Source: Actinomycetota bacterium
GTDB taxonomy: Bacteria; Actinomycetota; Geothermincolia; Geothermincolales; RBG-13-55-18
NCBI GenBank assembly: GCA_014360655.1
Contig: JACIXC010000012.1
Coordinates: 1-64,000 of the forward strand
Direction: 5' to 3'
DNA: 64,000 nt
Position 1 is the stretch's first letter. Each line of letters starts with the position of its first letter. Shown one piece after another: positions 1 to 64,000 of this stretch. The position numbers and the translations under genes were made by a program. The notes under the pieces were generated by a model. The model saw only the letters and a list, made by a program, of their open reading frames with translations, was not told where the DNA came from and ran no database searches.

Positions 1-131
1 CCCAGAAGGAGCCCGAGAAGTACCCCGAGCTCATCGTGCGCATCGCCGGCTACAGCGCCCACTTCGTGGACCTCAACAAGAAGACGCAGGACACCATCAT
101 CGCCCGCACCGTGCAGGAGCTTGGTGCTTGA
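1..131 (+). CDS. Glycyl-radical enzyme, C-terminal fragment
   Basis: Only the last 42 codons are inside the window; the gene starts to the left. The tail contains [12 protein letters not shown], the glycyl-radical loop of the pyruvate-formate-lyase/diol-dehydratase superfamily (usual form RVAGYSAYFV). The radical glycine would be the codon at 48-50, and the spacing to the C-terminus is normal. These enzymes run anaerobic radical reactions and need a radical-SAM activase. Substrate cannot be told from this fragment: formate lyase, glycerol/diol dehydratase or a decarboxylase are all possible. An activase-like radical-SAM gene lies at the other end of the window but is far away, so no functional link is claimed. 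Confidence 0.85.
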
Positions 132-186
132 GCGAAAGTCGCAGGCAATTGCAGTGGGGGCCATGAAGACGGTCGCTTGAGGCGGC

Positions 187-975
187 TCAAGGGAGTGGGA
201 TGAGATCGCCCGAGAGCAGGCGGTAGGTCTCGCCTTCCGCCTGGACAAGCAGGTTGCCTCGCTCATCGATGCCCGCCAGGAGACCCTCCAGGCGGTCTTC
301 CCCTCGCGCATCCGCCGGGGGGCATCTCCCGTCCCGCGGGCCTTCGGGATGCAGCGTATAATTCTCTACCCTTACCCGCCGCCCCACGTAGGCGAGGTGC
401 CGGCGGTATTCGTCCCACACGCGGTCTCCATCGCGGGAGCATCTCTCCTCCAGCTCCCGCAACAGGGCGTGCAGCAACTCGTCCACGCTGAAGAACGTCC
501 CCTCCTCGATGAGGAGGGAGGTGGGCGGGAGCTTGGAGGACAGGCGCAACTCCTCCGGAAGATATGCGACGTTCATGCCCAGTCCCACCACGACGCAACG
601 CCCTCCTTCCCCGTCATACGCCTCGCTCAGGATGCCCCCCACCTTGCGCCGGCCGTAAACCAAGTCATTGGGCCACTTGAAGAGCGGCCCCTCACCGCCC
701 AGGCAGACCACCGCGGCGCGCGCGGAAACGGCCACCAGCGCCGCAGCCGCGAAGGGCGCCACGTCCCCGAGCACCAGGCTGACGATGAGGCTCTTGCCCG
801 GAAGGTCCACCCAGTTCCTGCCCAGCCTTCCCTTTCCCGCGGTCTGGTGCCTGGCGGTGACGACCAGGCCTGCTCTGGCACCTCTTTCCAGCAAGCGCCT
901 GGCTTCGAGGTTGGTGGAATCGATGCACTCGTATCTCCTCAGGTCCCACTCCCGCATAACCATACCCGCTTCCAT
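187..975 (-). CDS. birA: Biotin--protein ligase (no DNA-binding domain)
   Basis: 262 residues. It activates biotin with ATP and attaches it to the acceptor lysine of biotin carriers. Visible motifs are GKGRLGRNW (about residues 48-55, biotinyl-AMP loop), KWPNDL (about 99-104) and KVGGILSE, followed by the small C-terminal SH3-like domain. There is no N-terminal winged helix, so this is a monofunctional ligase and not the BirA repressor. It sits head-to-head with bioY and next to a biotin-dependent carboxylase whose C-terminal domain is an obvious substrate. The start is not well decided: two further in-frame ATG codons follow within seven residues and no strong Shine-Dalgarno is seen. Confidence 0.93.
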   Translation of the reverse strand: MEAGMVMREWDLRRYECIDSTNLEARRLLERGARAGLVVTARHQTAGKGRLGRNWVDLPGKSLIVSLVLGDVAPFAAAALVAVSARAAVVCLGGEGPLFKWPNDLVYGRRKVGGILSEAYDGEGGRCVVVGLGMNVAYLPEELRLSSKLPPTSLLIEEGTFFSVDELLHALLRELEERCSRDGDRVWDEYRRHLAYVGRRVRVENYTLHPEGPRDGRCPPADARGEDRLEGLLAGIDERGNLLVQAEGETYRLLSGDLIPLP

Positions 976-1095
976 TCCAAAAAGAGCTCCGTCACCCGGT
1001 CAAGGTCTCACGTCGCGCGGCGGCGCGTGGAACAGCGGCGCCGACGGTCCATTGGTTATGTTCACTTCAACTAAAGTAGAATATCCGCCGCGCTA

Positions 1096-1124
1096 TTGAC
1101 ATCGCCGCTTGTTTTCTATATAAA
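1096..1124 (+). promoter_or_regulatory. Sigma-70-type promoter of bioY
   Basis: A perfect TTGACA (1096-1101), a 17-base spacer and TATAAA (1119-1124). The AT-rich stretch stands out from the GC-rich surroundings. The start site would be near 1131, giving a leader of about 20 bases with AGGGGG before the bioY ATG. No biotin-repressor operator was recognised. Confidence 0.75.
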
Positions 1125-1151
1125 TATAGCAAAATCCATAAGGGGGTTTCC

Positions 1152-1757
1152 ATGGAAAAACGCGTGACGATCGCGGCGACGGTGAAGTCTACCTCTCTGG
1201 AGAGGAGCATGCTGGTGCGCGCCCTCCTCTTCGCCTCACTGACGGGGATCGGCGCCATCATGAGGATACCGCTTTCCCCGGTCCCGGTGACCATGCAGGT
1301 CTTCTTCGTGCTTCTCTCGGGATTGCTGCTGGGGCCCTTCTGGGGTCCCTGCAGCCAGTTGCTCTACATCCTCATGGGGACGTGCGGGGCGCCTTTCTTC
1401 GCCGCGCCCCCCCACGCGGGACCGACGGTGCTCGTGGGCCCCACGGGCGGATACCTGTGGGGTTTCCTTCTCGCGTCCTGGACGGCGGGGATGGTGAGCG
1501 ACATGCTGTCCCGCCGTTCGCGGGCAGGGGGAGCTGCGCGCGGCGCGGCGCTCCTTGCGGGCTGCCTTGCCGGGATAGCGCTCCTTTACCTGTGCGGCGC
1601 TTCCTGGCTGGGAACATGGTTGGAAATAAATGGCAAGAGCGCATTTCTGGCTTACCAGCTGGGAATAAAACCCTTCCTGGCGGTGGATCTGGCCAAGGCG
1701 GCGCTGGCGGCCGCCGTGGCCCTTCCGCTGTCCGGGATTCAGCGGTACCTGGGGTGA
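1152..1757 (+). CDS. bioY: Biotin ECF transporter S component BioY
   Basis: 201 residues, almost entirely membrane-embedded with about six hydrophobic segments. The family signature GPTGGYLWGFLLA is present in the middle, and SPVPVTMQ near residue 40 is also typical. BioY binds biotin in the membrane and works alone or with the shared EcfAT module. No EcfA/EcfT pair dedicated to it is nearby; the CbiQ/CbiO genes at 61-63 kb belong to a metal transporter. The ATG at 1152 follows a GGGGG Shine-Dalgarno and a strong promoter. Being next to birA and the biotin carboxylase suggests the cell scavenges biotin; no biotin synthesis genes are seen here. Confidence 0.93.
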   Translation: MEKRVTIAATVKSTSLERSMLVRALLFASLTGIGAIMRIPLSPVPVTMQVFFVLLSGLLLGPFWGPCSQLLYILMGTCGAPFFAAPPHAGPTVLVGPTGGYLWGFLLASWTAGMVSDMLSRRSRAGGAARGAALLAGCLAGIALLYLCGASWLGTWLEINGKSAFLAYQLGIKPFLAVDLAKAALAAAVALPLSGIQRYLG

Positions 1758-1974
1758 ACCTGCCTGTCGACGTCGCGGTCGGCGTTGCAGAGGTAAACTT
1801 CAGTAGAGCCAGGAGCAGGACAGGCGGTCAGCGCGAAAATCGTTCCGGGAGGCAGACCGCGGCAAGGCCTTGGTCGGCCCGGTGACCTTACAAGAAAACC
1901 CGCCCACCGGCAGCGATCCGCCGAGAACCGCCGACGCGGTTTCGGCACGGTAAAAATCACGGGAAGAGGTGATC

Positions 1975-3813
1975 ATGGAAAAGAAGAAGCGCCACATCGG
2001 CATAACCGACACCACCCTGCGGGACGCCCATCAGTCCCTGTGGGCGACGCGCATGCGCCTCACCGACATCCTACCCATCGCGGAACGCATAGACGACGTG
2101 GGCTACCACTCCGTCGAGGTATGGGGAGGGGCGACCTTCGACGTGTGCATGCGCTACCTCAACGAGGATCCCTGGGAAAGGCTGCATCGCATCAGGGAGA
2201 AGTTCAAGCGCACCAAGCTGCAGATGCTGCTGCGCGGCCAGAACCTCGTCGCCTACCGCAATTTCGCCGACGACCTGGTGGAGGAATTCATCAAGCACGC
2301 GGTGGCCGGAGGCATAGACATCATCCGCATCTTCGACGCCCTCAACGACATCCGCAACATGCAGAAATCCATCGAGGTGACCAAGCGGGAGGGCGCTCAC
2401 GCCCAGGGCACCATATGCTACACGGTGAGCCCCGTGCACGACATCGAGAGCTACGTGGCCCTGGCCAAGGAGCTGGTGGAGCTGGGTTCGGACTCCATCT
2501 GCATAAAGGACATGTCCGGCATCCTGGCCCCGTACGTCGCGTACGACCTGGTGAAAAGGCTCAAGGAAGCCGTGGAGGTTCCCATCCAGCTCCATTCCCA
2601 CGCCTCCACGGGCATGGCCACCACCTCCTACCTCAAGGCCCTCGAGGCGGGGGCGGACGTGGTGGACTGCGCCGCGGCACCGCTCTCCCTCTACACAAGC
2701 CAGCCCGCCATCGAGACCCTGGTGGCGTCGCTCAAGGAGACCGAGTACGATCTGGGGCTGGACTTCGACGCCATCCGCGACGTCTCCGAGTATTTCGAGG
2801 TGGTCTCCAAGAACCGCAAGCTCATGGGTGCAGAGCAACCACTCATCGACATCACGGTGATCTCGCACCAGATCCCCGGTGGCATGGCCACCAACCTCAT
2901 CGCCCAGCTGGAGCAGCAGAACGCCCTGGACCGCCTGGAGGAAGTCCTGGAGGAGATACCCATCGTAAGGCGTGACATGGGTTATCCTCCCCTGGTCACT
3001 CCTACCAGCCAGCTGGTGGGCACCCAGGCGGTATTCAACGTGCTCCTGGGAGAAAGGTACAAGATCATACCCCGCGAGATCGAGAACTACGTCAAGGGAT
3101 ACTACGGCAGGCCGGCGGGCCCCATCGGCGAGGAACTGAAGCGCAAGGCGCTGAAGGGGGAGGAGCCCATAACCTGCCGGCCCGCAGACCTCCTGGAACC
3201 GGAGCTCCCCAGGGCGAAGCAGGAACTGGACCCCTCCCTGGTGGAGAAGGAGGAGGACTACATCTCGTACGCCATCTTCCCCGACATCGCCCTCAAGTTC
3301 TTCGAATGGAGGAAGAACCCGGTGATCAGCGAAGAGGAGCCGCCGCAACGCCAGATGGAGCGCCGCGAGAAAGCCCTTCTCGACGGGGCGTCCCTGGAGG
3401 AGCTCTCCGAGAGGCTCGCCGTCGTGGTCAGCGAGGGCGTGGCCCAGGCCCTGCAGGGCCTTTCCGTCACCATCAGCCTGGGCGGGCAGGCGGCCGGCGT
3501 GGAGGCGGCGGCGGTCCCCGCGACCAGGAGAAGCGCGGTGGCGCAGATGGAAAAGGAGGACCTCGGCTTGGTGCTGGTGCGCGCGCCCATGGTGGGCACC
3601 TTCTACCGCACCCCCTCCCCCGGAGCGCCCCCATACGTCGAAGAGGGCGACGAGGTAAAGGAAGGACAGACCCTCTGTCTCATAGAGGTGATGAAGCTCT
3701 TCAACGAGATCCCCTCCCCGGTGAACGGTCGGGTGAAACGCATCCTCGCGGAGCATGCCAAGGGCGTTGAATACGACGAAGTCATCATGGAAATAGAGCC
3801 CCTGGGAGGGTAG
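1975..3813 (+). CDS. pycB: Carboxyltransferase/biotin-carrier subunit (pyruvate carboxylase B / OadA type)
   Basis: About 612 residues. The N-terminal HMGL-like TIM barrel has ITDTTLRDAHQSL and LRGQN; IKDMSGIL holds the lysine expected to be carbamylated, and LHSHAS gives metal-binding histidines. A central conserved carboxylase region follows, then a variable linker (about residues 490-530) and a biotinyl domain from about 535. The biotin lysine is K574 in IEVMKLFNEI; the residue two before it is valine where most carriers have alanine. ATG 1975 is chosen because GAGGTGATC matches the 16S tail directly before it; a GTG six bases earlier lies inside that site. The biotin carboxylase starts 4 bases after the stop, so a two-subunit pyruvate carboxylase is more likely than a sodium-pump decarboxylase. 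Confidence 0.9.
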   Translation: MEKKKRHIGITDTTLRDAHQSLWATRMRLTDILPIAERIDDVGYHSVEVWGGATFDVCMRYLNEDPWERLHRIREKFKRTKLQMLLRGQNLVAYRNFADDLVEEFIKHAVAGGIDIIRIFDALNDIRNMQKSIEVTKREGAHAQGTICYTVSPVHDIESYVALAKELVELGSDSICIKDMSGILAPYVAYDLVKRLKEAVEVPIQLHSHASTGMATTSYLKALEAGADVVDCAAAPLSLYTSQPAIETLVASLKETEYDLGLDFDAIRDVSEYFEVVSKNRKLMGAEQPLIDITVISHQIPGGMATNLIAQLEQQNALDRLEEVLEEIPIVRRDMGYPPLVTPTSQLVGTQAVFNVLLGERYKIIPREIENYVKGYYGRPAGPIGEELKRKALKGEEPITCRPADLLEPELPRAKQELDPSLVEKEEDYISYAIFPDIALKFFEWRKNPVISEEEPPQRQMERREKALLDGASLEELSERLAVVVSEGVAQALQGLSVTISLGGQAAGVEAAAVPATRRSAVAQMEKEDLGLVLVRAPMVGTFYRTPSPGAPPYVEEGDEVKEGQTLCLIEVMKLFNEIPSPVNGRVKRILAEHAKGVEYDEVIMEIEPLGG

Positions 3814-3817
3814 AGCC

Positions 3818-5158
3818 TTGTTCAAGCGTGTCCTCATCGCCAACCGGGGCGAGATCGCCCTGCGCATACTGCGCGCCTGCAAGCTCCTGGGGCTGGAAAC
3901 GGTGGGCGTCTACTCCAAGGCGGACACCGATGCCCTGCACCTGAACTACGTGGACCAAAAGGTCTGCGTGGGTCCTCCCGCGAGCGGGGAATCGTACCTC
4001 AATATCCGCAACATCATCGGGGCCGCGGAGATAAGCGGGGCGGACGCGGTGCACCCCGGCTACGGCTTCCTGGCCGAGAACGAGGACTTCGCCCGCGCCT
4101 GCCGGGAAAACGACCTCGTCTTCATCGGCCCCTCGCCCGAGGCGATGGCCATGATGGGCAACAAGGCGCGGGCGCGCGAGACCATGGCCGCGGCGGGCGT
4201 TCCCATCCTTCCCGGGATAACCTCGCAGGACCTGGACGAGTCCACCGCCCTCAAGGTGGCGGACGACCTGGGTTTCCCGGTACTCATCAAGGCCTCCCTG
4301 GGGGGCGGAGGCAAGGGGATGCGCATCGTCAACGACCGCCAGGAGCTGATAAAGGCCCTTCCCCTGGTGAAGGCGGAAGCCAGGCACGCCTTCGGTTCCG
4401 AGGAGATATACCTGGAAAAGTTCCTGCGGCGCGCCCGCCACGTGGAGATCCAGGTCCTCGGGGACTTGCACGGAAACGTCATACACCTCAACGAAAGGGA
4501 GTGCTCCATACAGAGGAGGAACCAGAAACTGGTGGAGGAAGCTCCCTCTCCCGCCGTGGATGCGGAGCTGCGCAAGCGCATGGGGGATGCGGCGGTGAAG
4601 GGGGCGGCATCCATAGGCTACAGCTCGGCGGGGACCATGGAGTTCCTCCTGGACGAGGAGGGCAACTTCTATTTCATGGAGTTCAACGCCCGCATACAGG
4701 TAGAGCATCCCATAACGGAGATGGTCACCGGCATCGACATCGTGGTGGAACAGATCAAGAACGCCATGGGGGAGCCCATGTCCCTGAAGCAGGAGGACGT
4801 GCCGCTCAAGGGACATGCCATCGAATGCCGCATCAACGCGGAGGATTTCCACCGCGATTTCCTGCCGACTCCCGGCGTCATCGAGACATGGAGGCCTCCC
4901 GGGGGCCCGCACGTGCGCTTGGACACGCACTGCTACCAGGGCTACGTGGTTTCCCCCAACTACGACTCCCTGCTGGCCAAGCTCATCGCGCACGGGAGCG
5001 ACCGCGCGGAGGCCATGCGCATCATGAGGCAGGCCCTGCAGGAATTCGTGATCGAGGGGGTATCCACCCTCATACCCTTCCATCTGCGCCTGCTCGCCAA
5101 CCCGGATTTCCGGGCCGGCAGTTATCACACGCGCTGGGTGGAACAGGAGATGTTCTGA
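3818..5158 (+). CDS. pycA: Biotin carboxylase subunit (pyruvate carboxylase A / AccC type)
   Basis: 446 residues, the normal full length for a stand-alone biotin carboxylase. It starts FKRVLIANRGEIALRI (biotin-carboxylase N-domain), has the glycine-rich ATP-grasp loop KASLGGGGKGM near residue 165, then EFNARIQVEHPITE (metal and catalytic residues) and the C-terminal domain. It carboxylates carrier-bound biotin with ATP and bicarbonate. The start is TTG 3818; GGGAGGG overlaps the end of the upstream gene, so the two are translationally coupled. With its neighbour it would make oxaloacetate from pyruvate. A role in acetyl-CoA carboxylation cannot be excluded, but no carboxyltransferase for that is adjacent. 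Confidence 0.9.
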   Translation: MFKRVLIANRGEIALRILRACKLLGLETVGVYSKADTDALHLNYVDQKVCVGPPASGESYLNIRNIIGAAEISGADAVHPGYGFLAENEDFARACRENDLVFIGPSPEAMAMMGNKARARETMAAAGVPILPGITSQDLDESTALKVADDLGFPVLIKASLGGGGKGMRIVNDRQELIKALPLVKAEARHAFGSEEIYLEKFLRRARHVEIQVLGDLHGNVIHLNERECSIQRRNQKLVEEAPSPAVDAELRKRMGDAAVKGAASIGYSSAGTMEFLLDEEGNFYFMEFNARIQVEHPITEMVTGIDIVVEQIKNAMGEPMSLKQEDVPLKGHAIECRINAEDFHRDFLPTPGVIETWRPPGGPHVRLDTHCYQGYVVSPNYDSLLAKLIAHGSDRAEAMRIMRQALQEFVIEGVSTLIPFHLRLLANPDFRAGSYHTRWVEQEMF

Positions 5159-5216
5159 CGAGATACGCCCGGCCACGATACGCGGCCCGGAACATTGCGC
5201 CCCGGCGGAGTCCCCT

Positions 5217-6089
5217 TCAGGCGCCCCACGCGCGCCTCAGGACCATGGCGCCCGCCGCGACTATGCAGGCGCCTCCCACCAGGTCCTGCCAGCCCAGGCC
5301 CTCTCCCAGGAAAAGGGAGCCGAAGATCATGGCGCTCACCGGTTCCAGGTAAGCGATGATTCCCACGTGTTGCGCCTTCACTCCCCTCACGGCATACACA
5401 TAAACCAGGCCGGCAAGCGCGGTATGCACGGTAGCCAGAACGACGAGGGACAGCCAGCCGCGGCCGCTCACGGGAAAACTGCGGAACGCGCAAAAAGGGA
5501 GCAGGAGAACGGCGTTTGTCGCGGTCTGGTAGAGGCTCACGGTGAGCGTGGGGGTGTCCTCGCGCAGTTTCTTCAGTGCGAAGAGAAGGAAGGCATAGGA
5601 AACAGCCGAGAAAAGGGCGAAGAGGGTGCCCATGCTCAGAAGTCCAGCCCCACCTTCCCTGCCGGTGAGAGAGATCAGGGCCATGCCGGCCAGGGCCAGG
5701 AGCAAGGCCGGCACCGTCACCATCTCCAGCCTTTCCTTGAGCAGCAGCGGGGCCAGGAAGGCTACCAGAACCGGGGCGAGGTAGGTGATGAACTCCGCGT
5801 CCCCTATGGAGAGCCGGTTGAGGGCCTTGAGGAAGAGGACCCAGTGGAGGGTCAAGAGGATGCCGCTTCCGACCAGCAGCACGGGATGCTTGCCGGGACG
5901 CAGTTGTTCCCGTTTGCCGCCCAGGGCGATCACAGCGGCGATGCAGGCCGCGCCGACGGCGGAACGCACGAAGACGACGAAGTGCTCCTGCCCCGGAAGG
6001 CCCACCCACCTCAGGAACACCCCCACCGAACCCCACAGCGCCGCCGCGCCCGCGATCAGGAGGTAGTCCGTCGCCCTTCTCGCTTCCAT
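5217..6089 (-). CDS. EamA/DMT family membrane transporter
   Basis: About 290 residues from the chosen ATG, with roughly ten hydrophobic helices in two EamA repeats; LWGSVGVFLRW opens the first, and the second ends with AYLEPVSAMIFGSLFLGE, a hallmark of this family. Members export amino acids, metabolites or drugs; the substrate is unknown. The open frame extends 39 codons upstream but that part is basic and non-membrane, so MEARRATDY at 6089 is preferred. It converges with the carboxylase operon and reads alone. Confidence 0.85.
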   Translation of the reverse strand: MEARRATDYLLIAGAAALWGSVGVFLRWVGLPGQEHFVVFVRSAVGAACIAAVIALGGKREQLRPGKHPVLLVGSGILLTLHWVLFLKALNRLSIGDAEFITYLAPVLVAFLAPLLLKERLEMVTVPALLLALAGMALISLTGREGGAGLLSMGTLFALFSAVSYAFLLFALKKLREDTPTLTVSLYQTATNAVLLLPFCAFRSFPVSGRGWLSLVVLATVHTALAGLVYVYAVRGVKAQHVGIIAYLEPVSAMIFGSLFLGEGLGWQDLVGGACIVAAGAMVLRRAWGA

Positions 6090-6295
6090 GCCGCGTTTCT
6101 TTCCGCCTCTCCCCCGGTCCTCCGCCGCGATCTCCCGCGCTACGTCACGCGGTTTCCCGCCCCGCCCGTTCCGCCTGCGAAGAAGGCATGCCCCATTCAC
6201 CGACACTAAAACAAATCCCCCGACCGCGGTAGCTCGCCGTCTTCATCGGAAGGAAAGGCGCGGCGCCAGACGATATTGCTTCCGGGCGAGAGGCC

Positions 6296-7426
6296 TCACC
6301 TCGCCTGGATGGCGATATGCAGAACGCCGTCCTCGCTCAGTTCCCACTGCGGCGCTTCGCTCTCCCGCCCGGTGATGAGCTCGAAAAAGGCCTGTGACAT
6401 GCCCACCATGAGAAGGTGAAGGCAGGCGTTGGCGATCTTCACGCTGATACTGCGCGCGTCGGCCTGGAGCTCACCCAGGTACCCCAGGCCCCTGCGCGCC
6501 AGGTAAAGCTTCAGGGAGGTGGCCACCTCCCGTGCCTGCCCGGCATCCACCCGCGCCTTCACGAAACGCCTCTGGGCCTCGACGACCGCCCGCTCAAGGG
6601 AAACCCCGTGCTCCGCCACCATGTCGTCTAGCACGGCATCAACGGCCAGCGAACCGAAGATGGCGACCCTTCTGCCGGTATCGCCGGCGGTGATGGTCCC
6701 CCGCGCGAGGTCCCACCGGTAGGCCGCGATATCCCTCGGTATGCCGCAGGTAGAGCATCTCTCGTACGCGATATCCCCGGGCTTGAACTCGTACCTCTTC
6801 CTGCGCCTCAATCTCCCGCCGAGAGCCACCTGGTGTGAGCCGGGATAAACGCTGACCCGGAATGCGTCCTCCCCAACCTCCTCGCTCTCCACCCGCATAT
6901 CCACCCCCTCGAAGGCCTCCACCGCCCCCAGCACGTCCGCCTTCCACAACCACAGCGAATAAGGATGCTTGATGATCAGGGAGCGCCAGGGATAAGGCTC
7001 TCCGCTCTCCCAGTCCATGGACGCCTCCCCGTATCCGAAGACGCGGGCGACGTTGATGACTCTCTCGCTGAGGTCCTTTCTTATCCTCTGCACGGATTCA
7101 TGAAGCATCTTGCCCGCGGGAGAGTCCCGGTCGTCCGCGCCGGGCACGCCCAGGAGAAGCGTGTTCCTGACCTCGAAGGGAAAGGTCCTCTCGATGAACC
7201 TCCTGGTCTCCCTCCTCCGGCTCTCGATGACCAGGGGTTCCATGGGCTCTCCCGTGAGTTCCGCCACGCCGCGAAAGACGTTGTCTATTATGTTGGATTC
7301 GTAGATGACCATGCGGTTACCGGGAGACTGGGCAAGGCTTATGACACCGCCGTCCTCCCAGCGCAGTTCAGCGCCCAGCATAGCAGGGGCGCCGCATTCC
7401 CGGCATCTCTCGATCTCCGCCACCAT
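6296..7426 (-). CDS. Unrecognised protein, duplicated CxxC + V4R-like module (paralog 1)
   Basis: 376 residues, no family recognised. It consists of two similar halves. Each opens with a CxxCG knuckle (CRECG at residues 8-12, CSTCG at 224-228), then a RW...G-I strand, an R-(M/V)-(V/A)-I strand, and a helix ending in V(I)E(S/A)-RR (VIESRRRETRRFIE / VVEAQRRFVK). A second part of each half resembles the V4R/heme-NO-binding-like fold (GLGYLGEL, then NACLHLLMVGMSQAFFEL). No signal peptide or membrane helix, so probably cytosolic. It is the last of three head-to-tail paralogs, 21 bases after the second. Only two cysteines per half are seen, so the halves may share a metal. The fold match is by eye; function is unknown. 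Confidence 0.8.
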   Translation of the reverse strand: MVAEIERCRECGAPAMLGAELRWEDGGVISLAQSPGNRMVIYESNIIDNVFRGVAELTGEPMEPLVIESRRRETRRFIERTFPFEVRNTLLLGVPGADDRDSPAGKMLHESVQRIRKDLSERVINVARVFGYGEASMDWESGEPYPWRSLIIKHPYSLWLWKADVLGAVEAFEGVDMRVESEEVGEDAFRVSVYPGSHQVALGGRLRRRKRYEFKPGDIAYERCSTCGIPRDIAAYRWDLARGTITAGDTGRRVAIFGSLAVDAVLDDMVAEHGVSLERAVVEAQRRFVKARVDAGQAREVATSLKLYLARRGLGYLGELQADARSISVKIANACLHLLMVGMSQAFFELITGRESEAPQWELSEDGVLHIAIQAR

Positions 7427-7447
7427 CGCCCCCCAGCTCGGCTTCCT

Positions 7448-8575
7448 TCAGACCTTGACCACTATGTGCAGGTCTCCGTCGTCCGACTGCTCCCACTCGT
7501 AGGTGGACTTCTCCAGGTTCAGGGCGATCTCGTAAAGGGCCTGGGCCATGCCCACCATCAGGTGCGGCAGGCAGGAGTTCTCGATGGTCAACGAAAGGTG
7601 CTTTTCGTCCGCCTCGAAGAAGGTCAGGTTGCCCATGCCGCGCAGGGCGGTGAGGCGGTTGAAGGTGATCCCGCCCCTTCTCCAGTTCATCTCGCCGGTC
7701 CTGTCCTTTACGTAACGCCTCTGCGCCTCGACGATCACCCCCGGTATTTCCTCTCCCAGCTCCGACTCGAGGTCCGCGAGCACGGCCTCCAGGGCGGCGG
7801 GCCCGAATATCGCCATCCTCCACCCGGTCTCCGAATCGGTGATCGTCCCCTCTTCCGTATCCCAGCGGTAGCGCGCCAGGTCGGCCGGAAGGCCGCAGGA
7901 GGGGCAACGCTCGTAGGAGATGTCGCCCGGCTTGAAGGCACGTACCCTTTTTCTGTGCAACCTCTCCTTCAACTCCACGGGATGTTCGGAAGGATAGGCG
8001 ATAACCCGGTATACCTCCTCTCCCACCTGCTCGTATCTCGCCCAGAGGTCATCTCCCTCGACGGCCTCCGCCGACCCCAGGGCGTCGGCGACCCAGAAGG
8101 GTATGGAATAAGGCCTGCTCACCACGTTCGTCCTCCAGGGAAAGGGATCGCCTTCCTCCCAGCCCTCGCCGGGTATGGATCTACCGTATCCGTAGACCGC
8201 GCCTATCTCCATGACCCGCATGGTGACCCTTTTCGCCACCTCCCGCACGGGCACGCGGACCACCCGGGAGAGGGGTCCATTTCCCGCCAAATGTCCCTTG
8301 AGCACGCGGAACATCCTCCCTATCAGGGGCGGGAACCTCCTCTCTATGTATCTTCTCACCTCGCGCCGCCTGCTCTCGATGACGATGTGCTCGATGGGCA
8401 TGCCGATGAGCTCCTCTATCCCACGGAAAAGGTTGTCGATGACCCTCGATTCATAGAGCACCATGCGGTTTTCGGGAGACCTCGCAAGGGTTATCACCCC
8501 GTTGCTCCCCCACCTCAGCTCCCTGCTTATCATGAGGGGGATACGGCATCGCGGACAGACCGGGATCTCCTTCAT
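7448..8575 (-). CDS. Unrecognised protein, duplicated CxxC + V4R-like module (paralog 2)
   Basis: 375 residues and the clearest copy of the family. The first half starts CPRCRIPLMISRELRW; the second starts CPSCGLPADLARYRW. Shared landmarks are ENRMVLYESRVIDNLFRGI, VIESRRREVRRYIE, RPYSIPFWVADALGSAEAV and, in the last domain, ENSCLPHLMVGMAQALYEI. The linker FKPGDISYERC just before the second knuckle is nearly identical in all three tandem copies. The ATG at 8575 is chosen because GGAGG lies six bases upstream; a GTG two codons earlier touches that site. Retention of the same architecture in three diverged neighbours argues for three real, separately selected proteins, possibly subunits of a hetero-oligomer. 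Confidence 0.82.
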   Translation of the reverse strand: MKEIPVCPRCRIPLMISRELRWGSNGVITLARSPENRMVLYESRVIDNLFRGIEELIGMPIEHIVIESRRREVRRYIERRFPPLIGRMFRVLKGHLAGNGPLSRVVRVPVREVAKRVTMRVMEIGAVYGYGRSIPGEGWEEGDPFPWRTNVVSRPYSIPFWVADALGSAEAVEGDDLWARYEQVGEEVYRVIAYPSEHPVELKERLHRKRVRAFKPGDISYERCPSCGLPADLARYRWDTEEGTITDSETGWRMAIFGPAALEAVLADLESELGEEIPGVIVEAQRRYVKDRTGEMNWRRGGITFNRLTALRGMGNLTFFEADEKHLSLTIENSCLPHLMVGMAQALYEIALNLEKSTYEWEQSDDGDLHIVVKV

Positions 8576-8740
8576 CGCCACCCTCCGAAGCTCCTATGTC
8601 CCGCTGCTTGCGGGCCGAAAAACCAAGATCACCTGATGATACTTCACCGCTCTCCCTCGAGCTCCCTTTTTCCGAGTGGCGCCCTTTTCCTTGCGCACGC
8701 GAGCGAGAACAAGCCCCCGTTTACCCCGCCCTCTCCTGCG

Positions 8741-9838
8741 TCATCTCACCCAGGTGGATACGGTAAGGTCCCCGTCCTCCGCCAGTTCCCATGCCACCTT
8801 GGAGCGGTCCACCCGGTAGGCCATCTCCACCAGGGCCTGTATCGCGCCCACCATGGGCAGGTGCAGGGCGGAGTTCTCCACGGTCAGGGTGAGGTGGCTG
8901 CGGTCGCCTTCGAAACTGGCAAGGTTTCCCAACCCGCGCAGGGCGATCATGCGGCGGAAGTTCTCCGCGTCCCTCCTCCATTCCTCCGACGCCCAGGCGA
9001 CGCGGATGTAACGGCGCGTGGCCTCGATGACGGTGTCGGGGATAACCACTCCGAGCTCCTCCTCGAGGTCGTCGAAGATGGCGTCCACTCCCAGGGGCCC
9101 GAAGAGGGCCATGCGGCGACCAGTGTCCGTGTCGGTGATCACCCCGTTCTCTGGATCCCATTTCCGCTGGGCCACGTCGAGCGGGACGTTGCATTCAGGG
9201 CAGCGCTCGTAATCTATGTTCCCCGGCTTGAATGAGTATCTCCTTCTCTTCAGGCGCTGCTTGAGCTCCACCGGATGCTCCCCCGGGTAGACCTCGATGC
9301 GGTAGGTGTCTCTCTGGATCTCCTCGTAGCGCACCCACATGTCGATGCCTTCCATGACCTCTATGGAGCCCAGGTTGTCGGCGGCGGCGAAGAATATGGA
9401 ATAGGGCTTCCTTACGATCTGTACCCGCCAGGGATACGGGTCGCCTCTATCCCAAAGGTCGCTGCGCCTGGTGTGACCATACCCGTATACGTGGCCTATG
9501 TCGATTATGTTCTGTCCGATGTTCCTGATGGTCTCCCTGAGCCCGTCCTTTCCCCCGCCGTCCTCTTGCCCGTTTCCCTCGCTCACCTTCCAGATCTCCG
9601 GCGGATAGATCCTCTCGATATAGCGTTTGGTTTCCCGGGCGCGGCTCTCGATGACGATGTGCTCTATGGGCATGCCCAGGAGGCGCTCTATGCCACGAAA
9701 AACCTCGTCGATGATCTCGCACTCGAAGAAGACCATGCGGTTGTGCGGCGAGCTGGCGAGGGAGATCACCCCGTTCGGTTCCCACCTGTGTTGCCGCCCG
9801 ATGAGAGAGGGGACCCCGCAGTACTCACACTTCTCCAT
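8741..9838 (-). CDS. Unrecognised protein, duplicated CxxC + V4R-like module (paralog 3)
   Basis: 365 residues; first gene of the three-gene array. The first knuckle is CEYCGVPSLIGRQHRW, the second CPECNVPLDVAQRKW. The final V4R-like segment reads GLGNLASFEGD, then VENSALHLPMVGAIQALVEM. The start ATG 9838 has GGAAGG seven bases upstream. A gap of about 165 bases separates it from paralog 2 and contains no gene, so a separate promoter there is possible. No enzyme motif is visible. By analogy with V4R domains, which bind small hydrophobic ligands in other proteins, a ligand-sensing or cofactor-handling role is a guess only. Confidence 0.8.
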   Translation of the reverse strand: MEKCEYCGVPSLIGRQHRWEPNGVISLASSPHNRMVFFECEIIDEVFRGIERLLGMPIEHIVIESRARETKRYIERIYPPEIWKVSEGNGQEDGGGKDGLRETIRNIGQNIIDIGHVYGYGHTRRSDLWDRGDPYPWRVQIVRKPYSIFFAAADNLGSIEVMEGIDMWVRYEEIQRDTYRIEVYPGEHPVELKQRLKRRRYSFKPGNIDYERCPECNVPLDVAQRKWDPENGVITDTDTGRRMALFGPLGVDAIFDDLEEELGVVIPDTVIEATRRYIRVAWASEEWRRDAENFRRMIALRGLGNLASFEGDRSHLTLTVENSALHLPMVGAIQALVEMAYRVDRSKVAWELAEDGDLTVSTWVR

Positions 9839-9970
9839 CACCCATCCTTCCCACCGATGTCCGCGTGCCTTGTGAAGTGAACCCCGCGCGATAATCGTAT
9901 CAGGGCAACATGGCCTGTACCTTTCGCTTATCTTCTTCGCGCCCTTGTGGCGGGAGAACCTTTCCCCGCG

Positions 9971-10570
9971 CTAAACCTCCACGTAATCGAATATCAACCA
10001 GTCGTTCCCCTCCCTGCGCAGCTCGAACTCCAATTTCATCGTGCTCCCGTCGGTGAACTCCAGGTCCACGCCAACGCGTGCCCGGGAGCCGTTGATGCTC
10101 ACCTCGTGCGCGTTCCAGCTCTTGAGCACGCCCACGCTCTCCTTCACCACTTCTTCCTCGAAGCTCCTGCGGTCGTAATCCCGCTTGAGCCTGGACTGGG
10201 GGTGTATCAATCCCCAGGCTTTCCCAGCGTCCCCCTCGTTCACCGCCGCGATGTAGCGGTTGGTGACATCAACGGGCGCCTTCACAGCCCGGAAGATGAA
10301 AATGCCCGACACCACCGCTCCCGCCCCCAGGAGCAGCAGGAGGACAACGACGACGATCACCACTTTTTTCCATACGCCGCTTGAACTTTTCGGTGGAGGC
10401 GGCGGGTAGGATGGCGCATAGGGGGAGGGGGGAGGCGCGGGCGGCGGTACCTGCCCGTAAGCGTTCCCTGCCCCTTCAGCCGTCTCGCCGGGACCCAGCG
10501 CGTTCCCGCAGGCGGGACAGAAGAGGGCGCCTTCGGAAAGCTCCTTCCCGCACTTCTCGCAGTATCCCAC
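9971..10570 (-). CDS. Zinc-ribbon, proline-rich, single-span membrane protein
   Basis: 199 residues from a GTG start at 10570, which follows GGGAGG at eight bases. The N-terminal zinc ribbon is CEKCGKELSEGALFCPACG. Then come a proline/tyrosine-rich linker, one transmembrane helix (VVIVVVVLLLLLGAGAVV) and an external domain of about 120 residues resembling a small NTF2/DUF4878-like fold (VDVTNRYIAAVNEGDAGKAW). The frame is open further upstream but that part is arginine-rich and unlike coding sequence. The same architecture occurs at 59136-59882. Such proteins are common in anaerobes and lack a known function; a sensor or cell-surface role is inference. Confidence 0.75.
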   Translation of the reverse strand: MGYCEKCGKELSEGALFCPACGNALGPGETAEGAGNAYGQVPPPAPPPSPYAPSYPPPPPKSSSGVWKKVVIVVVVLLLLLGAGAVVSGIFIFRAVKAPVDVTNRYIAAVNEGDAGKAWGLIHPQSRLKRDYDRRSFEEEVVKESVGVLKSWNAHEVSINGSRARVGVDLEFTDGSTMKLEFELRREGNDWLIFDYVEV

Positions 10571-11012
10571 TCTCCTTACCTCCCCTCTCCGCCATGCCGC
10601 CCCGGCGCTGCGAAACAGTCCGCGAAAAAGCGGGCCCCTCGCGCCGCGTTCCCGGCCGCACGCTTTTCCCCGCGGGGCTCGCGACCGTTTGCCGGCGCAT
10701 CGCCCCGCCTTAACCATCCGAAGTATTTTTCGGAAAGCAAGGTGGATTCCTTGAAAGAGCACGCTCTTCCGGCGCCGCAGCCGATCGCTCCCGGGCATAC
10801 CGTTCATCCCGGAAAGGAGACCGGCGGGTCGTCACGCCTCCGCGGTGCCCGGCCCCCCCGTCACACCGACCGCCCCCGCGCGACCCCAGGGCAGGGCGGT
10901 TCCCTGGTACACCCTGCGCAAAACAGGTCACCGCGCAAACCGTGGCCGCCCGCAGGCATCCGGGACCATGCCGCGCACCCTTTGCCCCTGCCCTGCCAGA
11001 CTATCCCAGCGG
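10571..11012. other. Intergenic region, nothing recognised
   Basis: About 440 bases between the zinc-ribbon membrane protein and arsM, GC-rich. No coding frame with a credible start and no RNA gene, repeat or strong promoter was seen. Confidence 0.5.
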
Positions 11013-11840
11013 CTAACGGGGCTTCAACGCCCGCACGGAGGCGCTGACCACCGCCGCCTGCATTTTCTCCAGCTCCTCCCGCGGCAGATCGCGGCCGGCC
11101 ACCAGTGCCTGCGCGCTCGGGTCGTTGGCCATGCAGTCAAGGGGGAAACGGCTCTCCTGTACCACCTCGACGTCCACGAACCCGGCCTCCCTTATCATGC
11201 GCAGGTAATCATCCTTGCGCGCGGCGCCGGAAATGCAGCCCAGGTAGGCGGCGGTGGATTCCCGGACGACCTGAGGCAGCTCCCCCTCCAGAACGATATC
11301 CGAGACCAGTAACCGTCCGCCGGGCTTTAGAACGCGCCAGGCTTCGCGGAACACCCGGGGCTTGTCGCATGAGAGGTTTATGACGCAGTTGGAGATGACC
11401 GCGTCCACGGAAGCGTCGGCAACCGGAAGGTTCTCTATCTCCCCCAGGCGGAACTCCACGTTCCCGTAGCCGCCCTCCTGCGCGTTCCTCCTCGCCTTCT
11501 CCAGCATCTCGGGCGTCATATCCACGCCGATCACCCTTCCTCTCTCACCCACCCTGGCGGCGGCAAGAAAACAATCCAGCCCCGGGCCGCAACCCAGGTC
11601 GAGCACCGTGTCTCCTTCTTCCAGGGAGGCCAGGGCCACCGGGTTGCCGCATCCCAGGCCCAGGTCCGCGCCCTCCGGCACCGCTTCCAGCTCCTCCCTG
11701 ACGTAACCGATCCTCTCGCTTATCCTCTCCGCCGCGCCCCCTCCGCAGCAGGGCTCCGCCGGTCCGCAACAGGATCCTTTCTTCCGGGCGATGGCCCCGT
11801 AACCCTGGCGCACGACCTTCCCGATATCCTCTCCCTCCAT
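11013..11840 (-). CDS. arsM: Arsenite S-adenosylmethionine methyltransferase
   Basis: 275 residues. It converts arsenite to methylated arsenicals with SAM. The N-terminus has [13 protein letters not shown] with cysteine pairs (24/25 and 31/32). [30 protein letters not shown] (SAM motif I), [23 protein letters not shown] and YLGCISGA are all ArsM hallmarks; the cysteines in the last two motifs match the arsenic-binding cysteines of characterised enzymes. The start at 11840 is set by AAGGAGG seven bases upstream. It lies downstream of a cysteine-rich AbrB-like regulator on the same strand, which suggests metal(loid)-responsive expression. No arsR, arsB or arsC is visible nearby. Confidence 0.92.
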
Positions 11841-12033
11841 CCTCGATCCTCCTTCGTCCCTTTCATGTGCGCGACCCCGCCGGGTGAGGCGATCCCTCAC
11901 GACAGGCGCCTTCCCCGCCGCCGTGCCCTCATGCCCACGCGCCCGTGCGTCGGGCAGCCTTGAGCGGGTCCTTTGTTGTCCCCGCGGGTCACGCCGGCTT
12001 AGATCCTTCTCCGCCCATGTTGCGGGAGCGGCT

Positions 12034-12318
12034 TTAAAGCATGTCCCTGAGGGTGGGGCCCAGCCTTTCCCTTACCAGGTCTCCCAGCTCTTCCGCCCTC
12101 ATGAGGACCATGCAGCATACCTCTCCGTCCCTTTCCCAGCTCACCAGCGCCAGCTTGTCTCCAGCCCTGATGCCCGCCCGCTCCCGGAAATCCTTGGGGA
12201 GCACCATCTGGCCTCGTTCGTCCACGCTTATGAGGGATTCCACCCGGCAAAGGCTTCCCGCCCCCCCTTCCGGGCAGCATCCCGCCTCTTCATATCCGTT
12301 TCTTGCCTTCGCGCTCAT
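12034..12318 (-). CDS. AbrB/SpoVT-type regulator, cysteine-rich (HgcAB-associated-like)
   Basis: 94 residues. The swapped-hairpin AbrB domain is clear: SVDERGQMVLPKDFRERAGI then AGDKLALVSW. It carries unusual cysteines: GCCPEGG and C at the N-terminus and EVCCM in the core. From memory, proteins with exactly this pattern are annotated as HgcAB-associated proteins, but no hgcA or hgcB is seen here. It precedes arsM on the same strand and has its own promoter with an inverted repeat. I infer that it senses a thiophilic metal(loid), probably arsenic, through the cysteines and controls itself and arsM. Shine-Dalgarno GGGAAGG is seven bases before the ATG. Confidence 0.8.
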   Translation of the reverse strand: MSAKARNGYEEAGCCPEGGAGSLCRVESLISVDERGQMVLPKDFRERAGIRAGDKLALVSWERDGEVCCMVLMRAEELGDLVRERLGPTLRDML

Positions 12319-12347
12319 GCTCCCACCTTCCCGGGTCCGTCTAACAT

Positions 12348-12374
12348 ATTCTGATTAATCTTACTTATCTGAAT
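12348..12374. promoter_or_regulatory. Inverted repeat, candidate operator of the AbrB-like/arsM unit
   Basis: Arms ATTCTGATTA (12348-12357) and TTATCTGAAT (12365-12374) match at 8 of 10 positions around a 7-base centre. The repeat overlaps the expected transcription start of the promoter at 12373-12401, where a bound repressor would block transcription. The arms are AT-rich in a GC-rich context. Confidence 0.5.
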
Positions 12375-12401
12375 ATTATGATAATGTGACCCCACTGTCA
12401 A
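12373..12401 (-). promoter_or_regulatory. Promoter of the AbrB-like regulator/arsM unit
   Basis: On the minus strand: TTGACA (12396-12401), 17-base spacer, TAATAT (12373-12378). The rest of 12319-12665 (about 350 bases) holds no gene that I can support. Confidence 0.6.
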
Positions 12402-12665
12402 CCAGGCCGGGTCGGAGAATGCTCTCTCCCTTACCGCACGCTTTCAAACGTGGATGGTCGCTCCCCGTACGATAGAAGCAGGTGTTGCCGGATTCGCACG
12501 CCGCATACCAGTCGTGCCCAGACGTAAAAGGGAGTGGTGAGAACGCCTCGTATACACCCGCCGTGCTTGCGCTGTCCATAATCCTTACGCGGGGCTTCAG
12601 CCGGCTGCAGCCGCCCTCATACCAGTGAGGATGCCTGCGGGTACCTTAAGCCTCCCGGTCGATCG

Positions 12666-13130
12666 CTAGCTCTTCTCTTTCGGCTTCCTGGCCGGGCTGT
12701 ACCATAGCGGTCCCCCCGCAATCCATTCCTCCACCCCCACCTTCTTTATCTTGCGCAGGTTTCTCACAAGCGCATCCCCGTGCACGGGCACGAGGAACTC
12801 CAGTTTCCGGCAGTCGGCGAACTCCGGGCATTCCCAGCACCCTTCATACTCTTTCTTAAGGGCACACTGTGCTATATGGCAGAACTGCGAACGGCTGCTC
12901 GTCTTGCACCCCTTGCAGCGCAGCTTGACCAGGGAGCCGAGGAACTCGTAGGTTCGCCTATACTCCTCCGCGTCAAGGAAAGGTATCACCTCGCTGACCT
13001 TGTCGAACCTCACGCGCCGCAACTCACTGCGCAGGTCGCGGGCCAGGTCGGGAATGGTCCCCACGTGAAAGGCGCACTCCGGGCAGTATAACCCGCAATA
13101 CGCCACCGTCTTCAACCGCTTCGTGCTCAA
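12666..13130 (-). CDS. DUF3795-type cysteine-rich protein
   Basis: 154 residues. It opens with AYCGLYCPECAFH, the DUF3795 signature, followed by further cysteine clusters (RCKGCKTSSRSQFCHIAQC, GCWECPEFADC). About twelve cysteines suggest zinc or Fe-S binding. No known activity; these proteins are frequent in anaerobic bacteria and archaea. The start is TTG at 13130, with GGGAGG five bases upstream. It diverges from another DUF3795 gene starting 260 bases away, so the two may share regulation. Confidence 0.78.
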   Translation of the reverse strand: MSTKRLKTVAYCGLYCPECAFHVGTIPDLARDLRSELRRVRFDKVSEVIPFLDAEEYRRTYEFLGSLVKLRCKGCKTSSRSQFCHIAQCALKKEYEGCWECPEFADCRKLEFLVPVHGDALVRNLRKIKKVGVEEWIAGGPLWYSPARKPKEKS

Positions 13131-13389
13131 TTTTTCCTCCCTTCCCCGCGTTCCTTACTCGCGCCTCACAAACCGGCGACCCCGCCGTGGCTTAAGGTTA
13201 CCATACATAGGGATCATGCATTGGGATCGCCCGCCGCCTTACCGCCTGGACGTATTGCAGGAAGGAGAGCCAGGAAGATGTAAGGGTGAAAGCGTAATTA
13301 CCTGTGGCGGTGCAAGGCGCCGCCGTACTAACATGGGTCATACCCAAAATCACTGTAACCGTGTGACCCGGTAAGCGGGAGGGAGGAGG

Positions 13390-13842
13390 ATGAAGGTGGA
13401 AAAGGAGTTGCTGGCGCCGTGCGGTCTTTACTGCGGCGTCTGCGCCGTGCTCATCGCCCATCGCGACGGGAACGAGAAGTTCAAGGAGAGGCTCCTCGGA
13501 GTCTACGGCTTGGACTCCACGGAACAGGTGCGCTGCAAGGGTTGCCTCTCCGACGACCGCTTCCTCTACTGCGAGGTATGCCCCATACGCGACTGCAGCG
13601 AGAGGAAAGGCTTCGAGGGCTGCCACCAGTGCGAGGACTGGCCCTGCGGGTTCATCGAGGATTTTCCCATGCCGGTGGGGAAGAAGGTGATGCTGCGCGC
13701 CGTCCCCGCCTGGAGGGAGCTGGGCACCGAGCGGTGGGTGGAGTCGGAAGAGGCGCGTTACCACTGCCCTGCGTGCGGGTACAGGCTTTTCCGCGGCGCC
13801 AAGCGCTGCCGGTCCTGCGGCGAAGCCGTGGACGTGGACTGA
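13390..13842 (+). CDS. DUF3795-type protein with C-terminal zinc ribbon
   Basis: 150 residues. APCGLYCGVCAVLIAH is the DUF3795 start, then RCKGCLSDDRFLYCEVCPIRDC and GCHQCEDWPC repeat the family's cysteine ladder. Unlike its divergent neighbour it ends with a zinc ribbon, YHCPACGYRLFRGAKRCRSCG. The ATG is preceded by GGGAGGGAGGAGG. It is cytosolic by composition and its function is unknown. The 18-base gap to the convergent ABC permease gene leaves little room for a terminator, and none is obvious. Confidence 0.8.
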   Translation: MKVEKELLAPCGLYCGVCAVLIAHRDGNEKFKERLLGVYGLDSTEQVRCKGCLSDDRFLYCEVCPIRDCSERKGFEGCHQCEDWPCGFIEDFPMPVGKKVMLRAVPAWRELGTERWVESEEARYHCPACGYRLFRGAKRCRSCGEAVDVD

Positions 13843-13860
13843 ACGCGGGGCCCGCTGCCG

Positions 13861-14661
13861 TCAGACCAGGACATCGCGGCGGTCGAAGAGGAGGACGGAA
13901 AGGCCGACGAGGACGAGGGCCGCGCAGAGGAGCACGGCCGCGTGTGCCACGTTGAGGCCGTGCTTCAGCGGCTCAGCCCCGATGTAATAATAGAAGGGGG
14001 AGAGCTTCTTCCAGCCCCTTAGCCCCTCCACGACCTGGGCGATGGAATTGAGGAAGAAGGCGGCGAGGGCCACGGCGGTGGCGACGCCGATGGACGTCCC
14101 CCTACTGCCCGTGGCGCACCCCAGGGCCAGGGCAACGGCGCCGAAAAGCAGCCCCAGGAGCACGCAGCTGAAGGTGGCGGCTGCCAGGTTGGCGAGGCTT
14201 ATCTCCATCCCCACGGCCGGGCATCCCAGTGCCAGCACGGCCCAGAAGACCGCCCCCAGCGCGAGTGCCGCCAGCGCCATGGATGCCGCCTTTTCGAGCA
14301 CCACCCGGCGGCGGGTGAGCGGGTTGGCGAGGAGCAGGTCAAGGGTGCCCTTCTGTTCCTCCCCGGCGATGGCGCCGCTCCCCCGCGAGATGGCGAAGAT
14401 GAGGAAGATGATGGGCGCCATCATGAAGAAGAGCTCCCCGTTAAGGTAGCCCGCGGGCGATGTGTATTCCTCGACGTTCTCGCCCACGAAGGCCTTTATC
14501 CACTCGGGGGCCTCCTGGAAGAACTCGTTCAGCCCCTGCGTCCTGGTGATCGAGGGATAATAGGCGACCACGAACACGCACAGCGCGGTAACCCCCACAA
14601 CCCACCACAGGAAGGAAGCCCGCTGCTCCCAGAGTGACTTGAGGAAAACGTTCCTAAGCAT
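13861..14661 (-). CDS. ABC-2 type transporter permease
   Basis: About 266 residues with six hydrophobic segments. The motif AGEEQKGTLDLLLANPLTRRR after the second helix is characteristic of ABC-2 permeases of the NatB/drug-export type. Translation start MLRNVFLKSLW (14661) overlaps the end of the ATPase gene by eight bases and follows GGGAGG at five bases, so it is coupled to that ATPase. The pair should form one exporter of unknown substrate. Confidence 0.85.
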   Translation of the reverse strand: MLRNVFLKSLWEQRASFLWWVVGVTALCVFVVAYYPSITRTQGLNEFFQEAPEWIKAFVGENVEEYTSPAGYLNGELFFMMAPIIFLIFAISRGSGAIAGEEQKGTLDLLLANPLTRRRVVLEKAASMALAALALGAVFWAVLALGCPAVGMEISLANLAAATFSCVLLGLLFGAVALALGCATGSRGTSIGVATAVALAAFFLNSIAQVVEGLRGWKKLSPFYYYIGAEPLKHGLNVAHAAVLLCAALVLVGLSVLLFDRRDVLV

Positions 14662-15553
14662 CGAGGCCTCCCTGGTAGTACTCCATGAAGATCTCCTCAA
14701 GGCTCACCTCGGGACTCACCAGGTTGAGCACCTCGTGACGCGCGGCGGTCTTGATCAGCGCGTCCACGCTGCCCACAACGGAGCAGACCAGGGTGTTGTC
14801 CTCCACGCGCAGGTCCCTCACTCCAGGCAGTCCCCGGAACTCCTCCACCGGCACCGGGGAGGCGAAGTGTATCTCCAGCCTGCGCAGGGCCTTCTCCTTG
14901 AGGTTCTCGATATCGTCCACCGCGACCAGGGAGCCCTCACGGATGATGCCCACCCGGTCGCACATCCTCTCCACCTCTGGCAGATTATGGGAGGAGATGA
15001 AAAAGGTCGCACCCTCGTCGCGCAATTCCCTCACCATGCGGTGGAACTCGAGTTGCATGAGGGGGTCCAGCCCGCCGGTCGGCTCGTCGAGGACGAGGAG
15101 CTCGGGCCGGTGCATGAGTGCCTGCAGGATGCCCAGTTTCTGCCTGTTGCCCCTGGAGAGCGTCTTTATGCGCAGACCGAGATCGCACTCCAGGCGTCCG
15201 GCGAGGGAGCTCACGTAGCCCCAGTCCACTCCCCCTCGCAGGTTCCCCAAGTAGCGCAGGAATTCGCTTCCCGTCATCTTTTCGTACAGGGCGAGCTCGC
15301 CGGGAAGGTAGCCCACGCGCCGGCGCACCTCGACGCCGCGCGTACGCGTATCCATCCCCAGGACCTCGGCCCTACCCCGCGTGGGGCGGATGAGGTCGAG
15401 AAGGAGCCTTATGGTGGTCGTCTTGCCCGCGCCGTTGGGGCCCAGGAAACCGAAGACCTCGCCGCGCCGCACCTCGAGGTCGAGTTCCTCGACCCCGCGT
15501 TGTTTACCGTAGTACTTGGTCAGGCCCCGCGTCCCGATGACCGTCTCACGCAT
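14654..15553 (-). CDS. ABC transporter ATP-binding protein
   Basis: 299 residues. Walker A GPNGAGKTT (about residues 39-47), signature LSRGNRQKLGIL, Walker B LLVLDEPTGGLD and the switch histidine in ISSHNL are present. The extra C-terminal region of about 80 residues is typical of ABC-2 export ATPases (CcmA/NatA-like). It powers the permease encoded just downstream. The first 45 bases of the gene are repeated in the region upstream (see the 15517/15664 repeat), so the start region was duplicated at some time. Confidence 0.88.
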   Translation of the reverse strand: MRETVIGTRGLTKYYGKQRGVEELDLEVRRGEVFGFLGPNGAGKTTTIRLLLDLIRPTRGRAEVLGMDTRTRGVEVRRRVGYLPGELALYEKMTGSEFLRYLGNLRGGVDWGYVSSLAGRLECDLGLRIKTLSRGNRQKLGILQALMHRPELLVLDEPTGGLDPLMQLEFHRMVRELRDEGATFFISSHNLPEVERMCDRVGIIREGSLVAVDDIENLKEKALRRLEIHFASPVPVEEFRGLPGVRDLRVEDNTLVCSVVGSVDALIKTAARHEVLNLVSPEVSLEEIFMEYYQGGLDA

Positions 15554-15712
15554 CGGTGCCCCGCTCCACTGAGAACGTCTCCCGTCTTTAAGCCGCTCAT
15601 CCTTTTCGGTCGTGCCGTCGTGTTTCCCTGCATGCTATCCCATCGTCCCGGTGCGGGCCCAAGTGGTCAGGCCCCGCGTCCCGATGACCGTCTCACGCAT
15701 CGGCGCCCCGCT
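15517..15712. repeat. Direct repeat: duplicated start of the ABC ATPase gene
   Basis: Positions 15517-15565 and 15664-15712 are identical at 48 of 49 bases. The first copy covers the start of the ATPase gene; the second lies in intergenic DNA without the rest of the gene. A second short repeat, ATGCTATCCCATC, occurs at 15632 and 15751. The pattern looks like a decayed tandem duplication. Apart from this, 15554-15989 shows no gene. Confidence 0.8.
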
Positions 15713-15989
15713 TTCGGCGCCCCGGCCCGCCGACCGCCGGCTTCCAGTCAATGCTATCCCATCAACTCCAGGCCGGTCTATACTATACCCCAGGAGGCCA
15801 GAGGAGGTGCGGAGCGGGCAAATGCGGTCCGCGACCGGGAAGGGCGCCGGTCCGTAAGGGTTATCATGCCGTGCTTGCCTTCTCCGGTGTTGAGCTGCAC
15901 GCGCCTCCTGTCGACCGTGGGGCGCGGTTGAGCCGCAAGGAAGCGGCCGACGCGGCGGGACGCGGAAAGAACGGAAGGGGGCCGGGGAG

Positions 15990-17204
15990 GTGCTTAGAGG
16001 CGGGGGAAAGGGGTCTTGCGGCGAGAAGAGCCCTTTCTTCGACTACGAGAACTGCGATCTCTGCGGGGAATGCCTTTACCGCTGCCGCTACCTGGACCTC
16101 ACGCGGCAGGAAGCCGTGGAGGAGATGAAGCGCCTGGTGACCGGGGAGCCCACGAAGGCAGTGCACCGCAGGTGCATCAGCTGCTACGCATGCGACGCCT
16201 TCTGCCCGCGCGATTGCCATCCCTACGAACTCATCATCGGGGCCTGGCACGAGCGCTACCGCGAGCGCGGCCTCCCGGTCAGAGCTTCCTACCTCATGCC
16301 CGCCTCCCGCCCCAACTTCCGCAGCGACCTGGTGAGGACCATGCGACCGTGGGAGCGGGAGCTCCTGCGCCGGTGGAAGGATAACCCTCCCGAAGGCGAG
16401 CTGGTCCTCTACCCCGGGTGCAACGCCCTTACCCTCCCCCATCTGCTGCACGGCGATCATATGGCAGGGATTACCATCAGCGGCGACCTCGACCTCTGCT
16501 GCGGGGAGATGTACTTCCGCATGGGCCTCTTCGACGTGGTGGAGCGGGTGGCCGAAAAGCTCACCGCCTATTACCGCGGACGGGATATCGGCACCATGCT
16601 CTTCGTCTGCCCCGCGGGGTTGAACATGTTCCGCAACGTCCTTCCCGACCAGTTCGGAGCCGAGTTCTCCTTCCAAGCCAGGTACCTCGGCGACCATCTC
16701 CTGGAAAAGGTGGAGGCGGGTGAACTGGAGATAAAGAGGCGGCTGGACCGCTCCGTGGCCGTGCACGATTCCTGCCACGGCCGTGTCCTGGGCGGGGAGG
16801 TCACGGATACCGCGCGCAGGCTTTACTCCCTCCTGGGACTGGAGATGCGGGAGATGGCGGACGATCCCGCGGAGGGCCTGTGCTGCGGCATGGCCGCCGG
16901 CTGCAACCGTTACCGTCCCGAGGACATGTACCTGGCGGCGGTGAGGGAGCTGCGCGCGGCCGCAAGGACCAGGGCCGACGAGCTGGCCACCTACTGCGGG
17001 GGCTGCCAGCTGACGCTGGCCATGATGCGCTGGCTCTACCCGACCCGCCAGCCGGTGCGCCATCTACTGGAATACCTCAAGGAGGCCATGGGGGAGGAAC
17101 CCTATCATCCTGCCCCCCGCCGCGTCCTGCGCATGCTCGGCAACGTGGCGGTCAAGTCCTTCCCCAAGCTCGCCTCCCGGCGTACATATTACATAGAGAT
17201 ATGA
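15990..17204 (+). CDS. HdrD/GlpC-like iron-sulfur oxidoreductase subunit (two CCG domains)
   Basis: 404 residues. Two 4Fe-4S motifs are near the N-terminus (Cys 22, 25, 28, 32 and 62, 65, 68, 72). Two CCG-type cysteine domains follow: YPGCNALTLP with DLDLCCGEMY, then HDSCHGR with GLCCGMAAGCNRY and YCGGCQLTL. These bind noncubane Fe-S clusters or disulfide substrates in heterodisulfide reductases, glycolate/lactate oxidases and similar electron-transfer proteins. No flavoprotein or membrane partner is adjacent, so the redox partner is unknown. The start is uncertain: GTG 15990 is used, with GGAAGGGGG upstream. The stop overlaps the ATG of a decayed gene by four bases. Confidence 0.85.
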   Translation: MLRGGGKGSCGEKSPFFDYENCDLCGECLYRCRYLDLTRQEAVEEMKRLVTGEPTKAVHRRCISCYACDAFCPRDCHPYELIIGAWHERYRERGLPVRASYLMPASRPNFRSDLVRTMRPWERELLRRWKDNPPEGELVLYPGCNALTLPHLLHGDHMAGITISGDLDLCCGEMYFRMGLFDVVERVAEKLTAYYRGRDIGTMLFVCPAGLNMFRNVLPDQFGAEFSFQARYLGDHLLEKVEAGELEIKRRLDRSVAVHDSCHGRVLGGEVTDTARRLYSLLGLEMREMADDPAEGLCCGMAAGCNRYRPEDMYLAAVRELRAAARTRADELATYCGGCQLTLAMMRWLYPTRQPVRHLLEYLKEAMGEEPYHPAPRRVLRMLGNVAVKSFPKLASRRTYYIEI

Positions 17205-17557
17205 GCTTCCTGGACACAAGGAAACCGGTCGCAGGGAAAGTGCCCGCGCTGGCGGAGAAAATCCTCAGGTTGTAGGTGTAAAGGCAACCCGACCTGGAGA
17301 AACGTTACGGCCGGGCTGGCCTGGAGATCTGCCGCCAGGACATCCAGCACCACCTTTTCTACCTGGCCGAGGCGCTTTTCCTGGACTCGCCCCTCCTTTT
17401 CGAGGAGTACATATCCTGGGTCAAATCCTTGCTGAAAAGCCTGGGGGTCCCTGCCGAGGACATGATGGTCAACCTCCAGTGCATGCGCGAGGTGCTCCGG
17501 CGGGAACTCCCGCGGCAACATGCGGAGCGGGCCGGCGACCTGCCGCCTTCGGCGTAG
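17201..17557 (+). pseudogene. Decayed gene with two in-frame stops, B12-binding-protein-like N-terminal helical region
   Basis: An ATG overlaps the upstream stop (ATGA), and one reading frame runs 118 codons to TAG at 17555. It is interrupted after 24 codons by TAG (17273) and, one codon later, TAA (17279). After the stops the same frame continues with RQPDLEKRYGRAG, CRQDIQHHLFYLAEAL and FEEYISWVKSLLKSLGV, which looks like real conserved protein. From memory this resembles the helical domain in front of cobalamin-binding or related sensor proteins, common in Actinomycetota. There is no usable start after the second stop. The two different stop codons argue against recoding, so it is called a pseudogene or sequencing-damaged gene. 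Confidence 0.6.
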
Positions 17558-17745
17558 CTCCCGCGCATACGCACCCCCTCATGACCATGCCGTACCCACC
17601 CTGCGGCCGGGATCCTGTCACCGCGCGGGACTAAAATATATTCCGGGAAGCCGGCGGCCCTTCGGGCCGCGGCGATGGAGCGCGATGCCGATCGGGCGGC
17701 ATCGATGTTCCCGCGTGGAGAAGACATGGAAAAAGGCAGGGGGAG

Positions 17746-20700
17746 ATGTCACCAGGCCATGCCGCGCAGTGCGGCAGGAGGTTGAGCCGGCTCGCGGAAG
17801 GCATCCGGGAGCTCTGCTCGCGCCACCTCCTGGAGGAGAAATGGCTCCTTGCGCCCTCGTACAGGGTTGCCTTCCAGTGGCTCGACGCGGTGGCGTTCTC
17901 GGGCCAGCCCGTCTTCAACCTGCGCCTGAAGACCGTTCCCTCGCTCGCGCTCGAGATAGCCGCGCCGAAGATGGTTGCGGAGGGCCTGTCCTTCCTGGAG
18001 GGGTTCAAGCTCCAGTTGCTCATCGAGGAAGTGCTCCGGGGTCTCGGCGGAGCCGGGGGCTATCTGCCCGGGATGCAGGAGAGCTCCGGCCTGGCGCAGG
18101 CCGTGCGCCGCTCCCTCCTTGACCTGAGGCTTGCCGGCCTTGCCCCGGAGGGACTGCGGACGCGGGATTTCGAGGTCGCCGCCAAGGGAAGGGAGCTGGC
18201 AGCCCTTCTCCGCGCTTTCCAGCACGAACTGGAAAGGCGCAGGCTCGCCGATTATCCGGAGGTATTGCGCCTGGCCGAAGAGGCGCTGCGCGACCATCCG
18301 GAGACCGTTCCCGAGGGGGTGATCATCGCCATGCCCGAGGACATGGAAAGGAGGTCCTGGGGCCGCGAGAGGGCGTTCCTTCTCGCGTTGCTCCAGCGCC
18401 GGTCATTCCCCCTGCCGGCCGATCACCCCGAGGGCGAGCGGGAGGTGGAAAGCGATGCCTCGCTGTTGAGATACGCGCAGCGCCCCTCCCTGGCGCCATC
18501 CCCCCGGGGAGACGGGACGGTGGAGCTGTTCCGCGCCGCGGGCGAGGCCAACGAGGTGCGCGAGGTATTACGACGCTGCCTGGAAAAGGGAATCCCTTTC
18601 GACGACGTGGAGATCCTTTATACGGACAGCGAGACCTATCTACCCCTCATCTACGAGGTCTCTTCCCTGCTCGCCCGCGAGGCGGGAGAAGCACCTCCCG
18701 CGACCTTCGCAGAGGGGATACCCCTTGGTTACACGCGGCCGGGACGCGCCCTCGCGGGCTGGCTGCAATGGATCAGGGAGGATCACTCCCAACCCGTGCT
18801 GGCACGGCTGCTGCAGGACGGTCTGCTCGACGTCGATGGTGCCGAAGAGGAGGGGTTGAGCTTCTCCCGCCTGGCCGCTCTCTTCCGCACCCTCCCCATA
18901 GGGAACGGGCGAGGGCGTTACCTCCGGGCTTTCGACGCTGTTCTCCGGGACTCGACGGCAGGAGAGGGTACGGGGGAGGACGGCAGCGGGGGAGATTCAC
19001 CGCGGAACGCGAAAATCCGTGGGCTCCGGCTGTTGAGGAGGTTGTGTTGCGACCTGCTCGACTCCCTACCAGACGACCTGGATGATGCCGCCGGGGTCCT
19101 CTCCGCCGTCCAGGAGCTGCTGACATCGAAAATACGCGGCATCGGCGAGATGGACGAGTACGCGCGCAAGCGCCTGCTGAAAACGGTGCGCGAGGCATCA
19201 TCGTGCCTCGGGGAAGTCCCCCTCTCCGGAAGGAGGGTCCTCTCCTGGATGGAGGAGCAGGTGGCAACCGCCGTGGTCGAGGGCGAGGGCCCGCGTCCAG
19301 GGCGCATCTTCGTGGCTCCCCTGCACTCCGGGGGACACTCTGGCCGTTCCCACGTCTTCGTGGTGGGACTGGACGACGGCCGCTTCCCCGGGGCCGCTTT
19401 CCAGGACCCGCTCCTCCTGGACTCCGAGAGGAAGAGGCTGTCCGCGGAACTGCCCACCTCATCCACGCTCAGCGAGATCAAGGTGGAATCTTTTTCCATG
19501 TTGATGAGCAGGCTGCGCGCCAGCGTCACCCTTAGCTACAGCTGCCGCGACATCGCCGAGGACAGGGAGATGTTCCCGAGCCCGGTCATGGTGTCCGCCT
19601 TCAGGATCACCTCCGGGAAGCGGGATGCTACCCTGGAGGACCTGCTGGCTTCCCTTCCGCCTCCCGCCTCCTTCGCGCCCACCTCGGAACGGGGGTGCCT
19701 CTCCATGTCCGAATGGTGGCTGTACCGCCTCTGCGAGCGGGGCCCGGTACCCGATGCGGAGCAGGCGGTGGCAGCGGCTTTCCCCCACCTGGGCCGCGGC
19801 ATGGATGCCAGGCGCGCCCGCGAGAGCGATGGCTTCACCGTGTACGATGGTTACGTACCCGAAGCGGGAAGAGACCTGGATCCCTCCAGGCCGGGGGGGC
19901 CGGTGCTCTCCTCGCAGCGCCTGGAATTGCTGGGCAAGTGCCCGCTGGAATATTTCTTCACCTACATCCTCGGGATAAGCCCCCCGGAAGAATTCCTCTA
20001 CGATTCCCAGGTCTGGCTGAACGCCATGGAAACGGGGGGATTGCTGCACCGCGTTTTCAATGCCTTTTACCGCCGACTTCGCGAGCTGGGGGAGCTCCCC
20101 GACTTTCAACGTCACTGGCCCTTGCTGCAAGAGATACTGGAGAGCGAGATAGAGTCCTCAAGATCACTGAAACCACCCCCCAATCCGCAGGCTTTCGCGG
20201 AGACGCGGGCACGGCTTCGCATGACTGCCAGGATATTCCTCCGCGAGGAGGAGGCGAACCGCGAAGCGAGGATGCCGCTCTACTTCGAGGTCGCGGTGGG
20301 CACGGAGAAAGAGGGGGGCAACCCCGTCGACCTGGCGGAGCCGGTGACGGTAACGCTGCCCGGTGGCAGGCAAGTACGGGTACGCGGCACCATCGACCGT
20401 ATCGACGCCCTACCCGGCGACGGGAGGGAGCGTTTCGTGGTCTGCGACTACAAGACGGGTTCCGCCGGCGGTTACGACGAGAAAGACCCCTTCCGCGGGG
20501 GAAGATGCGTACAGAACTACCTCTACCTGGTGCTGGCGCGCGCCTGCCTCCCGCAGCGCCACCGCGATGCGGAGGTCACGTCCTTCGAGTATTACTTCCC
20601 CGGCGTAAAGGGGCACGGGGAACGCGTCTCCTGGGAGGCGAGCCGGTTGGATGGGGGCCTCGAGGTCCTCGCTGACCTGTGCAGCATGCTCTCCCTGGGA

Positions 20701-20871
20701 TGTTTCCCCTGCAGCGACTACCCAGATGACATGAAACACAGCGACTTCAAGCCCGCCTTCCTCGACGTGGAAAAGAGCGCTGAGCAGCTGCAGGCCAAGC
20801 TCGCCAACCACGAGAACGACACTCTCGCTCCCTTCAGGCGCCTGCGCATGCCCGGGGAGGTGGGGTCATGA
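17746..20871 (+). CDS. addB: AddB-like helicase-nuclease subunit
   Basis: 1041 residues. The N-terminal two-thirds is a degenerate UvrD-like region with no intact Walker A, as in AddB. The C-terminus has a PD-(D/E)XK nuclease core: DRIDAL then VVCDYKTG (D901, K903), and a following QNYLYLVLA helix. It pairs with the helicase gene overlapping its stop by four bases; together they should resect double-strand breaks for RecA loading. The first expected Fe-S cysteine is kept (C732 in GKCPLEYFF). The C-terminal C-x2-C-x5-C positions appear replaced by Met, Ser and Phe (DDMKHSDFKPAF), although a C986/C989 pair lies just before. The start ATG follows AAGGCAGGGGGAG. Confidence 0.85.
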   Translation: MSPGHAAQCGRRLSRLAEGIRELCSRHLLEEKWLLAPSYRVAFQWLDAVAFSGQPVFNLRLKTVPSLALEIAAPKMVAEGLSFLEGFKLQLLIEEVLRGLGGAGGYLPGMQESSGLAQAVRRSLLDLRLAGLAPEGLRTRDFEVAAKGRELAALLRAFQHELERRRLADYPEVLRLAEEALRDHPETVPEGVIIAMPEDMERRSWGRERAFLLALLQRRSFPLPADHPEGEREVESDASLLRYAQRPSLAPSPRGDGTVELFRAAGEANEVREVLRRCLEKGIPFDDVEILYTDSETYLPLIYEVSSLLAREAGEAPPATFAEGIPLGYTRPGRALAGWLQWIREDHSQPVLARLLQDGLLDVDGAEEEGLSFSRLAALFRTLPIGNGRGRYLRAFDAVLRDSTAGEGTGEDGSGGDSPRNAKIRGLRLLRRLCCDLLDSLPDDLDDAAGVLSAVQELLTSKIRGIGEMDEYARKRLLKTVREASSCLGEVPLSGRRVLSWMEEQVATAVVEGEGPRPGRIFVAPLHSGGHSGRSHVFVVGLDDGRFPGAAFQDPLLLDSERKRLSAELPTSSTLSEIKVESFSMLMSRLRASVTLSYSCRDIAEDREMFPSPVMVSAFRITSGKRDATLEDLLASLPPPASFAPTSERGCLSMSEWWLYRLCERGPVPDAEQAVAAAFPHLGRGMDARRARESDGFTVYDGYVPEAGRDLDPSRPGGPVLSSQRLELLGKCPLEYFFTYILGISPPEEFLYDSQVWLNAMETGGLLHRVFNAFYRRLRELGELPDFQRHWPLLQEILESEIESSRSLKPPPNPQAFAETRARLRMTARIFLREEEANREARMPLYFEVAVGTEKEGGNPVDLAEPVTVTLPGGRQVRVRGTIDRIDALPGDGRERFVVCDYKTGSAGGYDEKDPFRGGRCVQNYLYLVLARACLPQRHRDAEVTSFEYYFPGVKGHGERVSWEASRLDGGLEVLADLCSMLSLGCFPCSDYPDDMKHSDFKPAFLDVEKSAEQLQAKLANHENDTLAPFRRLRMPGEVGS

Positions 20872-23800
20872 CGAAAGCGCGCGCAAAGCAAGGCATGGAG
20901 CGCCTTCCCGACCTCGGCCAGAGGGAGAGGATCGTCACGGAGCTCGATAAGAACATGCTGGTGGAGGCCGCGGCAGGGACGGGAAAGACCACCTGCATGG
21001 TGCAGAGGATGCTGGCCCTGCTGCGCACGGGGAAATGCGGAGAGATCCGCAACCTGGTGGCTATCACCTTCACGCGCAAGGCCGCGGGCGAGATACGCAG
21101 CCGCTTCCAGGTGGAGCTGGAACGGGAAACGAGGGAGGCTTCGGGAGCGGAAAGGAAGAACCTGGAGCGCGCCCTGGACGGGATTGAGCATTGCTTCATC
21201 GGCACCATACATTCCTTTTGCGCCCGTCTCCTGCGGGAAAGACCCGTGGAAGCCGGGCTGGACCTCAACTTCAGGGAGATGGACGACCTCGAGGACAGGC
21301 TCCTGCGGGAAGAGGCCTGGGAGGAGTTCATCTCCCGCATCACCTCACACGATCCCGACGACATAACGGGTGAGCTCGGCAGGGTGGGTTTGAGCCCTTT
21401 CGATCTTAAGCCTGTCTTCATGGACTTCGTGGATTTCCCGGACGTGGACGAGTGGCCCCTCCCCGACGATGTAGACCTGGAGGCGGCGTGTGAGCGCGCG
21501 AGGAAAAACCTGGAAGCATACCTGGAACACGTGCTGGAGCTGCTTCCACGACTTCCCGCGGAGTCGGGCACGGACGAACTCATACCGGAGCTCAAGCGGC
21601 TGCCGCGTGTCGTTTCCCACTACAACCTGGAGGATCCCGTGGAACTCATGGAGGTTCTGGAACGCTTCGAAAGCGACCCCAAGGTCACGAAAAAGATGTG
21701 GGAAAATGGCTCCGCGCTGACAAAGGAAGACGCCGAGAGGGAGAGTGAACGTTGGAGCCGTTTTCGCGAGGATACGGTGCGGCCGGCCCTGGAGGCATGG
21801 AGGGAGGCACGCTACGCGGTGGCCATGCGTGCGCTCTCCCGCGCAGGAGAGGTTTACGAGCGACTGCGGATGGAACGTGGTTGCCTGAACTTCCAGGACC
21901 TGTTGATGTCCGCGGCGCGCCTGCTGCGCGAGAACCCGCATGTCAGGCGCTACTTCCAGTCCCGCTATACCCACCTGATGGTGGACGAGTTCCAGGACAC
22001 CGACCCCGTGCAGGCGGAGGTCATCTTCCTGCTCGCTTCCTCCGACGTCGACCAGGTTGACTGGCGCCGTTGCACGCCACGCCCCGGTTCCCTCTTCCTG
22101 GTAGGGGACCCCAAGCAGTCCATCTACCGTTTCCGCCGCGCCGACATCACCACCTACAACGAGGCCAAGAAGCTGGTGCTGGATACCGGAGGCTCGCTGG
22201 TGCACCTGTCCGCCAACTTCCGCTCCCGGCCCGCGCTCATCGATTGGGTAAACCGCGTCTTCGAACCCCGGGAGGAGGCCGACGCTGGCACCGGGACGGA
22301 GGCCAGGTTCCCGCCGCAAGACACGGATGTCTCGCCGTGCTACGTGCCCCTGCTGAAAGGAAGGGAAGAGGGGGATTCCCTTGGGCTGGAAGGCGTCTAT
22401 CGTATCCCCGTTCCCAGGGAATTGAGCAAAAAGGAACAGATCATCCCCTACGAGGCCGACCTCATCGCGCGTTTCATCCGCCATGCCCTGGACGAAGGCA
22501 TGGCCATCCCCCGCTCCAGGAGGGAGATGGAGCGCGGTGTCCCCCCGCAGGCCAGACCCTCCGACTTCATGATCATCACTTACAATAAGGGCGGCCTCGA
22601 CATCTTCGCCCAGAAGCTGCGTGAATACGGGGTGCCCCACCGCGTCAGCGGCGGAGCCGCCCTCAAGGATAACGAGGAGCTGCGGCTGCTGTACCTGTAC
22701 CTCAAGGCCGCGCTCTACCCCGACGATCCCGTGGCGCTGGTGGCCGTGCTTCGCAGCGAGCTCTTCGGCATAAGCGACGCCGCACTCTACTCCTTCAAGA
22801 AGCACGGGGGGGTCTTCTCCTTCTATGCGCCCGTCCCGGAAGGAATGCCCGCGGAAGAGGCCGAGGCCTTCAGGGATGCCTTCCGGCGCCTGAGGAGGGG
22901 CCGTGAATCCATCTTCCGGATGCCGCCCATGGCCGCCGTCGAGAGCACGGTGGATGAACTGGGGCTTGCCGCGCTGGCCGCGTCTCGCCCCGGGGGAGAC
23001 CTGCGCGCGGGGGGATTTCTCAAGGGCGTGGAGCTGCTGCGCGAAACCCGCGGGTGGGGTTGGAGCAGCGCCCAGCTGCTGGACACCCTGGGGCTCATGC
23101 TCGAGGGCAAGGTGGAGCATGACGGGATGACCGCGCGTTCCGAGGACCCTCCGGCGGTGAGGGTACTCAACCTGCACAAGGCCAAGGGCCTGGAAGCGCC
23201 CGTCGTCTTCCTCGCCGACGTCACCGGCAAGCAGAGCAGGCCGTATGTCCAGCGGCACGTCGACCGCTCCGGAGACAAGGTGCGTGGCTACCTCGCCCTC
23301 TACCGAGACCAAGAATCTTACTCGAAGAAGATCCTGGCGCATCCACGGGAATGGGATGACATCTCCCGGCGCGAGCTCGTATTCCAGGAAGCGGAAGAAT
23401 TGAGGCTGAGGTACGTGGCCGCGACCCGGGCGGGCACGGCCTGCGTCGTGAGCACCAGGGAGACGTTCAGAAACAGGAACCCGTGGGCGGCTTTCCAGGA
23501 TCTCGTAGCTGACGGGCCTGCCCTCGAGGCACCAGCGCGGACGGTACACGACACGGAGGAAGGCGAGAGAATAGGCCGCCAGGAGGTACGATACGCCGTG
23601 GAAGAACTGCAGGGCTCGCTGGCCGCACTGCGGAAAGAGACCCACCGCGTGCTGGCCGCCAGGGAATACGCTCTCGCCGAGGCGGAGAGATTGACCGGGA
23701 GGCGGACATGGGAGATCGTGGAGAGGGGCTCACCGGGACGGTCCTCGCGTCGCCATGGTCCCGGAGCCGATCTGGACAACGTGCCAGGCGATGACGGGGG

Positions 23801-24287
23801 GAGCGAGCAGGGCATGGCCTGGGGCGAGGTGATCCACCTCCTCCTGCAGGTGGCCATGGAAAGGCCACGGGCTGATCTCCTCCCCCTCGCGCGCTCCGCC
23901 CTGCGCGGGAAGGACATGGACCCCTCGCTGGCGGAGGAAGCGGTCCTCGTCGCCGGCGCCATCACCGCCTCGCCCCTGTGGCAGAGGGCCCTGCGCAGTG
24001 GATGCCGCCTGGTCGAGATCCCCTTCCATGTCCCGCTCGACGACGGATGCGACGTCCCCACCGTCGTGCGCGGCGTCGTCGACCTCGCCTTCCGGGAAGA
24101 CGGCGGCTGGGTGCTCGTGGACTACAAGACCGGGGGCCGCGGAAGCAGCAAATCGCGCGGACTGGAGCCGGATTACGAAGCCCAGATCCTCCTTTACGCG
24201 CGGGCCTGGGAGCGGTGCACGGGCGAGGGGGTGAAGGAAGCCCTGGTGTACCTGGTGGAGGAGGGCCTCCTCTACCGCGTGTCTTGA
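20868..24287 (+). CDS. addA: AddA/RecB-like UvrD-family helicase with C-terminal nuclease
   Basis: 1139 residues. Superfamily 1 helicase motifs in order: AAAGTGKTT (34-42), ITFTRKAAGEI, HLMVDEFQDTDPVQ, LVGDPKQSIYRFRRADI, LSANFRSRP, LNLHKAKGLEAPVVFLAD and LRYVAATRA. A PD-(D/E)XK nuclease domain closes the protein with WVLVDYKTGG (D1085, K1087) and a QILLYARAW helix. The ATG is translationally coupled to addB. This is the motor subunit of the recombinational repair complex. Length and motif order fit AddA better than RecB because the partner is AddB-like and no RecC or RecD is present. Confidence 0.9.
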   Translation: MTKARAKQGMERLPDLGQRERIVTELDKNMLVEAAAGTGKTTCMVQRMLALLRTGKCGEIRNLVAITFTRKAAGEIRSRFQVELERETREASGAERKNLERALDGIEHCFIGTIHSFCARLLRERPVEAGLDLNFREMDDLEDRLLREEAWEEFISRITSHDPDDITGELGRVGLSPFDLKPVFMDFVDFPDVDEWPLPDDVDLEAACERARKNLEAYLEHVLELLPRLPAESGTDELIPELKRLPRVVSHYNLEDPVELMEVLERFESDPKVTKKMWENGSALTKEDAERESERWSRFREDTVRPALEAWREARYAVAMRALSRAGEVYERLRMERGCLNFQDLLMSAARLLRENPHVRRYFQSRYTHLMVDEFQDTDPVQAEVIFLLASSDVDQVDWRRCTPRPGSLFLVGDPKQSIYRFRRADITTYNEAKKLVLDTGGSLVHLSANFRSRPALIDWVNRVFEPREEADAGTGTEARFPPQDTDVSPCYVPLLKGREEGDSLGLEGVYRIPVPRELSKKEQIIPYEADLIARFIRHALDEGMAIPRSRREMERGVPPQARPSDFMIITYNKGGLDIFAQKLREYGVPHRVSGGAALKDNEELRLLYLYLKAALYPDDPVALVAVLRSELFGISDAALYSFKKHGGVFSFYAPVPEGMPAEEAEAFRDAFRRLRRGRESIFRMPPMAAVESTVDELGLAALAASRPGGDLRAGGFLKGVELLRETRGWGWSSAQLLDTLGLMLEGKVEHDGMTARSEDPPAVRVLNLHKAKGLEAPVVFLADVTGKQSRPYVQRHVDRSGDKVRGYLALYRDQESYSKKILAHPREWDDISRRELVFQEAEELRLRYVAATRAGTACVVSTRETFRNRNPWAAFQDLVADGPALEAPARTVHDTEEGERIGRQEVRYAVEELQGSLAALRKETHRVLAAREYALAEAERLTGRRTWEIVERGSPGRSSRRHGPGADLDNVPGDDGGSEQGMAWGEVIHLLLQVAMERPRADLLPLARSALRGKDMDPSLAEEAVLVAGAITASPLWQRALRSGCRLVEIPFHVPLDDGCDVPTVVRGVVDLAFREDGGWVLVDYKTGGRGSSKSRGLEPDYEAQILLYARAWERCTGEGVKEALVYLVEEGLLYRVS

Positions 24288-24511
24288 GGAAAACCGCTTG
24301 TTCCGCTGAACGGCAAGGTGCCGGACGGCGGTCCATGTGGCGCAAGCCCGACCCTTCGCTCCGTGAGGGAAGCCTCGCGCGGCCTGCCACGGGAACCCTG
24401 CGCCCGGATCCTCCCGCTTCCACCCCTCGCTACCCGTATCCAAGCATTCAACAGAATAGTAGAATATGTTAGGGGACTGCCCGGCGAAAGAGTTGCGGAA
24501 ACAGGTGGGGC

Positions 24512-26959
24512 ATGGGAAAAGAGAAAGGCGGCTCACGCAAGGCGGGGTTTCCGGCCGCTTTCGGCCGCCGCAGACGACTTGCCGAAGAGGCCGGACAGGA
24601 GGGAGAGGGCGGGTGCGACTCCCGCCGCCGGAACGGCGACGGGGAGGGAGTTGCGCCCCCTCAAGGCACCCCGCCGCATCTCCACGGCGAAGAGGTTCCC
24701 GAAAAATACTTCGCTTCCCTCATCGACAACTCTTTCGATCTCATCTTCGTAACGGACGCGCAGGGCAAGGTACTCTTCATGGGCCCCTCCGTGGAACGAA
24801 CGCTCGGATACAAGCCCCACGAGGTGGTCGGCACATCATCCTTCGGTTACCTGCATCCCGATGACGTGGCGAGGGTGATAGACTTCTTCGCGCGCGGCGC
24901 GGCGCGGAGCGGCTTTTCCAGAAACGTCACCTGCCGCGTGAAACACCGGGACGGGACCTGGAGGCACATGGAGGCGGTGGGGCACAACCTCCTCCACGAT
25001 CCCGTGGTGCGCGGCATCGTGATCAACGCCAGGGACATCACCGAGCAGGTCCGTCTCCGGGAGGAACTGAAGCGCAGCGAGGAGTATTTCCGTTCCATCA
25101 TAGAGGCCGCCTCCGACATCGTCGCCGTCCTCGACCGGGAGGGGACCGTTCGTTACGCCAGCCCGTCCACGCGCGAGGTAATCGGTTACGAGCCCCAGGA
25201 GCTGGTGGGGCGGAACCTCTTCGAGTTCACCCACCCGGACGATATAGGGGACAGCACGGCGGCACTCGCCTTCGCCGCCGGCCGACCGGGGATCACCCGC
25301 TACGCGAACGTGCGCATCCGCCACAAGGACGGCTCCTGGCGTTACTTCGAGGCCGCTGCCAACAACCTGCTCGACAGCCCCGCGGTGAACGGGATGGTGA
25401 TCCTCGCCCGCGACGTGACGGATCGTCACCTCTGGGAGGAGGCGCTGCGGGAATCCGAGGAACGTTACCGGCTCATCTTCGACCATTCGGGCGACGCCGT
25501 CTTCACCTATGACGCGGAGCTCAAACTCACCGGCGTCAACCGCAGGGGATGCGAACTGATCGCATACCGCCCGGAGGAACTGCTGGGCCACAACATCTTC
25601 GAACTGGGCATCCTCCACCCGGATGATTACCAGACCGGCTTCACCAACAACCAGAGGTTGTTCGCGGGAGAGATCGCCCGTGCCGAGCTGAGATTCCTGC
25701 GCAAAGACGGCACTGTGCTCGTGGGCGATGTCACCGGGGCACCCCTCTTCAACCGGCAGGGGGAAGTGGTGGAAATCATCAACATCGTGCGCGACGTCAC
25801 GGAGCGGAAGAGGAATGAAGAAAGACTGGAGGCCCTTAACCGCTGCCTGCTCAACCTGGGGCCCGATCCCCTGGAGAACATCATGAACGTCGTCTCCACG
25901 GGAAACGATGTATTGGGCACCTGCCGCCTTGCTTACTGCAGGCTGGACAAGGGCAGGTTCCAGTGTTTTTCGCCGGCACGCAGGGGCGACGGCTTCTTCG
26001 CCCCCGAGGAGCCGGAACGTTTCCTGTCCTTCGGCCTCATCTCCTCCGACTTCGCCTCGCCCGTCATCCTGAACGACGCGGAGGAGGCGAGGGCGGCCCG
26101 CGATCCTTTTCTCGGCGGCGGTGATTTCCATTACCTGGCAGCCCTTCCCGTGCGCCTGGGTGAGAGCGCGCTGGGTTGCCTCTGCTGCTTCGCCCCGGAA
26201 GAGAACGACCTCACCGCGGAGACCATCGGTTTCCTCGGCATGCTCGCGCGCGCCATAACCATCGAGGAGGAGCGCCGCGCCTACGAGGAGAGCATCCGCC
26301 ACTTCGTGGACATCGCTTCCCACGAGCTGCGCACGCCGCTCTCCATCATCAAGGGCTACGCGGATGCCTTCGTCTGCGGGGACCTCATGGAGCTTAACGA
26401 CATGCAGATGGAGAAGATCCGCATCATAAACAAGAAGGCCGACAAGATGGCCAAGACCATCAACGACCTCCTCGACCTCTCCCGTATAGAGAGGGGGGAG
26501 TTCGTGGTGGAAAAGAGCGCCGTGGACGCCAGGAGCGCCGTCGAGTCCTCCATCGCCCAGATGCTGGAAAGAGGCGCGCAGAACCGTTTCCTCCTTTCCA
26601 TGGCGGAGGAACCGCTCCTCATCCAGGCAGACCCCGACAAGCTCTCGGACGTGCTCGTCATCCTCCTGGACAACGCCATAAACTACTCCCCCACCGGTTC
26701 CGAGATCGAGGTCGAGGTGCTCCCGCACGACGGCGGGGCGATCTTCTCCGTGAAGGACCGCGGGCCCGGCATACCGCAAAAAGAGCGCGAGGGCATCTTC
26801 GAGCGCTTCTACCAGCTCGAGGACTCCCGGCACCATTCCTCCACCGGCATGGGCCTGGGCCTTTTCATAGCCCGCGAGATAGTCAGGGGACATGGTGGTA
26901 AAATATGGTATGAGGCGCGCGAGGGCGGCGGCTCCGTCTTCCGCTTCACCATCCCCTGA
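24512..26959 (+). CDS. Soluble PAS-PAS-PAS-GAF sensor histidine kinase
   Basis: 815 residues without a transmembrane segment, so a cytosolic sensor. Three PAS domains span roughly 65-185, 190-310 and 312-430; each ends with a PAC tail such as INARDITEQ, LARDVTDR and IVRDVTERK. A GAF-like domain (about 440-590) contains a CLCCF stretch. HisKA has SHELRTPL with phospho-acceptor His604; the ATPase domain shows N-box DNAINYSP, G1 DRGPGIP and G2 GMGLGLFIA. No response regulator is adjacent, so the partner is encoded elsewhere. The N-terminal 55 residues are low-complexity and basic, and the true start may lie a little downstream. Confidence 0.9.
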   Translation: MGKEKGGSRKAGFPAAFGRRRRLAEEAGQEGEGGCDSRRRNGDGEGVAPPQGTPPHLHGEEVPEKYFASLIDNSFDLIFVTDAQGKVLFMGPSVERTLGYKPHEVVGTSSFGYLHPDDVARVIDFFARGAARSGFSRNVTCRVKHRDGTWRHMEAVGHNLLHDPVVRGIVINARDITEQVRLREELKRSEEYFRSIIEAASDIVAVLDREGTVRYASPSTREVIGYEPQELVGRNLFEFTHPDDIGDSTAALAFAAGRPGITRYANVRIRHKDGSWRYFEAAANNLLDSPAVNGMVILARDVTDRHLWEEALRESEERYRLIFDHSGDAVFTYDAELKLTGVNRRGCELIAYRPEELLGHNIFELGILHPDDYQTGFTNNQRLFAGEIARAELRFLRKDGTVLVGDVTGAPLFNRQGEVVEIINIVRDVTERKRNEERLEALNRCLLNLGPDPLENIMNVVSTGNDVLGTCRLAYCRLDKGRFQCFSPARRGDGFFAPEEPERFLSFGLISSDFASPVILNDAEEARAARDPFLGGGDFHYLAALPVRLGESALGCLCCFAPEENDLTAETIGFLGMLARAITIEEERRAYEESIRHFVDIASHELRTPLSIIKGYADAFVCGDLMELNDMQMEKIRIINKKADKMAKTINDLLDLSRIERGEFVVEKSAVDARSAVESSIAQMLERGAQNRFLLSMAEEPLLIQADPDKLSDVLVILLDNAINYSPTGSEIEVEVLPHDGGAIFSVKDRGPGIPQKEREGIFERFYQLEDSRHHSSTGMGLGLFIAREIVRGHGGKIWYEAREGGGSVFRFTIP

Positions 26960-26989
26960 CCACCGCCCGGCCGCTGCATGAAAAGGCCG

Positions 26990-28078
26990 TCACTCCCAGC
27001 GGAAGAAGCGCGCCGCGGCAGCAAAGGCCGCCAGGCCCACGCCTGCCAGGACCACCAGGTCCAGCCACACCGCGGCTAGCGACGCGGAATTGATCATCAC
27101 CTCCCGCAGCCCGTCCCCGAGGTAGTAGAGGGGCAGGCAATGTGCGATGATGCGCACGGGTGCGGGTACCCATTCCACGGAGAAGAAAATGCCGGAGAGG
27201 AACATCATGGGCATAGCGATGGCCTGTGCGGCCAGGCCCGCGCTGCGGGCGTTCTTGGTCAGGGAGGCCACGAGAAAGCCCAATGCCAGGAAGGAGGAGG
27301 CACCCAGGAGCACGAGGACGGCCATGTAGAGGAAATTCCCGCTTATCCTCAAGCGAAACACCAGGGACCCGAACGTGAGGAGCACGGCAGCCTGCAACAG
27401 CGAGAAGACCAGCACGGAGGCGATGCCGCCCGCGAGGAAAACGGGCAGGCGCAAGGAGGAAACCTTTATACGGCGCAGTATGCCCTTTTCGCGGTAGGTC
27501 GCGATCTCCAGGGAATAACCCGTCATCCCACCGAACATGATCACCATGGCCAGGATCCCGGGGATCATGAAATCGATGTATTCGAAGTCCTTGACGTCCT
27601 TTTCCTCTTCTTCCCTCACCTCTATCAGGTCAGGAACCCCCGACATCACCCGCTCCATCTCTCCCACGATGCCCCGCAGGGTGGACGAGGTTATTTGGGC
27701 CGTGGTCACCTCCGACTGGTTGACGACCATGGTGACTTCCGAAGCCTCCCCGGAGGTCACCCGCCCCGAGAACCCCGCCGGGATGATGAGCACGCCGTTC
27801 CTGTCTCCGTCCCTGAGAGCCGCCCTCTCCTCGTCCTCGCTCCCCACCGATACCTCGAGGGCGTCGATGCCCTGGAAAGCCTGCACGACGGCCCGGCTCA
27901 TCTCCGTCCCGTCGAGGTCCACCAGGCCGATGTGCAGCTTGATGTCTCCCGCACTGCCGAAGACGACTCCCAGTATGATCATGAGAACGACGGGAAAGGC
28001 GAGCAGCCAGAAGAGCGCTTCCTTCTGCCGCAGGGTTATCTTCAGGTCGTAGAGGAAGATCTTGAGGAAGCTTTTCAT
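26990..28078 (-). CDS. ABC-2 type transporter permease (YhgE/NodJ-like)
   Basis: 362 residues. One N-terminal helix (LFWLLAFPVVLMIILGVVF) is followed by an extracytoplasmic domain of about 150 residues and then five helices; FMIPGILAMVIMFGGMTGYSLE and EKGILRRIKVSSL are typical of the ABC2_membrane_3 group. The start overlaps the ATPase stop by four bases (ATGA). With that ATPase it should make an exporter; drug, lipid or peptide substrates are all possible. Confidence 0.87.
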   Translation of the reverse strand: MKSFLKIFLYDLKITLRQKEALFWLLAFPVVLMIILGVVFGSAGDIKLHIGLVDLDGTEMSRAVVQAFQGIDALEVSVGSEDEERAALRDGDRNGVLIIPAGFSGRVTSGEASEVTMVVNQSEVTTAQITSSTLRGIVGEMERVMSGVPDLIEVREEEEKDVKDFEYIDFMIPGILAMVIMFGGMTGYSLEIATYREKGILRRIKVSSLRLPVFLAGGIASVLVFSLLQAAVLLTFGSLVFRLRISGNFLYMAVLVLLGASSFLALGFLVASLTKNARSAGLAAQAIAMPMMFLSGIFFSVEWVPAPVRIIAHCLPLYYLGDGLREVMINSASLAAVWLDLVVLAGVGLAAFAAAARFFRWE

Positions 28079-28989
28079 GACCTGATCCTTCTCCCGGTGA
28101 GCTTGAGGAAGACGTCCTCCAGGGACGCCCTCCGCATGTTGATCTCCTCCGCCTCCGAGCCTTTCTCGTGCGCTAGGGCGAATATGCCGACGAGGGTCTC
28201 CTGGGGCGACGAGGTGACCACGTGGAACCGGTCATCGTCGGCGAAGGCGCTCATGACACCCCCGATGCGACTTATCAACGCGACGTCCAGCGGCGGTTGC
28301 AGGCGGAAGGTGATGGTGCTCTCGGGCACGAATTCACCGATGAGGCGGCTGGGGCTGCCCAGGGCGATGATCTTGCCGTGATCCATGACGGCCACGCGGT
28401 CGCACAGCCTCTCCGCTTCCTCTATGTAATGGGTGGTGAGAACCACCGTCTTTCCCTGCTCCCGCAGGCGCGCCACGATCTCCCAGATCCTCAACCTGGC
28501 CTGCGGATCGAGGCCCGTCGAGGGCTCGTCGAGGAAAACGATCCTGGGGTCGTTGATCAGGGCGAGGGCGATGGAGAGACGCTTGTGCTGGCCGCCCGAA
28601 AGCTCGTTGACCCGCGACTTCGCCTTCTCCCTGAGCTCGGCCAGCTCGATGAGCTCCTTTGTAGGAAGGGAGTGCGGGTAGAAGCATCCGAACAGGTCCA
28701 GGGTTTCCCAGACGGTGAGCTCCTCGATAAAAACGGTGGTCTGCAGCTGCACGCCTATGATCTCCTTCACCGCGCGCGCCTGGCTGCGCACGTCCAGGCC
28801 CATGACCGTTATCTCACCCGCATCCGGCTCCCTCAGGGTCTCCACCATCTCCAGCGTGGTGGTCTTGCCCGCCCCGTTGGGGCCCAGGATGCCGAAGATC
28901 TCGTGTTCCTCAACGTCAAGGTCCACGCCGTCCACGGCCCTCACGTCGCCGTAGTGCTTCCGCAACCCCCGGATGGAAATGGCGGTCAT
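28075..28989 (-). CDS. ABC transporter ATP-binding protein (DrrA/CcmA type)
   Basis: About 304 residues from MTAISIRGLRKHYG at 28989. Walker A GPNGAGKTTT, signature LSGGQHKRLSIALAL, Walker B IVFLDEPSTGLD and switch TTHYIEEAE are intact. The C-terminal 80 residues form the usual regulatory extension of drug-export ATPases. An open frame of 26 more codons upstream lacks family similarity, so the later ATG after GGGGGGAAAG is preferred. It is operonic with the permease downstream. Confidence 0.88.
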   Translation of the reverse strand: MTAISIRGLRKHYGDVRAVDGVDLDVEEHEIFGILGPNGAGKTTTLEMVETLREPDAGEITVMGLDVRSQARAVKEIIGVQLQTTVFIEELTVWETLDLFGCFYPHSLPTKELIELAELREKAKSRVNELSGGQHKRLSIALALINDPRIVFLDEPSTGLDPQARLRIWEIVARLREQGKTVVLTTHYIEEAERLCDRVAVMDHGKIIALGSPSRLIGEFVPESTITFRLQPPLDVALISRIGGVMSAFADDDRFHVVTSSPQETLVGIFALAHEKGSEAEEINMRRASLEDVFLKLTGRRIRS

Positions 28990-29955
28990 CTTTCCCCCCG
29001 CTCGGTAGATCCCGCTCTTCGCGACAATCCACATTATACCGGAATCACGGGCCTTCTCATCGTCCATCTTATGGATGTTGGAAATGCGTCCGCGTCAGCG
29101 GCAGGAACCCGTTATACGCGGATCTTCCGTTATCGGCCGCGCACACCCCCCCTCCCGCCTCACGAATCGTGCCGGGCCCCGGTAAAAGGCTGACGCAATG
29201 CGCGATCCCCGGGGACGGCCTATGCCCTCGCGTGTCCGGCTCCGCCGGCGAAACGCGCCCCGAAGACGGCCGGGGGCGGCGACGGAGCGTGCCGGGGAGA
29301 TAGGGGAAGGGACCGCCCCGGGCGCCGGACGGTCCCTTCTGAAGTACGGAGCGCCCCGATTCTGGGGATGTCCTTGACTTGTCGCCGGCCTATGCGATTG
29401 CCTCGCGTTCTCTATCCTTCTCTATATACGAACGAGGGCCCCCCAACCCTCACCCCACTGCCGGGGGCGTTTCTTCCCGCCACCTTCCAGGGAGAAGGCA
29501 CGGGTGATCCTTCTGGCAACCGGAACCCGGCGGCCTGCCGGAAACCCGACCATCGGCCATCCCTTGCAGACACCGGGCATGCATGATCCCCCAATCGTGT
29601 TTACGGGATGAGCGTCTTTCTTAAAGGCGCTTGCCGGGCAAGGTCGGGGCGCCCGTTGGTCACCTTTACCGCCGGGACAGAAGCTCGCGCAGCGTCCGGG
29701 CGGCCTCCTGCACGAGCCCAGGCATGCATGATCCTCCAATCGTGTTTACGGGATGAGCGTCTTTCTTAAAGGCGCTTGCCGGGCAAGGTCGGGGCGCCCG
29801 TTGGTCACCTTTACCGCCGGGACAGAAGCTCGCGCAGCGTCCGGGCGGTCCCCTGCACGAGCCCAGGCATGCATGATCCCCCAATCGTGTTTACGGGATG
29901 AGCGTCTTTCTTAAAGGCGCTTGCCGGGCAAGGTCGGGGCGCCCGTTGGTCACCT
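28990..29955. other. Long intergenic region with tandem repeats
   Basis: About 960 bases without a supported gene. The right 380 bases are the 145-bp tandem repeat. At 29309-29336 a GC-rich hairpin (GGGACCG/CGGTCCC) may be a weak terminator. The rest shows no promoter or RNA gene that I recognise. Confidence 0.5.
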
Positions 29956-30011
29956 TTACCGCCGGGACAGAAGCTCGCGCAGCGTCCGGGCGGCCTCCTG
30001 CACGAGCCCGT
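29577..30011. repeat. 145-bp tandem repeat, three copies, from the end of the sigma-factor gene
   Basis: Copies start at 29577, 29722 and 29867 and differ at only a few bases. The copy nearest the gene contains the last codons of the sigma-fusion gene (encoding EAARTLRELLSRR and the stop) plus downstream sequence with a stem (CTTGCC/GGCAAG inside GGCGC/GCGCC). The other two therefore carry the same C-terminal codons without the gene. This looks like repeated tandem duplication of the gene's 3' end and its terminator. Confidence 0.9.
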
Positions 30012-31542
30012 TGATGCCCGCCGACGCCTTCTCCAGCAGAGTCCTTTCGCCCCCGCAAGCCCGAGGCGTGGATACGGTCTGCGCGTCCCTTTTATCCGGC
30101 TCCCTCCCGGTTGCGGCCTTGGGACGCCTTTCCGCCTCGGAGGGCGCTTTCCCGCCTCCCGCCTTATCCTCAATGCAGGTCGCGACAGCGGGGGCTTCCG
30201 CCCCGGCCTCGCCGGTATCGCCCCCGCCGTTCCCGGGAACGCCCGCGGGCACGACGCCCCCGGGCCGTTCTGCCTCGACGCCCGTCAGCGTCTTTTCCAC
30301 CTTGTAGGTCAGATCAACCGTTTTCCGTACCGCTTCCCGGATGCATGCCCGCAGCGTCTCCAGGCGCGCGACGCTCTCCAGGGAGGAAACGAGCTCGTCA
30401 GGCATCCCCGTGAAAGCGCACAGGAGAAGCAGCGGCTCGGCGATGAAACCCGTAACGTAACCCCCCAGGGCACATAAGAGATCCGCGGCAGCGCCGCTCT
30501 TCTCCGCGATGAAGCGCGCCGCTTCGCAACCCCCGGCGACCAGCGACCGCAGGGGACAGAACCCTTCCGCGGCCGACACGTCTTCCTCCCCTGCCGACGC
30601 CTCCGGCGCCTTGGCCTGCGTCACGGCGGGCGAATCCTCCGGGGCATGAGCCTCAGGCCTCTCGGGTCCCTTTGCTGCGGGAGCCGCGACAACGACCTGC
30701 TTTTCGGAAAGGGGAGGCACATCCTCGGGAAGCCGTTCCGCCGCGTATGCCTCTCTTGCGTTCTCCCTCACCCCTTCGTTCTGCGAATGCGACGCGGTCA
30801 TGACCCCCGCTCCCACCAGGGAGCCCGCCAGGATAAAGACCAAAAGCGCGTTCCATGACCTGGCCGCTTCCGGGATGCCCCACGACCATGAACCCGCGCA
30901 TTCGGCGCATCTGGAAAGCGCGGAAAGAAAGCGCGCGGCGATCCTGCTTCCCGCGTGATGCAGGCTTACAAGCAAGGAGGACCACCAGCCGTATTGCGGC
31001 CCCTCCTTCTCCACGAGGTCCTTTTTCAGGTGACTCCGAGCACGGTGTAGCAGGCTTTCCACCGCCTTCTCCGTAGTACCCATGCGGGCGGCTATCTCCC
31101 GGTAGGAAAGGCCGCCGTATTCCTTCAGCATGATGACCTGCGCATAACGCCGCGGAAGACGTGACATCGCTTCCCTCACGCCCGCGATCGCCTCGTTCTT
31201 CAGGTACAGTTCCTCGGGGTCGTGATCCCCGTTTTCCCGCCTGCCGTTCTCCTCTCCCAGCTCCTCCGGGGATACGACCTTGAACCGCAGCGAACCGTTG
31301 CTTTTGCGGAAATAGTCGATAACCAGGTTCTGGGCCACCCGGTAGAGCAGGTTACGTCCGTAGTCGTCCCCGGTTATCTCCCTGCCGCTACGCAACACGC
31401 GCAGAAAAACGTCCTGCGTCAGGTCCTCGGCGACCCCCTGATCGATGCCCTTACGGACGAAGAAATTGCAGAGCGAGCGGTGGTGTATCCTGTAGAATTC
31501 CTCGATGCGGCGGACGCCCGGTTCTTCGCAACGATCGCCCAT
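29956..31542 (-). CDS. ECF-type sigma factor fused to a transmembrane segment and external domain
   Basis: 528 residues from the ATG after GGGAGGGGAGG. Sigma region 2 is at about 16-80 (QGVAEDLTQDVFLRVL, then NLVIDYFRK) and region 4 at about 125-178 (LPRRYAQVIMLKEYGGLSY, then TEKAVESLLHRARSHL). A short segment with HH and CAEC leads into one transmembrane helix (230-250, NALLVFILAGSLVGAGVM). About 280 residues follow: a proline/alanine/glutamate-rich linker and a helical segment with several cysteines. A sigma factor and a membrane anchor are thus in one chain, perhaps released by proteolysis. No separate anti-sigma gene is seen. The C-terminus ends inside the 145-bp repeat. Confidence 0.85.
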   Translation of the reverse strand: MGDRCEEPGVRRIEEFYRIHHRSLCNFFVRKGIDQGVAEDLTQDVFLRVLRSGREITGDDYGRNLLYRVAQNLVIDYFRKSNGSLRFKVVSPEELGEENGRRENGDHDPEELYLKNEAIAGVREAMSRLPRRYAQVIMLKEYGGLSYREIAARMGTTEKAVESLLHRARSHLKKDLVEKEGPQYGWWSSLLVSLHHAGSRIAARFLSALSRCAECAGSWSWGIPEAARSWNALLVFILAGSLVGAGVMTASHSQNEGVRENAREAYAAERLPEDVPPLSEKQVVVAAPAAKGPERPEAHAPEDSPAVTQAKAPEASAGEEDVSAAEGFCPLRSLVAGGCEAARFIAEKSGAAADLLCALGGYVTGFIAEPLLLLCAFTGMPDELVSSLESVARLETLRACIREAVRKTVDLTYKVEKTLTGVEAERPGGVVPAGVPGNGGGDTGEAGAEAPAVATCIEDKAGGGKAPSEAERRPKAATGREPDKRDAQTVSTPRACGGERTLLEKASAGINGLVQEAARTLRELLSRR

Positions 31543-31591
31543 GCCTCCCCTCCCTGCAAGGGATCCACGAATATTCCTGAAAGGTTTTTCT

Positions 31592-31620
31592 ATTGTAGCA
31601 GAAAAGAACAAAATGCTCAA
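31592..31620 (-). promoter_or_regulatory. Promoter of the sigma-fusion gene
   Basis: On the minus strand: TTGAGC (31615-31620), 17-base spacer, TACAAT (31592-31597). The start site would be about 40 bases before the ATG. The boxes resemble a housekeeping promoter, so autoregulation by an ECF-type promoter is not suggested. Confidence 0.65.
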
Positions 31621-31946
31621 TGATGTATGATTCCAGGCGAGGATACCGGCTGTACCGCAGCGCAGAACGCCTTTCCGAACGGGCTGATAGGGTTCTCGGT
31701 ACCCTGCGCCGTGAGACCCCGTCAAGGCCCATCGCGGCACAAGCTCCGTGGGGATATGACCGCCCTATCATCCCCAGAACCCGCACATGAGGATTCGCGC
31801 CCGGCCTGGCCATGTTATTGCTTCTCCCCTCTTCGATGCCTTCGATAATAAATACGTGCGGGTGTGGGTTTTCCCTCACCGTCCATGCACCGCACAAGCC
31901 GTCAAACAGGCCGCCGCTTCCACGTAGTCAGAGAGGATGAGGAGGG

Positions 31947-32057
31947 GGTGCACCCGGTACGTTACTCCAGAAGTGCGTGACCCCCGTCTCCGCGAGCAGG
32001 CTCCACTCCGTCTCTCCCGGGTGCACCCGGTACGTTACTCCAGAAGTGCGTGACCCC
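31947..32057. repeat. 38-bp direct repeat in intergenic DNA
   Basis: GGTGCACCCGGTACGTTACT plus the next 18 bases occurs at 31947-31984 and again at 32020-32057, 35 bases apart, without mismatch as read. Apart from this and the sigma promoter, 31543-32172 holds no supported gene. Confidence 0.75.
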
Positions 32058-32172
32058 GGAAAAGAAAAGGGGCCCTCGCCCCTTCTTGACCCCCGGCCTG
32101 ACCGTGCCCCAATTGGTTCTTCCACGAGCGGTCAGCGATGCAGGAGGACCTTCCGCGCAGTGAAGGTGATCA

Positions 32173-32382
32173 TCAGGCGGAGAACACGACCTCCCTCTCG
32201 CTTTCTCGACGATCTTCCACGGCACCGTCTGCGCGGGCCTCCGATGCGTACGCAGGCAGCGAAACGAGGGAAAAACCAGGGTCGTCTTCCACGGAGGAGT
32301 AATCGTAAAGACAGACCTGGCACATGTCGAACTCTATCGATCCCACGCTGCCGCACCTCTCGCACCGTCCGGGATTGCGCAA
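32173..32382 (-). CDS. Small zinc-ribbon protein
   Basis: 69 residues. CERCGSVGSIEFDMCQVC forms a four-cysteine knuckle pair; the rest is acidic and of low complexity. The start is TTG at 32382 with GGGAGG about ten bases upstream and its own promoter. It diverges from a MerR-family regulator and shares a promoter motif with it, which supports it as a real, regulated gene. Function unknown; it could be an accessory or target of the regulator. Confidence 0.6.
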   Translation of the reverse strand: MRNPGRCERCGSVGSIEFDMCQVCLYDYSSVEDDPGFSLVSLPAYASEARADGAVEDRRESEREVVFSA

Positions 32383-32431
32383 CTCTCTATCACCTCCCGA
32401 TATAGGGTTTCATGCAGATACTTAACTTTAT

Positions 32432-32460
32432 ATGTTAGATTTTATAATATATCCTGTCAA
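32432..32460 (-). promoter_or_regulatory. Promoter of the small zinc-ribbon gene
   Basis: On the minus strand: TTGACA (32455-32460), 17-base spacer, TAACAT (32432-32437). The spacer contains TATAAAATCTAA, close to an element in the opposite promoter. Confidence 0.65.
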
Positions 32461-32475
32461 CCTTTTCATTTAATG

Positions 32476-32504
32476 TTGACATATAATCTAATAAGTAATA
32501 TAGA
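32476..32504 (+). promoter_or_regulatory. Promoter of the MerR-family gene, probably leaderless
   Basis: TTGACA (32476-32481), 17-base spacer, TATAGA (32499-32504). The start site would fall at about 32511, the A of the ATG, and no Shine-Dalgarno precedes that ATG, so the mRNA is likely leaderless. CATATAATCTAA (32480-32491) resembles the element in the divergent promoter. Confidence 0.6.
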
Positions 32505-32510
32505 AAAGCC

Positions 32511-32873
32511 ATGGAAGAGAGGGAAAAGGGCGAGGAAGCGACGGCGCAGCCCGTGGAGGGAACGGACGACGAGCCCCTCTACACCATCGGGGTAGTCTCC
32601 CGCATGCTCAATTGCGAGCCCAGCGCCCTGCGGCGTTATGAAAACGCCGGGCTGGTGCGCCCGGGACGCACGGAGGGAAACACCCGCCTCTATTCCAACA
32701 ACAACGTCCGTACCCTGCGCACCGTGCACAAGCTGATGGACGAGGAGAAACTAAACGTGCGCGGCGTGCGCATGGTTCTGCAGCTGCAGGAGGAGATAAG
32801 GGAATTGCGTTCGAGGGTGGAGGAGCTCGAGGAATGCCTGCGAGCGCTACGCGAGAAAGAAGGTGAGGGTTGA
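32511..32873 (+). CDS. MerR-family transcriptional regulator (HspR-like)
   Basis: 120 residues. After a charged N-terminal tail of 22 residues comes the winged helix-turn-helix LYTIGVVSRMLNCEPSALRR with YENAGLVRPGR, then a second helical part and a coiled coil (LQLQEEIRELRSRVEELEE). The ligand domain is lacking, as in HspR and GlnR-like members. The divergent promoter suggests it controls itself and the zinc-ribbon gene. No dnaK or clpB is adjacent, so a heat-shock role is only one possibility. Confidence 0.85.
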   Translation: MEEREKGEEATAQPVEGTDDEPLYTIGVVSRMLNCEPSALRRYENAGLVRPGRTEGNTRLYSNNNVRTLRTVHKLMDEEKLNVRGVRMVLQLQEEIRELRSRVEELEECLRALREKEGEG

Positions 32874-32971
32874 CACCGACCGCCTAATCGCAGGCCCCTG
32901 CGTGGAATGGCTTCATTATCCGCACGGCCTGCGCCGCGTCAAACTCGATAGAGTACGCTTCCCGCAAAAGC

Positions 32972-33091
32972 CTACTTTTCCTTGCCTTCCTTCTTATCGA
33001 AGGAACCCTGGGAATCGCAATTCGGGCACTTCTTGGGCTTGCAGCGGGAGTCCCTCACGTATCCGCACTTCTTACACACCCAGGCCGCCAT
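32972..33091 (-). CDS. RCKP-type rubredoxin-like small protein
   Basis: 39 residues: MAAWVCKKCGYVRDSRCKPK starts it, followed by KCPNCDSQG and a lysine-rich tail. CxxC...CxxC knuckles plus the RCKP box match the rubredoxin-like RCKP domain family. It probably binds one iron or zinc. GGAGG lies nine bases before the ATG. The gene is easily missed because of its length; function in redox or radical enzyme systems is inferred only. Confidence 0.8.
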   Translation of the reverse strand: MAAWVCKKCGYVRDSRCKPKKCPNCDSQGSFDKKEGKEK

Positions 33092-33279
33092 CGTGCACCA
33101 CCTCCATACGCATCCTTCCCGCAAGCGGTATTATACCCGGGCGGCGTAAGCGTTAAAACGCCGCGAGGCCGGGATGCTGCGACGTTTCGGCTGGTGTCTT
33201 AGGGTCGAATAGGACTGAGGTAACGCCCTGTCATCCCGGCAAAACAAGCAAAGACAGGAAGAAAGGGGTGGTTTCCCAA

Positions 33280-33549
33280 ATGTTCGATCTGGGAACCATG
33301 GCACTACTTCTGGCCTCCGAAGCGAAGGGGATAGAGGATATAGAGGATAAGGTTGCGAGAATCGTGTTCGAGCTGGGCAGGTCGTGTTCGAGCTGGGCAG
33401 GGCGATGTTGCAGGCCGTATACGCCTACCTGGGCTGGCAACTCATGAAGAAGAGGGGAAAATGCCTGCGTAATGTGGGAATGCGGTAGCGGAACGTCCTC
33501 ACCCGTTTCGGGATGGTGAGGGAAGCGATTGATTTTCGACCTGCCTGGC
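33280..33549 (+). pseudogene. Transposase remnant, UPF0236/ISLre2-like N-terminus, frameshifted
   Basis: From ATG 33280 the frame reads MFDLGTMALLLA and DIEDKVARIVFELGR. A perfect 20-bp tandem duplication (33362-33381 and 33382-33401) then shifts the frame. Removing one copy restores AMLQAVYAYLGWQLMKKRG and KCLRNVGMR, a stop, then RNVLTRFGMV. That pattern, including LRN...(L)TRFG, resembles the N-terminus of UPF0236/ISLre2 transposases. No terminal repeats were identified and the rest of the gene is missing. The family assignment is by eye. Confidence 0.5.
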
Positions 33550-33597
33550 TATATACTTATTGAGTTGATGTATGCCGGTTGCCAGGGGGTGTGGACG

Positions 33598-35406
33598 ATG
33601 AAGGTAAGGGCGGTCTATCCCTCAAGAAAAGAGCGTGGAAAAAACGCCCGTGCCGTATCCCGAAGATTCCTGATCGCCCTGCTGCTCTTCTCCCTCCTCC
33701 CGTTTCTCTCTGCGCCAACGACGGCAGGCGCCGTCTCCCCCCTTCCCCCGCAGGCGAGCGTGATCGCCGGCGGGACGGTGGGGCAACGCTTCGGGACGCA
33801 GTCAAGCCACATCAAGCTCTATCCCCCGTCCAACATGCACGCGGAGCTCGACGTGGTGCGGGGCGCGGGCATCGGCTGGCTGCGCTGCGACTTCGCCTGG
33901 TTCGACCTGGAATACAACCGGGGGGCGTGGAACTTCACGGGCACAGACCGCCTGGTGGACGAGGCGGAGGCGCGCGGTATCTCTATCCTCGGCATACTGG
34001 GCACCTCCCCGCCCTGGGCAAACGGCGGCAACCGCTGGAATTTTCCCCCCACGGACATGGGCGCCTGGAGGAATTACGTGCGCACCGTGGTCTCCCGCTA
34101 CCGGGGAAGGGTCCCCGCCTGGGAGATATGGAACGAGGAAAACATCCACGCCTTCTGGCAGCCGGCGCCCGATTACACCGCCTACGTAAACCTGCTCGCC
34201 GCCGCCTCGCAGGAGATAAGGGCGGCGGATCCCTCTGCGACCATCGTCATGGGCGGCGTCGCCGGGCTGGACCCCAACTACCTGAACAAGTGCCTCCAGC
34301 TGGGAGCCGCGGCCTACGTGGACGCCATCGCCTATCACCCCTACGCGGAGACCATCGGGGAAGAGGGGCAGCCGCCGGAGGCGACCTACTGGCCCAAGGA
34401 GAGGCTTTGCCGCCTCATCGTCGACTGGGTGCATAACCTGGTGGCCAAATACAGCAGCAGGCGCCTGCAGGTATGGGTGACCGAGGTGGGGTGGACCACC
34501 TGCGCCGGCGTACCCCCGGGCGTCGATGAGATGACGCAGGCCTCCTACCTGCTGCGCACCATGATCAACTACGCGGGCACCGACGTGGAGCGGGTCATCT
34601 GGTTCAACCTGCGGGACACCTGGGAGAGCGAGATCGACCGCTACGGGCTCGTGGACAGGAACTTCAACCCCAAGCCATCCCTGGGATATTACGCGACCTT
34701 CATGAAGGTGTTCGGGCCCGCCGTGGCCAGGGAGTCTGGGGTGGTCTCCTTCACCTGCTCCAGACCCGCGACCCTTGAGGCGCACTGCTTCCGCATGGAG
34801 GATGGGGACCTCGTCCTTGCGGCATGGAAAGCGGACGACCAGGCGGATACGCTCTCCCTGCAGGTGAACGACCCCTCCTTCGCAGATCCCGTCTCCGTCG
34901 CTCCCCTTGACGCCACGGAGACTCCCGTGCCGGGGACGGCGCGGGACGCAGAGGGAAGGCTTACCGTGAGCGGGCTGGCCATAGGCAAGACGCCGGTTAT
35001 CATCAGGATGGACAGGGTGAAGGTGACCGCCGTCTCGCCACGCCAGGCGTACCAGTATACACCGAGCCAGTACATCAACGACATCTCCGGCTCGGGCTTT
35101 CAAAGTGGAGCCTCGGTGCGCCTGGAGATGGGGAGCACGGTCATCGCGGCCTCGAACGTCAAGGTGCAGTCGGAAGGGCACCTGACCTGCAGCGTGGGAT
35201 TATGGGGAGCGGCGCCGGGCACCTACGACGTGGTGGTCATCAACCCTGACGGGAGCCGGGCCAGGCTGGCATCAGCCTTCAAGGTGGTCCCGCCGTGTGG
35301 CGGCGGTGGGGCGGTGATACTCGTCTTCGTGACCATGATGGGTCTCCTCGCCACTGTCGGCTACCTTTATCCGCGTAGAAGGATCCGTCGCGGGGAAAAG
35401 CCCTGA
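33598..35406 (+). CDS. Secreted glycoside-hydrolase-like protein with IPT/TIG domain and C-terminal membrane anchor
   Basis: About 602 residues. A signal peptide is evident (RRFLIALLLFSLLPFLSA, cleavage near TAGA). The TIM-barrel domain (about 60-380) has AWEIWNEENIH, with the acid/base glutamate near residue 180, and WVTEVGWTT, with the nucleophile glutamate near 296, as in clan GH-A families such as GH39 or GH5. A beta domain and an IPT/TIG-like domain (KVTAVSPRQAYQYT onward) follow. A C-terminal hydrophobic segment (VILVFVTMMGLLATVGYLY) with basic RRRIRRG would anchor it outside the cell. The ATG at 33598 has AGGGGGTG upstream. Substrate unknown. Confidence 0.85.
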   Translation: MKVRAVYPSRKERGKNARAVSRRFLIALLLFSLLPFLSAPTTAGAVSPLPPQASVIAGGTVGQRFGTQSSHIKLYPPSNMHAELDVVRGAGIGWLRCDFAWFDLEYNRGAWNFTGTDRLVDEAEARGISILGILGTSPPWANGGNRWNFPPTDMGAWRNYVRTVVSRYRGRVPAWEIWNEENIHAFWQPAPDYTAYVNLLAAASQEIRAADPSATIVMGGVAGLDPNYLNKCLQLGAAAYVDAIAYHPYAETIGEEGQPPEATYWPKERLCRLIVDWVHNLVAKYSSRRLQVWVTEVGWTTCAGVPPGVDEMTQASYLLRTMINYAGTDVERVIWFNLRDTWESEIDRYGLVDRNFNPKPSLGYYATFMKVFGPAVARESGVVSFTCSRPATLEAHCFRMEDGDLVLAAWKADDQADTLSLQVNDPSFADPVSVAPLDATETPVPGTARDAEGRLTVSGLAIGKTPVIIRMDRVKVTAVSPRQAYQYTPSQYINDISGSGFQSGASVRLEMGSTVIAASNVKVQSEGHLTCSVGLWGAAPGTYDVVVINPDGSRARLASAFKVVPPCGGGGAVILVFVTMMGLLATVGYLYPRRRIRRGEKP

Positions 35407-35505
35407 CGCGTGCGGCATGCCCGGCGCCGCACAGGGGGACCGTTTTTTCGTGACCCTTGCATGCATGAAAGCGTTGACGCCGGCGGCATGCTCGGCGCCG
35501 CGGCG

Positions 35506-36015
35506 CTATTTGCCGGCCCGCTTTCTCCCTCGTCCCAGGCCCTCGTAACGTGCCTTCAGCTCATCGAGCAGACGCATGGTCTCCTCCAGGTTCGCCGCCC
35601 ATAGATCGAGCATCTCCATGCCGTCGGGCGTCAAGCTGTAGACCTTGCGCGCCGGCCCCGCTCCCGAGTCATCGAGCGAGCTGGTCGCCATGCCGGCGCG
35701 CTCCAGCATGCGCAGGATGCGGTAAACCATGGAGGGATCCATATCCGCCCTCGCCACCCCGAGCTCCTTGAGGCGCACCACCAGCTCATACCCGTGCATG
35801 GACTCCTCGGCCAGGAGGAGCAGGATCGCGGGCCTCAGGAGATGGCCGAACGAGCCGGGCGCCAAAGCGCGCATCTCCGTGATGATGCCCGCCGGAAAGC
35901 GGCCCGTCCGCATCCCGTGCGGCGAGAAAACGCCTCGGAAAGCATGATGCTCTCCGCGCCGGCCTTCCTCGCCCCCAGATTCCCCTCTTTTTCCTGCGTA
36001 CTCATCTCCCGTCAT
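35506..36015 (-). CDS. PadR-family transcriptional regulator
   Basis: 169 residues from the ATG preceded by AAGGAGG at eight bases. The PadR winged helix is at about 55-130: LLRPAILLLLAEESMHGYEL, DPSMVYRILRMLERAGM and ARKVYSLTPDGMEML. A C-terminal helix allows dimerisation. The promoter carries a perfect inverted repeat over the -10 box, so autorepression is likely. The divergent nitronate-monooxygenase-like gene starts 250 bases away and could be its target. Confidence 0.88.
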   Translation of the reverse strand: MTGDEYAGKRGESGGEEGRRGEHHAFRGVFSPHGMRTGRFPAGIITEMRALAPGSFGHLLRPAILLLLAEESMHGYELVVRLKELGVARADMDPSMVYRILRMLERAGMATSSLDDSGAGPARKVYSLTPDGMEMLDLWAANLEETMRLLDELKARYEGLGRGRKRAGK

Positions 36016-36055
36016 CTCCAAAACCTCCTTCGTGCGCTTGCTGGCCGTGCTTCCC

Positions 36056-36073
36056 GATATTACTGATAATATC
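36056..36073. promoter_or_regulatory. Perfect inverted repeat, candidate PadR operator
   Basis: GATATTA (36056-36062), 4-base centre, TAATATC (36067-36073). It overlaps the -10 box of the padR-like gene's promoter, the usual place for autorepression. Confidence 0.6.
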
Positions 36074-36094
36074 ACCATATAGTATTATTGTCAA
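36066..36094 (-). promoter_or_regulatory. Promoter of the PadR-family gene
   Basis: On the minus strand: TTGACA (36089-36094), 17-base spacer, TATTAT (36066-36071). One of the closest matches to consensus in the window. Confidence 0.75.
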
Positions 36095-36265
36095 TATTGT
36101 TATTATGGCAATTTGAAGCCGCGTGCGGTCACGTCGACCTGAGCTGTGCCCCCAAAGTTCCGTAATGTGCTCCTGCAGGAAAACGGGTATGATTGTTACA
36201 AAGGGTCTGACGGCTAGCTCGTATAGTATCCGCGGCTTCGTTTGCGGGGAGGAAAGGAGGGTCCC

Positions 36266-37414
36266 ATGGGCAAACCGGTATTGAGGACCAGGCTCTGCGA
36301 CATGCTGGGCATCGAGTATCCCGTCCTGAGCGCGGGGATGGGCCCCAACCTCCTGGGTGAGGAGACGGGGGCTCCCGTGGACCTGGTGGTGGCGGTATCC
36401 GAGGCCGGTGGCCTGGGGGTTCTGGGAGCCAGCGGTTATTCCATCGGGGAGATGCGAGACGCCATCAGGGAGATCAAATCGCGCACCGACAAGCCCTTCG
36501 GCGTGGACATCCTGCTGCCCAAGAACATCGTGGAGCTGGACGAGGGCGGCGGCAGCGGCGAGACGCCGCTGAGCGACCTCCTGCGCTCCCTGCCCCAGTC
36601 CCACCAGGACTGGGTAAGGAAGGTCATGTCTGACCTCGACCTCCCGGAGGTGGACATCGTGGTGAAGATGGACACCACCACCCTGCGGCCGCGGGAAGCC
36701 ATCAAGGTCTGCCTTGAGGAGAAGGTCCCCCTCTTCTGCGCCGGCCTGGGAAACCCCGGGTTCATGGTGGAGGAGGCCCACGCCAACGGCGTCAAGGTCC
36801 TGGCCATCACGGGAAACACCAAGAACGCCAGGCGCATGGCGCAGTCGGGTATCGACCTCCTGGTCGCGCAGGGACACGAGGCAGGCGGCCACACGGGGAG
36901 GATCGGCACCATGGCCCTGGTTCCCGCCTGCATCGACGCGGCTTACCCGGTCCCGGTGCTGGCCGCCGGGGGCATCGGTGACGGGCGCGGCCTCGCTGCC
37001 GCCCTGGCCATGGGATGCGTCGGCGTCTGGGTGGGGACCCGTTTCCTGGCCACCGAGGAGGCGGGAGCGCTGGATATCATCAAGAAGCACATCGTGGAGG
37101 CCACCGACGAGGACACCAGGGTGAGCACCATGTTCACGGGGAAGACGCTGCGTTCCATCACCAGCAAGTTCCACACCCTCTGGGACGAGTCCGGCCTGGA
37201 ACCCCTTCCCTTTCCCCTGCAGATGCTGGTATCATCCTACCTCCTCGCCGCCTTTATCAAGGCCAACAAGGAAGAATACGTGGGGGCCTTCGCGGGACAG
37301 GTCTCAGGCCTCATCAAGGACATCAAGCCCGCAGGCCAGGTCCTGGAGGAGATGGTGGCGGAAGCGGCGGAAATCCTCACCAGGAAGCTTCCCGAGAGCG
37401 TGCAGGTGGAGTAG
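36266..37414 (+). CDS. Nitronate monooxygenase / FMN-dependent enoyl-reductase-like protein
   Basis: About 382 residues. TIM-barrel flavoprotein: LCDMLGIEYPVLSAGMG at the start, EAGGLGVLGASG, AQGHEAGGHTGRIG (with the histidine expected at the flavin), VLAAGGIGDGRG and GVWVGTRFLAT (phosphate binding). It would oxidise nitronates or act as a FabK-like reductase; the sequence does not decide. An extra loop of about 40 residues after ILLPKN is longer than in standard NMOs. The ATG at 36266 follows GGAGG at five bases. It faces a decayed SDR gene. Confidence 0.83.
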   Translation: MGKPVLRTRLCDMLGIEYPVLSAGMGPNLLGEETGAPVDLVVAVSEAGGLGVLGASGYSIGEMRDAIREIKSRTDKPFGVDILLPKNIVELDEGGGSGETPLSDLLRSLPQSHQDWVRKVMSDLDLPEVDIVVKMDTTTLRPREAIKVCLEEKVPLFCAGLGNPGFMVEEAHANGVKVLAITGNTKNARRMAQSGIDLLVAQGHEAGGHTGRIGTMALVPACIDAAYPVPVLAAGGIGDGRGLAAALAMGCVGVWVGTRFLATEEAGALDIIKKHIVEATDEDTRVSTMFTGKTLRSITSKFHTLWDESGLEPLPFPLQMLVSSYLLAAFIKANKEEYVGAFAGQVSGLIKDIKPAGQVLEEMVAEAAEILTRKLPESVQVE

Positions 37415-37418
37415 GAGA

Positions 37419-37934
37419 TCAGCCGCTTTTCATCGCGCGCATGGGCCTCGACAGGCCCCAGGCGAAGAGCGCGCGCACCAGGGCGGGACTGAAGCCGCCG
37501 TAGGGCCCAGAACACCTTCGCCGGGGCCGCCACGGTGATGATGGCCTCGTTCCGCTCCATGCCGCGCAGCACCGCGCGCACTTCCCGGTCGGCATGCCCC
37601 TGGGCGCCGTCCTCATCATCTTCTCGCGATCCACCTTCATCAGCTCAACGCTCTCGTAGATGGGCGTGCGGATGAATCCCGGGCATACCACGCTCACCTT
37701 CACCCCGTAGTGCGCTCCCTCGACGCGCAAGGCGTTGGACGGGCCCACCACGCCGTACTTGCTCGCGGTGTAGGGTACCAAGCCCATTGCGGAAACCAAC
37801 CCCGCCAGCGACGCGGTGTTCACGATGTGACCTGACCCCTGCCTGACCATTACGGGATAAGCCGCCGCCACTCCATGCACGACCCCGTACAGGTTGACGT
37901 CTATGACCCGGTGCCAGTGCTCGTCGGAGAAGTC
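37419..37934 (-). pseudogene. Truncated, frameshifted short-chain dehydrogenase
   Basis: The recognisable part starts with DFSDEHWHRVIDVNLYG, then GSGHIVNTASLAGL and the catalytic-type YTASKYGVVG. The N-terminal nucleotide-binding half is absent and a TAA lies directly in front. Near 37560-37600 the frame must shift to read REVRAVLRGMERNEAI and shift back near 37500 for SPALVRALFAWGL. Two frameshifts plus a 5' deletion make it a pseudogene. The family is a classical SDR; the original substrate is unknown. Confidence 0.8.
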
Positions 37935-38045
37935 TTAGGCTTCACCCCTCGCGATGGCGTTGATCCGCGTGGGCCCAGGGGGAAGCGAAGCGATCTCCCA
38001 CCAGGTAAAGGCGTATTTGCCGACGAGTTCCTGCCCGGTATGGCA

Positions 38046-38861
38046 TTAATCGTATTTCACGTGGGCGCGGATACTCTCGTAGGCCTTTTCCAGGAACTCG
38101 GGGTCCTCGAGGCGCACCTCGATGGCGTCCCTGGGGCACGCGGTGGCGCATCTCCCGCAGGCGCGGCAGAGCTCTCCGATGACCGCCCTCCCGTCCTCGA
38201 TGCTTATGGCCCCGAGGTAGCAGCGCTCCGCGCACCTGCCGCAACCGGTGCAGGCATCCGTCACCTTAATGGAAATGCTTTCCAGGCGGGGCTGCAGGGG
38301 CTCAAGCCACTTCAGCGGCACGTGGCGCGTATAACGCGTGATACAACAACATTCGCAGCAGAAGCAGGTGGTGAGCATGCGGGATCTGTCCTTGACGTCG
38401 AAGATGAAATTGTCTACCCTGACCTTTCCCACGATGGGCACCAGCCCCGCGTCCACCGCCCTGCGGGCGTGCTCCTTTGCTTCTTCCACCCCCACTTCGC
38501 GGCCGGGGAAGCGCTTTATCTCCATCGCGGAATCCCCCATCATCAGGCAGCCTATATCCCGCGGATAGCGCTGGCATTTCCATCCTTCCCTGCAGCCGCA
38601 GTAGTCGATGATCACCCTGTGGGATGCTTCCTCGATAAAACGGTCCAGGAGGGCCAGGGGAAGGGGAGCGTTCCCGGGCATATCGATGTCCGCGTTGATG
38701 GGAAGCCAGCGTGCTTCCGTTTTGTCCTCGCGCAACCAAGGGTGGACCCTGTTGAGGCCGGGGATCTTCAGGGCCGCTTTCACCGAAAGCTCTACCGCCC
38801 GCACCACGCCCCCGCGCACCTTCCTGCTCAAGCCCTTTCTCTTTCCGGCTTCAGCATCCAT
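38046..38861 (-). CDS. Ferredoxin-domain (2[4Fe-4S]) protein with extra cysteine-rich region
   Basis: 271 residues. The C-terminal 2[4Fe-4S] ferredoxin is complete: CTGCGRCAERCYLGAI and CRACGRCATACPRDAI. The N-terminal two-thirds has its own cysteine groups, YCGCREGWKCQRYP and FCCECCCITRY, which may bind another cofactor. No membrane segment. It could deliver electrons to an oxidoreductase; the adjacent SDR is decayed, so its original partner may be lost. Start ATG 38861 follows no strong Shine-Dalgarno. Confidence 0.82.
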   Translation of the reverse strand: MDAEAGKRKGLSRKVRGGVVRAVELSVKAALKIPGLNRVHPWLREDKTEARWLPINADIDMPGNAPLPLALLDRFIEEASHRVIIDYCGCREGWKCQRYPRDIGCLMMGDSAMEIKRFPGREVGVEEAKEHARRAVDAGLVPIVGKVRVDNFIFDVKDRSRMLTTCFCCECCCITRYTRHVPLKWLEPLQPRLESISIKVTDACTGCGRCAERCYLGAISIEDGRAVIGELCRACGRCATACPRDAIEVRLEDPEFLEKAYESIRAHVKYD

Positions 38862-39100
38862 GTCGCCCGTGCCCCGCTTTCCGGTTCGAGGGTTCTTCTA
38901 CCCTTTGCTACCACATATTTCCAAGTCAATTAAAACGCAGTCGCGCCCGGTTCCTAACATGCATGGTGACATTATAGTCCATTCGGCGCGCCGGCGGCGC
39001 GAGGTGGACCAAGGGTCAGGCACCCGGGTCACGCGGCCGTGCAACATCACGGGGTCGGATCTCAAAGCGTTGATCGGTCCAGATGAGATTGAATCCCCAC

Positions 39101-39375
39101 GAGATGGCTTCGCTGCGCTCGCCATGACATGCAAGGATCAGAACCCGCCTGAATTCGGAAGAACGACGGGCAAGGCGAGATGGCTTCGCTGCGCTCGCCA
39201 TGACATGTTACGGTTGTTCTTCCCGGCGAGTTGTTCTTCCCGGCGAGATGGCTTCGCTGCGCTCGCCATGACATGCAAGGATCAGAACCCGCCTGAATTC
39301 GGAAGAACGACGGGCAAGGCGAGATGGCTTCGCCGCGCTCGCCATGACATGCAAGGGCGCTCGCCAGGACATGTT
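39101..39375. repeat. Dispersed repeat cluster (four copies of a REP-like element)
   Basis: GAGATGGCTTCGCTGCGCTC and the following CGCCATGACATG occurs at 39101, 39177, 39245 and 39321 (one base differs in the last). Copies 1+2 and 3+4 are related by a 144-base tandem duplication with linker CAAGGATCAGAACCCGCC. The unit resembles the CATTGCGAGGAGCG repeats at 56.4 kb when read on the other strand. The region 38862-39423 has no supported gene. Confidence 0.8.
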
Positions 39376-39423
39376 CCGAGTGGACCGTGGCAGGCTTCGC
39401 CTTCAGGGCAGGAGGAACGATGC

Positions 39424-40488
39424 CTAGTCGTTCTTGCTCGAGAGGATCATCTCGAGATAGCTCTCCCGCTGCACCAGCTCGCCCAAGGCGAGTTCGCGAC
39501 CACTGAAGGTCTCGAGGAGACCCCACATCCTCCCCGCCACGATGGAGGGTGCGTAGGGGTTGACCACCGCGATCCTGAAATGATCTCCCTTCCTCGCAAG
39601 TTTCGTCGGACGTCCCCAGCTGCGCAGGGGAAATTTCATGAGCTCCGCGTCCAGCGAGCTCTCCCCCTTCAGAGACCGGTAATACCCGCGGGCGTAATCC
39701 CGCGAGATATCCATTACCATGCGGTCTATCTCCTCCCCAAGCTCCTCCCGCAACACACGAAGCACGGCCGCGATGCCGTTGGTGTTGTGCAGGATGAAGC
39801 GTTTGCCGGAGATCTTCTCGAGTATCAACGCCTCGTCGGCGTTCCAGGAGAACTGCCTTGGCACCTCGAGGGGGACGCCGCACTCAGGGCATTGCTCGTA
39901 CTGAAGATCCCTCTCGTCCTCGCAGGGGATGCCCAGCTCCACCTCCTGCTCTATGCGCTGCTCCAGTTCCGGTTCCCCCTCAGTCGCGACGATGTCGAGG
40001 GTCTCGCGCGTGGGCTCGTCCTTCCACACCGGCTCGCCCCTCCTCTTCTCAGCGGCCTCGAACACGCCCGCCCAGTCTCCCCTGCTCATGGGGTCGTTGT
40101 AATACCCCGAGATCCGCATGGTAAGCCGCTCACCCTCGCGGTAGTCGAGCACCTCAGCCAGCCCCAGGCCCCAATACTTGCAGAACCTGGCGACGAGGTT
40201 GTAGACCTCAAGGGGGGAGGGTTCATGCCCCGTGGTCGCGAGGTTGCGTATGAGGGAATCCGCGTAACGCCTGCCGTCCTTTCGCTTGCCCTCGATCACC
40301 AGGCGGGTGATATCGAAACCGATGCGCTCGGAAAGGGCGGGGAAGAGGGAGTTGAGCTCCTCCACGTCGTAAAGGGTGCCCCGTATATGGGGAGGAACAC
40401 TGGCGGTGACAACACCGTTGGCATGCCAGATGTTTCCCCTGCCTATCCCCTTCGGCAATCCACACCGGGAACACGTCTTCCGTGCCAT
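39424..40488 (-). CDS. Unrecognised protein, duplicated CxxC + V4R-like module (paralog 4, divergent)
   Basis: 354 residues from the ATG after GGGGGAGGGAGAG. It has the same plan as the three proteins at 6.3-9.8 kb: knuckles CSRCG (6-10) and CPECG (about 210), each followed by a strand-rich region and a helix ending in VIEGKRKDGRRY or MDISRDYARGYY. The V4R-like parts are GLGLAEVLDYREGERLTMRI and RKGDHFRIAVVNPY with GRMWGLLETFSGREL. It stands alone, 30 kb from the others, and is clearly more diverged. This suggests an old family expansion rather than a recent copy. Function unknown. Confidence 0.72.
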   Translation of the reverse strand: MARKTCSRCGLPKGIGRGNIWHANGVVTASVPPHIRGTLYDVEELNSLFPALSERIGFDITRLVIEGKRKDGRRYADSLIRNLATTGHEPSPLEVYNLVARFCKYWGLGLAEVLDYREGERLTMRISGYYNDPMSRGDWAGVFEAAEKRRGEPVWKDEPTRETLDIVATEGEPELEQRIEQEVELGIPCEDERDLQYEQCPECGVPLEVPRQFSWNADEALILEKISGKRFILHNTNGIAAVLRVLREELGEEIDRMVMDISRDYARGYYRSLKGESSLDAELMKFPLRSWGRPTKLARKGDHFRIAVVNPYAPSIVAGRMWGLLETFSGRELALGELVQRESYLEMILSSKND

Positions 40489-40744
40489 ATCTCTCCCTCC
40501 CCCTCTATGGATCTCGAGTCGCAGCCATGCATGATCGTCCGCGGCGATCAACTGCATTATTTTATTATTATTTCGCTTACCATCCGTGTTTCCCTGCCCG
40601 AATAGCGGAGAAAAGGGGGTGCCGGCTGTCGCCGCGCTGATCAAGGATGCGGGATTTCCGTGATGTCGCGACGCCGGACCCGGAAAAGCAAGCGGGCCGC
40701 GCCGCGAACCTGTGAAGCGGGCAACCTGCCTCAGCCGTTCAGCT

Positions 40745-41929
40745 TCAACCGTTCAGCCTGCGGTAGCCGAGGGCGTGTTCCGCCTGCATCATCTTGTGGA
40801 TCTCCGTGGTCCCCTCGTACAGGAGGGGCGCGCGCGCATTGCGGAAAAGCCGCTCCACGGGGTACTCCGCAGAGTAACCGTAGGCGCCGTGGATCTGCAC
40901 CGCCATGTGGGCCGCCTGGAAGGCGCACTCCGTGGCGTGCCACTTGGCCAGGGAGGTCTCCCGCGTGTTCCTCACCCCCCGGTCCTTGAGCCATGCCGCC
41001 TGCCATACCAGGAGGCGCGAGGTCTCCAGGCCCCTGACCATCTCCGCGATCATCCCCTGCACGAACTGGAACCTCCCTATGGGCCTGCCGAAGGCGGTCC
41101 TCGTGTTGGCGTACCTTACCGAGGCTTCCAGCGCCGCGCGGATGGTGCCCAGGGCTCCCGCCGCCACGGTGAAACGCCCCATGTCCAGGGCGTACATGGC
41201 GATCTTGAATCCCTCGCCCTCCTCTCCCAGGCGGTTTTCCGCCGGGACCTCGACGTCGCTCATGAATATCTCTCCCGTGGACCCCGCCCATACCCCCATC
41301 TTGTGCCGGATATCCCTGGTCTCGATGCCCGGCATGGAGCGGTCGAGGAGGAAGGCGGAGATACCGCGGTGCCCCGCCTCCCTGTCCGTCTTGGCGAAGA
41401 CCAGGAAATGGTCGGCCGCGTGGGCGTAGGAGATCCAGGTCTTCTGCCCGTTGAGGATGTAGCGGTCGCCGTCCCTCCTGGCGGTGGACTCCAGCCCCGC
41501 CACGTCGGAGCCCGCGTTGGGCTCGGTGAGCCCGAAGCAGGCGATCCTCTCCCCCTTCGCCTGCGGCACCAGGTAACGCCGCTTCTGTTCCTCGCTTCCG
41601 AAGCGCAGCAGGGTGAGGGAATTGAGGCCCAGGTGCACGGAGAGGAGGGTGCGGAACCCCCCGTCTCCCCTCTCTATCTCCTCGCAGATAAGGGCGGTGG
41701 ACACGAAGTCCAGGCCCTGCCCGCCGTACTCCACGGGGATGGAGGCCCCCAGCATGCCCCGCTCCGCCATGCCCCGCACGATGCCCATGTCCAGCTCGTG
41801 GTCGCGGTCCAGTTGGGATATCCTGGGGATTATCTCCCGGTCCACGAACTCCGCGGCGGAGGCCTGCACCATCCTCTGCTCATCGCTCAGTGCGAAGCTT
41901 AAACCCGGTTGCGGTATGCACGGGCACAA
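40745..41929 (-). CDS. Acyl-CoA dehydrogenase
   Basis: 394 residues, normal family length. It oxidises acyl-CoA with FAD and passes electrons to ETF. Visible: ACFGLTEPNAGSDVAGL (FAD/substrate loop), TWISYAHAADHFLVFAKT, RTAFGRPIGRFQFVQ, QIHGAYGYSAEYPVERLFRN, and YEGTTEIHKMM with the catalytic-base glutamate in the GTTE region. The length and YEGTTEI favour short-chain or glutaryl-CoA-like substrates. GTG 41929 is used as start; GGAG lies about eleven bases upstream. No ETF genes are near. Confidence 0.9.
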   Translation of the reverse strand: MCPCIPQPGLSFALSDEQRMVQASAAEFVDREIIPRISQLDRDHELDMGIVRGMAERGMLGASIPVEYGGQGLDFVSTALICEEIERGDGGFRTLLSVHLGLNSLTLLRFGSEEQKRRYLVPQAKGERIACFGLTEPNAGSDVAGLESTARRDGDRYILNGQKTWISYAHAADHFLVFAKTDREAGHRGISAFLLDRSMPGIETRDIRHKMGVWAGSTGEIFMSDVEVPAENRLGEEGEGFKIAMYALDMGRFTVAAGALGTIRAALEASVRYANTRTAFGRPIGRFQFVQGMIAEMVRGLETSRLLVWQAAWLKDRGVRNTRETSLAKWHATECAFQAAHMAVQIHGAYGYSAEYPVERLFRNARAPLLYEGTTEIHKMMQAEHALGYRRLNG

Positions 41930-41962
41930 GGCCGATCACTCCTTTCCCTGCCACATAAAACC

Positions 41963-41989
41963 GCCACCGGTTTGCCTTATACCGGTGGC
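41963..41989 (-). terminator. Intrinsic terminator after the sirtuin gene
   Basis: GCCACCGGT/ACCGGTGGC, nine base pairs with a nine-base loop. On the minus strand it is followed by GGTTTTATG. It separates the sirtuin from the acyl-CoA dehydrogenase. Confidence 0.65.
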
Positions 41990-42044
41990 CGCGGTTTCCC
42001 GCTTCCCCGCAGCGCCTCATCGCAAGCCCTGAAGCCGGCTCTAC

Positions 42045-42863
42045 TCAGGACCGGAGCTCGCGCACGCGCTCCACGATGCGCGGCAGGACCTCGCCCGTCT
42101 TGCCGATGATGCCCAAGTCCACCAGCTCCGGGAAGTAGCAGCCGGTCGCGTTGATCTCGACGAGCTTCGCTCCCGCCTTCTTCGCGTACTCCGGGAGGTA
42201 GGCGGCGGGATAGACGGCCCCCGACGTCCCCAGGATAAGGAAGACATCCGCGCTCTTGGCCTCCGCTACCGCCAGGTGCATGTCCTGTACGGGCTCGCCG
42301 AAGGCCACCACGTCTATGCGGCATATCCCCCCGCAGCGGCAGCGCGAGGCGATGGAGATTATCCCCTCCAGGTCCCCTTCCCGCATGTATTCCACGAGTT
42401 TCCATCCCAGGGGGAAGAGCTCCTCCCTCGACAGGTGTACCTTCCCGCCGCAGGAGAGGCAGGCCAGGCGGTAGATATTGCCATGCACCTCTATGACCCG
42501 TGAATTCCCCGCCTCCCGGTGCAGGTTATCGATGTTCTGCGTGATGACCGAGCGCAGGATGCCCATTCTTTCCAGTTCGCCCAGCGCCGCGTGCCCGGGG
42601 TTGGGGAGCGCCCTTTCCAGCACCGAGAGCATCTCCGAAACGAAGCCCGTGGCCCGCGCGGGCACGCCGCCTCCCTGGAAGATGGAGGTGAAGACGTCGC
42701 CGCCCCCCACCTCGTAGGGATCGAAGCGGTCCCAGAGGCCGCCCGGGTCGCGGAAGGTGGGTATGCCGCTCTCCTCGGAGACGCCCGCCCCGGTGAAGGC
42801 CACCAGGCTCTTCGCCCCCTTTATCATGGAAGCCGCTTCTTCCAACAGGTCCTCAAGGCCCAA
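42045..42863 (-). CDS. SIR2-family NAD-dependent protein deacylase
   Basis: 272 residues. FTGAGVSEESGIPTFR (23-38, NAD binding), TQNIDNLH (108-115) and EVHGN with catalytic His127 are intact. The zinc module has CLSC (135, 138) and a second pair spaced CxC (175, 177). GTSGAVYPAA and VEINATG complete the Rossmann part. It removes acyl groups from lysines, perhaps of acetyl-CoA synthetase-like enzymes; targets are unknown. It ends with a terminator and reads alone. Confidence 0.9.
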   Translation of the reverse strand: MGLEDLLEEAASMIKGAKSLVAFTGAGVSEESGIPTFRDPGGLWDRFDPYEVGGGDVFTSIFQGGGVPARATGFVSEMLSVLERALPNPGHAALGELERMGILRSVITQNIDNLHREAGNSRVIEVHGNIYRLACLSCGGKVHLSREELFPLGWKLVEYMREGDLEGIISIASRCRCGGICRIDVVAFGEPVQDMHLAVAEAKSADVFLILGTSGAVYPAAYLPEYAKKAGAKLVEINATGCYFPELVDLGIIGKTGEVLPRIVERVRELRS

Positions 42864-43244
42864 GCCGGTCTCCCTGCACTCCTGGCGCGGAAATCACCCG
42901 CCGACCGTGAGAAACGGTGTTCATCAGCCGAGCAACATAATGGTAAATCCCCGCGATGCTTTTCTCAATGCCCCGGCGCACGCCCCGGGCTGTTCCCGGC
43001 CTTCGGAACAAGAGAAACAGGCACCGCTTCGACGGGCTCTTTCGCGTCGCAGAGGTCCGCGCGTACGTCGCATCGGCCTGCAGGCGCCTTACGGGCCGAA
43101 AAAGCCCGAGATGCGGCCCTGTCGGAGCGTTTCCGAACGAGCGGCGATACGTTATCATTCTGATATAAGGGGTTGCACAGCTGTGGCCTTACCGTGTTGA
43201 CCTGTCGGTTAGGCTGTCTCCCGGGGAAATGAGGAGGTGGACGG
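42864..43244. other. Intergenic region, nothing recognised
   Basis: About 380 bases between the divergent sirtuin and methyltransferase genes. AT-richer steps near 43145-43165 may hold a promoter for the methyltransferase, but no convincing -35/-10 pair was found. No gene or repeat seen. Confidence 0.45.
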
Positions 43245-44066
43245 ATGAGCGGAGAGAAAAAGGCGGGCATGACCTGGGACGCGGAGGACTACCGCGCTTC
43301 CTCTTCCCAGCAGAAGAAGTGGGGGCGCGAACTCATCGCCGGGCTGGGCCTCAAGGGCGACGAGCACGTCCTTGACATAGGGTGCGGGGACGGCGAGCTC
43401 ACCGCGGAGATCGCCGCCCTGGTGCCGCGGGGAAGGGTGGTGGGGATAGACAGCTCACCCGAGATGATCGACCTGGCCAGGAAGACTTTTCCTCCCCATT
43501 CCTTCCCCAACCTTCACTGGGAAATCATGGACGCCGCGCAAATAGATTTTACGGAGGAGTTTGACATCGCCTTCTCCAATGCCGCGCTGCACTGGGTCGA
43601 CGACCAGCCGGCTGTGCTGCGAGGCGTTCACGGCGCTCTCAAGGCGGGGGGCAGGCTCGTCTTCCAGATGGGGGGGCGGGGCAACGCCATGGACGTGGCC
43701 ATGGTCCTCGTCTCCATGCTGGCCCGGGAGGAGTGGAACAGGTACTTTCACGACTTCGTCCTTCCCTACCGTTTCGGCGATCCCGCGGAGTTCGAGGGCT
43801 GGCTACGGGAAGCGGGCCTGCAGCCGCTGCGGGTGGAGCTCATCGACCGGGACATGGTGCAGCCGGGCAGGGAAGGGCTCGCCGCCTGGGTGCGCACCAC
43901 CTGGCTCCCCTTCACGCAGCGCATACCCGAGGAGAGACGCGAGGAGTTCATCATGGAGCTGGTCGACGGTTACCTGGCCGACTTCCCCCTCGACGCGGAA
44001 GGGTTGGCGCACGTGAAAGCCGTGAGGCTGGAGGTGGAGGCCGTGAAACCCGAGCGCGGGCAGTGA
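43245..44066 (+). CDS. SAM-dependent methyltransferase (trans-aconitate methyltransferase-like)
   Basis: 273 residues. Class I motif VLDIGCGDGELTAEIA, then VVGIDSSPEMIDLAR, and FSNAALHWVDDQPAVLR, which is characteristic of the Tam/biotin-synthesis BioC-like group. The C-terminal part (WVRTTWLPFTQRIPEE) matches trans-aconitate methyltransferase-type proteins. GAGGAGG lies seven bases before the ATG. The exact substrate cannot be read. It may be co-transcribed with the radical-SAM gene 54 bases downstream. Confidence 0.85.
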   Translation: MSGEKKAGMTWDAEDYRASSSQQKKWGRELIAGLGLKGDEHVLDIGCGDGELTAEIAALVPRGRVVGIDSSPEMIDLARKTFPPHSFPNLHWEIMDAAQIDFTEEFDIAFSNAALHWVDDQPAVLRGVHGALKAGGRLVFQMGGRGNAMDVAMVLVSMLAREEWNRYFHDFVLPYRFGDPAEFEGWLREAGLQPLRVELIDRDMVQPGREGLAAWVRTTWLPFTQRIPEERREEFIMELVDGYLADFPLDAEGLAHVKAVRLEVEAVKPERGQ

Positions 44067-44120
44067 CGCCTGAACAGCATGCAGAGGCCTGCCGGCGGGA
44101 CCTGAGCGAAAGGAGCGGCC

Positions 44121-45419
44121 TTGCGCGTGCTGCTGGTGAGCGAGAACCGCTGCCGGGAAAACCTGGTCCCCTACCCGTTGGGCGTTGCCTGTGTCGCCGC
44201 GGCCGCCCGGCAGGCGGGCCACGAGGTGGCGTGCCTGGACCTCATGTTCTCGGAGTGCCCGGTCGCGGACGTCATGCGGGCCATCGATGACTTCCGGCCG
44301 GACTGCATTGGCCTTTCCGTCCGCAACATCGACAACCAGGACATGTTCGCGGGCGAGTTCTACCTCCCCCCGGTGAGGGAGATCGTCGACGCGGTGAAGG
44401 GAGCGACCGCCGCGCCCGTGATCCTAGGCGGCGCCGGTTTCACCATCTTTCCGGAGGAATGCCTGGAATACCTGGACCTGGAGATGGGCGTGGTGGGCGA
44501 AGGGGAACGCGTCTTCCTCGAGCTCCTCGCCTGCCTGGAGGCGAAAGCGCAGCCGGATGACCTGCCCGGGCTGGCGTTGCGGCGGAACGGCACAGTCCGG
44601 ACCAACCCGCCGGCTCCCCACGCCTGGCCGGGCTTGTTCCCGCCCCCGGAACGGGAGCTCTTCGATGTCACCCGCTACAACTGGATCCCGGGATCGTGCC
44701 CCCCCTTCGTGGCCAACCTGCAGGCACGCCGCGGCTGCCACATGCACTGCATCTACTGCACGAACCCGGGCATCGAGGGCCGCCTGGTGCGCGTGCGCCC
44801 GGCGCGGGAGGTGGCCGACGAGCTCGCCTCCCTGGAAAGGGATCACGGCCTGCGGTTTGTCATCTTCACCGACTCCCTCTTCAACTACCCCCCGCCATAC
44901 GCCGAGGAACTCTGCCGCGAGATCGCCTCCCGCGGGCTGTCCATAAAGTGGTGGTGCAACCTCAACCCCCTCTACTGCGAGAGAAAATTGCTGGAGCTCC
45001 TGCGCGAAGCGGGCTGCGTGGGGATGAGCATCGGCAACGAGAGCGGTTCGGAGGATATCCTGGCGTCCCTTAAAAAGGGGTTTACCCGCGAGCAAGTCAT
45101 AAGGGCGGTCCGCGACGCGCACGAGCTCGGCTTCCGCACCAACTGCTTCCTGCTGCTGGGAGGCCCGGGCGAGAACGAGCGCACCGTGCGGGAAAGCGTA
45201 GAGCTGATGGAGGAGCTCGCGCCCACGCAGGTCACGGTCACCGTGGGCATCCGCGTTTACCCGGGTTGCGAGATCCGGGAACTGGCCCTGCGGGAAGGCA
45301 TGATCGAGGAGGGGCAGAACCTCCTCTTCCCCGCCTTCTATCTCTCGCGCGAGACGGAAAGCTGGCTTTACCCGTACATGCGCGAGCTCTGCGACGCCCA
45401 CCCCGGATGGACGCTCTGA
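44121..45419 (+). CDS. B12-binding-domain radical SAM protein
   Basis: 432 residues. An N-terminal cobalamin-binding-like Rossmann domain (about 1-130: PLGVACVAAAARQAGHEV, ILGGAGFTIFPEE) precedes a radical-SAM core with CHMHCIYCTNPG coordinating the 4Fe-4S cluster, then IGNESGSEDIL and NCFLLLGGPGE. Domain order matches class-B radical SAM enzymes such as BchE-like and methylating enzymes. Start TTG 44121 follows AAAGGAG at five bases. No biosynthetic cluster is evident, so the product is unknown; the upstream methyltransferase may act in the same pathway. Confidence 0.85.
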   Translation: MRVLLVSENRCRENLVPYPLGVACVAAAARQAGHEVACLDLMFSECPVADVMRAIDDFRPDCIGLSVRNIDNQDMFAGEFYLPPVREIVDAVKGATAAPVILGGAGFTIFPEECLEYLDLEMGVVGEGERVFLELLACLEAKAQPDDLPGLALRRNGTVRTNPPAPHAWPGLFPPPERELFDVTRYNWIPGSCPPFVANLQARRGCHMHCIYCTNPGIEGRLVRVRPAREVADELASLERDHGLRFVIFTDSLFNYPPPYAEELCREIASRGLSIKWWCNLNPLYCERKLLELLREAGCVGMSIGNESGSEDILASLKKGFTREQVIRAVRDAHELGFRTNCFLLLGGPGENERTVRESVELMEELAPTQVTVTVGIRVYPGCEIRELALREGMIEEGQNLLFPAFYLSRETESWLYPYMRELCDAHPGWTL

Positions 45420-45585
45420 GCGTCCGCCTTTCCTCCCGCCCTCCACGCGACCCGCGCAAGCGTGACGCCCTACCGCGACACGTGCGTCCGCGGGCCGCGC
45501 GGGCGGCTTGCGGAGGTGGATTACCTCGCTCCATTCATGCAAAAATTACCACAGGAGACGCCCGTGGACAGGGAGGAGTTTCAGC

Positions 45586-46431
45586 TTGAGCGGGTTCCGG
45601 GAAAAGATGCGGGGGGCGGCCTCCTCGTTGGGCGCATGGAAGCGGGATGCCGGGGCGCTCTGGAAGGAGTTCGCGTTGCACGACGGCTCGCAGGCGGCGG
45701 CGGCCTTCGCCTTTTTTGCCTTCCTATCGCTCTTCGCACTGCTCATCCTGGCGAGCGGCATCCTGGGGATGGTGCTGAGGAACCGGCCCGACCTCCTGCG
45801 GCGGGCCGTCGATTACGTGGTGAGCCGTGCGCCGGGGATCTCCGAGATGGTCGAGGAGGCCCTCGACACCTCCGCGGATCTCGGCGGCCTGCTGGGCGTC
45901 ATCGGTTTTCTGGGGCTGCTGCTCACGGGGACCAAGGTCACGGACTCGCTCCAGGTATGGCTGAACAGGATCTGGGGCTTCGAAAAACCATCCTTTGCAA
46001 GGAGGAAATCGAAGGGCCTGGTCATCCTGCTGGTGGTAGCCCTGGCCGTGTCCCTCGGCCTATTCCTGAACATCATCCTGGTGTATGCAGCTGGGAAGGT
46101 GGGGGGCTTGAAAATCCCCCTCTCGCTTCTCGCTTTTCTGGGAGCCGTCGCCGTGCAGGCCACCGCGCTCGCCTTCATCTTCGCGTATGCCACGGAAACC
46201 AGGATCGGCATGAGGAATGTGTGGAAGGGAGCCCTCGCGGCGGCCTTCCTCATCAACCCCCTGCTGCTCCTCCTCACCTGGTACTACACCCACATGGGGG
46301 ACCTGGCGGCCGTGTACGGTTCCTTCGCGGGCGTGGTGCTGGGTATCCTTACCATCTACTACGCCGCCTACGTCATATACCTGGGAGCGGAGCTCAACCA
46401 TTTCCTGTATAAACGGAAGAAGGCGGCATGA
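45586..46431 (+). CDS. YihY/virulence factor BrkB-family membrane protein
   Basis: About 281 residues from TTG 45586, which follows GGGAGGAG. Six transmembrane helices; motifs include SQAAAAFAFFAFLSLFALL (family: AAxAFYxLLSLFPLL), LTGTKVTDSLQVWLNRIW and AVYGSFAGVVLGILTIYYAA with the closing GAELNHFLY. Once described as ribonuclease BN, the family is now seen as inner-membrane proteins of unclear transport function. A longer open frame upstream lacks family similarity. The M28 peptidase follows within 45 bases. Confidence 0.85.
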   Translation: MSGFREKMRGAASSLGAWKRDAGALWKEFALHDGSQAAAAFAFFAFLSLFALLILASGILGMVLRNRPDLLRRAVDYVVSRAPGISEMVEEALDTSADLGGLLGVIGFLGLLLTGTKVTDSLQVWLNRIWGFEKPSFARRKSKGLVILLVVALAVSLGLFLNIILVYAAGKVGGLKIPLSLLAFLGAVAVQATALAFIFAYATETRIGMRNVWKGALAAAFLINPLLLLLTWYYTHMGDLAAVYGSFAGVVLGILTIYYAAYVIYLGAELNHFLYKRKKAA

Positions 46432-46474
46432 TCACGTGTCTATCCGGTGGCCGTATCGCGAAAGGGAGGTGAAG

Positions 46475-47677
46475 ATGGCCGAGGGCGAGCGTTATGCCGA
46501 TTACATGTACGGGCTGATCGACCGGGTGATGAAGGAGATCGGCCCCCGGGAATCCTGCAGCGAGCAGGAGAGGAGGCTGGGAGCGTTGTTCGCGGAAGAG
46601 GTGCGTCCCGCCTGCCACGACGTGCACATGGAAAAGTTTACCTGCAGCCCCAAGGCCTTCCTCGGCTTCTTCCCCTACCTGGTGGCGGGCTACCTGGCCG
46701 CCCTGGCCCTCTATTTCGTCCTGCCTCCCCTCTCCCTCATCATGACCGCCCTGGGCGTGGGCGTGCTTTACTTCGAGCTCATCCGCTACCGCGAGATGAT
46801 AGATCCTCTCTTCCGCAAGCGGGAAGGGGAAAACGTCGTCGCCGTCATACGCCCGAGCGGCGAGGCGAGGCGCAGGTTCATCGTCTCCGCTCACCTGGAC
46901 TCCGCGTACGAGTTCAAGGTCTGGTACTGGCTTAAGGGAGCCTCCGTGCCCGCCATGATCCTGGCCTTCGCAGCGCCCCTGCTGCTCCTCGGGGCCTCCC
47001 TGGCGCGCACTCTCGCCGGGTCGACCGGCTTCCCGGACAGCACCGCCTTCCGCGTGCTGGGATACGTGTGCCTGGGTTTCGTGCCCGTTATCCTCCCCTT
47101 CGCCTTCTTCCACACCGGGGACGTCGTGCCGGGGGCCATGGACGACATGGCGGGGGTGAGCGTCCTCGCCGGGCTGGCGAAATACCTCGGCGAGAGCAGG
47201 GAAGGCGGCGGTTTCTATCCCCGCAACACCGAGGTTGTCCTCCTGGCCCTCTCCTGCGAGGAAGCCGGCCTGCGGGGGGCCAGGCGCTACGCCGCGGCGC
47301 ACCGGCGGGAACTTCTCTCCCTGCCCACCCACGCCGTCTTCCTGGACGGGATATACGACGAACGGTACCTCACCGTCTTCAGACGCGAGCTCTGGTGCGG
47401 CGCGAAGATGGACCCCTACCTGGTGGAGCTGGCGCGCGAGGCCGCGGAGGCCAACGGGTACCCCGTGAAGACCATGGTGATGGCGGTGGGGGCCAGCGAC
47501 GCCAGCGCCTTCGCGCGCGAGGGCATCCCCTCCGTTTCCATCTGTTGCCAGGATGCCGGCCGCCTGGTTCCCCATTACCACACGCGACTGGACACCATAG
47601 ACAAGGTGAGGCCGCAGTCCCTTGCCGTTTCCCTGCAGGTGGTGCAGGACATGCTGCGCCGCCTGGACGGGAGCTGA
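46475..47677 (+). CDS. M28-family zinc aminopeptidase with membrane segments
   Basis: 400 residues from ATG 46475, after GGGAGGTGAAG. Metal ligands of the M28 fold are visible: SAHLDSAYEF (His, Asp), PGAMDDMAGV (bridging Asp), ALSCEEAGLRG (base and ligand Glu), FLDG (Asp) and PHYHTRLDTID (His). Two hydrophobic stretches interrupt the N-terminal part (FFPYLVAGYLAALALYFVL, then another after KGASVPAMILAF), so the enzyme is membrane-bound, which is unusual for the family but seen in related proteins. Substrate unknown; probably peptides. Confidence 0.85.
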   Translation: MAEGERYADYMYGLIDRVMKEIGPRESCSEQERRLGALFAEEVRPACHDVHMEKFTCSPKAFLGFFPYLVAGYLAALALYFVLPPLSLIMTALGVGVLYFELIRYREMIDPLFRKREGENVVAVIRPSGEARRRFIVSAHLDSAYEFKVWYWLKGASVPAMILAFAAPLLLLGASLARTLAGSTGFPDSTAFRVLGYVCLGFVPVILPFAFFHTGDVVPGAMDDMAGVSVLAGLAKYLGESREGGGFYPRNTEVVLLALSCEEAGLRGARRYAAAHRRELLSLPTHAVFLDGIYDERYLTVFRRELWCGAKMDPYLVELAREAAEANGYPVKTMVMAVGASDASAFAREGIPSVSICCQDAGRLVPHYHTRLDTIDKVRPQSLAVSLQVVQDMLRRLDGS

Positions 47678-47689
47678 CCCGGAATCCGC

Positions 47690-48925
47690 TCAGAAAATCC
47701 TCCTGCGCGCTTCCCAGGCGATGTCGCGGAAGGCGTCCGCCCAGAAGCCCGCGGTGTAGAGGTGGCGCGCGGGGAGAGCGCCGCTGAAGACCCGGGCGTA
47801 GATGTCCAGGATGTTTATATCGCCGCGCGGCCTCTCCCGCGTGGAGAGCGAGAGGAAGAAATTCGGCTTGGATATCCTTTCCAGCGGCCAGTAAAGCCTC
47901 CCCACCAGGTAGAGAGGGAAAAAACTGCCCGACATCAATTCCCTGCCGTAGGAGCGGAAGGAGAAGTCGCCGCTTTCCAGGGCCCGCACGATGCAGCGTG
48001 CCGCCGCGGCCGCGGAATCCGCGCAGATGGCCAGGCCTTCCCCGTTGAAGGGGTCCACACCCAGCTGTTCGCCGACGAAAAGCACCCTCTCGGCGGCGGC
48101 TGCCTGCAGCGGGGTGTAGGCCCTCTCCGGATAGGCCCGGAAATCCACCCCGCCAGCGAGCGCGCCAGCCAACTCCGGGTGGTTTCTCAGCACGGCGAAG
48201 TAAGCCTGCCTCAGCTCGGCGGCCCCGCCCCTGGCGAACCTTCCTCCCGAGATGCCGGTGTTGATCACCGGATTCCCGCACTCATCCAGGGAGGGAAAGA
48301 ACCAGGCGTAACCAAGGACGCCGTGCAGGGGCGGGCTGAAGTCCAGCACCATCCTTTCCCCCAGGCCCGCGACCTCGGGCGCCACCGGCAGGTCCGCCTG
48401 CAGCAGGAGGTACTTCTGCCCGCGGGGCGGCAGGCCGAACCAGGTGCGACTCGGACCGTTCACACCGTCCGCTCCCACCAGGACCTCGCCCCGGCACAGC
48501 TCCCCGTCCCGCAGCACAACGGCAACGCCCTTCCTCTCCCGGTAGGCCCCCCGCACGGGAGCATCCGTCCTCACCTCGGCGCCCCTCTCGCCCGCCTCGC
48601 GCAGGAGCATGTCATCGAGGAGGCTGCGGCGCGTGATAAAGCACCTGTCGTTCCCGAAAGACGGGTAATACCTCTCGCTCCCGTAGCACACGGTGAATCC
48701 GCTCACCAACCTCCTGGGCAGCTTTTCCAGGTCTATCTCCAGTTCCTCCAGGCGGGCGGTCACCCTGCCGCTCACTCCCCCTCCGCAGATCTTCGTGCGG
48801 GGAAAGCGCCTGGCCTCCAGTATCACGACGTCGCCCGCGAGTTCCGGGCGCAGTCGCAGCAGCGAAATCGCGATCAGCGATCCCGCTGGCCCGCCTCCCA
48901 CGACGATCACCTTGTACTTCCGCAT
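47690..48925 (-). CDS. Geranylgeranyl-reductase-family FAD-dependent oxidoreductase
   Basis: 411 residues from ATG 48925, with GAGG six bases upstream. FAD-binding VIVVGGGPAGSLIAISLL at the N-terminus, then PRTKICGGGVSGR, VLVGADGVNGPSRTWFG and the second FAD motif RVLFVGEQLGVDPFNGEGLA. This family reduces isoprenoid double bonds of lipids or quinones; other members hydroxylate aromatic compounds. C-terminal residues contain no membrane segment. It converges with the M28 peptidase gene. Confidence 0.85.
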   Translation of the reverse strand: MRKYKVIVVGGGPAGSLIAISLLRLRPELAGDVVILEARRFPRTKICGGGVSGRVTARLEELEIDLEKLPRRLVSGFTVCYGSERYYPSFGNDRCFITRRSLLDDMLLREAGERGAEVRTDAPVRGAYRERKGVAVVLRDGELCRGEVLVGADGVNGPSRTWFGLPPRGQKYLLLQADLPVAPEVAGLGERMVLDFSPPLHGVLGYAWFFPSLDECGNPVINTGISGGRFARGGAAELRQAYFAVLRNHPELAGALAGGVDFRAYPERAYTPLQAAAAERVLFVGEQLGVDPFNGEGLAICADSAAAAARCIVRALESGDFSFRSYGRELMSGSFFPLYLVGRLYWPLERISKPNFFLSLSTRERPRGDINILDIYARVFSGALPARHLYTAGFWADAFRDIAWEARRRIF

Positions 48926-49452
48926 CCCGTACCTCGTTCCCAAGCGTGCCTGCCCTTCCTACTCTATTTCTCGCGGCGCGAGTTACACTCCTCTTCCGCT
49001 CCACCTATAGAACCGCCGCCCACTTTCTCCGCCTTCTTTACCGCGGGGTGAAGCCCAGGGGGAGGCGGGCTTTTCCCGCATGAGGCATTGCTATCCCTCC
49101 AAGCCCCGATACGTCTTTCCTCCTCCGCGCATTATATCTTCCTCTCGCGAGCCCTGCAGCCGGAGGGCATGATGGGCTCCTCACCAAAACCGTTCCCGGG
49201 CCGGCCCTGAGGTCCCGCGCTCTCCTTCCCTCATTACATAACTTTTGCCTGATAACTCCATGGCGTTGTTTCACCGGGTCCATTCTTCAAGATCGCGAGC
49301 CGGGAAATGTGAACGCATGTATCCCAAGAGCAAGGTCGCCGTCGCTCACTGTTCTTGCGGAACGGGACCGGAGAACCTTCTTGCCCATGGACAATAAATA
49401 GCATATGTGTAATAATAGATCGGCGGTACACGAAAGATATGGAGGTGGCGAC
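48926..49452. other. Intergenic region upstream of the Mrp operon
   Basis: About 525 bases. The left 400 bases show no gene. A candidate promoter, TGGACA (49388-49393), 16-base spacer, TAATAA (49410-49415), lies in the AT-rich last part and would drive the Mrp operon. Confidence 0.4.
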
Positions 49453-50244
49453 GTGGAAGGAAGGAAACCCGACCCGCTTGCAGGGCAAGCGGGAGAGGCA
49501 CATGCGGGGATCGGCCGCTTTCTCGCCGTGATGAGCGGCAAGGGCGGCGTGGGTAAATCCTCGCTGACCGCCATGCTGGCGGCGGGAATGCAGAGGAAGG
49601 GGATGGCGGTCGGGGTGCTGGATGCCGACATCACCGGTCCCAGCATCCCCCGCATCATGGGCGTCAGGGGCCGGGTATGGGTCGAGGACGGGAAGATGAA
49701 GCCGCCGCTCTCGGCAGGCGGCATTCAGGTGATGTCCGCCAACCTGATACTGGAACGCGAGGACGACGCCCTCATCTGGAGAGGCCCCATGGTCTCCAGC
49801 GCCATAAGGCAGTTCTGGGAGGAGACCGCCTGGGGGAACCTCGATTACCTGCTCATCGACCTGCCTCCCGGCACTTCCGACGCGCCGTTGACCATAGTCC
49901 AGATGCTCCCGGCGACGGACGTCCTCATCGTCACCTCGCCGCAGGTCCTGGCCTCGATGATCGTGCGCAAGGCGATAAACATGGCCCGCAGGGTGGGAGC
50001 CAGGGTCATCGGCGTGGTCGAGAACATGGGCGAAGCCCGCTGCCCGCACTGCGGGGAGACCTTCGAGCTTTTCCGGGGAGATGGCACGGACCAGATGGTG
50101 CGGGAAATGGGGCTGCCCCTGCTGGGGAAGATTCCTTACGACCCGCGCATCGGCGAGCTCTGCGACCACGGGGCCGTCGAGATCTACGAATCCGAGGCCG
50201 TTAACGCCCTGGTATCGGCGGTCCTGGAAATAAGCGGCGGCTGA
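49453..50244 (+). CDS. Mrp/NBP35-family Fe-S cluster carrier ATPase
   Basis: 263 residues from GTG 49453, with GGAGG seven bases upstream. Deviant Walker A SGKGGVGKS (28-36), then GVLDADITGPSIPR, IDLPPGTSD and a C-terminal CPHCG. This is the canonical Mrp/ApbC scaffold that binds a 4Fe-4S cluster at the dimer CxxC and transfers it to apo-proteins. It is the first gene of an operon with NifX-like proteins and two ferredoxin-bearing MinD ATPases, a combination seen in strict anaerobes, where it is thought to serve Fe-S or Fe-Mo-type cluster handling. Confidence 0.92.
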   Translation: MEGRKPDPLAGQAGEAHAGIGRFLAVMSGKGGVGKSSLTAMLAAGMQRKGMAVGVLDADITGPSIPRIMGVRGRVWVEDGKMKPPLSAGGIQVMSANLILEREDDALIWRGPMVSSAIRQFWEETAWGNLDYLLIDLPPGTSDAPLTIVQMLPATDVLIVTSPQVLASMIVRKAINMARRVGARVIGVVENMGEARCPHCGETFELFRGDGTDQMVREMGLPLLGKIPYDPRIGELCDHGAVEIYESEAVNALVSAVLEISGG

Positions 50245-50272
50245 TACGTACCGAGGGGCCTTGGAGCGCGCC

Positions 50273-50491
50273 ATGGAATGGAGGCACGGGAAAGAAGAGG
50301 CGGTGAAGCCGCATCCGGATAGTACTCCAGTCGAGGCGGCGGCGAACCCGCCCGCTTCCCGGTCGGCAGGCCAGCCCTGGTACGAGCTGGCGCGGGAGGC
50401 GGCCCAGATCGTGGTGAGCGCCCTGGCGCTCTATGCATCCATCAGGTCTTTCCTGGAAAAGATGCGCAGGCGGCGCCGGGGCGACGTTTGA
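50273..50491 (+). CDS. Small protein in the Mrp operon
   Basis: 72 residues: a proline/glycine-poor acidic start, one moderately hydrophobic helix (AAQIVVSALALYASIRSFL) and a basic tail (KMRRRRRG). A single membrane-associated helix with positive C-terminus is likely. No family recognised. GGAG is six bases before the ATG; a TTG 12 bases earlier is an alternative start. The spacing to both neighbours (28 and 15 bases) puts it in the operon. Confidence 0.55.
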   Translation: MEWRHGKEEAVKPHPDSTPVEAAANPPASRSAGQPWYELAREAAQIVVSALALYASIRSFLEKMRRRRRGDV

Positions 50492-50506
50492 GGGGAGGTG
50501 AGAGGG

Positions 50507-50689
50507 ATGTTCGCAGGCAGGAGAGGTGGAGGCGGCGCAGGGCGCGCCTCCGGAGGCCGCGGCCTCGGGGGAAGCGCGCGTTGCACCTGCCCCCAGTGCG
50601 GATACAGCGAACCCCACCAGAGGGGCATACCCTGCGCGAGCAAGAGCTGCCCCAAGTGCGGGACACGCATGGTGGGAGCACGCTGCTGA
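50507..50689 (+). CDS. Small zinc-ribbon protein of the Mrp/NifX cluster
   Basis: 60 residues. After a glycine/arginine-rich start it reads CTCPQCGYSEPHQRGIPC and then SCPKCGTRM, six cysteines in a CxCPxCG...C...CPKCG pattern. From memory, proteins of this kind accompany Mrp and NifX-like genes in anaerobes. Start ATG 50507 has GGAGG eight bases upstream. It probably binds zinc or a cluster and may act as a small carrier; that is inference. Confidence 0.75.
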   Translation: MFAGRRGGGGAGRASGGRGLGGSARCTCPQCGYSEPHQRGIPCASKSCPKCGTRMVGARC

Positions 50690-50782
50690 AGCGAATCGCT
50701 CGTCGTTGCGCCGGGAACCGCGGGACCCGGCAGGAAAAGGTTGAGGAGAGTAGAGAGAAGAATCCGGTGAGAAGGAGGAAAG

Positions 50783-51313
50783 ATGAAGGTAGCGGTTTCA
50801 TCGGGTGGGCCGGACCTGGACAGCGCGGTTGATCCCCGCTTCGGACGCTGCGCCTACCTCATATTCGTGGACACGGAGAACATGCAACACGAGGCGGTAT
50901 CCAATCCCAACGTGGGAGCAGGGGGAGGCGCGGGCATAAGCACGGCCCAGATGGTGGTGGACAAGGGGGCACGGGCCGTGCTCACCGGAAACGTCGGGCC
51001 TAACGCCTTCGGCGTCCTGAGCCAGGCGGGAATATCCGTCTACACGGGGATAAGCGGCACGGTGAGGGAGGCGGTCGAGGCGTTGCAATCGGGGAGCGTG
51101 AGCTCCACTTCCTCTCCCACGGTGGGAGGACATTTCGGCATGCAACCGCCCGCGGCATATCCAGGCGCCGGCGGACCTGGTCCTACGCCTTTCTACCCGG
51201 GAGGCGTCGCCGGACCCGGCTACACCGGTGCCGGCATGGGTCCCGGCGGAGGCTGGGGAGGCGGGCGCGGGCGCCGCGGAGGCCGCGGCTGTGGAGGTGG
51301 CAGGCGTTGGTGA
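50783..51313 (+). CDS. NifX/NifB-like (dinitrogenase Fe-Mo cofactor family) protein with glycine-rich tail
   Basis: 176 residues. Residues 1-110 are the NifX-type domain: MKVAVSSGG, DPRFGRCAYLIFVD, AGISTAQMVVDKG, VLTGNVGPNAFGVLSQAGI. The rest is a glycine/proline-rich tail ending GGRGCGGGRRW. NifX domains bind metal-sulfur cofactors; here no nitrogenase genes are present, so a general cluster-carrier role is more likely. AAGGAGG precedes the ATG by four bases. The stop overlaps the next gene's start. Confidence 0.88.
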   Translation: MKVAVSSGGPDLDSAVDPRFGRCAYLIFVDTENMQHEAVSNPNVGAGGGAGISTAQMVVDKGARAVLTGNVGPNAFGVLSQAGISVYTGISGTVREAVEALQSGSVSSTSSPTVGGHFGMQPPAAYPGAGGPGPTPFYPGGVAGPGYTGAGMGPGGGWGGGRGRRGGRGCGGGRRW

Positions 51314-52191
51314 TCGCCGTGGCCAGCGGCAAAGGCGGTACCGGCAAGACGCTGGTGGCCGTGAACCTGGCCCTGGCCCTGGCGCGGGAAGGCCGCGAGG
51401 TCCAGCTCATAGATTGTGACGTGGAGGAACCGAATGATCATCTCTTCCTCACACCCGAGATGTACGCATCGCGGAGGGTGGAGCTGACGGTCCCTCGCGT
51501 GGACCACGAGAGCTGCGACCTCTGCCGCGCGTGCGTGGATTTCTGCGCCTATCACGCCCTGGCCCTGGCGGGAGGCCGCGTCATGGTCTTCGACGAGCTA
51601 TGCCACGCGTGCGGGGGATGTTCCCTTCTCTGCCCGCAAAAGGCCATACGGGAGGAGCCCGTGCCCATCGGCAGGATAGAGTGCGGCCAGGTCAAGGCGG
51701 GGGAGGGTGGGGGCAAGGACATCCGCTTCCGCCACGGGATCCTGGATATCGGGGAGCCAAAGGCGACCCCCATCACCCGGGAGTTGAAAAAGGAGCTTCA
51801 CGGGCCGGCGATAACCATCCTGGACGGCGGGCCGGGCACGGGTTGTCCGGTCATGGAAACGGTGCGCGGTTGTGACTACTGCGTGCTGATGACGGAACCC
51901 ACCCAGTTCGGCCTGCATGACCTGCGCATGGCCCTGGACATGGCGAGAGAACTGGGCGTGCCTTACGGGGTGGTCATCAACAAGTACGTGCTGGGAGGCG
52001 GCGGCATGGACACGTGGTGCGCCGAGAACGGGATCCCCGTTCTTCTCCGCATCCCCTACAAAAGGGAGTATGCATCCCTTTATTCCCGGGGGCTTAACCT
52101 GGTCGAGGAGCTTCCGGCATGGGGCGAGCGCTTCCTGCGCGTTTACCGGGAGATCGAAGCGAGCGTGGGGGCGAGAAAGGTGGGGACATGA
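51307..52191 (+). CDS. MinD/ParA-type ATPase with inserted 2[4Fe-4S] ferredoxin (1)
   Basis: 294 residues. Deviant Walker A SGKGGTGKT (7-15), IDCDVEEPN, then an inserted ferredoxin with cysteines 70, 73, 76, 80 and 99, 102, 105, 109, then ILDGGPGTGCPV and PTQFGLHDLRMALDMA. This fused type is found beside NifX-like proteins in anaerobes and is assumed to load or move clusters in an ATP-driven manner. Start TTG 51307 overlaps the preceding stop. A second, related copy follows. Confidence 0.9.
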   Translation: MVIAVASGKGGTGKTLVAVNLALALAREGREVQLIDCDVEEPNDHLFLTPEMYASRRVELTVPRVDHESCDLCRACVDFCAYHALALAGGRVMVFDELCHACGGCSLLCPQKAIREEPVPIGRIECGQVKAGEGGGKDIRFRHGILDIGEPKATPITRELKKELHGPAITILDGGPGTGCPVMETVRGCDYCVLMTEPTQFGLHDLRMALDMARELGVPYGVVINKYVLGGGGMDTWCAENGIPVLLRIPYKREYASLYSRGLNLVEELPAWGERFLRVYREIEASVGARKVGT

Positions 52192-52327
52192 TGTTACCCG
52201 GCTTTTCGGCCTTTCCCCGCGCGGGGAGAACCTTGGGCGCAGGACTTGCAGCGGCTTCCCCGATGCGCGTGGAAGGAGGAGAGGGCGAGCGACGGGGCGA
52301 GTACAGGAACCATGGAGGCTGGTTCGG

Positions 52328-53209
52328 ATGAAACAACTGGTCGTCTTGAGCGGCAAGGGGGGCACGGGAAAGACCACCGTGGCTGCGGCCCTGGCGCAGC
52401 TGGCGGGAAGGTCACTGATCGCCGACTGCGACGTGGAAGCCCCCAACCTGCACCTGGTCTTGAAGCCCAGCGTGACCAGGGCTTACACGCTGAAGGTATC
52501 AAGCAAGGCGGAGATCGACCCCGAAAAATGCGACCGGTGCGGCATATGCGAGGATTCATGCAGGTTCGAGGCCATCCGCGCCTTCCGGGTGGACCCCTAT
52601 GCCTGCGAGGGATGCGGCCTCTGCGCGCGGCTGTGCCCCGTTCAGGCGGTGGAGCTCGTGGAGCGGGAGGGCGCGGAGGTCCTCCTGGGCGAAACGCCGT
52701 ACGGGCCGCTGGTATGGGCTCGCCTCGCCGTGGGAGAGGAGGCCTCGGGTAAGGTGGTCTCCCAAGTGCGCATGGAGGCGCAGGCACTGGCCGCCGAGAA
52801 GGGCTACGACCTGCTTGTAGTGGACGGCTCGCCGGGAATAGGATGCCCGGTGATCGCCTCCGTGACCGGGGCAGATCTCGCACTCATGGTGGCCGAGCCC
52901 ACCCTCTCCGGCCGTCACGACCTGCTGCGAGCCCTGCAGACCGCTTCCTTTTTCCGCATACCCTCACTGGTATGCATAAACAAGTGCGACATCAACGTGG
53001 AGGAGGCGAAGAGGATCAGGGATGCCAGCACCGCCATGGGAGTGGAGGTGGTGGCGGAGATCCCTTATCTTGAAGAACTCGCCGAGGCCGCGCGCCTTTC
53101 CATGTTACCCCTGGAAGCAGCGAACGGTGATATCGCCGCGCTCTTCCGACAACTATTCGAGAGGGTCATGGAAAGGATGGACGCTCGCGCCACCCCTCCG
53201 AAAAGTTAG
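52328..53209 (+). CDS. MinD/ParA-type ATPase with inserted 2[4Fe-4S] ferredoxin (2)
   Basis: 293 residues. SGKGGTGKTT (8-17), ADCDVEAPNLH, ferredoxin cysteines 68, 71, 74, 78 and 93, 96, 99, 103, VVDGSPGIGCPVI and PTLSGRHDLLRAL. It is paralogous to the preceding gene with the same order of parts, so the two may form a heterodimer. ATG 52328 has GGAGG nine bases upstream. The 136-base gap before it shows no separate promoter that I can support. Confidence 0.9.
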   Translation: MKQLVVLSGKGGTGKTTVAAALAQLAGRSLIADCDVEAPNLHLVLKPSVTRAYTLKVSSKAEIDPEKCDRCGICEDSCRFEAIRAFRVDPYACEGCGLCARLCPVQAVELVEREGAEVLLGETPYGPLVWARLAVGEEASGKVVSQVRMEAQALAAEKGYDLLVVDGSPGIGCPVIASVTGADLALMVAEPTLSGRHDLLRALQTASFFRIPSLVCINKCDINVEEAKRIRDASTAMGVEVVAEIPYLEELAEAARLSMLPLEAANGDIAALFRQLFERVMERMDARATPPKS

Positions 53210-53341
53210 TTTGACATTTGCTCTTTTTACGGAGCAACATATACGAGACGAGGAAGTCCGGGATCGTTCAGGATAGGGAGAACCTCAGGGGCCGCGCGGC
53301 TCCCGGTTCATCTCAGAAGAGACTTGAAAAGGAGGCAACCG

Positions 53342-53701
53342 ATGTTGATCTGCGTAGCTGCCGAGCAGGGAAAGGTCTGTGCGCATTTCGGCCATTGCGA
53401 GGAGTTCGCCATCTTCGAGGCGGAGGGAGGGGAGGTAAGACTTCGCGAGTATATGCCCAACCCCGGCCACGCTCCCGGCACACTCCCCCCCATGCTGAAG
53501 GACTGGGGGGTGACCCACGTGATAGCCGGCGGCATGGGCAACCGGGCAGTGGCCCTCTTCCGGTCCATGGGAATCGAGGTCGTCACGGGCGCTCAGGGTG
53601 AGCTCGAGGAGATCGCCCGGGCATTCGTCCGCGGAGACCTGGTCACGGAGGAGAACGTCTGCGACCACTCCGGTGAGCACGGGGCCGGTCACTGCCACTG
53701 A
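53342..53701 (+). CDS. NifX-like protein with C-terminal metal-binding tail
   Basis: 119 residues from ATG 53342, preceded by GGAGG at six bases. NifX-type landmarks: CAHFGHCEEFAIFE, GTLPPMLKDWGVTHVIAGGM, GNRAVALFRSMGIEVVTG. The C-terminus CDHSGEHGAGHCH is rich in Cys/His and suits metal binding. Last gene of the operon; a hairpin terminator follows. It differs from the first NifX-like protein in lacking the glycine-rich tail. Confidence 0.88.
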   Translation: MLICVAAEQGKVCAHFGHCEEFAIFEAEGGEVRLREYMPNPGHAPGTLPPMLKDWGVTHVIAGGMGNRAVALFRSMGIEVVTGAQGELEEIARAFVRGDLVTEENVCDHSGEHGAGHCH

Positions 53702-53753
53702 AGCGTCGAGGTGGGGCGATACGAACCGCTTAACCTTACTCGTGTCGATATTT

Positions 53754-53781
53754 AAGGGCCTGCGGCCGAGGACGCCCTTTT
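53754..53781 (+). terminator. Terminator of the Mrp/NifX operon
   Basis: AAGGGC (53754-53759) pairs with GCCCTT (53774-53779) followed by TTTT. The 14-base loop contains GCGGCCG, so the stem may be longer. Confidence 0.55.
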
Positions 53782-53986
53782 GACACGGCGCCTGTAACGC
53801 TCTGCCCGCGAAGCCATCCACGCCTTCCTTGCCCGCTTCCGAGTCTTTCCGGCTTACAGGATTTTACGGTGTATTTCGCGCTTGAAGTGCAGCGTTCATT
53901 TTCGGGATGCAACAAGCGCGCCTGGAGCTCGTGCCGGAGCCCTTGCTCCACGCCGGGCGACTTCCTCCTGGCGGTGTATATGGGCC

Positions 53987-54628
53987 TTATTCCGCGGCGG
54001 TCTTTATCTTCCCGTAATACGACTCGGCGAGGTATACGGGCTGCAGGGGGCAATGCCCGGTGACCCTGTCCTTGGTGGCCAGCACGGTGGTGAGCACCCT
54101 GGTGGTGGCGATGAAAATGGAGTCGTGGCCCACGCATAATCCCAGGAGGATGTTCAGCTGGGAGCCCTCTCTTTCCAGCACCAGGGCCTGGGCGGCGGGG
54201 TTGCAGGCTCCCTCGTAGGTGCCCGGGTTGATCTTCTCCTCGTCCCTCACGCCGAATCTTTCCTTGGAAATCCCTCCCAGCTTGCAGCAGACCGCGACCA
54301 CTTCGAACCCGCGGCTTTCCAGGATGTCGGCCAGGGTCGCCGCCTCCTTGCGCAACCCCACGCAAAAGGCGATCCCCAGCTTCTGCAATCCCAGCCTCCG
54401 CGCGAAGTCGATCATCTCCTCCACCCTGGTCTTGCGACAGTAATTGACGCCCTCCACCACCGAGGAAACGCGGGCAACCTCTGAAAGCTCCCCGCGGATC
54501 AGGTTCTCGCTCTCTTCTTCTATCTCCTCCTTGTACACGACGGAGGGGCAGAAGGCGGGGGCATGGTCGAAGACGTTCAGGTAGCATAGCGGGGCCGCGC
54601 AAGCGGTGCATTTTACGGGCTTCTTCAT
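53987..54628 (-). CDS. DUF1847 protein
   Basis: 213 residues. KCTACAAPLCYLN near the N-terminus, VEEMIDFARRLGLQKLGIAFC, EGACNPAAQALVL and LGLCVGHDSIF are DUF1847 landmarks. About nine cysteines are conserved in this metal-binding protein of unknown function, found mostly in anaerobes. AAAGGAG lies six bases before the ATG. It converges with the Mrp/NifX operon; a role in the same metal or redox system is only suggested by proximity. Confidence 0.85.
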   Translation of the reverse strand: MKKPVKCTACAAPLCYLNVFDHAPAFCPSVVYKEEIEEESENLIRGELSEVARVSSVVEGVNYCRKTRVEEMIDFARRLGLQKLGIAFCVGLRKEAATLADILESRGFEVVAVCCKLGGISKERFGVRDEEKINPGTYEGACNPAAQALVLEREGSQLNILLGLCVGHDSIFIATTRVLTTVLATKDRVTGHCPLQPVYLAESYYGKIKTAAE

Positions 54629-54701
54629 CTCCAGCTCCTTTCTTCCCGGGGGTTTCAGGATCTCCGTGGAATAGTTCTCCAGGGCCGGTTACCGCATCCC
54701 G

Positions 54702-54729
54702 ATTATGGGCATTCGTATCAGTATTGCAA
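54702..54729 (-). promoter_or_regulatory. Candidate promoter of the DUF1847 gene
   Basis: On the minus strand: TTGCAA (54724-54729), 16-base spacer, CATAAT (54702-54707), about 70 bases before the ATG. Confidence 0.45.
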
Positions 54730-54871
54730 GGCCACGATATCATAATCCGCCCGCTTTCCGAAAACCCCGGCAACAGGCCATTGAAGGCGCGTCTTCCCCG
54801 CTCTACGTGCGGCCCCTAACCCCCTCCCCGGTGCCACAAGCCGGGCCCCTCATCCCCCGGCCCTTGCATGG

Positions 54872-54877
54872 TATACT
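54872..54877 (+). promoter_or_regulatory. Extended -10 promoter of the CoA-binding gene
   Basis: TGGTATACT forms an extended -10 (TATACT at 54872-54877). No good -35 is seen at the usual distance. AAAGGAG lies 21 bases upstream of the ATG, further than normal. Confidence 0.4.
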
Positions 54878-54914
54878 CTCTTCCTGAAAGGAGTTCGCGA
54901 ACCGGGAATCCGCC

Positions 54915-55316
54915 ATGAGCGATTTTGACCTCACCAGGATGGGATGCATCGCGGTATTCGGCGCCACGCAGGACCGCTCCAAGTTCGGGTACAAGGTCCT
55001 CAAGGATCTCCAGCAGGGAGGTTACCGTGTCTACGGGATCAATCCCAATTACGATGAGATCGAAGGGTGCCCGTGCTTTCCCGGCATAGGGAGCCTGCCG
55101 CAGAAGCCGGACCTGCTCATATTCGTCGTACCGCCCGAGATCACCGAGAAAGCGGTGGTCGAGGCCCACGAGGCCGGCATCAGGAAGATATGGATGCAGC
55201 CCGGGTCGGAATCCAAGAGGGCAATAGCCTTCTGCGCGGAAAAGGGCATGGATGTCGTCCACGATGCCTGCATCATGATCTACAGAAGAGAAGGTGGCAG
55301 GGACCTGCCCGTATAG
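54915..55316 (+). CDS. CoA-binding domain protein (YccU-like)
   Basis: 133 residues, a single CoA_binding_2 Rossmann domain: IAVFGATQDRSKFGYKV (phosphate loop region), GYRVYGINPNYDEIEGCPCF, LLIFVVPPEITEKAV and the conserved IWMQPGSES. The closing DACIMI is also typical. These small proteins bind CoA or a CoA derivative, and some protect or acylate other proteins; function here is unknown. ATG 54915 is the only start that fits the domain. Confidence 0.88.
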   Translation: MSDFDLTRMGCIAVFGATQDRSKFGYKVLKDLQQGGYRVYGINPNYDEIEGCPCFPGIGSLPQKPDLLIFVVPPEITEKAVVEAHEAGIRKIWMQPGSESKRAIAFCAEKGMDVVHDACIMIYRREGGRDLPV

Positions 55317-55674
55317 TCCTCTCCCCCAATCGCCCCTCCTTTTCCTTACCTGGAAGGGCTGACGCGCGGAGGCTGAAGATACGGTGATCCCCCCTGCTTC
55401 TCCCCGGGTTTCCCGGAAAGGCAGGGACCTCCGCGGGTGCCTTTGCGCTGGTATTATTATGCATTAGCTAATAACCTGGGCGATGAGGCCCCGCTCAGGC
55501 GGAGGCGAGGAGATGCCCGGCTGCGACTCCTGGTCCGTGAGGTGTAGGACCGTTTTCTCATCCTCTTCTCTATAGGCCGGGAGATGATCACAGCAGCATC
55601 TATTTATTGACATATGCCCATATTAAGGGTATGCTCTATCCAGGAGATGTTATCCGGCGACGGGAGGTGAGAAT
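55317..55674. other. Intergenic region with possible promoters
   Basis: About 360 bases. TGGTATTAT (55450-55457) is a possible extended -10; a 20-codon open frame at 55512 has a Shine-Dalgarno but no similarity and is not called. The promoter at 55607 serves the following genes. Confidence 0.4.
55607..55635 (+). promoter_or_regulatory. Promoter of the tyrosine-rich/DUF5320 pair
   Basis: TTGACA (55607-55612), 17-base spacer, TATGCT (55630-55635). The ATG is 40 bases downstream, after GGGAGGTGAGAAT. Confidence 0.6.
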
Positions 55675-55890
55675 ATGCCACCGGGAGGAAGAGGTGGATG
55701 GGGAAAACCCTATCCCTACTGCAGGTGCTACCCCTGGCTTCCAAGGCGCTGGTGGGCATACCCGGGTTACGGATACGGGATACCCTACGCAGGTTTCGGG
55801 AATTATATCCCCTGGAACGTACCCAGGAGCGGCTACCCCCCGTATTCCCCTCCAGCGCCTTTCGCTCCAGGTAGTTGGCAGAACACTTAA
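55675..55890 (+). CDS. Small tyrosine/proline/tryptophan/glycine-rich protein
   Basis: 71 residues of biased composition: KPYPYCRCYPWLPRRWW, then YPGYGYGIPYAGFGNY and a PP-rich end. Two cysteines are spaced CRC. GGGAGGTGAGAATATG gives a good Shine-Dalgarno. No family recognised, but similar aromatic-rich small proteins accompany DUF5320 genes and NifX-like genes in anaerobes, as here. The bias could reflect an unstructured, metal- or membrane-binding chain. Confidence 0.6.
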   Translation: MPPGGRGGWGKPYPYCRCYPWLPRRWWAYPGYGYGIPYAGFGNYIPWNVPRSGYPPYSPPAPFAPGSWQNT

Positions 55891-55938
55891 GTATGAGCTT
55901 TCTCGCACCACGGCAATCAAGTCACGAGGAGGTGAAAA

Positions 55939-56247
55939 ATGGGAGGCTACGGCAACAGGAACATGTACCGCATGACGGGTCTTCCCGGTTGGATGAGGTT
56001 CGGTTACAGCCCCGGGTGGCAGGGGCGCAGCCCCAGCGGCCTGGGACCCTGCGCCGAATACCTGATGACCGGCAGGTGGCCTACGCCCCAGATGGAGCAG
56101 GCCTGGCAGCCCCGCCAGGCCACTGCGGGAGCAGGGTTTGCGATGGGCCCGGAGCAGGAACTCGACTTTCTCAAATCACGCGCAGACCTTCTCTCGCAAC
56201 AGCTCGAGAACGTGCGCAAGCGCATCGAGGAGCTGGAAAAGAAATAG
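55939..56247 (+). CDS. DUF5320-like small coiled-coil protein
   Basis: 102 residues. The N-terminal half is glycine/arginine/tryptophan-rich (GYSPGWQGRSPSGLGPC). The C-terminal half is a helix with EQELDFLKSRADLLSQQLEN and VRKRIEELEKK, the arrangement of DUF5320. Such proteins are common next to Mrp and NifX-like genes. AGGAGG precedes the start. It is 48 bases downstream of the tyrosine-rich gene and probably co-transcribed. Function unknown. Confidence 0.7.
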   Translation: MGGYGNRNMYRMTGLPGWMRFGYSPGWQGRSPSGLGPCAEYLMTGRWPTPQMEQAWQPRQATAGAGFAMGPEQELDFLKSRADLLSQQLENVRKRIEELEKK

Positions 56248-56417
56248 CCCTGGTGGCGTGGCGGAAAAGGCGGCCGGGTCTTGCCTGCTTTGGGCAGGCT
56301 CCCTACCCGGCGCCTTTCTTCCTTCTGTCCCAACGCTTCTCCGGCATCATAGCGATCTTGTTTAAATGTCACGGAGAGGAGAGTCCCGGGAAACGTCATC
56401 GCGATGAGCGGTTTAAA

Positions 56418-56699
56418 CGTCATTGCGAGGAGCGGAGCGACGAAGCAATCTCCTCCGGACTTCCCCCGGGCCATAAGCAAGCCCCGGCATTATTCGCTTT
56501 CTTCCCGGCGAGATTGCCGCGTCGGCGCTTGCGCGCCTCCTCGCAATGACGGCAACGGGGCAACACGTTGGTGCCTGACCCCACCTGTTGCCCCGTTGGT
56601 GCCTGACCCCACCTGTTGCCCCGTTGGTGCCTGACCCCACCTGTTGACACTGGGAAACGTCATTGCGAGGAGCGGAGCGATGCGGCGACCTCCTCCGGA
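56418..56699. repeat. REP-like elements and a 28-bp triple tandem repeat
   Basis: CGTCATTGCGAGGAGCGGAG and following bases occurs at 56418-56459 and 56658-56699, and a mirrored version (ending CCTCCTCGCAATGACGG) at 56510-56552, so transcripts could fold. Between them CGTTGGTGCCTGACCCCACC plus CTGTTGCC is repeated three times from 56566, 56594 and 56622. The element resembles REP-type repeats widespread in bacterial genomes. The region 56248-56831 has no supported gene. Confidence 0.8.
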
Positions 56700-56831
56700 T
56701 GAACGACCGTTTGTCCCCATTACCACCACGTATGATAATAAGTCATGGGGACGAATACATGATCGCGTGCCTCTTGCCCTTCGGCATCTACATGGACAAG
56801 GTCGGCAGGATAAACAGAGGGGGTAGGAACG

Positions 56832-57497
56832 ATGAAAGCCACGAAAGCAGCTGCGCTGTTGCTTTCCCTGGCCATGCTCGCGTTATCCGTGGTCTCCTGC
56901 GGCAATGCCGGCGAAAGCCCCGCCCCGCCGCAACCGGCGCCGCTCAAGGAAAACGGAACGGGAACTCCGCCCGCGGTCCAGCCATCATCCGGCGACACCG
57001 TGCTCATGGTCGTATGCCAGGACGGCTTCCAGGATATCGAGTACAACACGGTGCGCGGCGAGCTGGCCGCCGCCGGATACAAGGTGAGCGTGGCCGCCCC
57101 GCAGAAGGCGACGGCCTCCGGCGTATCCGGAACCAGCGTCGCCCCGGACCTCGCCCTGGCTGAGGCCCATGCAGCAGGTTACCTGGCGGTGGTCTTCATC
57201 GGGGGGCCGGGAACGGATTCTCTCTTCGATAACGAGGACGCGCACCGCCTGGCCATGGAAGCAGCGGAAGGGGGCAAGGTCCTGGCGGCCATATGCCTGG
57301 CCCCGGCGATCCTCGCCCGGGCCGGCTTGCTCGCGGGGAAGCGTGCCACCTCTTACCCGTCCGCCTCCGGCTACCTCACCACCGGCGGAGCCGACTACAC
57401 CGGCAGCGAGGTCGAGGTGGACGGCAACGTCATCACCGCCTCCGGCCCGGACGCGAGCCACGACTTCGCCCAGGCGATCATCGACGCCCTACGCTGA
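56832..57497 (+). CDS. DJ-1/PfpI-family lipoprotein
   Basis: 221 residues. A lipoprotein signal ends in the lipobox LSVVSC, so the protein is tethered outside the membrane. The class I glutaminase-like fold follows: VLMVVCQDGFQDIEYNTVR, VFIGGPGTD and AAICLAP with the nucleophile-elbow cysteine. PfpI/DJ-1 proteins act as proteases, chaperones or glyoxalase/deglycase-like enzymes in the cytosol. An exported, lipid-anchored version is unusual. The start region has GGGGG about six bases before the ATG. Confidence 0.85.
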   Translation: MKATKAAALLLSLAMLALSVVSCGNAGESPAPPQPAPLKENGTGTPPAVQPSSGDTVLMVVCQDGFQDIEYNTVRGELAAAGYKVSVAAPQKATASGVSGTSVAPDLALAEAHAAGYLAVVFIGGPGTDSLFDNEDAHRLAMEAAEGGKVLAAICLAPAILARAGLLAGKRATSYPSASGYLTTGGADYTGSEVEVDGNVITASGPDASHDFAQAIIDALR

Positions 57498-57521
57498 CCC
57501 GTGCTCCGGGATCCCCGTGTA

Positions 57522-58678
57522 TCACGCATCCGTGGACAGGCGGTCGAAGCTTTTGCGCTCCCAGTTCCGGAAGTAACGGGTCCACATCTTGAGCCAGGGC
57601 GCGGGAACCGCCGGTCGCTCCCTGAGCTCGCGCACCGTCGCCTTGAGGCATGGCCCGCCCATATTCCGGTAGCGAAAGGCCCCGATACCCCAGAAATCGC
57701 GTATCCTTTTCCTGAGCTCCTTCTCGTCCTCGCTCGCGATCACCTTCCGCATGTCCCACCGGCGCCAGTCCGTGATGCAGTGGATGAGGAAGGGTCCTCC
57801 TTCACCCGCTCCTCGTAGAGGCTCAGGAAACGCCGGGAGGTGTCACCGGCTTCCAGTACCTCGACGGCCATGTCGGCCGCTATGTCCGCGGAGAACCAGG
57901 CGGCCGGCACCCCATCGCACAGCTCGGTGCTCTCCAGGCCAGCCGCGTCTCCCACCAGGATCATGCCGTCCGTATGATTGGGCATGCCCCGCAGCCGCGG
58001 ATCCAACCCCACGAAGATCTCGAACCCCTCCCACGTGTGTGCCCGCAGCCTTATACGGGGTGCCACCTCGTCCCGCCACCAGGGCAGTTTCCCGGTCAGG
58101 TTCTCATGATAGACCTCGAAGAGCCTTCGCAGGTTGGGCACCCGCCCGCCGTCCAGGCGAAGGCACTGGTCCTGCATGAAATGGAGGCTGGAGTTGTAGG
58201 GCCAGGACATCAGGCCGTTTCCGTGTCCCAGGGGAGGCGCCACCTGCTGCTCATCCCAGCCCCAGCAGAAGCGCAGCTTGTACCCGAAGATGCGGTTCAC
58301 GTCCTCCTTGTCCATCTCATAATCGTAGACATCGGCCAGGGTAATGGCCTCGGGCGGGTACTTCTCGCGCACCCCCGCCTTTATCGCCAGCAGGCCCTGT
58401 GAACCCTCCGCGTCGATCACCAACCGGCAGGGGATGCGCTCCCCGCCGTCGGTCACCACCCCGCAGACGGCGCCATTGCCGTCGCGGATCACGTCCACCA
58501 CCGTGGTGGACGTGCGCAGCTCCACCCCCGATTCCACCGCACGGTTTGCTTCCCACTGGCAGAACGGCTTGCAGTAGGCGTTGTAGCCGAAGCTGAAGAT
58601 GGGGGAGAAGGGCCTGGGGACCTTGAGGGAATCGTCGATATCGATGTCCCCGGCGTCTATGTCCTTTATGGTGTTCAT
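57522..58678 (-). pseudogene. Decayed FixC-like FAD-dependent oxidoreductase
   Basis: The main frame (57740-58678) contains FSFGYNAYCKPFCQWEANRA, RLVIDAEGSQGLLAIKAGV, and the second FAD motif GMILVGDAAGLESTELCDG. The N-terminal dinucleotide-binding part is missing: no GxGxxG is found upstream. At about 57797 one base is lost or two are inserted; reading past it in the next frame gives FLIHCITDWRRWDMRKVIAS and the expected C-terminal part (57522-57752). A 5' truncation and a frameshift together indicate a pseudogene. The intact relative would feed electrons to a quinone or ferredoxin (FixABCX-like). Confidence 0.75.
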
Positions 58679-58948
58679 CAGATCGGCGACATCGTCGTCA
58701 GCGGTTCCACTGGTCTTTGCTTGGTACCTTGAACCAGCATGAATGAACCACGTTCATCTATCAAAGAGCGAATTTACACACAAAAGGGCACGTTATCTCC
58801 CCGGAATCCGCTTGCATGATGACGGCTTACGGCAGTCAACGGCTCATGGGATGATGAAGCGAGGCTCCAGGGCTGACCGGTTGCCGTACGTTGACACCCA
58901 TGGAAAAAGACGGGCCGGCACTTGTGAATACCGGCCCGGTTCCGTTAC

Positions 58949-59024
58949 TGGAGCCCCTGGGGAGAATCGAACTCCCGACACAGGGATTAGGAATCCCTTG
59001 CTCTGTCCACTGAGCTACAGGGGC
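58949..59024 (-). tRNA. tRNA-Arg (anticodon CCT)
   Basis: Complete cloverleaf on the minus strand: acceptor GCCCCTG/CAGGGGC, D arm GCTC...GAGC, anticodon stem AGGGA/TCCCT with loop TTCCTAA (anticodon CCT, reading AGG), T arm GGGAG TTCGATT CTCCC, and an encoded CCA end. Confidence 0.95.
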
Positions 59025-59135
59025 TCGATCTCTCTCCGGTTTCCCTGTCCGTTGTTTAAGTCAACCAAACCAAGAGTCGGCTCTCAGGTCATCTTAACCG
59101 TTACGCACCGTTTTTAACGTCCGTTATTATGGCCC

Positions 59136-59882
59136 TCACATGTTCATCATGTCCAGGTACCACTTGTCGCCTTCTTTGACCATCTGGAGCTCCGCGGGGG
59201 TTTCCGCGTCCTTGACGTCCTCCGTGCTCTCGGTTCCCGACTCGTCCACCACGGTGACCTTGCCCTCGACGATCTCCACCGTGGCCTTGTCGTCACCCTC
59301 CATTGTGGTCTTGTACTTCACGCCCGAGAACTTCATGCTCTTATAGGTCGAGAAGAACATGTCCTCGAAGAACTCGTCGATGCTCCCGTAATCGCCGTAT
59401 GAGAGCATGGACTCCAGGTATTCCAGGGAGGAGGGAGCGATGGTGCTCTTTAGCAGCTTCGCGTCCTTGTTTTCCATCGCCTTGAGGAAGTTCGCCGCCA
59501 CTTCCTCCGGCCCTCCCTTGCCTCCTCCTTCCCCACCGGTGAACCATTTCGGTCCCACTGCGAATCCCAGGAGAAGAACCACTATGGCGCCGACGACCAG
59601 CAGTCCCAAACCCCCGAAGAGGACGGCCTTGCCGCCCCCTCCCTTCTTGCCGCCCGCGGGCTGATAGTATCCGGGCGCGGGGGTGGCGGGTGGCGGCTGG
59701 TAGGAGGGTTGCATCCCCGCAGCCGGCGGGGCCGCTTCCCGTGGGGGTGGGGGTGTTGCAGCGCTCGGCGGTGGCGGCACCGTGGCGGCTTGCGTCGCCT
59801 CCGCCCGAGCAGGCGCCCCGCACTTGGGGCAGAAGGCGCTGCCCTCGCTCAGCTCGGAGCCGCATTTTTCACAAAAAGCCAT
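59136..59882 (-). CDS. Zinc-ribbon, proline-rich, single-span membrane protein
   Basis: 248 residues. The N-terminal zinc ribbon is FCEKCGSELSEGSAFCPKCG. Then a long proline/alanine/glutamine-rich linker, one transmembrane helix (VLFGGLGLLVVGAIVVLLLG) and an external domain with repeated charged pairs (KAMENKDAKLLKSTIAPSS). It shares architecture and ribbon with the protein at 9971-10570; external domains are only weakly similar. AAGGAGG lies six bases before the ATG. Function unknown. Confidence 0.8.
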   Translation of the reverse strand: MAFCEKCGSELSEGSAFCPKCGAPARAEATQAATVPPPPSAATPPPPREAAPPAAGMQPSYQPPPATPAPGYYQPAGGKKGGGGKAVLFGGLGLLVVGAIVVLLLGFAVGPKWFTGGEGGGKGGPEEVAANFLKAMENKDAKLLKSTIAPSSLEYLESMLSYGDYGSIDEFFEDMFFSTYKSMKFSGVKYKTTMEGDDKATVEIVEGKVTVVDESGTESTEDVKDAETPAELQMVKEGDKWYLDMMNM

Positions 59883-59975
59883 GAGAACCTCCTTAGTAGC
59901 TTGCCGTTCAAATCACTTAAACAATGATAAACGTTTTCACGCCCTAAATCCATGCGCCGCGACAACACGGAAGGT

Positions 59976-60045
59976 GCCTGCCGAAACGACCCGGCACCCG
60001 ACAAACCTGGAGGACTCCTGCCGAAACGACCCTGCACCTGATAAC
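59976..60045. repeat. 40-bp spaced direct repeat
   Basis: CCTGCCGAAACGACCC occurs at 59977 and 60017, followed by GCACC(C/T)GA(C/T)AA with small changes. It lies upstream of the cbiM promoter; no function is evident. Confidence 0.6.
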
Positions 60046-60121
60046 CGCATGCGCTGTTCGAAATGGCGTGAAGGTAGCCCGAAAGGCTCCAAGAGCGCTC
60101 AAAAGATGCACGTAAGGTATC

Positions 60122-60163
60122 CCCCAAGGCGCCCTTGACAAGCGCCTTGGGGCATTCTAATTT
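60122..60163 (+). promoter_or_regulatory. cbiM promoter with a perfect palindrome around its -35
   Basis: An 11-base perfect inverted repeat (CCCCAAGGCGC, 60122-60132; GCGCCTTGGGG, 60142-60152) encloses a TTGACA (60135-60140). TAATTT at 60158-60163 follows at 17 bases. The palindrome fits an operator overlapping the -35, or a hairpin in a longer transcript ending the preceding unit. No NikR or Fur consensus is visible. Confidence 0.55.
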
Positions 60164-60170
60164 TAAACAT

Positions 60171-60271
60171 GCCTGCTTAAGAAGGGCGGGCGAGATGAAA
60201 TAAGTAACAGGAACGGGAACCACGGAGGTTCCGCGGGGGATGTACCCCGGGAAGTTCCGTGTTTTTATTTT
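60171..60271 (+). promoter_or_regulatory. Transcription attenuator/riboswitch-like leader of cbiM
   Basis: Hairpin A: GCCTGC (60171-60176) with GCGGGC (60186-60191). Antiterminator: GGAACC (60216-60221) with GGTTCC (60227-60232). Terminator: CACGGA...CGGGG with CCCCG...TCCGTG (60221-60261) followed by TTTTTATTTT. Antiterminator and terminator share 60221-60232 and cannot coexist. No cobalamin-riboswitch B12 box (GCCACTG) is present between 59883 and 60286. Confidence 0.75.
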
Positions 60272-60286
60272 CAAGGAGGGAGAAAG

Positions 60287-60967
60287 ATGCACATACCCGA
60301 CGGTTTCCTCAACGCCGGAACCAGCATCGCCACCGGGGTGGTCGCCGCGGGAGCGGTGGGATACGGGCTGTACAAGGCACGGGAGGAACTGGACGAGAAA
60401 TCCGTTCCCCTGCTCGCCCTCTGCGCAGCCTTCGTGTTCGCCGCGCAGATGCTCAACTTCCCCGTGGCGGGCGGGACCAGCGGCCATTTCCTGGGCGGGG
60501 TGCTGGCGGCGGTCCTCCTGGGCCCATGGCTGGGCGGACTGGTGATCGCCCTGGTCTTGCTCATCCAGTGCCTGGGCTTCGCGGACGGCGGGCTCACGGC
60601 GCTGGGGGCCAACGTCTTCAACATGGCGGTCGTAGGAACCATCCTTTCATATTACATTTTCTACGGCGTGAAGTCGCTTCTCCCAAGGAGCAAGGCTTTT
60701 TTCCTGGCAGGCACGGGCGCGGTGGCCTGGCTCTCGGTGATGCTCGCCTCGGGCGCCTGCGCGGTGGAACTGGCAATATCCGGCACCTCGCCACTGGGAG
60801 TGGCCCTGCCGGCCATGCTGGGGGTGCACGCCATCATCGGGGTCGGAGAGGCGGTGATCACGGTGCTGGTGGTGAGCGTGGTGCTCGCGGTGCGCCCCGA
60901 TCTCGTACGTACTTATGACCTTCGTCCGGAAACGCCCGGTTTCAAGGGAGCGGAGGTGAGCAGGTGA
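60287..60967 (+). CDS. cbiM: Cobalt/nickel ECF transporter S component CbiM
   Basis: 226 residues. It starts MHIPDGFL; the free N-terminus, His2 and nearby residues bind the metal in CbiM/NikM. About seven transmembrane helices; landmarks are QMLNFPVAGGTSGHFLGG and GVHAIIGVGEAVIT. It is the metal-specific unit of an ECF transporter with the PDGLE protein, CbiQ and CbiO downstream. Whether the ion is cobalt or nickel cannot be decided from sequence. GGAGGG is six bases before the ATG. The leader carries an attenuator. Confidence 0.93.
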   Translation: MHIPDGFLNAGTSIATGVVAAGAVGYGLYKAREELDEKSVPLLALCAAFVFAAQMLNFPVAGGTSGHFLGGVLAAVLLGPWLGGLVIALVLLIQCLGFADGGLTALGANVFNMAVVGTILSYYIFYGVKSLLPRSKAFFLAGTGAVAWLSVMLASGACAVELAISGTSPLGVALPAMLGVHAIIGVGEAVITVLVVSVVLAVRPDLVRTYDLRPETPGFKGAEVSR

Positions 60968-61347
60968 TGGAAGCGCGCAGGAAGGGCTTGTACGTTTTCA
61001 TACTTGCCGGGCTGGCCGTGGCGGTAGCGCTGGCGCTGTTGGTCTCCCCCTGGGCCTCCTCCTCGCCTGACGGTCTGGAGAAGGTGGCGGAGGACAAGGG
61101 ATTCCTTGAAAAGGCGGAGGAGACCGAGCCCGCCTGGGAAAGCGCCCCCATACCCGATTACGCCATGCCCGGCCTCACCAGGGAAGCGGTGGACGAGGAG
61201 ACCGGCGAGGTGGTGGAGGAGCCCACCAAGCTGGCCACCGCCCTGGCCGGGCTGGTGGGCACGGTGGCCATCTTCCTCATCGCCTGGGGTCTGGCCCTGG
61301 TACTGAAGAAGAGGACCCCTGACGAAGCGAACACCGTCCCGCGGTAG
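60967..61347 (+). CDS. cbiN: PDGLE-domain (CbiN-like) protein
   Basis: 126 residues with two transmembrane helices, near residues 10-25 and about 95-115. The signature SSPDGLEKVAED follows the first helix. It is the small accessory unit of cobalt/nickel ECF transporters. The start overlaps the cbiM stop (TGATG); a GTG one codon earlier is equally possible. Downstream is cbiQ after about 20 bases. Confidence 0.9.
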   Translation: MEARRKGLYVFILAGLAVAVALALLVSPWASSSPDGLEKVAEDKGFLEKAEETEPAWESAPIPDYAMPGLTREAVDEETGEVVEEPTKLATALAGLVGTVAIFLIAWGLALVLKKRTPDEANTVPR

Positions 61348-61366
61348 GCCACGGGGGAGAAGGCGC

Positions 61367-62122
61367 TTGAAGCACGCTTTCCTGGACCGCTACAGTGACC
61401 TGCGGAGCCCCATTCACCGGCTCGACCCTCGGGCCAAGCTGTTGGGGTTCGCGACGCTCATCGTGATCTGCGTCACCACCCCTCCCAACCTCTATGCGGC
61501 CTTCGCCGCCTACCTCGGGTTGGAGCTTGCGCTGCTGTGGCTCTCCCGGCTGCCCCTTGGTCACGTGGCCAGGCGCATGCTCGTAGTCCTTCCCTTCGTG
61601 CTGATGGTAGCCGTCTTCATCCCCTTCTTCGACAAGGGAGGAGGCAGCTACAACCTGGGGCCGGTGCGGGTTTCCGCCCATGGGTTGCTGGTTCTGTGGA
61701 ACGTGGCCGCCAAGTCCACGGTGAGCGTGCTGGCGGTGATACTCCTCTCCTCCACCACCCCCTTCCCCGACCTCCTGCGCGGGATGGAGAGGCTGCGTGT
61801 GCCCCGCCTGCTGGTGGCGCTGCTCAGTTTCACCTACCGCTACATCTTCGTGCTGGTGGACGAGGCGCAGCGCATGCGGAGGGCGCGAGATTCCCGTGGG
61901 TGGAGTGGAAAATGGCTTTGGGAGGCCAGGGTCGTCGCTCACATGATCGCCACTCTCTTCCTGCGCTCCTACGAGAGGGGGGAAAGGGTTTATGCGGCCA
62001 TGCTGGCCAGGGGTTACGACGGGGGCTTACGCACCCTGTACCTCTACGAGCCGGGGGTCATGGAGCTGGGCTTCGCGTCCCTGGCGGCGCTCTTTCCCCT
62101 GGCCGCCAGGCTGCTGGCCTAG
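61367..62122 (+). CDS. cbiQ: ECF transporter transmembrane component CbiQ
   Basis: 251 residues with about five or six helices. Coupling helices are seen in FPDLLRGMERLRVPRLLVAL and MRRARDSRG, followed by SYERGERVYAAMLARGYDG; these contact CbiO. HRLDPRAKLLG near the N-terminus is also typical. It is the scaffold (T) subunit linking CbiM to the ATPase. Start TTG 61367 follows GGGGGAG and is not strongly decided. Confidence 0.9.
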   Translation: MKHAFLDRYSDLRSPIHRLDPRAKLLGFATLIVICVTTPPNLYAAFAAYLGLELALLWLSRLPLGHVARRMLVVLPFVLMVAVFIPFFDKGGGSYNLGPVRVSAHGLLVLWNVAAKSTVSVLAVILLSSTTPFPDLLRGMERLRVPRLLVALLSFTYRYIFVLVDEAQRMRRARDSRGWSGKWLWEARVVAHMIATLFLRSYERGERVYAAMLARGYDGGLRTLYLYEPGVMELGFASLAALFPLAARLLA

Positions 62123-62238
62123 GTCAAGGATGAAATCGGGTGCCTGGAAGGGGCGCCATCGGGATCAGGAGTGATATGGTAATAACTGGCATCCCGGAAA
62201 CCGGGCCGGCCAGGCCCAGGCGGAAAGGAGCGGGATAA

Positions 62239-63015
62239 GTGCATCACAGGCCGGCGGTGGAGATTCGAGACCTTTACTACGCTTACCCGGACGGGACACC
62301 GGCCCTGCGGGGCGTCAACCTCCTGGTCGAGGAGGGTGAATCGGTGGGCATCGTGGGACCGAACGGCGCGGGAAAATCCACCCTGCTCCTGCACCTAAAC
62401 GGCATCCTCACAGGCCGCGGCGAAGTGCGCATCTTCGGCCTGCCGGTGGAGAAGGCGAACCTGCGGGAGATCAGGCGGCGCGTGGGCCTGGTCTTCCAGG
62501 ACCCGGACGACCAGCTCTTCTCCCCGACCGTCTTCGACGACGTGGCCTTCGGGCCCCTCAACATGGGCCTCTCCCGGGAAGAGGTGGCCGCGGCCGTGGC
62601 CAGGGCCCTGGAGCAGGTGGGATTGGAGGGGATGGAGAAGCGCTCCGCCTTTCACCTCAGTTTCGGGCAGAAGAAGCGCGCGGCAATCGCCACCGTGCTC
62701 TCCATGAACCCCGATCTCCTGGTCCTGGATGAACCTTCCAGCAACCTCGATCCCCGCGCGAGGCGTGAGTTCTCAGAGCTGCTGCAGCGCACGAAGATCA
62801 CCAAGATCCTGGTCACCCACGACCTTCCCTTCGTCTTCGAGAACTGCGAGCGCGTGGTGGTGATGGACAGAGGGAAGGTGGTCGCGGACGGCGATGTCCT
62901 TGCCGTAATGTCCGACGAACGACTGCTCCAGGAGCACGGCCTGGAGCTCCCCTTCGGGTTTTACCCGGTGCAACGTGAGGTTTCCCGGGAATCTCCCGAC
63001 CGCGAACGCGAGTGA
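62239..63015 (+). CDS. cbiO: ECF transporter ATP-binding protein CbiO
   Basis: 258 residues. Walker [18 protein letters not shown]-loop FQDPDDQLF, signature [12 protein letters not shown], Walker [13 protein letters not shown] and the H-loop VTHDL are all intact. It would act as a homodimer driving metal uptake. Start GTG 62239 has AAAGGAG upstream. It is the last gene of the operon; 63016-63292 (277 bases) shows no terminator or gene that I can support. Confidence 0.93.
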
Positions 63016-63292
63016 CCTCGATGGAGTGAAACCCCTCAGGCGTTATCGCAGGCGTGGCGAGAAGATATCCTTCTGGCCATGCCTCCCCTTACCCACCATT
63101 TCAAATTTCATCCCAGCGAGATCGCCATGTCGGCATAATCGTGTCTCATCGCGATCTGGTTCTCCGATGATCTCTCTCCTTATCGTCATGATCTTTTCTC
63201 GAAGACATGTCACGCCTCCGGGCCATTATTTCGGAGGTATGGCTTTATCGCAACGATGTTTGCCGGGAGGTGGGTGAATCCCTTCGCTATAT

Positions 63293-64000
63293 CTACCTCA
63301 GGAGGTGGAGGTTGCCGAGGTGGACGCAGGTGAGGCCGGCTTCCCTGGCCGCCGACAGGCACTCCTCCGCCTGGCGGCGCGAGGTCACCGGCAGGTCGCG
63401 CATGGCGTGCTGCGGGTGGAAGGCCAGCAGGGAGTAGGGGATGTCCGGGTCCAGGGAAGAGATGAAGGAAGCGATGCGCCCCACTTCCTCCGCCTCCACG
63501 TAGCCGGGAACAAGCAGGGTGCTGGCGACGAGAGGCGGGGGATCGGGACGCTCCGCTATGCGGGAAGCCGCATAGGAAAAGTTTTCCAGAGTGCGCCGGT
63601 TGGACACACCGCAGAGGGCGCGGTGGAGTCCGGGGTGGAAGGCCTTGAGGTCGAACTTCACGCAGCCCCCGCTGGCCAGGGACAGGTCCATGGCGCGCCG
63701 CAGCAGCCCCGGGTGCATGCTACCGTTGGTCTCCCAGCATATACGCAGGCCTCCCCTTCTCCTCTCCAGGGCCAGCTCGGAAGCCCTGAGAGCGAAGGGC
63801 ATCTGGGGGGAGGGGTCGCCGCCGAAGTAGCAGATGCAACCCGTGCGCGCGTCGGCGGCTTCCGCCAGCTCCCGCGGTGTGAAAACCGGCGCCAGTCTGG
63901 CGGTCAGGTAACGGAACTGGGAGTTCTGGCAGAATAGGCAGTCGAAGGAGCAGGCTCCCAGGAAGACAGCCAGGTTGTAGCGCCCGCGGTCCCGGCTGCC
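63293..64000 (-). CDS. Radical-SAM activase-like protein (PflA/AmmeMemoRadiSam type), 5' end cut by window
   Basis: 235 residues visible; the N-terminus lies to the right. The 4Fe-4S motif CSFDCLFCQN is near the visible start, followed by CICYFGGDPSPQMP, ICWETNGSM, VKFDLKAFHPG and PPLVASTLLVPGYVEAEEV. The order matches pyruvate-formate-lyase-activating-enzyme relatives. C-terminal PQHAMRDLPVTSRRQAE is typical of the AmmeMemoRadiSam subgroup, so its substrate may be a protein or a small molecule. No partner is in view. Confidence 0.85.
   Translation of the reverse strand, partial: GSRDRGRYNLAVFLGACSFDCLFCQNSQFRYLTARLAPVFTPRELAEAADARTGCICYFGGDPSPQMPFALRASELALERRRGGLRICWETNGSMHPGLLRRAMDLSLASGGCVKFDLKAFHPGLHRALCGVSNRRTLENFSYAASRIAERPDPPPLVASTLLVPGYVEAEEVGRIASFISSLDPDIPYSLLAFHPQHAMRDLPVTSRRQAEECLSAAREAGLTCVHLGNLHLLR

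Follow-up and report, generated by a model that had tools for sequence, protein, structure and literature searches.

Three paralogous genes with an internal repeat

The window analysed here (64,000 nucleotides; positions 1 to 64,000 of contig JACIXC010000012.1 from an Actinomycetota bacterium) carries three adjacent genes on the reverse strand, W1 (8741–9838), W2 (7448–8575) and W3 (6296–7426), whose diverged products of 365 to 376 residues match those of the preliminary description. W1 has 365 residues when read from the ATG at 9838, with a possible GTG start at 9841 that underlies the 366-residue numbering used below; W2 has 375 residues from the ATG at 8575 (a GTG at 8581 is also possible) and W3 has 376. 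The W2 and W3 proteins are 51% and 44% identical to W1, respectively. Comparison of W1–W3 with the copies of genus-mates gave dN values of 0.12–0.15 and dS values of 0.70–0.88 (ratio ∼0.16–0.18), indicating that these are proteins maintained under purifying selection. An open reading frame on the forward strand (6965–9235) was dismissed as a shadow of the W1–W3 coding strand, which is firmly the reverse one.

Each protein contains two CxxC knuckles, one per half, which in W1 are formed by C5 and C8 (9818–9829, reverse strand) and by C214 and C217 (9191–9202, reverse strand). The knuckles lie 209 residues apart in W1, 217 in W2 and 216 in W3, the last figure being exactly the distance first read between CRECG and CSTCG. 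The motif plan proposed from the letters largely held, in that RW, (V/I)(V/I)E..RR, KPG(D/N)I.YERC and RG(L/M)G were all recovered; it did not hold throughout, as W1 has VIESRAR (in the first half) and KW as exceptions, one half each, and W3 shows RGLGY instead of RG.GN and ANACL instead of ENS.L.

The internal duplication claimed for each protein is far beyond chance: profiles of the N-terminal and C-terminal halves aligned over 156 columns (hhalign probability 99.9, P 3e-31), and a hidden Markov model of N-terminal halves detected C-terminal halves with E values down to 1e-27. In W1 the N-terminal half (residues 1–196; 9254–9841, reverse strand) and the C-terminal half (residues 206–366; 8744–9226, reverse strand) each comprise a knuckle, a hairpin and a predicted V4R-like domain, and no genuine single-half protein was seen among family members. 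The family proteins are mostly acidic (median pI 5.3) and soluble, and transmembrane segments were found in none of them.

W1-type proteins match no family in the libraries searched

Searches of Pfam, NCBIfam and PHROGs returned no full-length family match for W1–W3, and the PDB no sequence match; the impression that no known family is involved was thus borne out in all domain libraries searched, and no characterised family covering the full length was obtained. Weak, knuckle-sized zinc-finger matches in the Pfam, NCBIfam, PHROGs and PDB searches were set aside, since any CxxC motif yields such matches. The V4R model (PF02830) gave no match at E≤10 in W1–W3, nor in the whole host genome, and V4R is absent from the families listed for 53 members. 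Nothing in a viral structure library matched, and tblastn against phage and plasmid collections gave zero matches, so that these collections give no sign of the family being carried by mobile elements. Neither tandem V4R proteins nor the W1-type family turned up in a search of the open-access literature.

Both halves are predicted to adopt the V4R/H-NOX/TRAPP-Bet3 fold

The AlphaFold2 model of full-length W1 (pLDDT 90.7, pTM 0.89) consists of a β-strand, at least two helices, β-β, a helix and β-β, in the same order in both halves, which are therefore predicted to share one fold. In a Foldseek comparison of this model with the PDB, the top matches were H-NOX proteins, accompanied by YslB, MopR, Bet3/TPC6, BcsD and MJ1460, and nearly all top matches belong to one superfamily, that of the V4R/Bet3/H-NOX fold. 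The C-terminal half modelled alone (pLDDT 91.4) had as its best six matches the V4R domains of the phenol sensors MopR and PoxR (E 1.1e-5 to 4.9e-5), both phenol-bound, with TM scores of 0.60–0.66 (MopR 0.66 at E 1.1e-5; PoxR 0.62). Independent of any model, a profile of the halves and canonical V4R proteins of sister genomes gave a collinear hhalign alignment (probability 86, P 5e-6, against 0.3 for the reversed profile), and one of these canonical proteins itself matches PoxR, DmpR/CapR and MJ1460 in the PDB. The early guess of a V4R or heme-NO-binding fold is thus upheld by model and profile alike, and by these comparisons each half is predicted to adopt the V4R/H-NOX/TRAPP-Bet3 fold.

A GxxxG-type glycine pair in each of α2 and α5 is a hallmark of V4R/Bet3 proteins (PMC2253512). 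The α5 pair is retained as G/A in both halves of the new family ([GA]154xxxG158 and G332xxx[GA]336), the α2 pair is not. As judged from the profiles, sequence homology to canonical V4R is remote and lies at the level of the superfamily rather than of the family. Because the V4R model misses these proteins and the C-terminal Cys motif of V4R is absent from them, we do not file them under PF02830 itself; W1-type proteins are a new family in the V4R superfamily. The GLG/RGMG-N and ENS-L motifs, put forward earlier as hints of ligand binding, do exist, but they occupy V4R-like turn and strand positions and W3 lacks their strict forms.

The proteins might instead bind nucleic acid through the knuckles and the conserved ES.RR and EA.RR helices, a reading that we consider very unlikely. 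The Arg-rich helix is indeed conserved in both halves and zinc-finger models give weak matches; these matches span the knuckle only, however, the two helices align with the packed α2 helix of V4R, the median pI is on the acidic side, and no common upstream motif survived correction.

Four near-invariant cysteines suggest one shared metal site

Among 120 members, C214, C217 and P220 are invariant (120/120), and all four Cys of the two knuckles are present in 117. Of the three others, two lack part of the N terminus, apparently because the sequence stretch ends there, and the third (L014) carries C8 → G. In these 120 proteins the conservation of every other Cys or His column stays at or below 62%: the best-conserved His column (position 189, 62%) lies outside the helices, and a Cys at position 325, the only one in the region of the V4R C-terminal motif, occurs in 45% of members. 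Two CxxC knuckles with no other conserved Cys or His suggest a single Cys4 zinc site built jointly by the two halves and locking them into a pseudo-dimer. The metal binding proposed earlier is accordingly plausible from the conserved Cys, but probably at one site common to both halves rather than at one site per half.

A Cys4 site of this kind could instead be a redox switch, in which the zinc site senses and the V4R-like domains transmit. Fold relatives offer precedents: the heme-free H-NOX of Vibrio cholerae (PMC7108781) and MsvR, a V4R regulator of methanogens (PMC3729527), both respond to oxidation through Cys, and four near-invariant Cys would suit such a mechanism. We nevertheless judge it unlikely as the main function, given that up to 52 copies in one genome are hard to explain by redox sensing alone, that diverged domains with invariant Cys better fit a structural metal, and that L014 has lost one of the four.

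The family is expanded throughout the host's class and its paralogs are old

The three-gene array is a small tandem cluster, as described, but only part of the picture, since it belongs to a genome-wide and class-wide family with 19 members in the host genome (2.97 Mb, 99.96% complete). A diverged fourth member, W4 (39424–40488, reverse strand; 354 residues, 22% identical to W1), lies within the window, between the genes for a ferredoxin-domain protein and an acyl-CoA dehydrogenase. A further, very diverged member of the host genome (L018:6298-7437) is basic (pI 9.3) and 20% identical to W1.

The family was found in 31 of 31 species sampled of the host's class, probably Geothermincolia in GTDB, at 2 to 52 copies per genome. 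When the sensitive family profile was applied, within Actinomycetota only, to 296 genomes across the phylum, the 25 of the host's class all matched, and the remaining 271 Actinomycetota genomes gave no match. A scan of all species with a single protein, which detects close relatives only, returned four loci, all in Actinomycetota metagenome-assembled genomes.

A tree of the family resolves 12 supported single-copy ortholog groups, including those of W2 (7 genomes) and W3 (8 genomes), and individual paralogs keep their neighbours across genera; paralogs are therefore old and vertically kept, and probably not interchangeable. The W2 and W3 groups are consistent with distinct, non-redundant roles, and a hetero-complex of W1–W3, one of the two explanations first offered for the array, is possible. 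Genes of the W1 type in the narrow sense also duplicate locally. At locus L112 (G004:C9:54579-61266), the genes at 55786–56910 and 58572–59696 score identically and alternate with other paralogs, which suggests that a two-gene unit was recently duplicated in tandem, or that the assembly is at fault here.

More broadly, paralogs could assemble into a scaffold or tether, akin to the Bet3 subunits of TRAPP or to BcsD, and be structural components of a heteromer instead of receptors. The fold matches include Bet3, TPC6 and BcsD, and tandem clusters of 3–5 paralogs recur across genera. Most copies, however, stand singly at dispersed genomic positions, and a copy number ranging from 2 to 52 suits a fixed complex poorly; we regard this explanation as improbable.

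Members are almost always solitary genes

With gene calls from a simple script, an upstream gene on the same strand and no more than 60 bases away was found for 2 of the 68 members that have no family neighbour, compared to 81 of 227 for other genes (Fisher p 4e-9), which argues that family members are almost always transcribed alone. Neighbours vary from copy to copy, and no conserved neighbour indicating a pathway was found across the members examined. Recurring neighbours that had looked like pathway clues (biotin carboxylase/EamA beside W1–W3, PhoU, MazG with a radical SAM protein, thiolase) were traced to ortholog synteny of particular paralogs. An upstream AACCTTG element (6 of 19 regions, against 4 of 166) is not claimed as an operator, because thousands of 7-mers were compared and its p of 8e-6 carries no correction for this.

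Thiolases, acyl-CoA dehydrogenases, AMP-binding enzymes or SCP2 are encoded next to some copies, as might be expected if the proteins were enzymes, or chaperones of enzymes, of hydrophobic-substrate (fatty acid, aromatic) metabolism. Since these neighbours change between copies, share no operon with family members and may just belong to gene types that are abundant in these genomes, and since no conserved set of catalytic-type acids and bases stands out, we think this quite improbable.

Several other genes were recorded in passing. Proteins containing DUF5719, some of them with subtilase or YkuD, adjoin members in several genomes of the class (L106, L128, L131, L141, L145 and L148). In the window, adjoining genes for a PD-(D/E)XK nuclease and a UvrD helicase (17782–24287, forward strand) probably form an AddAB-type pair, and a methyltransferase with a Cys-rich N terminus (11013–11900, reverse strand) resembles arsenite methyltransferases by eye.

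A candidate repertoire of two-pocket sensors or carriers

V4R domains in general are regarded as likely binders of hydrophobic ligands that pass signals on in cis or in trans (PMC2253512). The reading that we prefer, although we hold it with no more than even confidence, is that W1-type proteins are soluble single-chain pseudo-dimers, zinc-clamped and with two pockets, that serve as sensors or carriers of hydrophobic or aromatic ligands and act in trans. The genes are predicted to encode a tandem pair of strongly diverged V4R-superfamily domains, with a CxxCG knuckle and a β-hairpin in front of each; the knuckles would jointly bind one zinc in a Cys4 site, rubredoxin- or zinc-ribbon-like, that clamps the halves together, and the fused pair would stand in for the homodimer that ordinary V4R sensors form. 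In each half, a putative hydrophobic pocket would accommodate a small ligand of aromatic or lipid-like character, whose binding may shift the halves and thereby signal to a partner, necessarily in trans because the protein carries no output domain. Redox opening of the Cys4 site may serve as a second input, and the specificity of these receptors or carriers would differ among the 2–52 diverged copies of a genome.

Diverged domains on an invariant frame, together with many copies and solitary genes, are more readily reconciled with such a repertoire than with a subunit of a complex or an enzyme of a pathway. Against the receptor reading, neither the PoxR-like C-terminal Cys motif nor the heme His of H-NOX is conserved, and no neighbour indicates a pathway. 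A more specific version, in which tens of zinc-clamped, single-chain, two-pocket V4R receptors are each transcribed alone and act in trans via a common partner, is tentative and in our view rather less likely to be right than wrong; if true, it would constitute a receptor system of a kind undescribed in bacteria.

Of 29 genomes of the class, 12 carry canonical V4R proteins (∼240–310 residues; L076–L097), often as adjacent pairs, and the window's genome has none; such pairs might give a clue to the origin of a fused one. V4R proteins are a proposed prokaryotic ancestor of TRAPP Bet3, and seven V4R copies in Ignicoccus were regarded in 2008 as unusually many for an archaeon (PMC2253512). The fused-duplicate version reaches 52 copies per genome, occurs in every species sampled of the class and is missed by all domain libraries searched. 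An uncultured lineage that devotes roughly 1% of its genome to one family looks to hold a large unexplored set of small-molecule receptors, and offers a ready panel for asking what V4R-like pockets bind and how a fused pseudo-dimer substitutes for a homodimer.

Comparison with known systems

Elsewhere, the V4R/H-NOX fold senses phenols, nitric oxide or redox state, and phenol sensors of the V4R type work as dimers. The closest relatives by structure are the V4R domains of the XylR-type regulators MopR, PoxR and DmpR, which provide the best structural match of the W1 C-terminal half, a collinear profile match and a common α5 GxxxG-like pair. Unlike them, the new family has two domains per chain, a CxxCG knuckle in front of each and no AAA+ or HTH output, and it lacks the V4R C-terminal Cys (PVC...EC...C in PoxR). 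H-NOX proteins, the heme-based NO/O2 sensors that include the heme-free, redox-sensing V. cholerae protein, lead the matches of the full-length model, whereas W1-type proteins have no conserved heme-ligand His and are tandem, with a knuckle before each domain. YslB of B. subtilis and BcsD have the fold predicted for the halves of the new family and are single domains not known to carry such a knuckle. The same fold recurs in Bet3 and TPC6 of TRAPP and in the archaeal V4R protein MJ1460 (target-normalised TM up to 0.59); Bet3 proteins dimerise between chains (PMC2253512), whereas in the new family the pair is fused and each half bears a knuckle. The W1-type family is, in sum, a new version of an already known fold.
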